Source of the DNA: a virus
IMG/VR virus record: IMGVR_UViG_3300000230_000006
Coordinates: 9,842-41,591 of that record
Length of the DNA: 31,750 nucleotides
Reading direction: 5' to 3' (one strand)
In this document: piece after piece, positions 1 to 31,750 of the stretch
Layout: each line of letters opens with the position of its first letter
Numbering within the stretch: position 1 is the first letter of the stretch
Position numbers and translations under genes: made by a program
Notes under the pieces: generated by a model
Databases searched by the model: none
What the model was told of the DNA's origin: nothing
What the model saw: only the letters and a program-made list of their open reading frames with translations

Positions 1-819
1 TCCTAATTTATTAACAATTGCTTGTCCATATTTTTGAACTTTTACGTGGAATGGTAATGAAACACCAGCAGCAATACTTTCACTTGCATAAGGGGCAGGA
101 GCAGTTAAAGCAACTGTAGATACAATTTTCAAACCAGCAAGGAATGATTCAGTATCCATTGGAACGCCTGTAGGACCTACCAATTTACCTTCAAATGTGG
201 TTGAAAAACCAGAAAGTAAAAGTGTTAATTGAGTTGCACCTGCAGTCCAAGCAAATGGAGTTTGAGTTGTAACACCAGTAACTACAGTGATTTCACCTTT
301 TGAACGGTCAAATAATGAAGTTCCTTCTTCAGAATATTCAGTTGCATAGAATGCATCGTATAATGAACGAGTTTCGAACTGAGTTCTTGATGACAATGGA
401 GTCGTAGCAGCGTTTCCATAAGCACCATCAGGAGATGTGTTTTGGAATCCAGCTTGGTTAGTGTGAGTTCCATCTAATACTCTTTCACTTGCTTTAGGGT
501 TGATGTAGTACAATTTACCGATAGGTAAATTTAACGCTTGTACTGATACGATGTCGTTTGCTAAAAGTTTAGCAAATACTCTACGAATTATAGGGAATGC
601 AACGGTTTCAAACTGACCACTTGAATACGATTCAGTTGATTCGTTAATCATATGTGATAACTGGTTCTCAAATAATTGAGCACAGTTTTCTTTAACATTA
701 CCATCAAGACCTTCTAAAAGTCCGATTTTTTCCCAACGATTGGTAGTAATTTCTCTTTGTTCACGAAGTTGTTTTAATCCAATATTACCAACTTCAGCAC
801 TTTCTAATAAAAATCCCAT
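1..819 (-). CDS. Major capsid protein, gp23-like (3' end outside window)
   Basis: This is the N-terminal 273 residues of the major capsid protein, the subunit that forms the hexamers of the head shell. The reading frame is open from the ATG at 819 to the window edge. The segment RRVFAKLLANDIVSVQ (about residues 79-94) closely resembles the 'RRVFxxLxANxxVxVQPM' stretch of T4-type gp23 proteins, and the following GKLYYINPKAS fits the same family. It lies 20 bases after the scaffold gene, without a recognisable promoter of its own, so it is probably co-transcribed with it. In T4 the gp23 N-terminus is removed by the prohead protease; whether that happens here cannot be read from this fragment. 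The position after protease and scaffold is the T4 order and supports the call. Confidence 0.9.
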   Translation of the reverse strand, partial: MGFLLESAEVGNIGLKQLREQREITTNRWEKIGLLEGLDGNVKENCAQLFENQLSHMINESTESYSSGQFETVAFPIIRRVFAKLLANDIVSVQALNLPIGKLYYINPKASERVLDGTHTNQAGFQNTSPDGAYGNAATTPLSSRTQFETRSLYDAFYATEYSEEGTSLFDRSKGEITVVTGVTTQTPFAWTAGATQLTLLLSGFSTTFEGKLVGPTGVPMDTESFLAGLKIVSTVALTAPAPYASESIAAGVSLPFHVKVQKYGQAIVNKLG

Positions 820-839
820 TTTTATGATTTTTTAATTTT

Positions 840-2384
840 TTATGTTATTATTCTTTTACCTCTTTTTTCAACATATTCAATCAGATTTCTCATTTTTTGA
901 ATGTGTTTGTCGTCTTTGTATGCGGTAACCTCATCAAGTTTTTGCTTTGAAGAAGGTTGTATTGAGGTTGTTACTTTTTCTTCAATGCTTTCAGTTAAGG
1001 TTTTTTTACTTCCCTTCATTTCGGTTAGGAAATTTTTATACCTTTTCTGTGATTCGGCAATTGTATCAACTTTTTTAAATTCGTTGATAATTTTAATTTT
1101 ATCGTCTTGAGTTAAAGCCAAACTTTCGTTTATCAATAAATTATTAACGTGAGCTAAATTGGTATTGAAAACAGCCATCTCTTTTAATTGATTGCGATAT
1201 TTGTCAAGTGCGGTTTTATATTGTTCAAGTAATGTTCCAACGCTTTTCTTATATGCTTTAACTTCATTAATTTTTTTGGTTAATGATTTATTTTCATTAA
1301 TTAAGCCATTGATTTTCTTTTTAGATTCATCTTGACGGAATCTTCCATGAGTTCCTTCATGGTCACCTAATTTACCGGGAGTGATTGTACCTGCTGAATA
1401 TGAAATGCCCATAGCTTCATCAACTGGTTGTTCAACGCCCATGCCTTCAGGAGAACCTAAAACTGCATTGATTTCATCGTCACTAATTTCTTCTTCTTGA
1501 ACCATTCTACTATCAAATTCACCTTCTTGTGAAGCACCACCTTGACCCATTTCATTAACACCACCTAAGCTGCCAATCATTTCGTCAAGTTGTTTTCTCA
1601 TTTGAACAAGTTGTGAGTATGCATCGCCACCTTGATTTGCAGGAGAACCCTGTTTTTTAAGTTCTGGACGAGGCATGCCACTCATACCACCAAGTTCTTC
1701 ACCAAGTCCCTGCATTGAAGCAATTTCTTCTTCAATTTGTTCCATAGTTAAAACTTCATCGTCATCGGCAGCACCACTAATAGTTGAGTCCACACCATTC
1801 ATATCAAGTTCTGTTATATCGAATTCTTCAGTCAAATTTGACATTGGTTTACCTGAAGAAGGTCCCTTAATTTTATCCTTAAAGGCAACACCCTTTTCAA
1901 GTTCACCTTTACCGACATTTGGTGTTTGTCCTTCAACATCACCCATAAAGTCCTTTTCACGTTCTTCATCAATTTTTTTTGCACCCTTCGCTTTTTCTTT
2001 GAAAGGGTCACCACTACCAACGGTATCAGTGATTTTAACATCTTCTTCTACTTTTGCAACACCTTTAGGTTTTTCACCAAATGGTTTGCTGCTTCCAGCA
2101 GTTTCTTTTACGACCTTTGGGGTCTCTTTTACTTGATTCTTCATAACAGATTCATTATTTAATTCAGCTTCATCTGATTCCTCAGACTCTTCGTTGTCAT
2201 CCAATTTTTTATAGGATTCTTTTACTGATTTTTTATTTTTATTTATTTCTTCTTTCAACAGATTATTAAATTTATCTGGAAATTCTTCAGCTAATTTTTT
2301 TTTAGCATTAGCGTCAGCAGCTTCCATGATTTCTTGATAATCAGTTAAAGCCTCTTTAATTATCGATTTTTTATCGTCTTTCAT
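840..2384 (-). CDS. Prohead core/scaffolding protein, gp22-like
   Basis: A 514-residue, highly charged protein lying between the prohead protease and the major capsid protein, the place of the T4 gp22 scaffold. It starts with a Lys/Glu-rich helical region (residues 1-75), followed by a low-complexity part with repeated 'KPFGEKPKGV', 'DPFKEKAKGA' and 'AFKDKIKGP' units (about residues 98-178). Then come an acidic Met/Gly-rich stretch and a long predicted coiled coil (about 350-480) rich in Lys, Asn, Leu and Glu. Scaffold proteins of T4-like phages form the prohead core and are degraded by the prohead protease. Sequence identity to gp22 is not evident by eye, so the call rests on composition and gene order. 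The late motif at 2421-2429 lies 36 bases upstream of the start. Confidence 0.7.
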   Translation of the reverse strand: MKDDKKSIIKEALTDYQEIMEAADANAKKKLAEEFPDKFNNLLKEEINKNKKSVKESYKKLDDNEESEESDEAELNNESVMKNQVKETPKVVKETAGSSKPFGEKPKGVAKVEEDVKITDTVGSGDPFKEKAKGAKKIDEEREKDFMGDVEGQTPNVGKGELEKGVAFKDKIKGPSSGKPMSNLTEEFDITELDMNGVDSTISGAADDDEVLTMEQIEEEIASMQGLGEELGGMSGMPRPELKKQGSPANQGGDAYSQLVQMRKQLDEMIGSLGGVNEMGQGGASQEGEFDSRMVQEEEISDDEINAVLGSPEGMGVEQPVDEAMGISYSAGTITPGKLGDHEGTHGRFRQDESKKKINGLINENKSLTKKINEVKAYKKSVGTLLEQYKTALDKYRNQLKEMAVFNTNLAHVNNLLINESLALTQDDKIKIINEFKKVDTIAESQKRYKNFLTEMKGSKKTLTESIEEKVTTSIQPSSKQKLDEVTAYKDDKHIQKMRNLIEYVEKRGKRIIT

Positions 2385-2420
2385 ATTGTTAAAATGTCGT
2401 AACTAATACTATAATTTTAA

Positions 2421-2429
2421 TATAAATAC
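2421..2429 (-). promoter_or_regulatory. Late promoter motif GTATTTATA for scaffold and capsid genes
   Basis: GTATTTATA read on the minus strand, 36 bases before the scaffold start. It is the same motif, in the same orientation relative to the gene, as before most virion genes in the window. Confidence 0.6.
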
Positions 2430-2521
2430 ATAATCATTACGAAAAAGTATTGTCAAACCATAAAAACAAGTCAATTTTCTTGCTTTTCTCATTTATTGTA
2501 CTTATATTATGCCCCGATTGA

Positions 2522-3223
2522 TTATAATAAAAATCTATCAATTGCAGTTATTAATTTATTGTCCTCTTCTTTAAGGTAAATACCATTCTTATTTACATAG
2601 TTTTCACCAAAACTAAGTTCACCCCTTTTACCGGGGAATAAATACCCACCGGGCGTACTTGGGGTAGATACCAAGTCAAATCCAATCAACTCGAAATCAC
2701 CTTGTACTAAATTTTCACCTTGAATTTCTTTAAGTGTTCCAACACCACGAGATGATATTCCTAATCTGATTTTATTTTGTAGATATAAAACAATCTTATC
2801 CCCAACAACAGATACTACACCATATTTAATAAATCCCGGAGAAACAATTAATTTAATTTCACCAAACAATACATTTTCTTGTTCACCTTTACCCCACCAC
2901 ATTTTAGTAATCATGTGGGAAATATTTTGTAATGAAATTATACTTGATTCAGGATGGTCGGCTTCAGATACTGCGCTGTTGGTATCGACTAATAATTGAT
3001 ATTCTTTTACTTGTGGAATTAATACATCTTTAGGGTAGATACGACCATTCTTATTCTTTACCCCCCATTTTTGAAGTATACAATTGACTAATACTGGTTC
3101 ATTTGGTTTTAATTCAAATCCTTCGGTAATGTATTGTGGATTTAAGTCACTGTTAATGTATCCTGCATCGTGTTCTATTAAAATTCCGAAACCCTGTTGA
3201 CCTGCTTGTAATATCTTGCTCAT
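2522..3223 (-). CDS. Prohead core protease, gp21-like
   Basis: A 233-residue serine protease of the T4 gp21 type, which cleaves scaffold and capsid proteins during head maturation. Family landmarks are in order: NKNGRIYP (about 57-64), SEADHPESS (about 86-94, holding the likely catalytic His), GISSRGVG (about 154-161, the likely catalytic Ser) and FDLVSTPSTPGGYL (about 178-191, with the conserved Asp). The length fits the family (T4 gp21 is about 210 residues). It lies directly upstream of the scaffold gene, as in T4. Two copies of the late motif precede it (3240-3248 and 3305-3313). The plus-strand hub gene starts 165 bases away in the other direction, so the region between is a divergent promoter region. 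Confidence 0.92.
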   Translation of the reverse strand: MSKILQAGQQGFGILIEHDAGYINSDLNPQYITEGFELKPNEPVLVNCILQKWGVKNKNGRIYPKDVLIPQVKEYQLLVDTNSAVSEADHPESSIISLQNISHMITKMWWGKGEQENVLFGEIKLIVSPGFIKYGVVSVVGDKIVLYLQNKIRLGISSRGVGTLKEIQGENLVQGDFELIGFDLVSTPSTPGGYLFPGKRGELSFGENYVNKNGIYLKEEDNKLITAIDRFLL

Positions 3224-3239
3224 ATGAGAATATCTTTAA

Positions 3240-3248
3240 TATAAATAG
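3240..3248 (-). promoter_or_regulatory. Late promoter motif CTATTTATA for the protease gene
   Basis: CTATTTATA on the minus strand, 16 bases upstream of the protease start. It is a one-base variant of GTATTTATA. Confidence 0.55.
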
Positions 3249-3304
3249 TTGATTTTATCATTTTTATCCATATCAATAAGTTTATGTAAATCATATTGAT
3301 TTCA

Positions 3305-3313
3305 TATAAATAG
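3305..3313 (-). promoter_or_regulatory. Second late-type motif upstream of the protease gene
   Basis: Another CTATTTATA on the minus strand, 81 bases upstream of the protease start. It could be a tandem promoter or a decayed copy. Confidence 0.35.
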
Positions 3314-3362
3314 TCTTGCGGATTCAATAATAAAATATTACCTTCATATTTTTTATGAAAGC

Positions 3363-3371
3363 GTATTTATA
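3363..3371 (+). promoter_or_regulatory. Late promoter motif GTATTTATA for the hub and hydrolase genes
   Basis: CGTATTTATA on the plus strand, 16 bases before the ATG of the 1534-residue protein. It is divergent to the protease promoters. Confidence 0.6.
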
Positions 3372-3387
3372 GTAAATATAAAAGAGA

Positions 3388-6300
3388 ATGGCAGGAGGTG
3401 CTTCGAACGTAAATTTGGTTGACCCTAATTTAGTCAATAGTAATGGTACTATGATTAATGGTATTCCACAATATCAAGACATGTATATTTTTGCAGAATT
3501 AACTGCTGAAAGAAAAAATAGAACAGTTATTGTTAAGGGTGTTAATGGTGTCACTAACAGTACCGTAGAAAATATTGGTAGTAAGAAAATTAATTTTATT
3601 GGTAATAATCAAAATGAAGGTAATAATAATTTAAATTTTACAACCAATTGGTATGATGGTAGTAATTACGGTAATGACCAATATGAAGGATTTGGTATTA
3701 GTAGTATAAATGTTAAAATTAATTCATCATATATCCCGCAAGTTAACATACAATTTATTGATTTAAGAGGATTGGCATTTTTTAATCAAGCCAATTCACC
3801 ATATAAAATGTTGTTCGATTTCCCACCACCAGTGTTCACATTAACATTAAAAGGTAATTATGGTAAATCATTGGAGTATAAATTACATTTACTTAAACAT
3901 ACAACTGAATTTAAAGCAGAAAATGGTAATTTTATTATAGATGCACAATTTATTGCTGTAACGTATGCACCATTAACCGATGTATTATTTAGGTATATCG
4001 TAAACTTTCCATTAATGGATGGTGCTGTTGATATGAGTCCAGATGCTTCATTACCACCAAGTAATACGTATGAACTGATATTGAAATTAAAAAGTTTATA
4101 TTCACAAGCATCGGAAATGATGAATACCGATATCGATACGAAGGTATATAAAAATACATTGACCGATATAAATAATGCGGTGGAAACAATGTCACTACTA
4201 AATGGTTATGTAACTAATGCGATATTGGTTAAAGGTGGTGTGCCATTATTATTTATTAGAAATCAAGAATATAAAACAGATGGTAGTGGTGAATTAAGTG
4301 TAATTACTAATGTAGCCAGTTATAATGCATACATAAAAAGTTTTCTTACTGATGGTTTACCAGTTAATTTATCTCAAAGATTATGTATTGGCTTTTTAGT
4401 TAATGTAAGTATTCAATCACAATCAAATGAATCGAAAATAGTTGACAATGATGGTTTACCACTTAGTGAAATATCTGGAATATTTGATTTTTCTAACGCT
4501 ATTGATAAATTTATGTTAAGTGAACCGGATTTGAATGCTAATTACATTAAAAATATAATCCTACCTCAATATAGAACTGAATTAATTGATACGGCTAAAA
4601 ATAAGGGTATTTTAATGTTACCGTCTGATGTACCACCACCAGATTTTTTGACTTCCAGTCAAAATATTGTTAATGATGTAAAGGGTAACACACATAGGTA
4701 TGTATGTGTCGATATTACTAACTATTATTTGAAATTATATAAGTTAAAGACTAATCTTGAACGAACAAAAACCGATACAATGGGAATTGTTAATGAAAAG
4801 ATTAATAATATGGTTATTGAAAGTCTTGGCATGAAGCCTACGATATATAATATATTTAAAGTTATTTTAGGTGATGTAGATACGTTTTTTAGAATATTAA
4901 TGCAAACATCTATAGGTGGTGAGACACATCATAATGTAGATGTTAATAGAAATAATATTCTTAGTGGAAATTTTGCTGACGTTGGTAGTGATACTCAAAG
5001 ATTGTTTTCATTTCCACTAATAATTAAACAACAATTAGTATGTAATCAAATGAAAGAGGTTAGGGCAGCACCAATTGAATATGTTCCTAAGTTTCCTGAA
5101 ATTATATTGGTTGAAAAATTTATCGATACATTCATAAGACAGAAAAAATTGGCTGAATTATATGAGATGTTGAGTGCAGTTAATGAAGATGGTTCATTTA
5201 AATGGATACCGATTTCACCAGTTGACTCACAATTAGCGTCTCGAAATTTAGCTTCACCGTATATTGATGTTGATAATAGTAGTGGTGAACCAATAAATTT
5301 ATCAAGAGATAATAGAGTTGTTCAAATTTTTAAAAAATTGTTGCCAAGATTTTACATATTATCACAAAATTCATTAGCTGATGTGTTTTATAGTGAAGAT
5401 AAATATAATAAGAGTTTGGTTTCAATGCATGCAAAAGCCGAGGCAATTAATTTAATCTCATCTGCAACAAATTCAAATTATACTGAATTATTGGGTATTA
5501 TGGGTAAAACATATGGTAATAACGTTGAACTATTTTATGATTATCTCAATAAAAATGTTAATGAATTATATTCCTTTGAAGAGAAAAAATCATTTAAGGT
5601 TTCTCAATCTGGAATGGATATGTATGTTAATAGGGGCGATGATTATTATACTGGAGTAGAAGTATATTATGATGATATTGTTTTGCAGGGTGATAATATA
5701 AGTACTGATAGTCCAATTAATACTTTTCAGAAAGAAGTTAGATTAAGTGGATTTAAAAATCTTTTGAATTGGCTTGGATATTCAAATTTCGGTTCACCAC
5801 AATCATTTTATGGTTTTACACAAGAAAATGTTTTCTATATTAAAGATGATGAACCAAATGCTAATGCTGTTGTTGATGGTACTGTTGATGTTCAATCAAG
5901 ATTTATTGCATATGCAGATTCATTTATAACTAATAAGGATACAGTATATCTTACTAATCTTAACATATCCAAAGAAAAACTAATTTCAAAATTAAATGCA
6001 TCTGGAAATGAAGGATTTGTTCAACTCGGTGCAACACCAACATCAAATTCTAATCATTTGACTGCATTGGGCAATTTTAACGAAATCTGGTCTCAAGAAT
6101 TATCTAAATATGATAATGATATCTATGAAACAATAATTAATTATACTGGGAGTACATTTAATCCATACTTAAGTGCTATTGTGTTATTATCTAATTTCGG
6201 ATATACATTAAGTCCATTCAATACATATCCATTTAAATTAGGTAAAGAAGTATTTAGTTTTCCAGCAGCAGTTAAAATTCCATATTATGTGCTTCCATAT

Positions 6301-7992
6301 ATGGGTGCGTTGGTTGGAATTAGTGTTGATGATGATAAATATAAAATGATATATGATTTTTTTGTTACAGGCGCAGGAAAGAAATTAAATACATCCGGAG
6401 CACCGATTTTTGCTGATATTATTGATATCAATAAATACTTATCATCAAAAGACAAACAAAAATTCAGTATTACATTTACGGAGTTCTTTAAAAATAGCGG
6501 ACCTCCGGGAAGTCAATATTATTCGCTTGTCACAAATTTATATGCGTTATATCATAAAGTTAATGATTCAATAGGAAAAAATCTTGCTGATAAGTCAGCC
6601 ATTCAACACAATAAGGAAACTGCATATAGTGATGAACTTAATTCAGAAGGTAGTTATTTCGAACCAATTACGAAAAAATTAATGAATAGATTTACATTGC
6701 TTAATTTTAGTCAGATAACATTTAATCGAATTAATAATGATAGGTTATATTATGATTCGTTAATGACAACAAATAATAATGCTGGTAAAAAAACATATAA
6801 TGATGCGTTTTATAAAGCATTTTTTACTGAGTTGGCGAGTAAAGTAGAAAAAAAGAAAAATGAACTAATTGGTGAAGATGAAGAAAATAAGAAATTGAGT
6901 GGCGATGAAGATATTATAACTCAAACATATTATTCATTTAAAAATATTAACGATAAATGGTTAGCATCCGCAAATAATGATAGGGGTTATCCTATAATTG
7001 AGAGTGGTAGTAAGTTAATTGATTCATTTGCATTTGTTGATAGAGCAATGAATCCGATTGGTGATACAATAATTAATCCGGAAGCGTTAACAACAATGCT
7101 TGATGACCCAGATTTATCGATATTTAGCGTATTGACTCAATTGTTATCTGTAAATGGTTTTGAATTTTTCCCATTACAAAATTTCATGTCATTTCAGGAT
7201 GGTGCATGGGAAAATTCATTTAAGATTGATACTGGTAAAATTAGTAAACAATCACCAACTTTTGTATGTATGTATATCGGTGGTGGGTCAAGTTATCCAA
7301 CTGGAATCGGCTTAGGGGGTCAATTTAAAGATGATGGTATTATAGATATTAGTAATCCGGGTGTTAGTGATTTTAATACATATTCAGGGGATACTGAAGG
7401 CTGTTATCCTGTGCCTACTGAAGATGCTCAATTAATTACAAACCCAGAATTTCCATATAGACAGGTTAGAGCATTTAAAGTTAAATTTGGTTCACAAAAT
7501 CAATCGATGTTCACGGATATTAAGATTGATAGTAAGGAATATCCGGAAACAAATGAATCAATTAAAATTCTGTCAAGGTTAGCTGGTGACAATAAATTAC
7601 AAGCTCCAGTGCCAAAAGGACAAAACTTATATAACTTATATGAAAATAGGTCATATAAAGCAACTGTGACCGGATTAGGTAATATGATGATACAGCCAAC
7701 ACAATATTTTCAATTAGAAAACGTACCATTATTTAATGGTGCTTACATCATATTGGGTGTTGAGCATAATATCATACCAAATAAAATGGTTACCAGTTTC
7801 TATGGTACGAAAATATTAAAATATCCAGTACCAAGAGTATTACAATCGTCTGCAATTATTGGTTTTGATGGTGGTAATACCAATAATACTAATATTTCTG
7901 CGTCATCAGCAAGTGATGTGACATTGGGAGTTGGTACATCTGGTAATCCATTACCAACACAATTTAACTCAATGTATACGTTTAAAATTTAA
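3388..7992 (+). CDS. Very large baseplate/tail-hub-like structural protein
   Basis: A 1534-residue protein, AT-rich and Asn-rich like other virion proteins here. No signal peptide or membrane segment is seen. The N-terminal part (about 100-215) is a beta-rich domain with FIDLRGLAFF and FDFPPPVFTLTLKGNYG. The C-terminal part (about 1410-1500) reads YKATVTGLGNMMIQPTQYF, then LFNGAYIILGVEHNI and MVTSFYGTKI. That arrangement (a small beta-barrel, 'G-x-Y-x-I-x-G-V-x-H', then an 'M-x-T-x-F' strand) resembles the C-terminal end of phage tail-hub proteins such as gp27 or the late-control D family. The hydrolase gene follows after 4 bases, which mirrors the T4 hub-lysozyme partnership (gp27-gp5). It is far longer than gp27 (about 390 residues), so the middle must hold extra domains I cannot name. 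The hub assignment is inference; 'structural protein' is safer. Confidence 0.6.
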   Translation: MAGGASNVNLVDPNLVNSNGTMINGIPQYQDMYIFAELTAERKNRTVIVKGVNGVTNSTVENIGSKKINFIGNNQNEGNNNLNFTTNWYDGSNYGNDQYEGFGISSINVKINSSYIPQVNIQFIDLRGLAFFNQANSPYKMLFDFPPPVFTLTLKGNYGKSLEYKLHLLKHTTEFKAENGNFIIDAQFIAVTYAPLTDVLFRYIVNFPLMDGAVDMSPDASLPPSNTYELILKLKSLYSQASEMMNTDIDTKVYKNTLTDINNAVETMSLLNGYVTNAILVKGGVPLLFIRNQEYKTDGSGELSVITNVASYNAYIKSFLTDGLPVNLSQRLCIGFLVNVSIQSQSNESKIVDNDGLPLSEISGIFDFSNAIDKFMLSEPDLNANYIKNIILPQYRTELIDTAKNKGILMLPSDVPPPDFLTSSQNIVNDVKGNTHRYVCVDITNYYLKLYKLKTNLERTKTDTMGIVNEKINNMVIESLGMKPTIYNIFKVILGDVDTFFRILMQTSIGGETHHNVDVNRNNILSGNFADVGSDTQRLFSFPLIIKQQLVCNQMKEVRAAPIEYVPKFPEIILVEKFIDTFIRQKKLAELYEMLSAVNEDGSFKWIPISPVDSQLASRNLASPYIDVDNSSGEPINLSRDNRVVQIFKKLLPRFYILSQNSLADVFYSEDKYNKSLVSMHAKAEAINLISSATNSNYTELLGIMGKTYGNNVELFYDYLNKNVNELYSFEEKKSFKVSQSGMDMYVNRGDDYYTGVEVYYDDIVLQGDNISTDSPINTFQKEVRLSGFKNLLNWLGYSNFGSPQSFYGFTQENVFYIKDDEPNANAVVDGTVDVQSRFIAYADSFITNKDTVYLTNLNISKEKLISKLNASGNEGFVQLGATPTSNSNHLTALGNFNEIWSQELSKYDNDIYETIINYTGSTFNPYLSAIVLLSNFGYTLSPFNTYPFKLGKEVFSFPAAVKIPYYVLPYMGALVGISVDDDKYKMIYDFFVTGAGKKLNTSGAPIFADIIDINKYLSSKDKQKFSITFTEFFKNSGPPGSQYYSLVTNLYALYHKVNDSIGKNLADKSAIQHNKETAYSDELNSEGSYFEPITKKLMNRFTLLNFSQITFNRINNDRLYYDSLMTTNNNAGKKTYNDAFYKAFFTELASKVEKKKNELIGEDEENKKLSGDEDIITQTYYSFKNINDKWLASANNDRGYPIIESGSKLIDSFAFVDRAMNPIGDTIINPEALTTMLDDPDLSIFSVLTQLLSVNGFEFFPLQNFMSFQDGAWENSFKIDTGKISKQSPTFVCMYIGGGSSYPTGIGLGGQFKDDGIIDISNPGVSDFNTYSGDTEGCYPVPTEDAQLITNPEFPYRQVRAFKVKFGSQNQSMFTDIKIDSKEYPETNESIKILSRLAGDNKLQAPVPKGQNLYNLYENRSYKATVTGLGNMMIQPTQYFQLENVPLFNGAYIILGVEHNIIPNKMVTSFYGTKILKYPVPRVLQSSAIIGFDGGNTNNTNISASSASDVTLGVGTSGNPLPTQFNSMYTFKI

Positions 7993-7996
7993 TTAT

Positions 7997-9760
7997 ATGT
8001 CAAAAAGAACATTAACTGCAGAAGGAAAAAAATTTATCAATGAAGTTTGTACCAATAGTAAAACTGGTGGTGATAAATTATTATCCGGTAAAAATAATTA
8101 TCCTTTTCCATATTCTTCACCACCACTCGATAAAGTATGGAAATGCAACATCAATAATGTGGATACTGGCAAACAATTGAGCGAAGCATTAATATCATGG
8201 TTTCAAAAATACGCAGATGAATATGATTTAGATGCTAACGTTATTGCAGCACAAGCATATGCTGAATCAAATTATGTTATGTGGCAATATGGAAAAGATA
8301 ATACGGATTCAGGTGTTAGTCAATTAGATATGTTAACAATTTTTGGGATAATTGTCAAAAATGAGGGAATGGCAACTAAAATGACCCAAGATGAAATTGA
8401 TAAAATAACCAAAAACCTAATCGAACCATTAGTTAGAAACTCATATGATGTTTTAAGTAAAATAAATGAGAATGCATTAATAAATAGGAAATTTTTACAT
8501 GAAAATGTTATTAATAATCCAGATATAATGATTAAAGCTCAGTGTAGATATATGAAAATGTTGTCTGATGCGTGTGAGGGGTTAGCAAGCAGCACATTAT
8601 TTTGTTACTACACAGATAAACAATACGCAGCAAATACATATTCTAAGACAATAAATAAATGTGTTAATAAACATAAAAATGACGATAATTATAATCAAGC
8701 TGCATATAATTATGTTTTGAAGGTTTTTGGTATATTGGGTGATAAGGGGAATGGGTTACAAAATACTACGAATAAGACCATTGCTAAAGTCAGTGGAAAT
8801 TATAAACCGAAAGACTATTATTTTGGTTATGATAAGGGTGTTGTAGATTTGTTGGAAAATGGTGTTATTAAAGATAAAGACCCGGATTTAATTAATCTTA
8901 ATTTATTTGGGGGATTTAACGCATACCATGCTAATGTTACTGAATCCGATGAATTTAATTTAAATGGATATGGTACTGATAGTGTTGTCGAGGCATTATC
9001 AAAACAACCAAAGTATACTTATATTTATTATCCTGAGAGTGATTATTTCCGAGAAAAAACAAATAAAACTCAAATTGTTTTACATCATACAGTAAGTGGT
9101 GATAATATTGCTTCAGATATTTTATGGTGGCAACAACAAGTTTCTAAATCCGGAGATAAGGTTGCGACTGCATTTATTGTTGGTAGACGTGGTGAAATAT
9201 TTCAATTATTTTCAACTGATTATTGGGCATACCACTTAGGTATTTCATCAACAATTATTAATGAGAATAATTTAAGTGGTTCAGCAAATACTACATTAAG
9301 TGAAAATTCTGTTGGTATTGAAATTGATTCATGGGGTGGTCTAATTAATTCTGGTGGATATTGGTATCCGGCAACATCCGATGACCATAATCCTCAACAA
9401 TATATTGCCAATACGAAAGTTGAGCCGATTAAGGATGTTGTTACATATGATGCAACTAATGGATACCCTAATGGTTATCATGGGTTTTATGCATTCGAAA
9501 GATATACTGATGAACAAATTAATATTGTTAAGGAAATTATAATTGCGGTACAATCTAAATTTAAAGATATCAAATTAGGATATGCTAATGATATATATAA
9601 TGTAGATATGTGGGGTACGGAAGTTGGTGGTAAGTGGAAACCAGTTCAAGATGCATTAGTTGGTAAGTCAGGTATTTGGAGTCACGTAAGTTATAGATAC
9701 GATAAGTCTGATTGTCATCCACAGAAAGAATTGATTGATATGTTAAAATCATTACAATAA
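7997..9760 (+). CDS. Two-domain peptidoglycan hydrolase: SLT-like plus N-acetylmuramoyl-L-alanine amidase
   Basis: A 587-residue cell-wall hydrolase. The N-terminal half (about 65-115) resembles soluble lytic transglycosylases: VIAAQAYAESNY with a candidate catalytic Glu at about residue 90, followed by SGVSQLD. The C-terminal part (about 350-580) is an amidase_2/PGRP-type zinc amidase: IVLHHTVSG (His at about 363-364), AYHLGIS, SVGIEIDSWGG and, near the end, DKSDCHPQ, which can supply the remaining zinc ligands. The ATG at 7997 is chosen over an in-frame upstream ATG at 7931 because that one lies inside the hub gene; 7997 gives a 4-base gap after the hub stop. No signal peptide is seen. Coupling to the hub gene suggests a tail-tip enzyme for entry, although a role in lysis is possible. 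Confidence 0.85.
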   Translation: MSKRTLTAEGKKFINEVCTNSKTGGDKLLSGKNNYPFPYSSPPLDKVWKCNINNVDTGKQLSEALISWFQKYADEYDLDANVIAAQAYAESNYVMWQYGKDNTDSGVSQLDMLTIFGIIVKNEGMATKMTQDEIDKITKNLIEPLVRNSYDVLSKINENALINRKFLHENVINNPDIMIKAQCRYMKMLSDACEGLASSTLFCYYTDKQYAANTYSKTINKCVNKHKNDDNYNQAAYNYVLKVFGILGDKGNGLQNTTNKTIAKVSGNYKPKDYYFGYDKGVVDLLENGVIKDKDPDLINLNLFGGFNAYHANVTESDEFNLNGYGTDSVVEALSKQPKYTYIYYPESDYFREKTNKTQIVLHHTVSGDNIASDILWWQQQVSKSGDKVATAFIVGRRGEIFQLFSTDYWAYHLGISSTIINENNLSGSANTTLSENSVGIEIDSWGGLINSGGYWYPATSDDHNPQQYIANTKVEPIKDVVTYDATNGYPNGYHGFYAFERYTDEQINIVKEIIIAVQSKFKDIKLGYANDIYNVDMWGTEVGGKWKPVQDALVGKSGIWSHVSYRYDKSDCHPQKELIDMLKSLQ

Positions 9761-9764
9761 AAAT

Positions 9765-9793
9765 GGGGGATAATTGAATTATATCCCCCTTTT
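9765..9793 (+). terminator. Intrinsic terminator after the hydrolase gene
   Basis: An 8-bp perfect stem (GGGGGATA with TATCCCCC) with a 9-base loop, followed by TTTT. It lies between two convergent genes and has a short A run on the other side (AAAAAT), so it may work weakly in both directions. Confidence 0.85.
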
Positions 9794-9812
9794 AAGTTAT
9801 TGCCAGTGTATT

Positions 9813-10592
9813 TTATAGTAATTCTTTTTTAAATTCATGTAAACTAATAATACTATCATCGATTGTTTTAGAATCATATGACATTTCTCTGATTTTTTTT
9901 ATTGTTGTTGCTATTTTATCTGCAATTTTATCGTTATTTTTAGCTTCTAAAATTATTAAACATTCATTTTTATATTCCTCAAGTAATTCAGTTTTTTTAA
10001 TGTCATTTGATTTTACTAATTTTTTAATTAAAGTTCTATCGTTTTCGTTAAGTGTGCTATATTTTTCATTGAATTTACCGATTGCAATTTCAATGATTTC
10101 TTCATTTACTGGCTTAATTTCATGTGATTCAACTAATTGTTTTTTTGGGGATTTAATGTGGTTTAATACAATTTCAAATGATTCATGTATTGCATCGGTA
10201 TCAATATCATCATAATCGTTAAGTGATTCTCTAATTAGATTATTAATGGCAAAATATAATCGTATTTCATCAATATCTATTGGTTTTGTTTGTTCGGAAA
10301 TAAATGGCTTAAGTTTTTCACGTTCAATATCAATTTCTTGAATTGTATAAACCTCAAACAACTTTATATTACTATCAATATAACGAGTAGCTGCCAAATC
10401 ATTTTCAATGTGTTTTTTCTCTAAATTATTAAAGACTTTAAATTCCAATTGCAACACTGGTGAGTTTTTAACAACATCAAAAAAATCCATAGTTAATTTT
10501 TTAGACTCTTCAATCAAGTTATTGTTGAAATACGAATCTTTCAATTTATTTGAGATTACTAAGTTAGCTATTCCTATATTAGTGTTTTTCAT
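9813..10592 (-). CDS. Unknown protein between portal and protease; possible prohead core protein by position
   Basis: A 259-residue, Lys/Glu/Asn/Ile-rich, apparently all-helical protein with no signal peptide or membrane segment. I do not recognise the family. The C-terminal half (about 160-259) has heptad-like Leu/Ile spacing (e.g. ENDRTLIKKLVKSNDIKKTE). In T4 the space between portal and protease is taken by the small prohead core proteins gp67 and gp68, so a core or assembly role is possible, but only by position. The gene has its own late motif (10611-10619, 18 bases before the start) and ends against the convergent terminator at 9765-9793. Confidence 0.75.
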   Translation of the reverse strand: MKNTNIGIANLVISNKLKDSYFNNNLIEESKKLTMDFFDVVKNSPVLQLEFKVFNNLEKKHIENDLAATRYIDSNIKLFEVYTIQEIDIEREKLKPFISEQTKPIDIDEIRLYFAINNLIRESLNDYDDIDTDAIHESFEIVLNHIKSPKKQLVESHEIKPVNEEIIEIAIGKFNEKYSTLNENDRTLIKKLVKSNDIKKTELLEEYKNECLIILEAKNNDKIADKIATTIKKIREMSYDSKTIDDSIISLHEFKKELL

Positions 10593-10610
10593 TTTATTTT
10601 TCCGATTTCT

Positions 10611-10619
10611 TATAAATAC
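10611..10619 (-). promoter_or_regulatory. Late promoter motif GTATTTATA
   Basis: GTATTTATA on the minus strand, 18 bases before the start of the 259-residue gene. Confidence 0.6.
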
Positions 10620-10662
10620 TCATAATTATTGTAAACGGTTATGTTTGTTGATACTTAAATTA

Positions 10663-12687
10663 TTACTCCACATCTAAGTTCTCAATATCATCAATTTCAA
10701 CATCTTGTGCTTCAGTAATTTCCTTAATTGTATTAATACTATCGGCAGATTCTAAAAGAATGTCAATTTCATTAATCATATTTAATGCTGCTGCATTTAA
10801 CGTATTATTCATATCGTTATTTTCGTTTATAATTTTTTTATGTTCGGCTTCTTTTTTCCTTTCCGGTTCAACACTACTACCATAAACTAATTTCTCTATT
10901 CGACTATTAAATTCTTCTTCGGTTAATACCTTCCTACCTCTAACACTATCACCTACTACAGGCGGTAAGTCTGCTGGTGATTGATTTGGTAATCCGGGAA
11001 TTGGTGCTTGTCCACCACCCATTTCACCACCCATAGGAGGCTCACCCATTCCACCTGCTGGCGGTGCTCCACCACCACCCATCATATCGCCACCCGCTTG
11101 TGGTGCTCCACCTTCAGTGCCACCACTAACTGCCATACCTTCAACTGGTTCACCGTATCTCTTATCGATATCGGCAAATAATCCAGATTTCTTGATAACC
11201 ACAGGCGAATCTTGAAGTTCTTGCATAATAACCTTTTCCATTTTTTGTTGTTTAAGGTCTTCAACAATTTCTCTATCACTCATATTCCAAATAATACGTT
11301 TTGCTGTGGTATGTGACATTGCTGCAATACCGCCTTCGGCACGAGTTACTTCAGTATATGTTTGTGCTTTATCTCTCATCAATTCAGACTTCAATAATTC
11401 TTGTTGTGTTGATGGATTTGTTAATGTTAATGTAAAATCCTTTAAATCGTCACCAGTATAACCCAATAAATATAAATGAATCATTGCCATTTTATTGAGT
11501 TCCTGAATCATGGCTTGTTGAATACGATTTACCTTTTTTGCAAATCTGATATCGTATTGTGCCATGTTCTTACCTGCACCTGCAGCATCTTGGAATGATA
11601 AAAATGGCTTAGGTACACCCAATCCAATGAATAAATTATCTCTCAAATATTCAATATCTTGAATAGCATCAAGGTTTGATGCTCCCGGTAGGGTATCAAT
11701 ACCTGTTTGAGTATTTGCATTTCTAACTGGTAGGAAATAATCTTCATCATTACCTAAAATATTAAAACGATAATCAATTTGTCCGTCATTTGGAGCTACT
11801 TGTGCTGTTTTTTTGAATTTTGTTGCAACTTTATAGATGTAGTTCTCGATATCATCTTCATCGATGTTACCAACATCAATTTTAAATACCTTTTTCTCAC
11901 CAGCACGAATAATACGATATGTTAACATGGCATCTTCAGCCATTACAAGCTGTCTAAATACTCTACGTACTTTATTTAATATTGATGAACCATATGGAAG
12001 GTACTTATCATCGCCAAGTAGTCTAAAATGGGCAATTTCAAATACATTAAATTCATCACCAGTCATTCTTTCTTTAAATTTAACGAATGGTTTACCGTTT
12101 TGTATTCTTTCAAATCTTTCAATCTCATAATTAACCATTTGTTTCACATGAGTAATTCCCTTTTTTCTTTCACCATACAACAATACAAAGTTATCACCAT
12201 ATTTTACTGTATTTCTAACCCAGAATGGTAAATTAACATTTACGTTTACTGTATCGTAGAAAAATTCATCCAATAAAAATTTAATACGTTCTTTATTCGA
12301 GTAGATATTTAACATTTTACCATTAAATCCAATGGTTGTGACTTCTTCCATAAATAAATCCAATGCAGCACTAATAATTGGGTAATATTCCATACCTTCA
12401 TAATCAATATATGCTGGAAGTCTGGCAGCTTCATATTGTAACGCCTTTTGGAAACCCCTATCGGTAGTTCTGAAGAATTTACTTTGTAATTCCCTTTTTT
12501 GTTCTAACTCCAATCCTTTTTGGTGAATTTCTTCTGGTGTATTACCTTTAATAATTACCCTACTTTCTTTAGGTGGTGCACTGACAGATTGTTGCATTGT
12601 CGGTGTTCCTTCCTGAAACCCAAAACCATCTAAATTTAAAACTTTATTAAGTTGTTGGTATATTGTTAATTTATTTTGTTCAGCCAT
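10663..12687 (-). CDS. Portal protein, gp20-like
   Basis: A 674-residue portal protein, the dodecameric ring at the head vertex through which DNA is packaged. Family features: YIDYEGMEYYPIISAALDLF (about 94-113), the crown/stem region VRRVFRQLVMAEDAMLTYRI (about 237-256), and EDYFLPVR followed by TLPGASNLDAIQDIEYLRDN (about 318-356), which matches the 'EDYYLP...TLPGG.NL...DV.Y' pattern of gp20. A Gly/Met/Pro-rich low-complexity linker (about 530-580) precedes a charged C-terminal tail with LTEEEFNSRIEKLVYG. That tail is longer than in T4 gp20 (524 residues). It lies directly after the terminase gene; two late motifs (12711-12719 and 12746-12754) precede it. Confidence 0.9.
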   Translation of the reverse strand: MAEQNKLTIYQQLNKVLNLDGFGFQEGTPTMQQSVSAPPKESRVIIKGNTPEEIHQKGLELEQKRELQSKFFRTTDRGFQKALQYEAARLPAYIDYEGMEYYPIISAALDLFMEEVTTIGFNGKMLNIYSNKERIKFLLDEFFYDTVNVNVNLPFWVRNTVKYGDNFVLLYGERKKGITHVKQMVNYEIERFERIQNGKPFVKFKERMTGDEFNVFEIAHFRLLGDDKYLPYGSSILNKVRRVFRQLVMAEDAMLTYRIIRAGEKKVFKIDVGNIDEDDIENYIYKVATKFKKTAQVAPNDGQIDYRFNILGNDEDYFLPVRNANTQTGIDTLPGASNLDAIQDIEYLRDNLFIGLGVPKPFLSFQDAAGAGKNMAQYDIRFAKKVNRIQQAMIQELNKMAMIHLYLLGYTGDDLKDFTLTLTNPSTQQELLKSELMRDKAQTYTEVTRAEGGIAAMSHTTAKRIIWNMSDREIVEDLKQQKMEKVIMQELQDSPVVIKKSGLFADIDKRYGEPVEGMAVSGGTEGGAPQAGGDMMGGGGAPPAGGMGEPPMGGEMGGGQAPIPGLPNQSPADLPPVVGDSVRGRKVLTEEEFNSRIEKLVYGSSVEPERKKEAEHKKIINENNDMNNTLNAAALNMINEIDILLESADSINTIKEITEAQDVEIDDIENLDVE

Positions 12688-12710
12688 TTTTATAAATTAT
12701 TATAATTTAT

Positions 12711-12719
12711 TATAAATAC
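12711..12719 (-). promoter_or_regulatory. Late promoter motif GTATTTATA for the portal gene
   Basis: CGTATTTATA on the minus strand, 23 bases upstream of the portal start. Confidence 0.6.
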
Positions 12720-12745
12720 GATAATTTTTTGCAAAAGTCATATAA

Positions 12746-12754
12746 TATAAATAC
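12746..12754 (-). promoter_or_regulatory. Second late motif between terminase and portal genes
   Basis: GTATTTATA on the minus strand just after the terminase stop, 58 bases upstream of the portal start, in tandem with the copy at 12711-12719. Confidence 0.45.
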
Positions 12755-12757
12755 ATC

Positions 12758-14836
12758 CTATGTTTTATTTTTCTTGTTCAAGCCATTAAATAACCATGCA
12801 TTTGCAATATATGGGTTTAATGGTGATGAACTATTGGGTGAAATCATTAGTCTATTTTTTATGTCTTGTTTTTTACCGATTTCAGATATGTCATTTATTG
12901 TTAATATCGCATTTAACATTTTTTCGGTAACACCTTTACTTTGTTTATATCGTTTCATATCAAAATTCAGTACATATAAACCAATTGATAATCCCATAAT
13001 TGAATCATCGTGAAATGAACGCTTATGGTCAGCTACACGATTTCCGGGAATTGTTACGAATGTTTTTAATTCATCTAATAACCTTACTGACCTAATGATA
13101 ACATCTTCTAAGTGGATAGCACGCTGTAATTCCAATAATACAGATGCCCTATTATTACCAATAAAAAATCCGGGAATTAAATCAACGTTAATAACATTAC
13201 CATCATTCATGGTTTTTTGACCTTTTTTAATGTAACCCTGTAACCTATCTCTCGATGGTTTATGTGTAACTTCAGCATAGTGAACATTTTCATAACCAAA
13301 CTCTAATAATTTTTCAACTGTTTGTACACCGTAACCACCAGTAATATCGACAACACAATAACCATTATTATAGCGTTTACCGTATTGATATGCAATTTCA
13401 GATAACATCTGCGGAGTCACTTTACCGTAATATTCTGCAACTTGTTCGACTTTATGTCTTCTAATTTTTACCTTTTTAACCTTATCACCTTTAGTTATCA
13501 CCCTTTCTTCAATAATCTCAACAGTTTTTAATACATTCATTGTTGAGTTATCCTCACCATGTCCGGGTGATGCATCCAATGCAATAATATATTCTTCTCC
13601 GGGTAACGGGTCTTCCCACACCCATAAATTTAAGTCAGTATATTCTTGTCTAATAGGAACTCTGATTTCATTTTCCTGAATTCTAACCAAATATTCTTCA
13701 GCAACAAAATTATCACCTGACCCAAGAAATGAACATAATAATTCTTGTGCAATCTTACGCATATCACCATTAGCTCCTTCGATTTGTTCTTCAAACCAAG
13801 GTGAACTTGCTGACCATCCATCATCCATCATTTGAATTCTACGGGCATTATCCCAATCTTCATCGGGTAATTCTATTTCATTTTCTCTACCCTTATTCTT
13901 CAACCAAACCAATCCCATATTATATCTTGGGTCATTAAACCACCATAATTCAACTGCTTTAAAACCATTTTTACTTTTACCTGTGTTTGGGTCTACTTTA
14001 CGAGCACCTTCAAAATGTTTATAAAATACGGCATCAAGACCTGAAGGGGTGCTAACCATAATCGCACTACCACCTGTACCTAACGTTGGTTTTGCTGCAG
14101 TCCAGAATTTATCTCCCATATCAGTCCAAGCCGTTTCATCCCAAAAAATTAGTGTTGGTGTCATACCACGAAGACCACCCTTTGCTGAGAACGCACCTAA
14201 TTTAGATTCATTATCGTATATTTTTAATTTCTGCGTATCCTTATATTTGCCAGTTTCAGTTTCTCTACCAGTTTTAGGTCTTAGCCATGCCGGACAAGAT
14301 TCGATAAATAATACAACATCACTCATAATTTCATCACGAGCAGTTTCAAGTTTATTTGCAATAATAGCAACCTGTCTATTAGAATTGAACATTATATACC
14401 ATGCAATATAAGCACAAGTTGTGGTAGAAATACCTGCCTGTCTATATTTATTGGCAACAACTAATCTATTGCTTCTATAGGTTTGGATTAAATCTTTTTG
14501 GAAGTCAAATAATCTAAATGGTATGATAAGACCTGCAAGACCTTGTGTTTGGTCAAATATGGTTAAATAAGTCTCTATGAAATAAATTGGATTTTTAGCG
14601 CAACGAATAATTTCCTCTTCTTGCTCGTAATTGGTTAATTCACTTACTTTTTTCGCTATTCCACTATTAGTAACGATTATTGGTTCATATTTACCTGATT
14701 TTTTTCTAATTTCATCAGCTAATTTTCTCGTTTGTTCCTTTTCCTTCTCCCTTTGTACGTCAAATGGAATTACGGGAACGTGGTCTGGAAAAATATCTTC
14801 ATTAGTTGTAACTTCTGGTTTAATATTTTTACTCAT
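12758..14836 (-). CDS. Terminase large subunit, gp17-like
   Basis: The 692-residue packaging motor with ATPase and nuclease domains. The ATPase part shows NKYRQAGISTTT (about 128-139), a deviant Walker A of the 'xRQxGxST' type seen in T4-like terminases, and PTLIFWDETAW (about 224-234), the Walker B with catalytic Glu. The RNase H-like nuclease part shows three acidic motifs: YIIALDASPGHGED (about 430-443), YCVVDITGGYG and HDDSIMGLSIGLY near 635-647. An in-frame ATG at 14866 is rejected as start because it would place the late motif (14852-14860) inside the gene; the ATG at 14836 lies 15 bases after that motif. The length (T4 gp17 is 610 residues) and the position upstream of the portal gene fit the family. 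Confidence 0.95.
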   Translation of the reverse strand: MSKNIKPEVTTNEDIFPDHVPVIPFDVQREKEKEQTRKLADEIRKKSGKYEPIIVTNSGIAKKVSELTNYEQEEEIIRCAKNPIYFIETYLTIFDQTQGLAGLIIPFRLFDFQKDLIQTYRSNRLVVANKYRQAGISTTTCAYIAWYIMFNSNRQVAIIANKLETARDEIMSDVVLFIESCPAWLRPKTGRETETGKYKDTQKLKIYDNESKLGAFSAKGGLRGMTPTLIFWDETAWTDMGDKFWTAAKPTLGTGGSAIMVSTPSGLDAVFYKHFEGARKVDPNTGKSKNGFKAVELWWFNDPRYNMGLVWLKNKGRENEIELPDEDWDNARRIQMMDDGWSASSPWFEEQIEGANGDMRKIAQELLCSFLGSGDNFVAEEYLVRIQENEIRVPIRQEYTDLNLWVWEDPLPGEEYIIALDASPGHGEDNSTMNVLKTVEIIEERVITKGDKVKKVKIRRHKVEQVAEYYGKVTPQMLSEIAYQYGKRYNNGYCVVDITGGYGVQTVEKLLEFGYENVHYAEVTHKPSRDRLQGYIKKGQKTMNDGNVINVDLIPGFFIGNNRASVLLELQRAIHLEDVIIRSVRLLDELKTFVTIPGNRVADHKRSFHDDSIMGLSIGLYVLNFDMKRYKQSKGVTEKMLNAILTINDISEIGKKQDIKNRLMISPNSSSPLNPYIANAWLFNGLNKKNKT

Positions 14837-14851
14837 ATTATAAATATTTAT

Positions 14852-14860
14852 AATAAATAC
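14852..14860 (-). promoter_or_regulatory. Late promoter motif GTATTTATT for the terminase gene
   Basis: GTATTTATT on the minus strand, 15 bases upstream of the chosen terminase start. It helps decide that start. Confidence 0.5.
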
Positions 14861-14871
14861 TAACATAATCA

Positions 14872-14880
14872 GTATTTATG
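14872..14880 (+). promoter_or_regulatory. Late-type motif GTATTTATG before the GIY-YIG gene
   Basis: GTATTTATG on the plus strand, 3 bases from the ATG at 14884, so the spacing is much shorter than elsewhere. It is divergent from the terminase motif 11 bases away. Confidence 0.35.
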
Positions 14881-14883
14881 ATT

Positions 14884-15470
14884 ATGTCAATATCTGGAAT
14901 ATATAAAATTGAATCGAAAACTCACGTGAATAGAATTTATGTTGGTAGTTCGGTAAATATTAATAAAAGATGGTGCACACATATTAGTGGATTGTTAAAT
15001 AATAACATCACTCAATAAAATTACAACGACATTTCAATAAATATGGTATTGATGATTTAGTATTTTCGATTATTGAAAAATGTTCAGTGGACTTATTATT
15101 AATTAAAGAGCAACATTATTTGAATAATAATGTTTGTTATTTTAATATATGTAAAAATGCTGGTAATTGTCTGGGTAGAACGCCTTGGAATAAAAATAAA
15201 AAAATGTCTAAAGAATTTTCAAATAAAATGAGTGTTTTGGGTATGGGTAATAAAAATCGTGTTGGTAAGAAACATAAAATAGAGACAATAATTAAAATTC
15301 GGAATAGCCCAAAGAACCGAATCTTTAAGACCAAACTATCTAAAACTGAAATCGATGAAATTATATTAAAATACATACCTAAAAAATATAGTTCATTAAA
15401 ATTAGCAAAAGAATATCATGTAGATAAAAAAACAATATTAAATATTATGCATAAATCATATAATACTTAA
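14884..15470 (+). pseudogene. GIY-YIG homing endonuclease, frameshifted
   Basis: The first frame (from 14884) encodes SGIYKIESK, then NRIYVGSSVNINKRW and H: the GIY-YIG motif with its catalytic Arg. It stops at a TAA at 15016-15018 after about 44 codons. From 15006 the -1 frame continues with HHSIKLQRHFNKYG, DDLVFSIIEKC and LLIKEQHYLN, the usual middle of phage GIY-YIG enzymes with the conserved Glu. It ends with NKNKK, a repeated basic DNA-binding region and a helix-turn-helix-like tail (SSLKLAKEYHVDKKTILNIM) to the stop at 15470. Joined, it would be about 194 residues. The junction lies near AATAATAACATCAC and has no good slippery heptamer, so a one-base deletion (or a sequencing error) is more likely than programmed frameshifting. 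It sits free-standing between terminase and unrelated genes. Confidence 0.8.
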
Positions 15471-15491
15471 TATTGTTTAAAACCGCAAAAC

Positions 15492-15519
15492 ACGGTACAT
15501 ATCTTGATGTATCGTTTTT
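15492..15519 (+). terminator. Intrinsic terminator after the GIY-YIG gene
   Basis: A 9-bp stem (ACGGTACAT with ATGTATCGT, one G-T pair), a 6-base loop and a following run of five T including the last stem base. It lies between convergent genes. Confidence 0.65.
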
Positions 15520-15557
15520 CGAAACACATATCTCCTAATATGGCAGCATGTGCGATA

Positions 15558-16049
15558 TTAACCTAACTTAATCGCAGATGTTTCAATGAATTCTCTATCT
15601 CTCAATATTATTTTCCTTGAATTGAACATATCCATAATTCTTGATAATGACATACCATAATGAAAAACTAATAGTGGTGTATCTTCATCTGGTTTATTGA
15701 ACATACTTTCATATTGGTCAAAACCATTACCCATATTATCATTATATCTTTCAATTTCATATGCAAGTGCATGTATGGTATGATAGCCATGCATATATTC
15801 CCTATCAACTGCTTCATGTAAACAAAATAAATCAAATGAACTTGTTTTTAAACTAAAGACAGCATCAATATAATCTTCAGTTGGTGGCATTGCGTTATCA
15901 CATGCTGGTGATAAATCCCAACACCAATCTTCAATCATTATATTTGTTTCATCGTTAGAAAAAATAAATTCATATAAACCTTCGTCCTTGGAATTATATC
16001 CAATTTTCAATACATAAATTAGTTTTAACTTTTTATCGTCTAATTCCAT
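15558..16049 (-). CDS. Unknown phage protein, 163 residues
   Basis: Not recognised. A compact, acidic protein with alternating beta and alpha segments: LKLIYVLKIGYNSKDEGLY and YEFIFSNDETNIMIEDW at the start, a Trp/Cys/Pro-rich middle (EDWCWDLSPACDNAMPP), then FDLFCLHEAVDREYMHGY and helical IHALAYEIERY. No signal peptide or membrane segment is seen. The two Cys and several His could bind a metal, but there is no clear motif. It has its own late motif at 16065-16073, 15 bases before the start, so it is probably made late with the virion genes. It is separated from the upstream 718-residue gene by a terminator. Confidence 0.75.
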   Translation of the reverse strand: MELDDKKLKLIYVLKIGYNSKDEGLYEFIFSNDETNIMIEDWCWDLSPACDNAMPPTEDYIDAVFSLKTSSFDLFCLHEAVDREYMHGYHTIHALAYEIERYNDNMGNGFDQYESMFNKPDEDTPLLVFHYGMSLSRIMDMFNSRKIILRDREFIETSAIKLG

Positions 16050-16064
16050 AACATGTTATTTAAA

Positions 16065-16073
16065 TATAAATAC
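16065..16073 (-). promoter_or_regulatory. Late promoter motif GTATTTATA
   Basis: CGTATTTATA on the minus strand, 15 bases before the start of the 163-residue gene. Confidence 0.6.
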
Positions 16074-16086
16074 GATTAAATATAAT

Positions 16087-16116
16087 AAAAAAAACCCAAA
16101 TTACTCCGGGTTTTTT
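16087..16116 (-). terminator. Intrinsic terminator of the 718-residue gene
   Basis: Read on the minus strand: AAAAAACCC pairs with GGGTTTTTT around a 10-base loop, followed by more T. The A/T flanks are symmetric, so it could act in both directions, but only the minus-strand gene ends here. Confidence 0.75.
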
Positions 16117-16131
16117 CAATATTATTTAATA

Positions 16132-18288
16132 TTATTTTTTCTTATTTCTAACAACAACATTTTCGTATAGTTTGAACTGTTTATCAATAACTGAATCAAG
16201 TTTCTTTAATGTTGGAGATTTCTTACTTTCAGTTAAGATTGGTTTTCTTAAACCAGCATTTTCTTCAAGTCTATTACGAATGTATTTTCTTAATTTTCTT
16301 TCGGATTCGTTCATTGAAATTTGAACGTTTTTATCTGGACTAATCGTAATATCAACACCAGTTGTTGCAGCACCATCAGGTTTAACAGTGGCTACGCCAA
16401 TACTTTGTGCTCCGGGAGAAAAACTGATTGGTTTATCGTTACTTTTTTCAAACGGTTTTTCTTCAGTTGATATTTCTTCGGTAGATTCTTCACCACTTTC
16501 GTCACCAACTTCTAAATTGTCGATATCTACATTATCAATTTCTTCTTCCTCCTCTTCTTTAATCATATTTGGTTGAACAACTGTGTTTGCTGGGTCAGTA
16601 TTTTCATTTTTAAATTTATTTAAATTTGCCGCACCACCCGCACCAACTTGATTCTTAATTGTAGTTAATAAACTATTAACGTTTACTGGTTGTTGACCTG
16701 CACCAACCATTCTTTTGTTTAATGCTGCAACTTGTTGACCAAGATTAGCTGCAATACCTTCAAGTTTTTTTACCTCGTTATTTATTTCACCACTATTATA
16801 TGTTTGCTTTACATTGGTAGCCATTTGATTAACTGCAGATTTGGCTTGATTGAATTTATCACCAACTGCTTGTGCACCTTGTTGTACTTTATTTCCAATT
16901 GCAGTTTTAGCTGCATTACCTAATGATTTTAAACCACCGAATAATTCGTTAATTTGTGCATGTAAATCTTCTTCTGTTGATTCATCCATTGAATTAACTT
17001 CTGGCTCTAATTCGTCAGCATATTCTTCATGACCATATTCATTTCTTAAAATGTCCAATACTTGTGGCATTAATTTAATAAATAATGCAACACTTTTGTG
17101 GTCACCATCATTTTCACCTTCACCGTGAGCATTAGCATATCCACTAACCAAACTACCCATTTCTTCTTCACCGCATTCCATTATTGATTCTGCTGTATAA
17201 CCTCTTGATTCTGCATATTGAGCAAAACCACCACATTCAGAACATTGTTGTTGTTCTTTAACTTCCTCTGGATTTTCCACACTTGCATCTACACTTACGT
17301 CAACATTTTTTTCATCAGGCATGCTTGCTTCCAAATCGTCAATTTCTTCTTGACCGATAACTTTAATAAGTTTGTTAGCCATTTCTTTTCTATCTTCGAT
17401 TTCAATATCTGTAAGTTTATCTTTAAATGATGTAATGAATGAATTAATATATGACTTAACTTGAGCATCAGTCATTTCTGTTTTTCTTATTTTATTTGTT
17501 AATTTACCGATAACCTTTTCGATTTCCCTATTTGGTTCATCGGTTTCCGAGCCAGTATCAATACCAGCACCACCCATGTCACCACCCTCAGCATCAGCAT
17601 CACCCATACTTGCATCTGGAGTATCACCCATTCCACCATCTGCATCGGCATCAGGCATATCTGCATCTGCACCCATACCATCACCGCCAGCATCTGGCAT
17701 ATCAGCACTACCCATTCCACCTTCTGCATCTGGAGTATCACCCATACCAGCATCCGGAGTAGCGGGTTCGTCACCCATTGGTTTAGCATCTAATCCAGCA
17801 GCCATTTCATCACCACCTTCGGGTTGTGTTGGCATCGCAGGTGTTTTTTCTGCACTTGTTGCAGCATCTAAATCACCAACTTTGTCTGCAGCCATATCAA
17901 TTTCTTTTCCGGCTAAATCTTCAGATAAGAACATTTTACTATTGGTTTTATTGGTTTTTAATGAACCAGCACCACCGATTGTGTGAAACATCATATTTCT
18001 TTGTTTATCTGCCTCAGCCAACGACTTAAATTGATAACCAGTAATATTTTCCATTCCACCAATGTATACAAAATCAGCCACATTTGGGTCTTGTTTTGTA
18101 CCAGCTTTTTTTAGATAGTAATTATGGTTTTCTTTTACAATGCCATATGCAATACCATCGGCAGCTCTTTTATAATCGATAAGACTCCCCAAATTACGTG
18201 TATTTGATTCTTTAATAGAGGGTTTATTTGAATTAGCTAAGGTATTTAGTCTTTCGTAATATGCCTCCTTTGATGTATGTTTTGCCAT
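16132..18288 (-). CDS. Acidic low-complexity structural/prohead protein, 718 residues
   Basis: Probably a virion or prohead component; the family is not recognised. Residues 1-125 form a plausible folded domain (YKRAADGIAYGIVKENHNYY; DFVYIGGMENITGYQFKSLA). Residues about 150-245 are a low-complexity run of GMGDTPDA, GMGSADMPDA and DADADGGMGD units. Then come a helical domain (about 250-310: IEKVIGKLTNKIRKTEMTD), a Cys pair in CSECGG, a further globular part, a region with ALFIKLMPQVLDILRNEYG and an Ala/Gln-rich helical region (about 460-560) that could form coiled coil. The end (about 660-718) is basic. Acidic tail-and-repeat architecture resembles the scaffold and portal proteins nearby. The late motif at 18342-18350 and a terminator at 16087-16116 delimit a single-gene unit. 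Confidence 0.7.
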   Translation of the reverse strand: MAKHTSKEAYYERLNTLANSNKPSIKESNTRNLGSLIDYKRAADGIAYGIVKENHNYYLKKAGTKQDPNVADFVYIGGMENITGYQFKSLAEADKQRNMMFHTIGGAGSLKTNKTNSKMFLSEDLAGKEIDMAADKVGDLDAATSAEKTPAMPTQPEGGDEMAAGLDAKPMGDEPATPDAGMGDTPDAEGGMGSADMPDAGGDGMGADADMPDADADGGMGDTPDASMGDADAEGGDMGGAGIDTGSETDEPNREIEKVIGKLTNKIRKTEMTDAQVKSYINSFITSFKDKLTDIEIEDRKEMANKLIKVIGQEEIDDLEASMPDEKNVDVSVDASVENPEEVKEQQQCSECGGFAQYAESRGYTAESIMECGEEEMGSLVSGYANAHGEGENDGDHKSVALFIKLMPQVLDILRNEYGHEEYADELEPEVNSMDESTEEDLHAQINELFGGLKSLGNAAKTAIGNKVQQGAQAVGDKFNQAKSAVNQMATNVKQTYNSGEINNEVKKLEGIAANLGQQVAALNKRMVGAGQQPVNVNSLLTTIKNQVGAGGAANLNKFKNENTDPANTVVQPNMIKEEEEEEIDNVDIDNLEVGDESGEESTEEISTEEKPFEKSNDKPISFSPGAQSIGVATVKPDGAATTGVDITISPDKNVQISMNESERKLRKYIRNRLEENAGLRKPILTESKKSPTLKKLDSVIDKQFKLYENVVVRNKKK
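17564..17770 (-). repeat. Imperfect tandem repeat encoding Gly-Met-Gly-Asp / Pro-Asp-Ala units
   Basis: Within the 718-residue gene, short units translating to GMGDTPDA, GMGSADMPDA, GADADMPDADADG and GMGDADAEGG recur. The DNA repeats are imperfect (variants of CATCTGGAGTATCACCCAT and CCATTCCACC on the plus strand). Confidence 0.7.
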
Positions 18289-18341
18289 TTTAATATTTTT
18301 TAAATGTACGTTATTATTTAGTTATTCTATTTACACTTTTT

Positions 18342-18350
18342 TATAAATAC
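18342..18350 (-). promoter_or_regulatory. Late promoter motif GTATTTATA
   Basis: GTATTTATA on the minus strand, 53 bases before the start of the 718-residue gene and 27 bases past the stop of the 82-residue gene. Confidence 0.5.
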
Positions 18351-18377
18351 TTTATTTAGAACAAAAAATTAGGAATG

Positions 18378-18626
18378 TTAGATTATTTCATAATTTTCGT
18401 TTACTATTTTATGTTTAATCAATAATTCATGAACTTTAGGTGTAATTAAGTTATTACTTCTAAAACTATCAATGACTGACTGATTCGCCTTGGTGTGGGA
18501 AACGTTTTCATTTAAAAACTTTTTGTTTTTATACATATGCTCCAATATACTATAGAAAACCTTTTCAGATTTTTTATTCTCAACATATGTCTTTAATTGT
18601 GCTTCCGTTACTATAAACCTCTTCAT
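18378..18626 (-). CDS. Small unknown protein coupled to the nucleotidyltransferase gene
   Basis: An 82-residue basic, helical protein; not recognised. It begins MKRFIVTEAQLKTYVENKK, an opening found in several small phage proteins, and continues with a region rich in Lys, Asn and Ile. Its ATG overlaps the stop of the preceding nucleotidyltransferase gene (ATGA at 18623-18626), which implies translational coupling. The two are therefore likely expressed together and may function together. No membrane segment or cysteine motif is seen. Confidence 0.65.
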   Translation of the reverse strand: MKRFIVTEAQLKTYVENKKSEKVFYSILEHMYKNKKFLNENVSHTKANQSVIDSFRSNNLITPKVHELLIKHKIVNENYEII

Positions 18627-19432
18627 AATTCAAATTCATTTAAACTTAATTCGTTAGTTAAATACTGATTTTTCATCTCAACCATCTTCTGTAAATACCC
18701 AGAATTTCGTAATATTTTAAAAACCAAGTTTTCTGTTGAATATTCACCAGAATTATCTAATCCACTTTGTCTGTATTTTTTTATTTTATTCTTCAGTTGT
18801 TCATGCTTTTTCACGAAACTTTCAGAATTCATATTATTTTCAAGATTATCAATAGCATTCATTAAATCTGCTGATTTTAATTGTACATCGGCAGTATCAA
18901 CATTAATGATTTTTTTTATCGGTTTTCTAATCCAATCATTTTTCACCAACGAATAAGTACCTGATGAATGATGTGGTTCTTCAGAATCTTGGAAATACAA
19001 TTCAACATCGTGACCCTTTACCTGAATTGGTAACTGCTCCGACCATAGTTGTTTTTTTAATTTCAAAAAATCCCCAACAAAATCCTTATTTTCTGATATT
19101 TGATTGAAGTCCATAACTATATGAACGTCTAAATCTGAATCATCGTTATAATTGAAATTAGCCATACTACCAGTTAGTATGATATCATTAAATTTAAGAT
19201 TTTCAACATCGGAAAATTCTATAAATCTTTTCGCATTTTTCAAGAGTATTTTTCTTACTTCCGGTTTTAACTTTTCGTTTTCATCCCATATTAATGGACT
19301 TAACGTATCATTCATTTTAATTGATGTTACGTCAACAGCGTCTGGCTCGATAACTTCCTTCAATATATCTGAAATGTTATTTTTTTTCCAATATTTGGAA
19401 CTCCATTTCCTTGGGTTATTATTATCCAACAT
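18623..19432 (-). CDS. Nucleotidyltransferase-fold protein
   Basis: About 269 residues. The central part has ILTGSMANFNYNDDSDLDVHI (quoted in part: GSMANFNYNDDSDLDVHI), the GS-(x)n-DxD signature of Pol-beta-type nucleotidyltransferases, with a third acidic strand in GHDVELYFQDSEE. Metal-binding Asp residues are therefore present. The C-terminal third is helical. Enzymes of this fold transfer a nucleotide to protein, RNA or small molecules; the substrate cannot be told. An in-frame ATG at 19444 overlaps the late motif at 19444-19452, so the next ATG (19432) is preferred; the longer form adds MKKN. It is the second gene after the 126-residue protein, with only 10 bases (occupied by the motif) between the longer form and that gene, and overlaps the following 82-residue gene. 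Confidence 0.75.
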   Translation of the reverse strand: MLDNNNPRKWSSKYWKKNNISDILKEVIEPDAVDVTSIKMNDTLSPLIWDENEKLKPEVRKILLKNAKRFIEFSDVENLKFNDIILTGSMANFNYNDDSDLDVHIVMDFNQISENKDFVGDFLKLKKQLWSEQLPIQVKGHDVELYFQDSEEPHHSSGTYSLVKNDWIRKPIKKIINVDTADVQLKSADLMNAIDNLENNMNSESFVKKHEQLKNKIKKYRQSGLDNSGEYSTENLVFKILRNSGYLQKMVEMKNQYLTNELSLNEFEL

Positions 19433-19443
19433 ATTCTTTTTCA

Positions 19444-19452
19444 TATAAATAC
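19444..19452 (-). promoter_or_regulatory. Late promoter motif GTATTTATA in a 10-base gap
   Basis: AGTATTTATATG on the minus strand. The motif fills the space between two genes and its last base is the A of a possible start codon, which is why the later ATG is preferred. Confidence 0.5.
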
Positions 19453-19454
19453 TG

Positions 19455-19835
19455 TTAATGTTCTAATAAGAATGTCTCCGGTTTTTTATCAATTAATTTT
19501 TCAATATTACCTTGCGACATTATTATTGTATTTGGAACACTACCGGGTTTACCATTGATTTTCGATTGAATCACATCTTTTGTTTTAGCACCACGATTAT
19601 GGCTTAATCTTTCAAGTTCACTATTCAACCATTCGACAATTGCATCTGGATTATGACATTTCTGATTTGTATCACCAAATTCTGTATCCCAATCAATTTC
19701 ATTTAATGATTGTGCTCTGGGCAACGTACTTAAAAATTGTTCTTTGGTTAAGTGCCTAATATTATTTTCATTAATTGGTAACTTGGTTACACCGAACATC
19801 ATTTCAAATAATCGCTGTTTTGTATCTTTAGCCAT
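19455..19835 (-). CDS. Unknown protein with the shared N-terminal 'KQRLFEMM' module
   Basis: A 126-residue protein of unknown fold. Its N-terminus, AKDTKQRLFEMM, matches the openings of three other proteins in this window (25942-26946, 27013-27354, 27398-27652: DSKQxLxExM). Beyond that module it has no resemblance to them: NENNIRHLTKEQFLSTLPRA, then EIDWDTEFGDTN, a helical stretch AIVEWLNSELERLSHNRG, and NTIIMSQGNIEKLI. Sharing only the N-terminus suggests a sorting or packaging signal rather than homology. It is the first gene of a three-gene unit with a late motif at 19865-19873 and is followed by the nucleotidyltransferase. Confidence 0.7.
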   Translation of the reverse strand: MAKDTKQRLFEMMFGVTKLPINENNIRHLTKEQFLSTLPRAQSLNEIDWDTEFGDTNQKCHNPDAIVEWLNSELERLSHNRGAKTKDVIQSKINGKPGSVPNTIIMSQGNIEKLIDKKPETFLLEH

Positions 19836-19864
19836 ACATGTTCTAAATAAATTAAATCATTTTC

Positions 19865-19873
19865 TATAAATAC
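19865..19873 (-). promoter_or_regulatory. Late promoter motif GTATTTATA
   Basis: CGTATTTATA on the minus strand, 29 bases before the start of the 126-residue gene. It is divergent from the copy at 19898. Confidence 0.6.
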
Positions 19874-19897
19874 GAAACCATTAATTAAAATGATGTA

Positions 19898-19906
19898 GTA
19901 TTTATT
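19898..19906 (+). promoter_or_regulatory. Late promoter motif GTATTTATT
   Basis: AGTATTTATT on the plus strand, 17 bases before the ATG of the LamG-like gene. Confidence 0.5.
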
Positions 19907-19923
19907 ATAAATTCTCGTATAAT

Positions 19924-22008
19924 ATGAATTTAGAATGTTTAAATGGTGTTATTACCAATAATTTGGCGATTCAAATCGACTTAACTCAATTAAAGTCATG
20001 GGATTTAAATTCTGGCTTTACTTCATATAGTTTAACTAAATGGACTGGTGCTGTTTCAGACAATATTAATCTAATTGATTTTGGGTTAACTGGTTTTGAT
20101 AATGGTAGAACCGATACTATGTGGAACGGTATAACATTAACTCCAAATGATACATTATTTTCTATGCATCGTATCGGATACAATGTAGTTCAAAATCCAA
20201 CCACGGGTCAAACAAGTGGAATTACAGTCACAACCCAATATAGTCCATACGATATTAGTGGTGTTACAAGTGGTTTAACCGGAAATTATTTTGAACTTAA
20301 TGGTGGATATTTACAAGGATTTTTTAAATTACAAGACTATAATTACGAACTATTACCATCCAGATTTAATAACGGTATTACTGTTGAGACAATGGTTAAT
20401 TTATATCCAAACTCATCAGGAATATTTTATATGATGGGTTTACGTGCTGATGATAAATATAATCGATTCTTTAGTGGTGAAACAACTACAGGTGGTACGC
20501 CAAGTAATATCACTATACTTAGTGGAGTAACTACAAGTGAAAATAATTACTTGGATGCATATTATGAAACTTCAGTAAACAAAAAAGCATTTAGTACTTG
20601 GGAAAGTAGAAAAAATATTGAATATAAAGAAGCACCTGCAATTGATAACATTAAAGGTAATGTTATTGCATTTTATTTAACTGATGATAAAAGAATTGGT
20701 TATAAATATATTGACAATAATGGATTAATTGTTGAAAACGCATCACCAACACCAATAACAGCAACTGGATTTACATTAATTGCAATCGCATTTACTCCGG
20801 ATAATATAATTAATACGACAGACCCTAAACTATTTTTATGCGCACCACAAAGAAAAGGTAAATTAATATTTTATATTAACGGTAGAGCTGTTTGGATTGT
20901 TAGAGAATTTCCTGAATATTTTTTTAAGTCATTAAAAAATCAAAGAGAAAAACAAATCGGTGTACCATATTCAATTAGTTGGGGTGGTGGTTCATTTGGA
21001 TTAAGATATTCATATCATTATGACTATCAAAAATATACACTATATTCAAGTCAAGATACTCAATATATTAACAATATGTTTTGGGTTCAAAATAATCCAC
21101 TACCAAACGAATGTGAACCTCCTGCAACGGATGATTACTTGCCGGGATTATCGTTAAGTGCTGATAGTAGTACATTTATAATTAAAGAAAGGTGTGACCC
21201 AGCAATTGAACATCCATTAACGGTAATGCGTATTCAATATACAGGAATGACTGGTACATCTGCCATGACATATTTCATAAAGTTTAATCAACCAATATCT
21301 GTTTTATCGAATAGGGACTATGAAATTGATTTATCGTTTTATAATGGTGGGTTTTTTCAAACATATGATAATAATGGTTATCAGGTTCGTAACAGTGCTG
21401 CAATTGTATTGTACGGTACAACCGATATTGATATTATTGAAGAAACCGAATACGTTATGCCATTAACTATGGAAGATATATTGAAATTAAATGGAAATGG
21501 ATTATACCCATTCCCGGATAGACAAGAATTTGAATATATGAGAAATCAAACAATGTATTATGGTGAAACAGGTATTCCAGTTCTTGATGAACAAGCATTT
21601 TTATATGGATTATCACCAGACACTTTAGCTCAAGGTAGTCTTGTTACAGGTGAAAATGGTTGGAAACCATTAATGACCAAATTTAGAACTAAAGATAATA
21701 CCGGACAACAATGGGTGTATATGGGATTATTATTAAAAAGTAGTGTTGGTTTTAATTTGGATAAACCAATATTTGTTAATAATTTTACATACAAAGGTGC
21801 TGACATATTAGTTCAAGACCCAAGTAAAGATAATTTGTTGATTGAACAAAATTTTGATTCATCTTTTATTGGTGGTATTCAAAAACTTAGAGTTTATAAT
21901 ACAGCATTAACATCACCGGAAATATTACATAATGCATATATGGAATCAACATTAAATCCATATCTGAATATGAGGGTAAGTAAAGGTGGAAGAATAATTT
22001 ATAGATAA
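19924..22008 (+). CDS. LamG/concanavalin-like structural protein
   Basis: A 694-residue, Asn/Thr/Tyr-rich, beta-rich protein, presumably displayed on the virion. ELNGGYLQGFFKLQ and ITVETMVNLYPNSSGIFYM (about 124-175) look like the first strands of a LamG/concanavalin jelly-roll. The C-terminal IGGIQKLRVYNTALTSPEIL (about 655-674) is the typical last strand of that fold ('I..LRIYN.ALS..EI'). Regions between show other beta segments (KGKLIFYINGRAVWIVREF, also typical of a LamG domain strand). Such domains bind glycans or cap fibres, so a tail-fibre, decoration or host-contact role is possible. It is followed after one base by a small zinc-binding protein. The late motif at 19898-19906 fits virion expression. 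Confidence 0.7.
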   Translation: MNLECLNGVITNNLAIQIDLTQLKSWDLNSGFTSYSLTKWTGAVSDNINLIDFGLTGFDNGRTDTMWNGITLTPNDTLFSMHRIGYNVVQNPTTGQTSGITVTTQYSPYDISGVTSGLTGNYFELNGGYLQGFFKLQDYNYELLPSRFNNGITVETMVNLYPNSSGIFYMMGLRADDKYNRFFSGETTTGGTPSNITILSGVTTSENNYLDAYYETSVNKKAFSTWESRKNIEYKEAPAIDNIKGNVIAFYLTDDKRIGYKYIDNNGLIVENASPTPITATGFTLIAIAFTPDNIINTTDPKLFLCAPQRKGKLIFYINGRAVWIVREFPEYFFKSLKNQREKQIGVPYSISWGGGSFGLRYSYHYDYQKYTLYSSQDTQYINNMFWVQNNPLPNECEPPATDDYLPGLSLSADSSTFIIKERCDPAIEHPLTVMRIQYTGMTGTSAMTYFIKFNQPISVLSNRDYEIDLSFYNGGFFQTYDNNGYQVRNSAAIVLYGTTDIDIIEETEYVMPLTMEDILKLNGNGLYPFPDRQEFEYMRNQTMYYGETGIPVLDEQAFLYGLSPDTLAQGSLVTGENGWKPLMTKFRTKDNTGQQWVYMGLLLKSSVGFNLDKPIFVNNFTYKGADILVQDPSKDNLLIEQNFDSSFIGGIQKLRVYNTALTSPEILHNAYMESTLNPYLNMRVSKGGRIIYR

Positions 22009-22009
22009 T

Positions 22010-22219
22010 ATGGGTCAATTAGAGGAAATATATACGGGTTGGAAAAATTACATATTTTCCAACCCGGAAGTTGAAGTTGAGGCTAAACGTAGAATTGCTA
22101 TTTGTGTATCTAATGAATGTAAAAAGTTTAGACCAAATAAATCATGTGCCCTTTGCGGATGTTATATGCCTGCCAAAGTAAAAAGTCCTAAGTCACATTG
22201 CGCTATCGGTAAATGGTAA
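22010..22219 (+). CDS. Small zinc-binding protein (DUF6171-like Cys pattern)
   Basis: A 69-residue protein with five cysteines arranged CVSNEC ... CALCGCYM ... HCAIGKW, a likely zinc knuckle. The ending 'C-x-x-GKW' with the preceding CGC and Lys residues resembles small proteins found next to phage structural genes (DUF6171-like), which I recall as uncharacterised. It starts one base after the stop of the LamG-like gene and so shares its transcript. Its stop lies one base from the end of the convergent 193-residue gene. Confidence 0.7.
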   Translation: MGQLEEIYTGWKNYIFSNPEVEVEAKRRIAICVSNECKKFRPNKSCALCGCYMPAKVKSPKSHCAIGKW

Positions 22220-22220
22220 T

Positions 22221-22802
22221 TTAGCAATACGGTACATTTGCAATGTTATCACCCTTTACATAATTAGTTGAAATCGTTTCTTTACTAATTATATTTTCAG
22301 TATATTCTCTAATAAACATACTCTGAATTTTATGTGGTGCATGTTTTAATGCAATAAAATCAATTTCATCACCATCCGTAGTTGATAAGGTAGTATTAAT
22401 GTCTGACCATTCAATATAGTTATAGTGCTCATCGTGTGATGGAGCAACATAATTTGCCCAATCACCTTGACTACTATTAGTATCAATACCAACAGCAACT
22501 TTATCACTGTCGAACTGTAATATGAATTTAGCTGGTTCTTTTGTTGAATCATATAGATATTCTACTTCAAGATAATATTCAATTGTTAAGAATGATTCAT
22601 CGTTTCCACCAACACGTGCATCAGTAGCTTTAGTTTTAATATTGTTTTTACTTACCAATGAGTCACAAATAAATTGTTTTTGAAAATCTTCATTCTTTAG
22701 TAAATCAACATTTTCTCTTTCTTTAGTGTATGAATCATTATTCAGATAGTCGAAATCAGAAATTTCTTCGTTAATGATTCTTATAATATTTTTATCTTTC
22801 AT
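22221..22802 (-). CDS. Unknown protein, 193 residues
   Basis: Not recognised. It opens with MKDKNIIRIINEEISDFDYL, a phage-type N-terminus like that of the 25048 gene (IIKEEISNLSEYL). It continues with a cystatin-like beta-rich part (ESFLTIEYYLEVEYLYDSTK; PAKFILQFDSDKVAVGID) and the acidic, aromatic HDEHYNYIEWSDIN. An upstream in-frame ATG at 22853 would start before the late motif (22818-22826) and is rejected; the ATG at 22802 lies 15 bases after it. No signal peptide is seen. Confidence 0.7.
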   Translation of the reverse strand: MKDKNIIRIINEEISDFDYLNNDSYTKERENVDLLKNEDFQKQFICDSLVSKNNIKTKATDARVGGNDESFLTIEYYLEVEYLYDSTKEPAKFILQFDSDKVAVGIDTNSSQGDWANYVAPSHDEHYNYIEWSDINTTLSTTDGDEIDFIALKHAPHKIQSMFIREYTENIISKETISTNYVKGDNIANVPYC

Positions 22803-22817
22803 CGAATATAAATTTCT

Positions 22818-22826
22818 AATAAATAC
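22818..22826 (-). promoter_or_regulatory. Late promoter motif GTATTTATT
   Basis: AGTATTTATT on the minus strand, 15 bases before the start of the 193-residue gene. It helps to decide that start. Confidence 0.5.
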
Positions 22827-22857
22827 TAATATTATCCAATAAAAATCAATCACAATA

Positions 22858-22866
22858 GTATTTATA
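22858..22866 (+). promoter_or_regulatory. Late promoter motif GTATTTATA before a structured non-coding region
   Basis: AGTATTTATA on the plus strand with no long gene behind it. What follows is a 5-codon open frame (ATG at 22868), a set of hairpins and a terminator. Confidence 0.5.
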
Positions 22867-22872
22867 TATGAA

Positions 22873-23023
22873 AGTCATTGCTTAATCACTGTATTAAGTT
22901 AAGTCTGAAATTCAGGTATGATTTTTAAATTTTATCGCCAGTCAGTGGCTATGTAAAATTTAAAACTTTACTGAGATATTTAATGTAATAATTGCACTCG
23001 TAAAAAAAGTGCAATTATTTTTT
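22873..23023 (+). ncRNA. Candidate structured small RNA
   Basis: About 150 bases between a late motif (22858) and an intrinsic terminator (22989-23023) without a real gene. The sequence can form four successive hairpins: CTTAAT/ATTAAG (22881-22898), CTGAA/TTCAG (22905-22915), a 12-bp perfect stem TTTTAAATTTTA/TAAAATTTAAAA (22923-22965) topped by GCCA/TGGC with loop GTCAG, and the terminator stem. The only open frame is MKVIA. The transcript start is estimated, not seen. It could also be a leader whose downstream gene was lost. Confidence 0.5.
22989..23023 (+). terminator. Intrinsic terminator of the small RNA
   Basis: A 10-bp perfect stem TAATTGCACT/AGTGCAATTA with a 9-base loop, followed by six T. 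Confidence 0.85.
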
Positions 23024-23030
23024 AAAAAAA

Positions 23031-23061
23031 TTTGGAGTTAATGTAACTTTTATTACCTTTG
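23031..23061 (+). promoter_or_regulatory. Bacteroidetes-type (early) promoter of the Pro/His/Gln tRNA operon
   Basis: TTTG at 23031-23034, a 19-base spacer, then TACCTTTG at 23054-23061. This matches the Bacteroidetes housekeeping consensus TTTG-N19-21-TAnnTTTG. About 35 bases around it are nearly identical to the promoter at 27726-27756. Confidence 0.8.
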
Positions 23062-23065
23062 TAAC

Positions 23066-23074
23066 GTATTTATA
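23066..23074 (+). promoter_or_regulatory. Late motif GTATTTATA overlapping the early start region
   Basis: CGTATTTATA lies 5 bases after the -7 box of the early promoter, so the operon may also be read late. In the second copy (27762) the motif is altered to GTATTTAAA. Confidence 0.4.
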
Positions 23075-23081
23075 AACTCAA

Positions 23082-23095
23082 GCCTAATATTAGGC
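23082..23095 (+). promoter_or_regulatory. 14-base perfect palindrome in the leader
   Basis: GCCTAATATTAGGC, directly after the promoter region. It could be a repressor site or a 5' mRNA hairpin. The second tRNA operon lacks it. Confidence 0.4.
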
Positions 23096-23122
23096 AAAAC
23101 AATTAACGATTAATAAATAGAA

Positions 23123-23200
23123 ATGATGAAAACTTTTACACATACTCAACCCCAACCGCAACAACATCCACAAAATGTTGAATGGGAATGTTATGCTTGA
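23123..23200 (+). CDS. Pro/Gln/His-rich leader peptide of a tRNA operon
   Basis: A 25-codon open frame beginning ATGATG. Codons 7-17 read HTQPQPQQHPQ: two His, five Gln and three Pro in eleven residues. The peptide ends NVEWECYA. Every tRNA decoded downstream with confidence carries Pro, His or Gln. The frame lies between a Bacteroidetes-type promoter and a strong intrinsic terminator (23227-23269) that itself stands just before the first tRNA. Bases 23177-23186, at codons 19-21, can pair with the 5' arm of that terminator. This is the arrangement of amino-acid-operon attenuators such as the his leader, here placed before tRNA genes. That it is translated and acts by stalling is inference; a small functional peptide is the alternative. 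Confidence 0.7.
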   Translation: MMKTFTHTQPQPQQHPQNVEWECYA

Positions 23201-23245
23201 AAGGACTAATCAAAAACTTTAAGTTAAACAAAAACCCCACTCAAC
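23177..23245 (+). promoter_or_regulatory. Antiterminator pairing of the tRNA-operon attenuator
   Basis: GTTGAATGGG (23177-23186) can pair with CCCACTCAAC (23236-23245) in 9 of 10 positions (one A-C mismatch). This pairing excludes the terminator stem, which uses 23235-23239. CCCCAAC at 23150-23156, inside the leader codons, can in turn pair with GTTG and GGG of the antiterminator strand, giving the usual third state. Confidence 0.6.
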
Positions 23246-23269
23246 TAATGAATGGGGTTTTTGTTTTTT
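23227..23269 (+). terminator. Attenuator terminator before the tRNA cluster
   Basis: A 13-bp perfect stem (AACAAAAACCCCA with TGGGGTTTTTGTT), a 13-base loop and a T run. It stands 4 bases upstream of the first tRNA, so the tRNAs can be made from this promoter only if it is bypassed. Confidence 0.85.
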
Positions 23270-23273
23270 ATAT

Positions 23274-23345
23274 CTGGTAGAGAGACTAAGGTAGCAACGT
23301 GCCCTTGGAAGGCATGGGTAGTTCGTTCGATTCGAACCTATCAGA
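23274..23345 (+). tRNA. tRNA-Pro(UGG), D-arm poorly formed
   Basis: The acceptor CTGGTAG/CTATCAG pairs over 7 bases, the anticodon stem is GTGCC/GGCAT with loop CTTGGAA (anticodon TGG), and the T-arm is GTTCG/CGAAC with loop TTCGATT. CCA is encoded at 23346-23348. The D-arm segment (18 bases) does not fold into a normal stem, so this copy may be partly degenerate. An intact tRNA-Pro with the same anticodon lies at 24185. Confidence 0.65.
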
Positions 23346-23381
23346 CCAAATATTGGTTCTTTGATGTATTGTATTAATATG

Positions 23382-23454
23382 GTGTTTATAGCTTAATTGG
23401 TAAAGCGCATGACTGTGAATCATGTAGATGTGGAATCATCCTCCATTAAACGCC
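23382..23454 (+). tRNA. tRNA-His(GUG), T-loop atypical
   Basis: The acceptor GTGTTTA/TAAACGC pairs, the D-arm is GCTT/AAGC, and the anticodon stem is CATGA/TCATG with loop CTGTGAA (anticodon GTG). A G precedes position 1 and C follows position 72, as in tRNA-His. The T-arm GTGGA/TCCAT has loop ATCATCC without the usual TTC. Its last 9 bases overlap the stop end of the opposite-strand endonuclease gene. Confidence 0.7.
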
Positions 23455-24114
23455 CAATTTATTATTAATTATTTTAGTGATGGTTGATAAAAATGTTATT
23501 GATAATTGTTCTTTAAAATATTTTTGATGTGATGTATCAATTACACATAGCTCAATTCCTTGTTCAATACAGGCTTGAAATTTACGTTGGTCATTGTTTT
23601 GTGTTTTAATAAATTTTTCTTCAGTAAAAATCTGTTCATAATGGAAAATACCGTTAAGTTCAAATGCGAGTTTAAGTGATGGTATGTAAACATCTAATTC
23701 AGAATTAATTGTATCTTTTTGATTATAATGAATTTCTAAATTTGGATATAATTCAGTTAATTTAATTTCGACATATTTTTCAAGTTTAGACCTACAATTA
23801 CCTTTGGTTTTATGTTTGTTATTATATGTTGCTGCGCATGAACGTGAACAAAAATTTTTTTCAGTTATTTCAGACAGTTGCCTCACAAATTGTTTATTAC
23901 ATTCTTTACAATTAATGTGTATTCTCGTATCACTACCCTTTTGTTTACAATTAACTGAACAATATTTTAATTTAACAGTTCTATGATTATTAATTACTTT
24001 ATTTATTTCTTTTTTTATGTTGTAAAATGTATTTCCACAATATTCACATTTTAATGGTAACTTTTCGGTTGCTCTATAGCTTTTGAGTGTTGTAATATCA
24101 AATAGTGGTGTCAT
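23446..24114 (-). CDS. Homing endonuclease of the PD-(D/E)XK (Vsr/EDxHD-like) type
   Basis: A 222-residue protein inserted in the tRNA cluster on the opposite strand. The N-terminal half carries zinc-binding pairs: CEYCGNTF, YCSVNC, CKECNKQF and CSRSC (residues about 23-94), typical of DNA-recognition zinc fingers in phage homing enzymes. The C-terminal half has LEIHYNQ, then SELDVYIPSLKLAFELNG (D141, E152) followed by FHYEQ, and later ELCVID: the order seen in Vsr-like/EDxHD homing nucleases. A late motif lies 16 bases before the start. Its last codons and stop lie within the 3' end of tRNA-His (9-base overlap), so insertion without damage to the tRNA required an exact junction. It probably spreads the surrounding tRNA segment between related phages. 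Confidence 0.75.
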   Translation of the reverse strand: MTPLFDITTLKSYRATEKLPLKCEYCGNTFYNIKKEINKVINNHRTVKLKYCSVNCKQKGSDTRIHINCKECNKQFVRQLSEITEKNFCSRSCAATYNNKHKTKGNCRSKLEKYVEIKLTELYPNLEIHYNQKDTINSELDVYIPSLKLAFELNGIFHYEQIFTEEKFIKTQNNDQRKFQACIEQGIELCVIDTSHQKYFKEQLSITFLSTITKIINNKLGV

Positions 24115-24130
24115 ATTTTGTTTAATTTAT

Positions 24131-24139
24131 TATAAATAC
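24131..24139 (-). promoter_or_regulatory. Late promoter motif GTATTTATA before the endonuclease gene
   Basis: AGTATTTATA on the minus strand, 16 bases before the endonuclease start. Confidence 0.55.
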
Positions 24140-24184
24140 TGAAAAATAAATTTCGAAACGAATCTTACACCCAAATAATTTTAT

Positions 24185-24259
24185 GGCGTAGTTGGGGAGA
24201 GGTCACCCCGCCTGCTTTGGGAGCAGGACAACTCGTGAGTTCGAATCTCACCTATGCCA
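24185..24259 (+). tRNA. tRNA-Pro(UGG)
   Basis: The acceptor GGCGTAG/CTATGCC pairs, the D-stem is GGGG/CCCC, the anticodon stem is CCTGC/GCAGG with loop TTTGGGA (anticodon TGG), and the T-arm is GTGAG/CTCAC with loop TTCGAAT. All arms are regular. CCA is not encoded. Confidence 0.9.
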
Positions 24260-24261
24260 CT

Positions 24262-24332
24262 GTGTTGTTAGCTTATCTGGTAAAAGTGCCATACTGTGAA
24301 TATGGAGACAGGGTTCGAGTCCCTACAACACC
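24262..24332 (+). tRNA. tRNA-His(GUG)
   Basis: The acceptor GTGTTGT/ACAACAC pairs, the anticodon stem is CCATA/TATGG with loop CTGTGAA (anticodon GTG), and the T-loop is TTCGAGT on an AGGG/CCCT stem. It starts 2 bases after tRNA-Pro. The base before position 1 is T, not the G usual for tRNA-His. Confidence 0.85.
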
Positions 24333-24335
24333 CAA

Positions 24336-24395
24336 ATAACGGTAACACACGACACATTGACTGTCGTATTTCAGGTTCGAATCCTGATAGGTCAA
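24336..24395 (+). pseudogene. 5'-truncated tRNA-Gln-like remnant
   Basis: A normal 3' part: D-loop end AACGGTAACAC, a stem CGACA/TGTCG with TTG in the anticodon position, T-arm TCAGG/CCTGA with loop TTCGAAT, and a 3' strand TAGGTCA. The 5' acceptor strand (TGACCTA expected) and the first half of the D-stem are missing; the 3' end of tRNA-His occupies that place. The base before the anticodon is A instead of the universal T. The D-loop end is identical to that of tRNA-Gln(CUG) at 24493, suggesting common origin. Confidence 0.55.
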
Positions 24396-24401
24396 CAATA
24401 T

Positions 24402-24484
24402 TGTCCTCTGGCAGAATGGCTATTGCATCACCCTTTGAAGGTGACACCCGCAAGGGTTTACAGGTTCGAGTCCTGTGGGGATAA
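24402..24484 (+). tRNA. tRNA with long variable arm and UUG (Gln) anticodon
   Basis: The acceptor TGTCCTC/GGGGATA pairs, with T1-A72 as in tRNA-Gln. The D-stem is 3 bp (GCA/TGC), the anticodon stem is TCACC/GGTGA with loop CTTTGAA (anticodon TTG), and the T-arm is ACAGG/CCTGT with loop TTCGAGT. Between anticodon and T-arms lies a 15-16-base variable arm with the hairpin ACCC-GCAA-GGGT, which is normally found only in Leu, Ser and Tyr tRNAs. A shift to a Ser anticodon (TGA) breaks the stem. Confidence 0.8.
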
Positions 24485-24492
24485 CTTTACAT

Positions 24493-24563
24493 TACCAAAT
24501 GGTGTAACGGTAACACTCGACCCTCTGGAGGTTGCGTTCTTGGTTCGAATCCAAGTTTGGTTA
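24493..24563 (+). tRNA. tRNA-Gln(CUG)
   Basis: The acceptor TACCAAA/TTTGGTT pairs except for the first position (T-T; a weak 1-72 pair is usual for tRNA-Gln). The D-stem is GTGT/ACAC, the anticodon stem is CGACC/GGTTG with loop CTCTGGA (anticodon CTG), and the T-arm is CTTGG/CCAAG with loop TTCGAAT. Confidence 0.85.
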
Positions 24564-24608
24564 CAAAATAATTATAGACGATAGATTTTCAATAAAAAAA
24601 CCAATAAT

Positions 24609-25013
24609 ATGACGTATAATCTTTTTTTAGACGATATCCGTGAACCTGAACATTGTTTGAGTTATACCCATAATCAAATATATGATGCATTGGATTGGAT
24701 TGTTGTACGTAGTTACGATGAGTTTATTGGGTGTGTTGAATCTATGGGTATTCCCGAAGTAATTAGTTTTGACCATGACCTTGCTGATGAGCATTATGAC
24801 CCGGACTTATATGGTAGTGAAACCTACAATGAAGTGTATGATAATTTTGAATTTAAAACCGGATATGATTGCGCTAAATGGTTTATCGATTACATAATTG
24901 ATAACAATTTACAACTACCCGATACTATTATGATTCACTCAATGAATCCTGTTGGTGCATTAAATATCAAATCATTGTTTGATACATATAATAAAGTTAT
25001 GGGAAAGGATTAA
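24609..25013 (+). CDS. Cyclic-phosphate-processing receiver-domain protein (cREC_REC-like)
   Basis: A 134-residue protein, compact and acidic. It starts NLFLDDIREPE (about 4-14), has the strand-motif VISFDHDLADEHYDPD (about 51-66), then TGYDCAKWFIDYII (about 83-96), and ends PDTIMIHSMNPVGALNI (about 104-120). This set (LDDxR, SFDHDL, TGxDCAxW, HSMNPVGAxNI) is that of the receiver-like domain family named for predicted cyclic-phosphate processing, with Asp and His residues that could bind metal. It follows the tRNA cluster by 45 bases and has no late motif, so it may be read through from the tRNA operon. A role in repair of RNA ends, for instance of cut tRNAs, is an appealing but untested idea. 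Confidence 0.7.
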   Translation: MTYNLFLDDIREPEHCLSYTHNQIYDALDWIVVRSYDEFIGCVESMGIPEVISFDHDLADEHYDPDLYGSETYNEVYDNFEFKTGYDCAKWFIDYIIDNNLQLPDTIMIHSMNPVGALNIKSLFDTYNKVMGKD

Positions 25014-25026
25014 TATAACATTATAC

Positions 25027-25035
25027 GTATTTATA
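25027..25035 (+). promoter_or_regulatory. Late promoter motif GTATTTATA
   Basis: CGTATTTATA on the plus strand, 12 bases before the ATG at 25048. Two earlier ATG codons (25035, 25041) lead to a stop after a few codons and are not used. Confidence 0.6.
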
Positions 25036-25047
25036 TGAAAATGCGTA

Positions 25048-25890
25048 ATGAACATTAATAAAATAATCAAAGAAGAGATTTCAAATTTAAGTGAGTACCT
25101 AACTCATGAAGGTGTTGGCTTAATGAGATATTTTTCAATGACCGATGCTGAAAAGATTGGATATTTACCTGAAGGTTACCCATACGAATATTTATTTAAT
25201 GATTTCCTTGAAGAAACGGATACAGATTATAGTGGCAGTCAATATACTGATTCCGATGGTAATGATATTCCAAACGATGAAGAATTTGAAATATATAACG
25301 TGCCAGAACCAATTAAACGAAAGTATGGTTTGTGGTTATTCAAACAAATTAATAATCATTCCTTAAATATTGAAGATAGTGAATACCCTGCTTGGAGTTA
25401 TTTCGATAGACCAACCTTAATTAAAAATCAATGGCTTATTCATTTCACTGCTGATGCAGATAGTATTGCTAATAATGGATTTATTTATGGTGTTGATGAT
25501 GTAGATAAATTGGGATTAACTACACATTTATCTGATTTCGAAAAAAAATATGGTGGATATAATTTCTCATATGAATTATCGGATTTCATTAGATATGGTA
25601 AAACCAATAGGTCATGGCAAAGCCAAGAATATAAGTATGGTAAAGAAGCAGTAATATTTAGAGCATCTGGTGTAAAACTATGGCATCATACTGATGAAGA
25701 GCCACAAGTTATTTTCTATGGAAAAACAGCAACAAACATAATTCCAATTACGAGTGGTGAAGACAAGAAATATGGTGTTCATAGTAGTAGGAATAACGAA
25801 TTACTGTATGAGTCAGATGACATGGAAGACGTTGTGGATTGGCTGGTAAAAAATTATGCACAATATAGAAAGCATTTATATAATAAATAA
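25048..25890 (+). CDS. Unknown protein, 280 residues; weak resemblance to ADP-ribosyltransferase-fold phage proteins
   Basis: It begins with MNINKIIKEEISNLSEYL, a helical opening like that of the 193-residue gene at 22221. Then comes an acidic, aromatic region. The middle reads QWLIHFTADADSIANNGFIY (about 129-148), later YGGYNFSYELSDF, then YGKEAVIFRASGVKLWHHTD and PQVIFYGKTATNIIPI (about 203-240). The pattern 'LIHFT...I..NGF..G ... GY.F.Y ... E.QVIF.G' resembles proteins with the ADP-ribosyltransferase/DarT-like 'H-x-T ... I...G' layout, but the catalytic Glu cannot be assigned, so the call is weak. Its late motif and position before the internal-protein-like genes suggest a virion or injected protein. 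Confidence 0.6.
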   Translation: MNINKIIKEEISNLSEYLTHEGVGLMRYFSMTDAEKIGYLPEGYPYEYLFNDFLEETDTDYSGSQYTDSDGNDIPNDEEFEIYNVPEPIKRKYGLWLFKQINNHSLNIEDSEYPAWSYFDRPTLIKNQWLIHFTADADSIANNGFIYGVDDVDKLGLTTHLSDFEKKYGGYNFSYELSDFIRYGKTNRSWQSQEYKYGKEAVIFRASGVKLWHHTDEEPQVIFYGKTATNIIPITSGEDKKYGVHSSRNNELLYESDDMEDVVDWLVKNYAQYRKHLYNK

Positions 25891-25899
25891 GTATTTATC
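25891..25899 (+). promoter_or_regulatory. Late promoter motif GTATTTATC for the three-gene unit 25942-27652
   Basis: GTATTTATC on the plus strand directly after the stop of the 280-residue gene and 42 bases before the next start. No further motif is seen before 27013 or 27398. Confidence 0.45.
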
Positions 25900-25941
25900 C
25901 TTAAATGGATTAATAATAAATTATAATAACAACATTACAAT

Positions 25942-26946
25942 ATGAAAAAACCTGATAGTAAACAAAGACTTATTGAGGTCATGACAAGATTAGATAAGAC
26001 ATTCAAATCAAAACCTGAAATCATTAAAGAAACATTTGAACCTGATTATAGCAAGGGTGAATATTTTTACGATAAACTCGAAGAAATAATTAATCAAATG
26101 CAACAAGCTGGCTACGATAATCAAGCAATTTTATCTGAAGTTAATAAAATATTGGGTATTGAAGACGACCTCGGAGAAGGTCGTTTAGCTAATTTAGCTG
26201 CTGGTGTTGGAATGGCAGCAGGCACAATGTTTGGTGGTGGTGCTCAAGCACAGACAACAGCACCAATAAATAAACCCGGTATGGAACAAGCAGATTATAG
26301 TTTAATGAATGATTATTATGTTGGTATTGCAACTAAATTAGCTGCTGAAGCTAAACAAAAGGGTGATACTCAATCAGAAATCGCATACAATAAAATCGCA
26401 CAACATTATAAGGGTGGTAATACATCTGAATTATCTGCTGGTTTAAAACCATATATGGATAATATAATTAAAACTCAACAGAGTGCAAGTCATAATGATA
26501 TTGTTAATTATGTTAGGGGTGTTAATGAATCTGAAGTTGAAGAAGGCAGAATGGCTAATTTGGCAGCAGGTATTGGAATGGCAGCAGGCACAATGTTTGG
26601 TGGTGGTGCTCAAGCACAACAAATGGTATCTGCAGCACCAATGAATAAACCCGGTATGGAACAAACCGACAATAAAGTTCAAGATGCTGATGTGATAAGT
26701 GCAATACTTGGTGTTAACGATATGAAGTTAAGTAATGCAGTACATGCTGGTGATACTGCAACATTAGCAATACATCGTGAAATTAAAGAATACTTTTTAA
26801 ATAAAAGGGATGGTAAAGAAATTAAAAAATTATCGCCAGCAGCAGTAGAAGCAGCAAAAAAAATAGGTGCTGAAATAAATAAAATGTCTTATGATTTATA
26901 TAATCAAACTACGGCTTATGGTAAAACTGTTAGAAGTGCAAATTAA
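25942..26946 (+). CDS. Internal-protein-like protein with the shared N-terminal module and two Gly/Ala repeats
   Basis: A 334-residue protein. The N-terminus KPDSKQRLIEVMTRLDKTF shares its pattern with three other proteins in the window. After a helical part (about 35-75) there are two copies of a 40-residue repeat: EGRLANLAAGVGMAAGTMFG (about 78-97) with GGAQAQ, ending NKPGMEQ, and EGRMANLAAGIGMAAGTMFG (about 200-219) with the same ending. The LAAG..MAAG segment is hydrophobic, like a membrane-inserting helix or signal peptide ending in AQA, but it is internal. Helical Ala/Lys-rich parts follow each copy. The family is not recognised. It could be packaged in the head and act on or in the host envelope after injection; this is inference. 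Confidence 0.7.
   Translation: MKKPDSKQRLIEVMTRLDKTFKSKPEIIKETFEPDYSKGEYFYDKLEEIINQMQQAGYDNQAILSEVNKILGIEDDLGEGRLANLAAGVGMAAGTMFGGGAQAQTTAPINKPGMEQADYSLMNDYYVGIATKLAAEAKQKGDTQSEIAYNKIAQHYKGGNTSELSAGLKPYMDNIIKTQQSASHNDIVNYVRGVNESEVEEGRMANLAAGIGMAAGTMFGGGAQAQQMVSAAPMNKPGMEQTDNKVQDADVISAILGVNDMKLSNAVHAGDTATLAIHREIKEYFLNKRDGKEIKKLSPAAVEAAKKIGAEINKMSYDLYNQTTAYGKTVRSAN
26207..26252 (+). repeat. 46-base direct repeat, copy 1
   Basis: Identical over 46 bases to 26573-26618 within the same gene. It encodes GMAAGTMFGGGAQA and neighbours. Exact identity at DNA level points to a recent duplication or gene conversion. Confidence 0.85.
26573..26618 (+). repeat. 46-base direct repeat, copy 2
   Basis: Second copy of the repeat at 26207-26252, 366 bases (122 codons) further on and in the same frame. 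Confidence 0.85.
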
Positions 26947-27012
26947 TCAACATCGTCATCCGGAATACAACAAATGAATTAAATAATCAATAAGCAATAA
27001 TAAATTAAAAAT

Positions 27013-27354
27013 ATGAAACCATCTAAAGACAGCAAACAAATGCTTTTCGAAATGATGGGTAAACTTGATAAATCATTTAAACCTAAAGCTGAAATCCTTA
27101 ACGAATGGAATTTCGATAAGAAAAATGGCGAAGATAAAGAATCAAAAGAACACGAAGAAAAAGAAGAAAAGGAAGAAACTGGCAAGAAAAAATATAACTT
27201 CGAGAAAAAAGAAGGTGAAGAATCTAAAGAACATGAAGAGTCTAAAACTCCGGAAGAAGAAAATGAAGAGCACGAAGACAAGAAAGAGCTTGATGAAGTT
27301 AAACCTAAAACAAAAATACCTGTAAATATGATTGCAAAGGTTGGCGGTAAATGA
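27013..27354 (+). CDS. Highly charged internal-protein-like protein with the shared N-terminal module
   Basis: A 113-residue protein made of the N-terminal module DSKQMLFEMMGKLDKSFKPK (residues 6-25) followed by a Lys/Glu-only-like region (about 35-95: ESKEHEEKEEKEETGKKK and similar) and a short tail KIPVNMIAKVGGK. Such composition is unlike an enzyme and like the small head-internal proteins of T4-type phages, which are packaged by an N-terminal signal and trimmed by the prohead protease. The module contains LFE, which fits the (L/I)-x-E cleavage rule of T4 gp21. The packaging role is inference. It is second in the unit 25942-27652. Confidence 0.65.
   Translation: MKPSKDSKQMLFEMMGKLDKSFKPKAEILNEWNFDKKNGEDKESKEHEEKEEKEETGKKKYNFEKKEGEESKEHEESKTPEEENEEHEDKKELDEVKPKTKIPVNMIAKVGGK
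27034..27063 (+). repeat. 30-base identity between two neighbouring gene starts, copy 1
   Basis: Identical to 27413-27442. It encodes the KQMLFEMMGK part of the shared N-terminal module, which shows recent copying of that module between genes. Confidence 0.85.
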
Positions 27355-27397
27355 AGTGGTAAGGGTCTAAGTATTAAATAATGTTTATAACTGTGTG

Positions 27398-27652
27398 ATG
27401 AAGAAAGATAGTAAACAAATGCTTTTCGAAATGATGGGTAAATTAGACCCAACATTCGATAATGTAAATGAACTTGTTATTTCTGAAGATATAAGTGTTG
27501 ATGTAAATGTTGGTGATACTATTATGACTGGCAGATTTAAAAATAAACGAACAGTTGTGAAGACAATTGGAAAAGACGAACACGGTATGCCAACTATTAA
27601 TGGTAAGAAAGTAGTAACATTTAGAAAGACTAATGAAAAAAATAGTAAATAA
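27398..27652 (+). CDS. Small protein with the shared N-terminal module
   Basis: An 84-residue protein. MKKDSKQMLFEMMGKLDPTF is nearly the same as the opening of the 113-residue neighbour, including 30 identical bases of DNA. The rest is different: DISVDVNVGDTIMTGRFKN and RTVVKTIGKDEHGMPTING look like a small beta-barrel (SH3-like, 'G-D-x-x-x-x-G-x-x-x-N'). The ATG at 27398 is preferred over the GTG one codon earlier. It is third in the unit, with no own late motif. That two unrelated bodies carry one N-terminus argues that the module is a targeting signal. No function can be named. Confidence 0.65.
   Translation: MKKDSKQMLFEMMGKLDPTFDNVNELVISEDISVDVNVGDTIMTGRFKNKRTVVKTIGKDEHGMPTINGKKVVTFRKTNEKNSK
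27413..27442 (+). repeat. 30-base identity between two neighbouring gene starts, copy 2
   Basis: Copy of 27034-27063. Confidence 0.85.
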
Positions 27653-27725
27653 TAATAAAAACACATAAATTTCTTAGTTGATTATCGATAAGTTAGAAAA
27701 TAAATCAAAAATATTTTAAAAAAAG

Positions 27726-27756
27726 TTTGCAGATAATGTAACTTTTAGTAACTTTG
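27726..27756 (+). promoter_or_regulatory. Bacteroidetes-type (early) promoter of the Asp tRNA operon
   Basis: TTTG at 27726-27729, a 19-base spacer, TAACTTTG at 27749-27756. The stretch AATGTAACTTTTA and the following CTTTGTAACGTATTTA are the same as at 23039-23072, so the two promoters are duplicates. Confidence 0.8.
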
Positions 27757-27832
27757 TAACGTATTTAAATGAAAATACAATAATGATAAACAAGATTTTT
27801 TAAATAGTATAAACAAAATAAAAATTACAACA

Positions 27833-27943
27833 ATGAAAAAAGTACTCGACATATTATTAGTAGTCTTAGCGGTTGACCTATTGTGGGCAGCAATGGAGGA
27901 TGATTGTAAAGTTATCGGGTTCACTGATATTATTGATTGGTAA
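27833..27943 (+). CDS. Short hydrophobic peptide with tandem Asp codons; candidate leader of the Asp tRNA operon
   Basis: A 36-residue open frame. It starts MKKVLDILLVVLAVDLLWAA, which could be a membrane segment, and continues MEDDCKVIGFTDIIDW. Six of 36 residues are Asp, with a GAT GAT pair at 27899-27904. It takes the same place between duplicated promoter and terminator as the Pro/Gln/His-rich leader at 23123, and the tRNAs behind it are both tRNA-Asp. Bases 27914-27921, just after the Asp pair, can pair with the terminator's 5' arm. It may therefore be an attenuator leader, but the hydrophobic part leaves a real small membrane protein as an equal alternative. Confidence 0.6.
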   Translation: MKKVLDILLVVLAVDLLWAAMEDDCKVIGFTDIIDW

Positions 27944-27976
27944 TTTCTAATCACAATATTAATTAAAAAACTCGAT
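27914..27976 (+). promoter_or_regulatory. Possible antiterminator pairing of the Asp tRNA operon
   Basis: ATCGGGTT (27914-27921, inside the leader gene) can pair with AACTCGAT (27969-27976, the terminator's 5' arm) over 8 positions with one G-T pair. It mimics the terminator's own 3' arm (TTCGGGTT). Confidence 0.45.
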
Positions 27977-27997
27977 TCGAGAGATTCGGGTTTTTTT
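27966..27997 (+). terminator. Intrinsic terminator before tRNA-Asp
   Basis: A 10-bp stem AAAAACTCGA/TCGGGTTTTT (one T-G pair), with a loop of about 10 bases and a T run. It lies between the leader-like peptide and the tRNA. Confidence 0.75.
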
Positions 27998-28035
27998 GTT
28001 TTAAGGTCTTTGACATATTGGAAATTTAAGAATAA

Positions 28036-28067
28036 TTGGAGTGGGTTACAAATACAATCCACTCCAA
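28036..28067 (+). other. 9-bp perfect hairpin directly upstream of tRNA-Asp
   Basis: TTGGAGTGG (28036-28044) and CCACTCCAA (28059-28067) around a 14-base loop, ending 5 bases before the tRNA. It has no T run, so a processing or stability element is more likely than a terminator. Confidence 0.55.
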
Positions 28068-28072
28068 AATAA

Positions 28073-28150
28073 CGTCTTATGTGCTCGACTGGCGTGCGAG
28101 AATTGGGCTGTCACCCCTCTAAAACAAGGGTTCAAATCCCTTTGAGACGG
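28073..28150 (+). tRNA. tRNA-Asp(GUC), irregular
   Basis: The acceptor CGTCTTA/TGAGACG pairs, the D-stem is CTCG/CGAG, the T-arm is AAGGG/CCCTT with loop TTCAAAT, and position 73 is G (usual for tRNA-Asp). The anticodon loop CTGTCAC gives GTC, but only three pairs (GGG/CCC) of the anticodon stem form and four bases instead of two separate acceptor and D-stem. It may be degenerate; a regular tRNA-Asp with the same anticodon is at 28936. Confidence 0.6.
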
Positions 28151-28198
28151 CATTGATAATCATGTTGTTACGAATTTTTATTAAAAATATTACTGTTT

Positions 28199-28231
28199 TT
28201 TGAACTATGACAGTTTTTATTTGTAAATTTG
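28199..28231 (+). promoter_or_regulatory. Bacteroidetes-type promoter of the HNH gene, nearly leaderless
   Basis: TTTG at 28199-28202, a 21-base spacer, TAAATTTG at 28224-28231. The ATG follows 4 bases after the -7 box, so the expected transcript start is at or just beyond the start codon. Confidence 0.6.
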
Positions 28232-28235
28232 TATC

Positions 28236-28945
28236 ATGAAGAACGAAAAATATCAAAAAGAATCATTTACGTTAATTGTTTTAAATTCAAACAATTTAAC
28301 CGATGTTGCAAAAAATTTGGGTTTGGTTGCATATTGTGGCAATCGTAACACAATAAAGAAATATATTAAATTATATGATATTGATGTATCACATTTTAAT
28401 ATTGATAATACAAAAAAAAGAGTTGTAAAAAAATTGATTTATCTAAAATATTGGTAATTAATTCTACATATAGTACAACTAATTTAAAATATCGTTTATA
28501 TGATGAAAATTTAAAAGAACGTAAATGCGAATTATGTGGACAAACTGAAGATTGGCAAGGTAAACATATGAGTTTGATTCTTGACCATATAAATGGTATT
28601 AACGATGACCATAGATTGGTAAATTTGAGAATCGTTTGTCCAAATTGTAATGCAACATTACCAACACATAGTGGTAAAAACGTTGGTAATAGCAAATATA
28701 AAAACATTATTAATGGTAATGTCATTAAAAAATATTGTGGTTGCGGTAAAATTATTGAAAATAAGGTAAATAAATGTAATAATTGTGATTCATATAAACA
28801 GCGTAAAGTAGATAGACCACCGCTTGAACAATTAATATCAGAAGTGATTGAATTAGGTTATTCAGGTACTGGTAGAAAGTATAATGTTAGTGACAATGCA
28901 ATTAGAAAATGGATTAGATTTTATGAAAAGCACACACCCTCGTAG
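28236..28945 (+). CDS. HNH homing endonuclease in two frames (-1 frameshift at A AAA AAA)
   Basis: The first frame encodes a helix-turn-helix-like N-terminal domain (NLTDVAKNLGLVAYCGNRNT, about 22-41; KKYIKLYDIDVSHF) and stops at 28455-28457. The -1 frame continues without loss: IDLSKILVINSTYSTTNLKY, then CELCGQ, LILDHINGINDDHRLVNLRI and CPNCNATLPTHSGKN, the HNH core with zinc cysteines, and an end domain with SGTGRKYNVSDNAIRKWI. The joined protein is 236 residues and has the usual layout of free-standing phage HNH enzymes. The frames meet at 28427-28433, A AAA AAA in the zero frame, a classic -1 slippery heptamer. Programmed slippage, a one-base deletion or a homopolymer reading error all fit. 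The stop TAG lies inside tRNA-Asp (10-base overlap). Confidence 0.8.
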
Positions 28946-29009
28946 TTCAGTTGGTCAGAATGGGGCACTGTCTATGCTCAGGTCGCCCGTTCAAGTCGGG
29001 TCGGGGGTT
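28936..29009 (+). tRNA. tRNA-Asp(GUC)
   Basis: The acceptor ACCCTCG/CGGGGGT pairs, the D-stem is GTTC/GAAT, the anticodon stem is GGGCA/TGCTC with loop CTGTCTA (anticodon GTC), and the T-arm is GCCCG/CGGGT with loop TTCAAGT. Its first 10 bases carry the end of the HNH gene. Confidence 0.85.
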
Positions 29010-29085
29010 AATCAACAGCTAACTAAATTTTAACAAAATCTACAAAAAAATATTAAAATTTAACAATAATTTAACATAAAAACAG

Positions 29086-29093
29086 TACTTTTG
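29086..29093 (+). promoter_or_regulatory. Possible -7 box of the IS607-type operon
   Basis: TACTTTTG fits TAnnTTTG and lies 20 bases before the ATG at 29114, but no TTTG is seen about 19-21 bases upstream of it. Confidence 0.35.
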
Positions 29094-29113
29094 ACAAATT
29101 AAAAAGTATATAT

Positions 29114-29332
29114 ATGAGAAAGCAAATTAATAAAGTAATGGAGAACCTAAAAAATAAATCGTTGAAAGTGGTTCGAGTTGATAAAACCGAATTCGAACTT
29201 GATAACGGTGATGTATATCCAATTCCATTCGAGTTGGATGTCGATGAGGATATATCGATTGAAGAGTTCCAGAAGATTTTGGATTCTTCGAAAGAGACTA
29301 TCCTAAAAATATTAGATAAAACGAATGAGTAA
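29114..29332 (+). CDS. Small unknown protein, first gene of the IS607-type unit
   Basis: A 72-residue acidic protein; not recognised. It has a basic start (MRKQINKVMENLKNKSLKVV), a beta-like middle (KTEFELDNGDVYPIPFELD) and a helical end (SIEEFQKILDSSKETILKIL). It overlaps the recombinase start by 8 bases (ATGAGTAA), which implies coupled translation, and its codon use looks like that of the recombinase rather than of the phage genes. It is therefore likely element cargo or a regulator of transposition. Confidence 0.6.
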   Translation: MRKQINKVMENLKNKSLKVVRVDKTEFELDNGDVYPIPFELDVDEDISIEEFQKILDSSKETILKILDKTNE

Positions 29333-29969
29333 ACTATTAACCATTGCACAAACATCTAAGATTTTAAATGTTTCTCAGAACACTCTGAGAAATTGGGATA
29401 GAGTGAATATCAACATCACACCGATAAAAACAGTTGGTGGTCATCGTAGATATAGGGAGGATGATGTTAATAAGTTTATCGGTGAGTTAAAAGTAGAAAG
29501 CGTATCAAATACCGTTGTCACCTACGCTCGTGTGAGTTCACATGAACAGAAAACGAAAGGTGATTTGGATAGACAATCACAACGACTATCTGAGTACTGT
29601 GCGAAGAAGAAGTACGTGGTTCATCACATCATCAAGGATGTTGGCTCTGGACTATCGGATACACGAACTGGATTTGTAAGAATGGTTGACTTAGTAATTA
29701 AGAAGAAGATTAATAAGGTGGTCATCGAGAATAAAGATAGGCTAACCAGATTTCAGTTCAACTTGATTAAGGAGTTCTTCAACAGTTATGACGTAGAGAT
29801 TGAGTGTGTGGATAATGTGAACATATCGAACGAGGAAGAGTTTGTGAATGATATCATGATGCTTATGGCATCATTCTCTGGTAAGTTGTACGGAAAGAGA
29901 AGTGTCAAACGTAAGAAAGAGATTAAAGAACAAAAATTGAGAGATAAATTAAATGAAAATAAAATTTGA
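29325..29969 (+). CDS. tnpA: IS607-family serine recombinase TnpA
   Basis: A 214-residue transposase. Residues 1-55 form a MerR-like helix-turn-helix (TIAQTSKILNVSQNTLRNWD; VGGHRRYREDDVNKF). Residues from 63 on form a resolvase-type catalytic domain: VVTYARVSSHEQK with the nucleophilic Ser at about 71, DLDRQSQRL, then IIKDVGSGLSDTRTGF, VVIENKDRLTRF and MMLMASFSGKLYGKRS. These motifs and the domain order (DNA-binding domain first) are those of IS607 TnpA, not of IS605 Y1 transposases. The length is normal, and all catalytic landmarks are present, so the enzyme may be active. Confidence 0.92.
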   Translation: MSKLLTIAQTSKILNVSQNTLRNWDRVNINITPIKTVGGHRRYREDDVNKFIGELKVESVSNTVVTYARVSSHEQKTKGDLDRQSQRLSEYCAKKKYVVHHIIKDVGSGLSDTRTGFVRMVDLVIKKKINKVVIENKDRLTRFQFNLIKEFFNSYDVEIECVDNVNISNEEEFVNDIMMLMASFSGKLYGKRSVKRKKEIKEQKLRDKLNENKI

Positions 29970-29975
29970 GAAATT

Positions 29976-30293
29976 ATGAAAACAAAAGAACTACTGAAAT
30001 CCTTAACTGTTAATTCGTCCAATATCAATGGAATGAATGGTTTGTTTGGTAAAGAGTTAAAAATTATTGAACCGTTTATTAAGGAATTGGATGAGTTTAA
30101 AGAAGTTAAACATGTTGAAATTGAATGTGATTTTGAAGTCTTTACTCCATCAAATAATCCAAGTGAAAAACATATTGAATTAGTGACTTGTAAATTATCT
30201 GATTGTATGTTCAGTGAATCTATATTGATGTATGGGTTATTTATTTCGGATGATGAAGTGATGATAAGATGTGCAAATTTTTCATTAAGGTAA
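29976..30293 (+). CDS. Unknown protein between tnpA and tnpB
   Basis: A 105-residue protein; not recognised. The first half is helical (KELLKSLTVNSSNINGMNGL; LKIIEPFIKELDEFKEV), and the second half has beta strands (KHVEIECDFEVFTPSNN; EVMIRCANFSL). Three Cys residues do not form a clear metal site. It starts 6 bases after the tnpA stop and ends 10 bases before tnpB, so it is part of the same transcript. Standard IS607 elements have no gene here; it could be captured cargo, or a gene coming from the phage, since it appears more AT-rich than its neighbours. Confidence 0.6.
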   Translation: MKTKELLKSLTVNSSNINGMNGLFGKELKIIEPFIKELDEFKEVKHVEIECDFEVFTPSNNPSEKHIELVTCKLSDCMFSESILMYGLFISDDEVMIRCANFSLR

Positions 30294-30303
30294 ATCATTA
30301 CTA

Positions 30304-31398
30304 ATGAAACTAATTAGGTCAACCAAGTGTAGTCTGAAATTCAGTACACAGAAAAAGAAGAATGAGTTGTTAATCATCTTAGACGAGTACTCTAAGGTGG
30401 TTAACTTCTTCATCAACTATTTCTGGTTAAATCCTACTATCATGAGCAAAGGTAGTCTACTAAAACCTGTTGTTGACTTACCACAAGAATCTTGGCTATC
30501 TGCACGATTACGTAAAGTTGCTGCACGAGAAGCAATTGATATGATTAACGCCAGCAAAGAACGTTGGAAGAATAAAGCAGTTATCCCTGTTCATAAAGGT
30601 AATCGGATGTACGTGAGTTGTACCATTGCTGATTTGATACCAAGTAAACTATCTACTGAGTTTGATGCTTGGTTACACCTTGCATCAATCGGTAATAAGA
30701 AAATATTAGACCTACCGATTAAGTATCATAAGCACTTTAATAAGTATAACCTAACAGGTAAACGTCTGAACTCGTATATTATCACCAAGAACTATGTTCA
30801 GTTCAGTTTTGAGATAATTACACTACCAAAACGTGAAGGAAAACTTTGCATCGGTATTGATACTGGTATTAATGCATTAGCATCGTTGAATAATGGTAAG
30901 CAGTATGGTTTAGATATTAAGGAATATATTGAACGAGTTAAGCGTTGTGTACAGGGGAGTAAAGGATATTACGTGGCAAAACGAGCGTTGAAGCAACGTA
31001 TCGATGAGGTTGCCATTGAAATAGTAAATACAGAGAACCCAGATTTAATAGTTGTAGAAAAACTAAAGAGTATGGGCAAAAAGTCAAAAGCCAAACGTTT
31101 ATTGGCTAAAAGTATTAGACGTTCTATCGGAACATGGAATTGGAAGTACTGGTTGAAAAGGTTGGAAGCACAGTGTGAGACTAATCGTATTAGTTTTCGC
31201 AGTGTAGCACCTTATTACACCAGTACGACCTGTCCTGTTTGTGGTCACTCTGATAGGGGGAATCGATTGGGAGAAGTATTCTTGTGTCTAAAGTGTGGTC
31301 ACAAAGACAATGCAGATATTAACGCTGGCAAGAATATTTTGAATCGATTTCTCACAGGACAATACGGTGTCTGTTACAAAGAAGTTAGTCTGATTTAG
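30304..31398 (+). CDS. tnpB: TnpB RNA-guided nuclease
   Basis: A 364-residue protein with the RuvC and zinc-finger architecture of TnpB. The catalytic acids are LCIGIDTGINALASL (D186), LIVVEKLKSMG (E252) and DNADINAGKNI (D338). The zinc ribbon is CPVCG ... CLKCG (C310, C313, C328, C331), and VAPYYTSTTCP is the usual lead-in. All three acids and all four cysteines are present, so the nuclease may be active; the length is near the usual 370-400. TnpB uses an RNA made from the 3' end of its own gene and the element's right end as a guide, and cuts next to a short motif matching the element's left-end flank. Here that guide would read into the tRNA gene at 31500. Confidence 0.93.
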   Translation: MKLIRSTKCSLKFSTQKKKNELLIILDEYSKVVNFFINYFWLNPTIMSKGSLLKPVVDLPQESWLSARLRKVAAREAIDMINASKERWKNKAVIPVHKGNRMYVSCTIADLIPSKLSTEFDAWLHLASIGNKKILDLPIKYHKHFNKYNLTGKRLNSYIITKNYVQFSFEIITLPKREGKLCIGIDTGINALASLNNGKQYGLDIKEYIERVKRCVQGSKGYYVAKRALKQRIDEVAIEIVNTENPDLIVVEKLKSMGKKSKAKRLLAKSIRRSIGTWNWKYWLKRLEAQCETNRISFRSVAPYYTSTTCPVCGHSDRGNRLGEVFLCLKCGHKDNADINAGKNILNRFLTGQYGVCYKEVSLI

Positions 31399-31499
31399 TC
31401 TATTAGTAGATTTTGTTAGATTAATTTTAACGGTGCAAAACATATATCGGAAGGTATGTGAAGCAAGATGTTCTGAATACGTAATAGGAATGCCTTGAA
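31300..31499 (+). ncRNA. Expected TnpB guide (omega/re) RNA region
   Basis: In TnpB elements the guide RNA spans the 3' end of tnpB and the sequence to the right end. The 101 non-coding bases after the stop hold possible short stems (for instance ACATA/TATGT around 31440-31460) and no gene. The boundaries and guide are not visible directly; this entry rests on family knowledge. Confidence 0.35.
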
Positions 31500-31573
31500 A
31501 GACTCGTAGTTTATATTGGTGTGAATACCCTCTCGCATGGGGGTGGTTGCTGGTTCGAATCCAGTGGGGTCTG
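31500..31573 (+). tRNA. tRNA of uncertain identity (Cys GCA or Ala CGC)
   Basis: The acceptor AGACTCG/GGGGTCT pairs in 6 of 7 positions, the D-arm is GTTT/GAAT, and the T-arm is GCTGG/CCAGT with loop TTCGAAT. The anticodon arm ACCCTCTCGCATGGGGGT can be read with loop TCGCATG (GCA, but C instead of T before it) or CTCGCAT (CGC, but a mismatched stem end). It directly abuts the IS607-type element. Confidence 0.6.
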
Positions 31574-31645
31574 CAAAATTACCGTTTTAACAGTAAATTA
31601 TCACATATTTTGTAATATATTGCACTTTTTAGTGTATTTTTAAAT

Positions 31646-31728
31646 GCTGGCTTATACAAGTGGCTAAAGTAAGCACCCTTTCAAGGTGTTACCGTAAGGT
31701 TTCGTGGATTCGAATTCCACAGTCAGTA
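31646..31728 (+). tRNA. tRNA with long variable arm and UUC (Glu) anticodon
   Basis: The acceptor GCTGGCT/AGTCAGT pairs (two G-T pairs), the D-stem is 3 bp (TAC/GTA), the anticodon stem is GCACC/GGTGT with loop CTTTCAA (anticodon TTC), and the T-arm is GTGGA/TCCAC with loop TTCGAAT. The 14-base variable arm can form ACC-GTAA-GGT. It shows the same unexpected combination as the tRNA at 24402. Confidence 0.75.
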
Positions 31729-31750
31729 CAATTTATTTTCATCATTTCAC

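Follow-up and report, generated by a model that had tools for sequence, protein, structure and literature searches.

The tRNA genes of a T4-like phage and its relatives display a common layout of promoter, short open reading frame, terminator and tRNAs, which is found in three operons of the phage record and in four operons of related phages. The short open reading frame, or leader ORF, consists mainly of codons for the tRNAs of its own operon. Between them, the four operons have tRNAs for every one of the 20 amino acids. The anatomy of these loci, the match of leader composition to tRNA content, the alternative RNA pairings with their covariation, and the recurrence of the design are shown by the sequence comparisons given below. 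The arrangement is very likely a ribosome-mediated transcription attenuation in which each operon is in negative feedback on its own tRNAs. This conclusion rests on sequence evidence, without support from transcripts, ribosome profiling or mutants. That the leader is translated, that ribosomes stall in it and that transcription ends or continues at the terminator is inferred from the sequence alone, and so is the biological signal.

The window analyzed is a stretch of 31,750 nucleotides, bases 9842–41591 of a 54,860-base virus record. The record is identified as that of a T4-like phage by its terminase, portal, prohead protease and gp23-like capsid genes. The positions of the features in the window are listed in Table 1.

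Table 1. Features of two tRNA operons and their leaders, numbered from the first nucleotide of the window.
Feature	Positions	Strand	Sequence or detail	Basis or remark
Bacteroidetes-type promoter, Pro/His/Gln operon	23031–23061	+	TTTG 23031–23034, 19 nt, TACCTTTG 23054–23061	sequence
Leader ORF, type 1	23123–23200	+	MMKTFTHTQPQPQQHPQNVEWECYA	homologues in relatives
Type-1 strand 1	23151–23163	+	CCCA 23151–23154, CAACA 23159–23163; within control codons	folds
Type-1 strand 2 (antiterminator strand)	23177–23186	+	GTTGAATGGG	inside leader ORF, 11 nt ahead of stop codon
Intrinsic terminator, type 1	23229–23269	+	5′ arm is strand 3, 3′ arm is strand 4	
tRNA-Pro(TGG)	23274–23348	+	4 nt past T run	ARAGORN
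tRNA-His(GTG)	23382–23455	+		ARAGORN; Rfam RF00005
HNH/homing-type endonuclease ORF	23446–24114	-	inserted in tRNA operon on opposite strand	PHROG 559, E 1.2e-16
tRNA-Pro(TGG), second copy	24185–24260	+		ARAGORN
tRNA-His(GTG), second copy	24261–24333	+		ARAGORN
tRNA-Gln(TTG)	24402–24485	+		ARAGORN
tRNA-Gln(CTG)	24493–24564	+		ARAGORN
Promoter, second tRNA operon	27726–27756	+	TTTG, 19 nt, TAACTTTG	near copy of the promoter at 23031
Leader ORF, type 2	27834–27944	+	MKKVLDILLVVLAVDLLWAAMEDDCKVIGFTDIIDW	rich in D, E, V, L, A (also W, M)
Type-2 strand 2	27914–27921	+	ATCGGGTT	complement of AACTCGAT at 27969–27976
Intrinsic terminator, second operon	27968–27993	+		
tRNA-Asp(GTC), first tRNA of second operon	28073–28151	+		ARAGORN
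tRNA-Asp(GTC), second copy, second operon	28936–29009	+		ARAGORN
tRNA-Glu(TTC), second operon	31646–31729	+		ARAGORN

The leader ORF of the first operon (type 1) has its control codons at positions 23141–23173, where codons 7–17 read HTQPQPQQHPQ. A run with at least 10 of 11 residues drawn from Q, P and H has a probability of 2.5e-10 per position at the amino acid frequencies of this phage, and of about 3e-5 when every start position on either strand of the record is taken into account; a chance origin of the run is therefore very unlikely. The terminator hairpin (positions 23229–23263) has a stem of 14 bp, in which a single C.A pair is mismatched, and a loop of 7 nt; the T run that follows extends to position 23269. 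The 5′ arm of the terminator has strand 2 as an alternative partner, and strand 2 pairs with CCCACTCAAC at positions 23236–23245 in 9 of 10 positions. Strand 1 would pair with strand 2 and hide it.

A preliminary description, confined to this one operon, had reported the promoter, leader ORF, terminator, tRNAs and inserted endonuclease, the control codons and their match to the Gln, Pro and His tRNAs, and the pairing of strand 2 with the terminator arm. All of these were confirmed, each at the place given for it. RNA folding, which it had proposed as a check, shows that the leader region folds much better than shuffled sequences (z −5.6). The single operon has been widened to a system of four operons.

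The second operon of this phage has tRNAs for Asp, Glu, Val, Leu and Ala. It continues past the end of the window with Glu, Val, Leu, Leu, Ala, Leu and Leu tRNAs (G000:42011–43879). A third unit is located outside of the window at G000:51485, where the leader MKTVNAYYKQYYYKRNVCETDITMSLSE is found ahead of tRNA-Lys, Lys, Tyr and Lys. The fourth operon was found in related IMG/VR contigs. The amino acid sets of the four leader types are Pro/His/Gln (type 1), Asp/Glu/Val/Leu/Ala/Trp/Met (type 2), Lys/Tyr (type 3) and Thr/Cys/Asn/Ile/Ser/Phe/Gly/Arg (type 4).

The design recurs in other viruses. A set of 2.9 million viral contigs was searched in two ways, by the control codons and by an RNA-only pattern that contained no control codons, and both searches led to loci of one kind. 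The RNA-only type-1 pattern gave 28 matches, and each of them is a leader with abundant Q, P and H ahead of tRNA-Pro/His/Gln. An RNA-only pattern for the AATCGGG version gave nine matches, of which eight are Lys/Tyr leaders and the ninth is of type 4, and all nine have matching tRNAs. The design is present in dozens of other viral contigs. A total of 78 distinct leaders was collected (34 of type 1, 18 of type 2, 16 of type 3 and 10 of type 4). Long related contigs, up to 365 kb, contain the four operons, and their order is constant wherever all were read. The combination of promoter, short ORF and terminator occurs 40 times on both strands in 708 kb of these phages, and every one of the 40 occurrences is one of these leaders.

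One criterion for an attenuator, the clustering of cognate control codons in a short leader ORF, is met. In 12 phages each of the 20 amino acids is present in the leader of the operon that has its tRNA, and 19 of the 20 are commonest in the leader of their own operon, with the exception of Met. The mean own-operon fraction of leader residues is 0.61, whereas the maximum in 200,000 permutations of the amino acid labels is 0.52. The permutation p value for the composition match in the 78 distinct leaders is about 5e-6. This value is only a guide, as the leaders are related and the permutation treats them as too independent.

More telling than the p value are departures in which leader and tRNAs change together. 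The type-1 leader of L037/G015 has gained an Arg codon (CGC), and tRNA-Arg(ACG) is the first tRNA of the operon. In G015 Val is also missing from the core of the type-2 leader, and tRNA-Val from the type-2 operon. In G016 the type-4 leader has extra Leu codons and the operon has a tRNA-Leu. G004 does not have a tRNA-His and its leader is without the His of HPQ, yet one earlier His codon persists. The type-1 peptides of relatives differ in length and order but keep Q, P and H, with Pro, His and Gln tRNAs downstream; in G017 the core is reordered (HQPQQPQHPQ) and the downstream tRNAs are unchanged. There are also mismatches. The type-2 operons of G010 and G012 are without some tRNAs whose codons the leaders keep, and type-4 operons have tRNAs without core codons, i.e. 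Pro in G017, Gln in G009 and Met in G001. As a check, the preliminary description had suggested a search of related phages for leaders that covary with the downstream tRNAs; leader and tRNA content go together in several cases, with exceptions. It had also named a result that would refute it, the same peptide with synonymous-only change ahead of unrelated tRNAs, and a search for this gave the opposite.

The second criterion, an intrinsic terminator between the leader ORF and the operon, is met. The third is an antiterminator that excludes the terminator; this is met strongly in types 2 and 3 and partly in type 4, and in type 1 by a dinucleotide null and not by covariation. Strand 2 and the 5′ arm of the terminator pair as GAATGGGG with CCCCATTC in type 1, GTCGGG with CCCGAC in type 2 and GAATCGGG with CCCGATTC in type 3; the partners in type 4 are variable. 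When the peptide is held constant and synonymous codons are resampled, the pairing exceeds the null in 16 of 18 type-2 leaders, in all 16 of type 3 and in 6 of 10 of type 4. The type-2 copy in the window has a weak pairing that is not significant. Type-1 pairing is significant against the dinucleotide null (33 of 34 leaders) but not against the synonymous null. This is due to the Glu-Trp-Gly codons, which fix strand 2.

Exchange of terminators within a type weakens the pairing of strands 2 and 3 in type 2 (p = 3.5e-4), type 3 (p = 1.6e-3) and type 4 (p = 1.1e-2). The exchange has no significant effect in type 1 (p = 0.78), where the pairing is nearly invariant and therefore shows no covariation. 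In L008, L074 and G017 a change of frame removes the Glu-Trp-Gly (EWG) peptide and GAATGGG is retained, which argues that the RNA rather than the peptide is selected there. Several of the structures tested had been derived from these same sequences.

The fourth criterion, a protecting pairing of strands 1 and 2, is met. In each leader ORF folded alone, the 5′ part hides strand 2. Half-swaps between leaders weaken this closed fold in types 2, 3 and 4 (p ≤ 5e-5, p ≤ 5e-5 and p = 3.8e-3, respectively) and in type 1 (p = 0.039). In type 3, 88.5% of the cells for strands 1 and 2 pair, versus 39–47% when the partners are slid.

Stall geometry was assessed with a simple 13-nt ribosome footprint rule. 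By this rule, 77–100% of the own-set codons that are upstream of strand 2 are distant enough for a ribosome stalled at them not to block it. At the stop codon, a ribosome would mask strand 2 of types 1 and 2 and a large part of the type-4 strand. The stop codon of type 3 is about 24 nt beyond strand 2, which would then not be covered by a ribosome at the stop. Re-folding after release would have to hide strand 2 in this type.

The attenuation proposed in the preliminary description is thus supported by sequence, with RNA alternatives that covary in three of the four types. In the proposed mechanism, these phages distribute a tRNA set that is complete, or almost so, over as many as four attenuated operons, and each leader ORF would be translated during transcription. 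When charged tRNAs are plentiful, the ribosome would reach the stop codon, and strand 2 would be covered or hidden again by strand 1. With strand 2 unavailable the terminator would form and the tRNAs would not be made. When one charged tRNA is scarce, the ribosome would stall in the control codons and strand 2 would be free to pair with the 5′ arm of the terminator, so that the operon is transcribed. Because what the operon yields is tRNA itself, each operon would feed back negatively on the tRNAs used to read its leader.

The preliminary description had taken a shortage of charged tRNA as the signal. By inference this is refined here to a loss of tRNA, by host shut-off or by a tRNA-cleaving defence, which for an operon that makes tRNA and not a biosynthetic enzyme is probably a better candidate than starvation for an amino acid, because more uncharged tRNA would not cure starvation. 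A bolder reading, toward which the evidence does not tip the balance, is a four-channel tRNA homeostasis. The whole genetic code would be monitored via four leader ORFs and exactly the scarce tRNAs would be re-supplied during infection, most plausibly after their destruction by host defences or shut-off. If true, the phage would encode a sensor-and-response circuit directed at immunity that depletes tRNA.

Other explanations were considered. The leader ORFs may encode functional small proteins or sequence-specific arrest peptides of the TnaC/SecM kind, the composition match being a by-product. The segments QPQQHP, LLWA, SYKK and IFCS are well conserved, which speaks for it. However order, length and residues vary and yet stay largely within the own-tRNA set (type 1 of G017, type 4 of G016), the C-terminal peptide shifts with the frame where the RNA strand is retained (L008, L074 and G017), and there are four different peptides, each matched to its own tRNAs. 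In addition, the leader peptides have no Pfam or PHROG family match. A peptide function is thus very unlikely to account for these loci.

Equally improbable is a general sensor of translation rate, where any stalling, e.g. by host shut-off or antibiotics, would open the four operons jointly and codon content would be of minor importance. The closed fold spans the entire leader and a stall almost anywhere could open it, which is in favor of this view. But such a sensor has no need for four leaders with nearly disjoint, operon-matched amino acid sets, nor for the gains and losses that leader and tRNAs share in G015 and G016.

Direct sensing of tRNA by the leader RNA in the manner of a T-box, with an incidental ORF, can be virtually excluded. 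In its favor, both the product and the supposed signal are tRNA, but the control sequence consists of in-frame codons, there is no T-box or other cis-regulatory Rfam match at E ≤ 1 in the region, and no T-box features were seen. A decorative ORF present by chance or shared ancestry, with ordinary terminators that insulate tRNA operons, can likewise be set aside, for although leaders of the same type are clearly related, there are four different leaders, each matched to its operon, and the composition p values and covarying RNA strands contradict it.

Ribosome-mediated attenuation, the preferred explanation, is a mechanism of a known kind; its use and organization here are probably new, as far as could be searched. 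The enterobacterial trp, his, leu, thr and ilv attenuators likewise have a leader peptide rich in control codons and strands 1-2-3-4 with mutually exclusive antiterminator and terminator, and a theory of codon sensitivity has been given for attenuators (PMC1183508). Leaders for several amino acids exist, e.g. thr (Thr and Ile) and ilv (Ile, Val and Leu). However the enterobacterial attenuators control biosynthetic enzymes, whereas the phage leaders control tRNAs, with up to eight amino acids per leader and all 20 divided between four leaders. The pheST attenuator of E. coli, with the PheM leader and its cognate codons, controls a component of translation, phenylalanyl-tRNA synthetase. This is a host synthetase gene and a single amino acid, unlike the viral tRNA genes and many amino acids of the phage system. 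T-box riboswitches also act by antitermination in translation-related operons and sense the charging state of tRNA, but they bind tRNA directly and have no leader ORF.

Phage tRNAs rescue T5, SP15, T6 and mycobacteriophages from tRNA-depleting defences (PMC11555353, PMC10264068, PMC13096335). These arrays likewise replace depleted host tRNAs and have homing endonucleases among the tRNA genes; attenuator or leader control was not found in the text of PMC11555353 or PMC10264068. XacN1 and other jumbo phages have full tRNA sets (PMC5852040). XacN1 is likewise large and has tRNAs for each of the 20 amino acids, and that paper does not describe their control by a leader, promoter or terminator. The preliminary description knew of no phage tRNA operon with this control, and text searches of the open-licence PMC literature gave no description of phage tRNA genes under attenuation, a leader peptide or an antiterminator.

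It is a long-standing question why phages carry tRNAs. If the leaders do sense a shortage of the tRNAs under their control, phage tRNAs would be made on demand, and the codon-supply and anti-defence explanations would become directly testable. The range of attenuation would also widen from the synthesis of amino acids to the supply of tRNA, one leader would read as many as eight amino acids, and the leaders would be ready-made sensors of tRNA shortage.

Searches elsewhere gave no relatives of these leaders. Among 50,697 phage records, from which records near the window may have been left out, neither the DNA nor a leader peptide of any of the four types has a relative, and no isolated phage has these peptides. 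The 107 matches to the type-1 peptide, all from the RusA region of Streptococcus phages with E ≥ 0.9, were dismissed. A scan for QPQPQQHPQ codons in 84,980 bacterial and archaeal species gave 17 matches; none is leader-shaped or precedes cognate tRNAs. In the region 22850–29100 only the tRNA model reached its Rfam gathering score, and the covariance models for amino acid leaders (His, Trp, Leu, Thr, Phe) have no match there.

Promoters of the form TTTG-N19-TANNTTTG are known from Bacteroidota. The promoters described here have this form, and the phage host is therefore probably in Bacteroidota; this assignment is inferred from sequence alone. The codon-blind type-1 and type-2 patterns have no match in 395 Bacteroidota genomes, sampled from the phylum of a Bacteroidaceae bin and possibly without records near the window, thus there is no sign of a host chromosomal source. 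A tRNA with a CTA anticodon raised the possibility of amber-codon reassignment. This was rejected: no conserved gene that needs read-through of TAG was seen, and TAG still terminates 5 of 46 long ORFs.

Both tRNA operons of the window, the first (Pro/His/Gln) and the second (Asp/Glu/Val/Leu/Ala), contain HNH/homing-type endonucleases, for which the SegB-tRNA association in PMC13096335 offers a comparison. The first-operon endonuclease has a partial copy (78% identical) and a fragment (76% identical) elsewhere in the whole virus record, G000 (positions 47327-47720 and 44545-44737). Between tRNA-His and tRNA-Gln of the same operon, window positions 24338-24396 display a T-arm-like remnant (GGTTCGAATCC) where no tRNA is called; this is probably a decayed tRNA gene.

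The second operon carries a transposase and TnpB/Cas12f-like pair (29325-31398), flanked by tRNA-Asp on one side and tRNA-Glu on the other. The pair resembles an IS607-type element, here placed among the tRNA genes of a phage.

Coordinates of features (window positions unless marked G000)
Feature	Position	Strand
HNH/homing-type endonuclease, inside first operon	23446-24114	
HNH/homing-type endonuclease, inside second operon	28451-28945	
Serine-recombinase transposase with MerR-type HTH	29325-29969	
TnpB/Cas12f-like protein, following the transposase	30304-31398	
Protein with KQRLFEMM-like N-terminus	19455-19835	-
Protein with KQRLFEMM-like N-terminus	25942-26946	+
Protein with KQRLFEMM-like N-terminus	27013-27354	+
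tRNA with CTA (amber) anticodon, outside window	G000:44739-44824	

A (C)CTCCTTTCTT stretch is conserved in type-2 leaders, the short open reading frames preceding Asp/Glu/Val/Leu/Ala/Trp/Met tRNA operons, e.g. in L019, L071, L085 and L106, where it lies past the stop codon and ahead of the terminator. It is similar to the 16S rRNA 3' end (anti-Shine-Dalgarno); it is missing from the window's own type-2 leader.

Several otherwise different proteins of the window share a similar N-terminus (KQRLFEMM, KQRLIEVM or KQMLFEMM), conceivably a capsid-targeting or propeptide signal.

The amber tRNA recurs in these phages, i.e. in G000 and in related contigs G001, G002, G003 and G018. Despite its presence, TAG terminates five of the 46 long open reading frames of G000.

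Follow-up and report, generated by a model that had tools for sequence, protein, structure and literature searches.

Architecture of the operon B leader unit

The window analysed here is a stretch of 31,750 bases, part of a 54,860-base IMG/VR virus record, and all coordinates are positions in this window. Its source is a large T4-like phage with Bacteroidota-type promoters; as evidenced by Pfam, the record encodes a portal protein and a terminase of the T4 type. A scan of a genome collection with the type D leader described below gave one match, together with Lys and Tyr tRNAs, in a metagenome-assembled Bacteroidota bacterium, and as the promoters also fit the Bacteroidetes consensus, the hosts of these phages are probably Bacteroidota.

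At 27726-29009 a promoter, a short open reading frame, an intrinsic terminator and two tRNA-Asp genes follow one another on the plus strand (Table 1). The promoter elements, TTTG at 27726-27729 and TAACTTTG at 27749-27756, match the Bacteroidetes consensus TTTG (-33) / TAnnTTTG (-7) as it appears in the available text of PMC7366714. The first-pass annotation had described this promoter as a near copy of the one at 23031, and both 30-base cores indeed fit a shared pattern with 0 mismatches where 3 were allowed. They are its sole two matches in the 54,860-base record, and scanning the viral contig collection with the same pattern yielded no further contig. The 36-codon frame with six Asp codons, including GAT GAT at 27899-27904, was confirmed, as was the terminator after it. 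Note that a simple terminator scan did not return this stem, probably because its loop of 10 exceeds the limit of that scan. A segment within the frame, region 2, can pair with region 3 in the 5' arm of the terminator; the 8 paired positions proposed earlier were recovered, one of them a G-U pair, but the Asp pair lies 9 bases from region 2 and not 10.

Both tRNA-Asp genes form complete cloverleaves according to ARAGORN. In the Rfam tRNA model the first one stays below the gathering threshold of 29 bits, and the second is absent from the matches although it is canonical by ARAGORN. The corresponding place of operon B in the relative L060 holds three tRNA matches above the Rfam cut-off, two of which are the ARAGORN Asp genes, and the assignment of both genes is backed by ARAGORN and by relatives, but only poorly by Rfam in the window itself. 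The divergent gene, with its unusual D arm (GTGCTCGACTGGCGTGCG in the record), is conserved in G006, G039, G041 and G048, and similar genes are located in operon B of relatives such as G039, G041 and G048.

Table 1. Features of operons A and B in the window
Feature	Position	Strand	Basis or remark
Operon A promoter	23031-23061	+	shared promoter pattern
Operon A leader ORF, MMKTFTHTQPQPQQHPQNVEWECYA	23123-23200	+	region 2 is TGTTGAATGGGA
Operon A terminator	23231-23261	+	
Operon A tRNAs Pro, His, Pro, His, Gln, Gln	23274-24564	+	ARAGORN, Rfam; opposite-strand gene in between
Operon B promoter, TTTG ... TAACTTTG	27726-27756	+	Bacteroidota type, consensus fit
Operon B leader ORF, MKKVLDILLVVLAVDLLWAAMEDDCKVIGFTDIIDW	27833-27943	+	36 codons, translation predicted
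Control codons 4-24, V L D I L L V V L A V D L L W A A M E D D	27842-27904	+	
Region 2, ATCGGGTT	27914-27921	+	antiterminator strand, within ORF
Intrinsic terminator of operon B	27967-27994	+	9-bp stem, loop of 10, then T run
Region 3, AACTCGAT	27969-27976	+	5' arm of terminator, partner of region 2
tRNA-Asp (GTC), divergent D arm	28073-28151	+	ARAGORN; Rfam 17.2 bits
tRNA-Asp (GTC)	28936-29009	+	ARAGORN; not listed by Rfam
tRNA-like gene, operon B	31500-31574	+	anticodon unclear; Rfam 28.7 bits, gathering 29
tRNA-Glu (TTC), operon B	31646-31729	+	ARAGORN

Several other genes lie among the tRNAs. Cys-rich ORFs that look endonuclease-like by eye interrupt the tRNA runs at 23446-24114 (-) and at 28236-28945 (+), the latter split into two frames (28236-28457 and 28451-28945); neither has a Pfam match. 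A cREC_REC domain gene (PF20274, cyclic-phosphate processing receiver) is located at 24609-25013, between operons A and B, and by its name may act in the processing or repair of RNA ends, as would suit a phage faced with cut tRNAs. An IS607-like element (MerR and serine resolvase, followed by a TnpB/Cas12f-like protein, all by Pfam) occupies 29325-31398, between the Asp and Glu tRNA genes. Together with other genes it separates the Asp from the Glu tRNAs, and this counts against presuming a single transcript for operon B.

Four tRNA operons share one plan

Beyond the end of the window operon B continues with Glu, Val, Leu, Leu, Ala, Leu, Leu and a CUA-anticodon tRNA, and some 10 kb further on in the record a third unit consists of the leader MKTVNAYYKQYYYKRNVCETDITMSLSE, a terminator and Lys, Lys, Tyr and Lys tRNAs. 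Four conserved tRNA operons, A, B, D and E, occur in the record and dozens of related IMG/VR contigs, all following the order of promoter, short ORF, intrinsic terminator and tRNAs. The amino-acid sets of the four leader ORFs equal the tRNA sets of their operons (Table 2) and add up to all 20 amino acids. Trp and Met tRNAs of operon B are present in relatives and were not seen in the record. It had been proposed that two independent leaders match their tRNAs; each does, but the number is three in the record and four in better-covered relatives.

A terminase search provided 55 relatives, of which 30 records were taken to a tRNA search and 20 carried tRNAs; G004, with 1 tRNA, was left out of the fetched tRNA regions. 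Mapping via leader patterns added 35 more records, a selection that favours leader-bearing records by design, and G034, G040 and G045 were left out because their A and D leaders are identical to those of G038. The fetched tRNA regions of the record and its relatives were then scanned without regard to composition for a promoter, an ORF of 14-60 codons, a terminator and a tRNA within 1.5 kb, and all figures refer to the stricter of two rule sets. The scan gave 118 matches, 116 without repeats, and since part of the records came via leader patterns these counts describe the regularity of the design and not its frequency among phages. Comparison with leaders in front of tRNA groups in related phages, as the first-pass annotation had advised, rests on 114 leaders of four types, assigned after the scan by peptide motif, with 2 other matches besides. 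Of the 114 leaders, 112 are followed by a first tRNA from the set of their type; the exceptions are the A operon of G047 (Arg) and the D operon of G064 (Leu). The B arrangement recurs in 30 other contigs.

Homologues of the leader peptide without tRNA genes behind them and with conserved hydrophobic sequence, which would have spoken against the proposal, were looked for as well, and the outcome is in its favour. Every leader-type ORF found by pattern (A, B, D, E) has cognate tRNAs downstream except five, and in these (L141, L148, L160, L168 and L173) the locus ends just past the leader. The remaining pattern matches are not of a leader type, among them a 17-residue ORF with HPQ and EWG in two short contigs that has no tRNA downstream. 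An over-strict pattern for B leaders gave zero matches, and a looser one returned B leaders along with non-leader matches lacking tRNAs. A tblastn search of the A, B, D and E leaders against 50,697 named phage records produced no credible match, only weak ones in Streptococcus and Enterococcus phages. Two named phages that are distantly related by terminase, Flavobacterium phage immuto (W01, 3 tRNAs) and LR756508 (W02, 28 tRNAs), yielded no leader in those tRNA regions that were fetched. A group of Leu, Leu and Met tRNAs lies several kb past operon B (L060:10640-11860 and similar places), and no leader was found in front of it.

Table 2. Properties of the four leader types
Property	A	B	D	E
tRNA set of operon	Pro/His/Gln	Asp/Glu/Val/Leu/Ala/Trp/(Met)	Lys/Tyr	Thr/Cys/Ile/Ser/Asn/Phe/Gly/Arg
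Leaders in scan	38	31	22	23
Typical peptide	MKNLVNIQPQPQQHPQDGEWGSYT	MKNLLDILMVVLAVDLLWADAEDKLCLVG	MRTFGTYYYGKKSYKKQLIGIGNTMTKGKR	MKTYRNISSISTSTTSRNGNGIFCSDFTGRNIMDGVMVI
Own-set residues in control window (limits set after seeing the codon-offset profile)	260/297	464/504	149/240	493/531
Own-set share in control window	0.88	0.92	0.62	0.93
Own-set background share	0.08	0.35	0.14	0.44
Whole-peptide own-set enrichment over background, fold (99 distinct)	4.6	2.0	2.3	1.9
Region 2	GAATGGGG (most)	GTCGGG (most)	ATCGGG (most)	ACGGGTT (many)
Leader:terminator-arm duplex vs codon-shuffled, kcal/mol	-13.6 vs -6.6	-15.6 vs -9.3	-12.3 vs -7.2	-12.7 vs -8.4
Duplex p <= 0.05 vs codon-shuffled	28/33	25/28	14/20	12/19
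Protective 1:2 hairpin p <= 0.05	5/33	18/28	0/20	1/19

Leader codons mirror the downstream tRNAs

Within codons 4-24 of the B leader in the window, 20 of the 21 residues belong to the operon B set (binomial 5.5e-9), and Ile is the one true non-cognate residue. A match to the own set is found in all four types (Table 2), while the enrichment of any leader for the sets of the other operons does not exceed 1.16-fold (whole peptides, 99 distinct). For the operons with most tRNAs found, those with few being excluded, all 388 of 388 own-set tRNA amino acids occur in the respective leader. Only 2 set members are absent from their leader, Val and Met in the B operon of G047, and both also lack a tRNA there. 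Of the two exceptional operons, the A operon of G047 starts with tRNA-Arg and has an Arg codon in its leader (MKNLLNNGRPQQHPQ), and the D operon of G064 starts with tRNA-Leu and has a leader containing YYLYKSY. We counted against the match 22 set members that have a codon in the leader but no tRNA found, as well as the weak agreement between leaders and extra non-canonical tRNAs (6/22, Fisher p = 0.048). Note also that G054 has Leu in its D leader, yet a tRNA-Leu was not found in its D operon.

These data change the specificity that was first assigned to the unit. It had been taken for an Asp sensor, but operon B also holds Glu, Val, Leu and Ala tRNAs, and relatives add Trp and Met. The abundance of Leu, Val and Ile had been read as a weakening of the match and a possible sign of a membrane peptide; as Leu, Val, Ala and Trp are cognate to operon B (Trp in relatives), these residues strengthen the match instead. 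The core of the proposal, that the codons of the leader correspond to the tRNAs behind the terminator and that an antiterminator overlaps the leader, is strongly supported.

Codon choice is biased as well. Common U-ending codons are avoided in the control regions (93/695 = 0.13 vs 0.38 background; CCT 0/90 vs 0.28), and rare codons such as GTC, CTC, GAG and CGC are favoured. It is a known idea that control codons are selected for their sensitivity to shortage, and the bias in the phage leaders fits it. In type B the bias may in part serve a 1:2 hairpin treated below. Such leaders are probably slow to read, and one could thus suppose that they respond to any slow ribosome, for instance under drugs or at low energy, and that slow codons account for the amino-acid match. 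General slowness does not predict that four disjoint amino-acid sets equal the tRNAs of their own operons, and we consider this explanation improbable.

Alternative pairing and the ribosome footprint

In each leader the segment near the end of the ORF, region 2, can pair with the 5' arm of the terminator and thereby take the place of its 3' arm, region 4. For the pairing and footprint tests identical leaders were removed, which left 100 distinct ones of 114. In all four types the duplex is more stable than for codon-shuffled ORFs (Table 2); for the window's B leader the difference corresponds to p = 0.035, a value for a single leader that we counted against the proposal. At 7 of 8 columns the pairs between regions 2 and 3 are conserved in type A (32-33 of 33 leaders), and likewise at 7 of 8 in type B (27-28 of 28). 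Per-column counts for D and E are poor, because the MAFFT alignments appear to misplace some pairs. Three A leaders show a three-way change from TA/AT to CG/GC, and pairing is kept with altered letters in the D leader of the record (GAGACTG with CAGTCTT), in the A leader of G005 (GAACGGGG with CCCTGTT), in the E leaders of G051 and G053 and in the B leader of G037. In the A leaders of G019 and G058 the ORF stops before region 2 but the RNA pairing remains, which points to selection at the RNA level.

The enrichment of cognate codons depends on their position relative to region 2. From codon offset -7 to -5 it amounts to about 4-fold, it is 3.1 at -4 and 2.7 at -3, drops to 0.8 at -2 and is near background after that; the last Asp codon in the window's B leader lies at offset -4. 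In simulations with transcripts ending before region 4 and a ribosome mask that extends 12 nt beyond the start of the A-site codon, pairing of regions 2 and 3 is near 1 up to offset -4, 0.75-0.92 at -3, 0.12-0.41 at -2 and about 0 after. Note that peptide composition underlies the first profile, and RNA pairing together with an assumption on ribosome size the second; region 2 is the reference of both. The cognate codons thus stop some 3 codons before region 2, the point at which, in this model, coverage of region 2 by a stalled ribosome would set in.

In these truncated transcripts, and in silico only, the position of the ribosome decides which hairpin forms. E. coli thrL, a proven attenuator, gave a clear profile with the same method, equal to that of the phage leaders, while trpL did not show a clear switch in the co-transcriptional test. 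When the whole terminator is included in equilibrium folding, it prevails for almost all stall positions in the majority of leaders, so that the switch must be kinetic. As thrL has the same outcome, this test is uninformative and not favourable. In D, E and some B leaders, among them the one in the window, region 2 stops some 10-30 nt short of the ORF end and would not always lie under a ribosome that waits at the stop codon, so that termination would require ribosomes that have just passed, or kinetics. A protective 1:2 hairpin of the trp type may exist in type B, the only type in which it has support (Table 2).

Both the pairing and the profile bear on the possibility that the ORF encodes a small functional, perhaps membrane-bound peptide, with the terminator ending its own transcript and the tRNAs being incidental or separately promoted. 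The B-leader peptide is hydrophobic (mean Kyte-Doolittle value of 1.57), and the hydrophobic block is conserved among B-type leaders. Nevertheless, none of 436 hydrophobic 21-residue windows from long ORFs of these contigs reaches 20 of 21 residues in the set (maximum 18, mean 8.8), and the control residues include 5 acidic ones and only 1 of 21 that is I, F, G, S or T. The three other leaders are not hydrophobic but match their operons equally well, the codon match ends at the antiterminator, and region 2 persists as RNA in the two leaders whose ORF stops earlier. A peptide function of this kind is thus very improbable. Least credible of all is a role in titration or timing without antitermination, where the ORF consumes scarce aminoacyl-tRNAs or promoter and terminator strength times the operon: each unit does have its own promoter and terminator, and in one known phage the tRNAs are driven by a strong promoter (PMC11555353), but neither the conserved pairing of regions 2 and 3 nor the footprint-length gap between the last cognate codon and region 2 would be explained.

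A probable feedback sensor for shortage of charged tRNA

We conclude that the unit at 27726-29009 is very probably the leader of a phage tRNA operon under ribosome-mediated transcription attenuation, a feedback sensor for shortage of charged tRNA. The sequence itself shows the anatomy of the unit, the agreement of its codons with the tRNAs, the conservation of the alternative pairing and a spacing in keeping with the ribosome footprint. That polymerase and ribosome act accordingly in the host, and that tRNA output rises upon shortage, is inferred. RNA polymerase would start a few bases past the promoter, and a ribosome would translate the leader. With Asp-, Glu-, Val-, Leu-, Ala-, Trp- and Met-tRNAs charged it would run through and cover or pass region 2, the terminator would form, and the tRNAs would not be made. 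If any one of the set were short, the ribosome would stall upstream on its codon and leave region 2 free to pair with region 3 while region 4 is still to be transcribed. The terminator would then be blocked and operon B (Asp, Asp, Glu, Val, Leu, Ala and so on) transcribed. As the new tRNAs would relieve the stall, the loop would limit itself. The shortage would presumably arise from host tRNA-cleaving defences or from loss of the host tRNA supply during infection.

The three sister leaders would act alike for Pro/His/Gln, Lys/Tyr and Thr/Cys/Ile/Ser/Asn/Phe/Gly/Arg, and as the four sets add up, the leaders would jointly report on all 20 amino acids. With moderate confidence we favour the view that they form a complete sensor for translation shortage, four OR-gate attenuators that divide the 20 amino acids among them, each of which would release its tRNA set once any one member becomes scarce, and that would replace tRNAs on demand, with negative feedback, against defences or decay.

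Relation to known systems

The units resemble thrL and the his, leu, ilv, phe and trp attenuators in their short ORF with control codons, their intrinsic terminator and an antiterminator strand located where the ORF ends, and thrL, with Thr and Ile codons, is also a single leader for several amino acids. They differ from this class in that they control tRNAs and not biosynthetic enzymes, in the number of 2 to 8 amino acids per leader, in the partition of all 20 among four leaders and in being carried by a phage. T-box riboswitches, which sense uncharged tRNA directly and respond to charging, often via transcription termination, share the response to tRNA charging that we propose, but they use an RNA specifier loop in place of a leader that is predicted to be translated. 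No match to the T-box covariance model was obtained at E <= 1 in the region 22800-31750 of the window.

Phage tRNAs replace host tRNAs that were destroyed by anticodon nucleases or retron defences, according to the available portions of PMC10264068, PMC11555353 and PMC12409363, and searches of the accessible text of the first two revealed no mention of regulation by tRNA shortage. For Flavobacterium psychrophilum, of the same phylum as the probable phage hosts, the accessible part of PMC9723704 reports clues to leader-peptide attenuation, upstream of cellular amino-acid biosynthesis operons and not of tRNA genes or in a phage. A full-text literature search that covered few subscription journals, and no bioRxiv preprints as such, gave no title or beginning of an abstract in which phage tRNA operons are linked to attenuation or leader peptides. 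The class of mechanism is thus classical, but its use on phage tRNA operons and the division of the 20 amino acids among four leaders appear to be new.

A leader that mirrors the tRNAs it controls tells what the phage would respond to, namely a shortage of those charged tRNAs. If this holds true, a large phage replaces whichever tRNAs the tRNA-cleaving defences of its host, or decay, remove during infection, and the reach of attenuation goes beyond enzyme operons to include stable-RNA operons and viruses. From leader composition one could predict which tRNAs are grouped and sensed by a phage, the leaders would be ready-made charging sensors for multiple amino acids in Bacteroidota, and the question becomes testable by reporter, with a clear prediction for each amino acid.

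Two further tRNA species were observed in the operons. A CUA-anticodon tRNA, labelled 'Pyl' by ARAGORN, occurs at L059:3240-3325 and also, in several E operons, close to their end, and is perhaps an amber suppressor. Genes for tRNA-Met(CAT) are found within the Ile-containing operon E of G038, G052-G055, G059 and G062; as the E leaders contain many ATA codons and few Met, these may represent a tRNA-Ile2 that reads ATA after modification.
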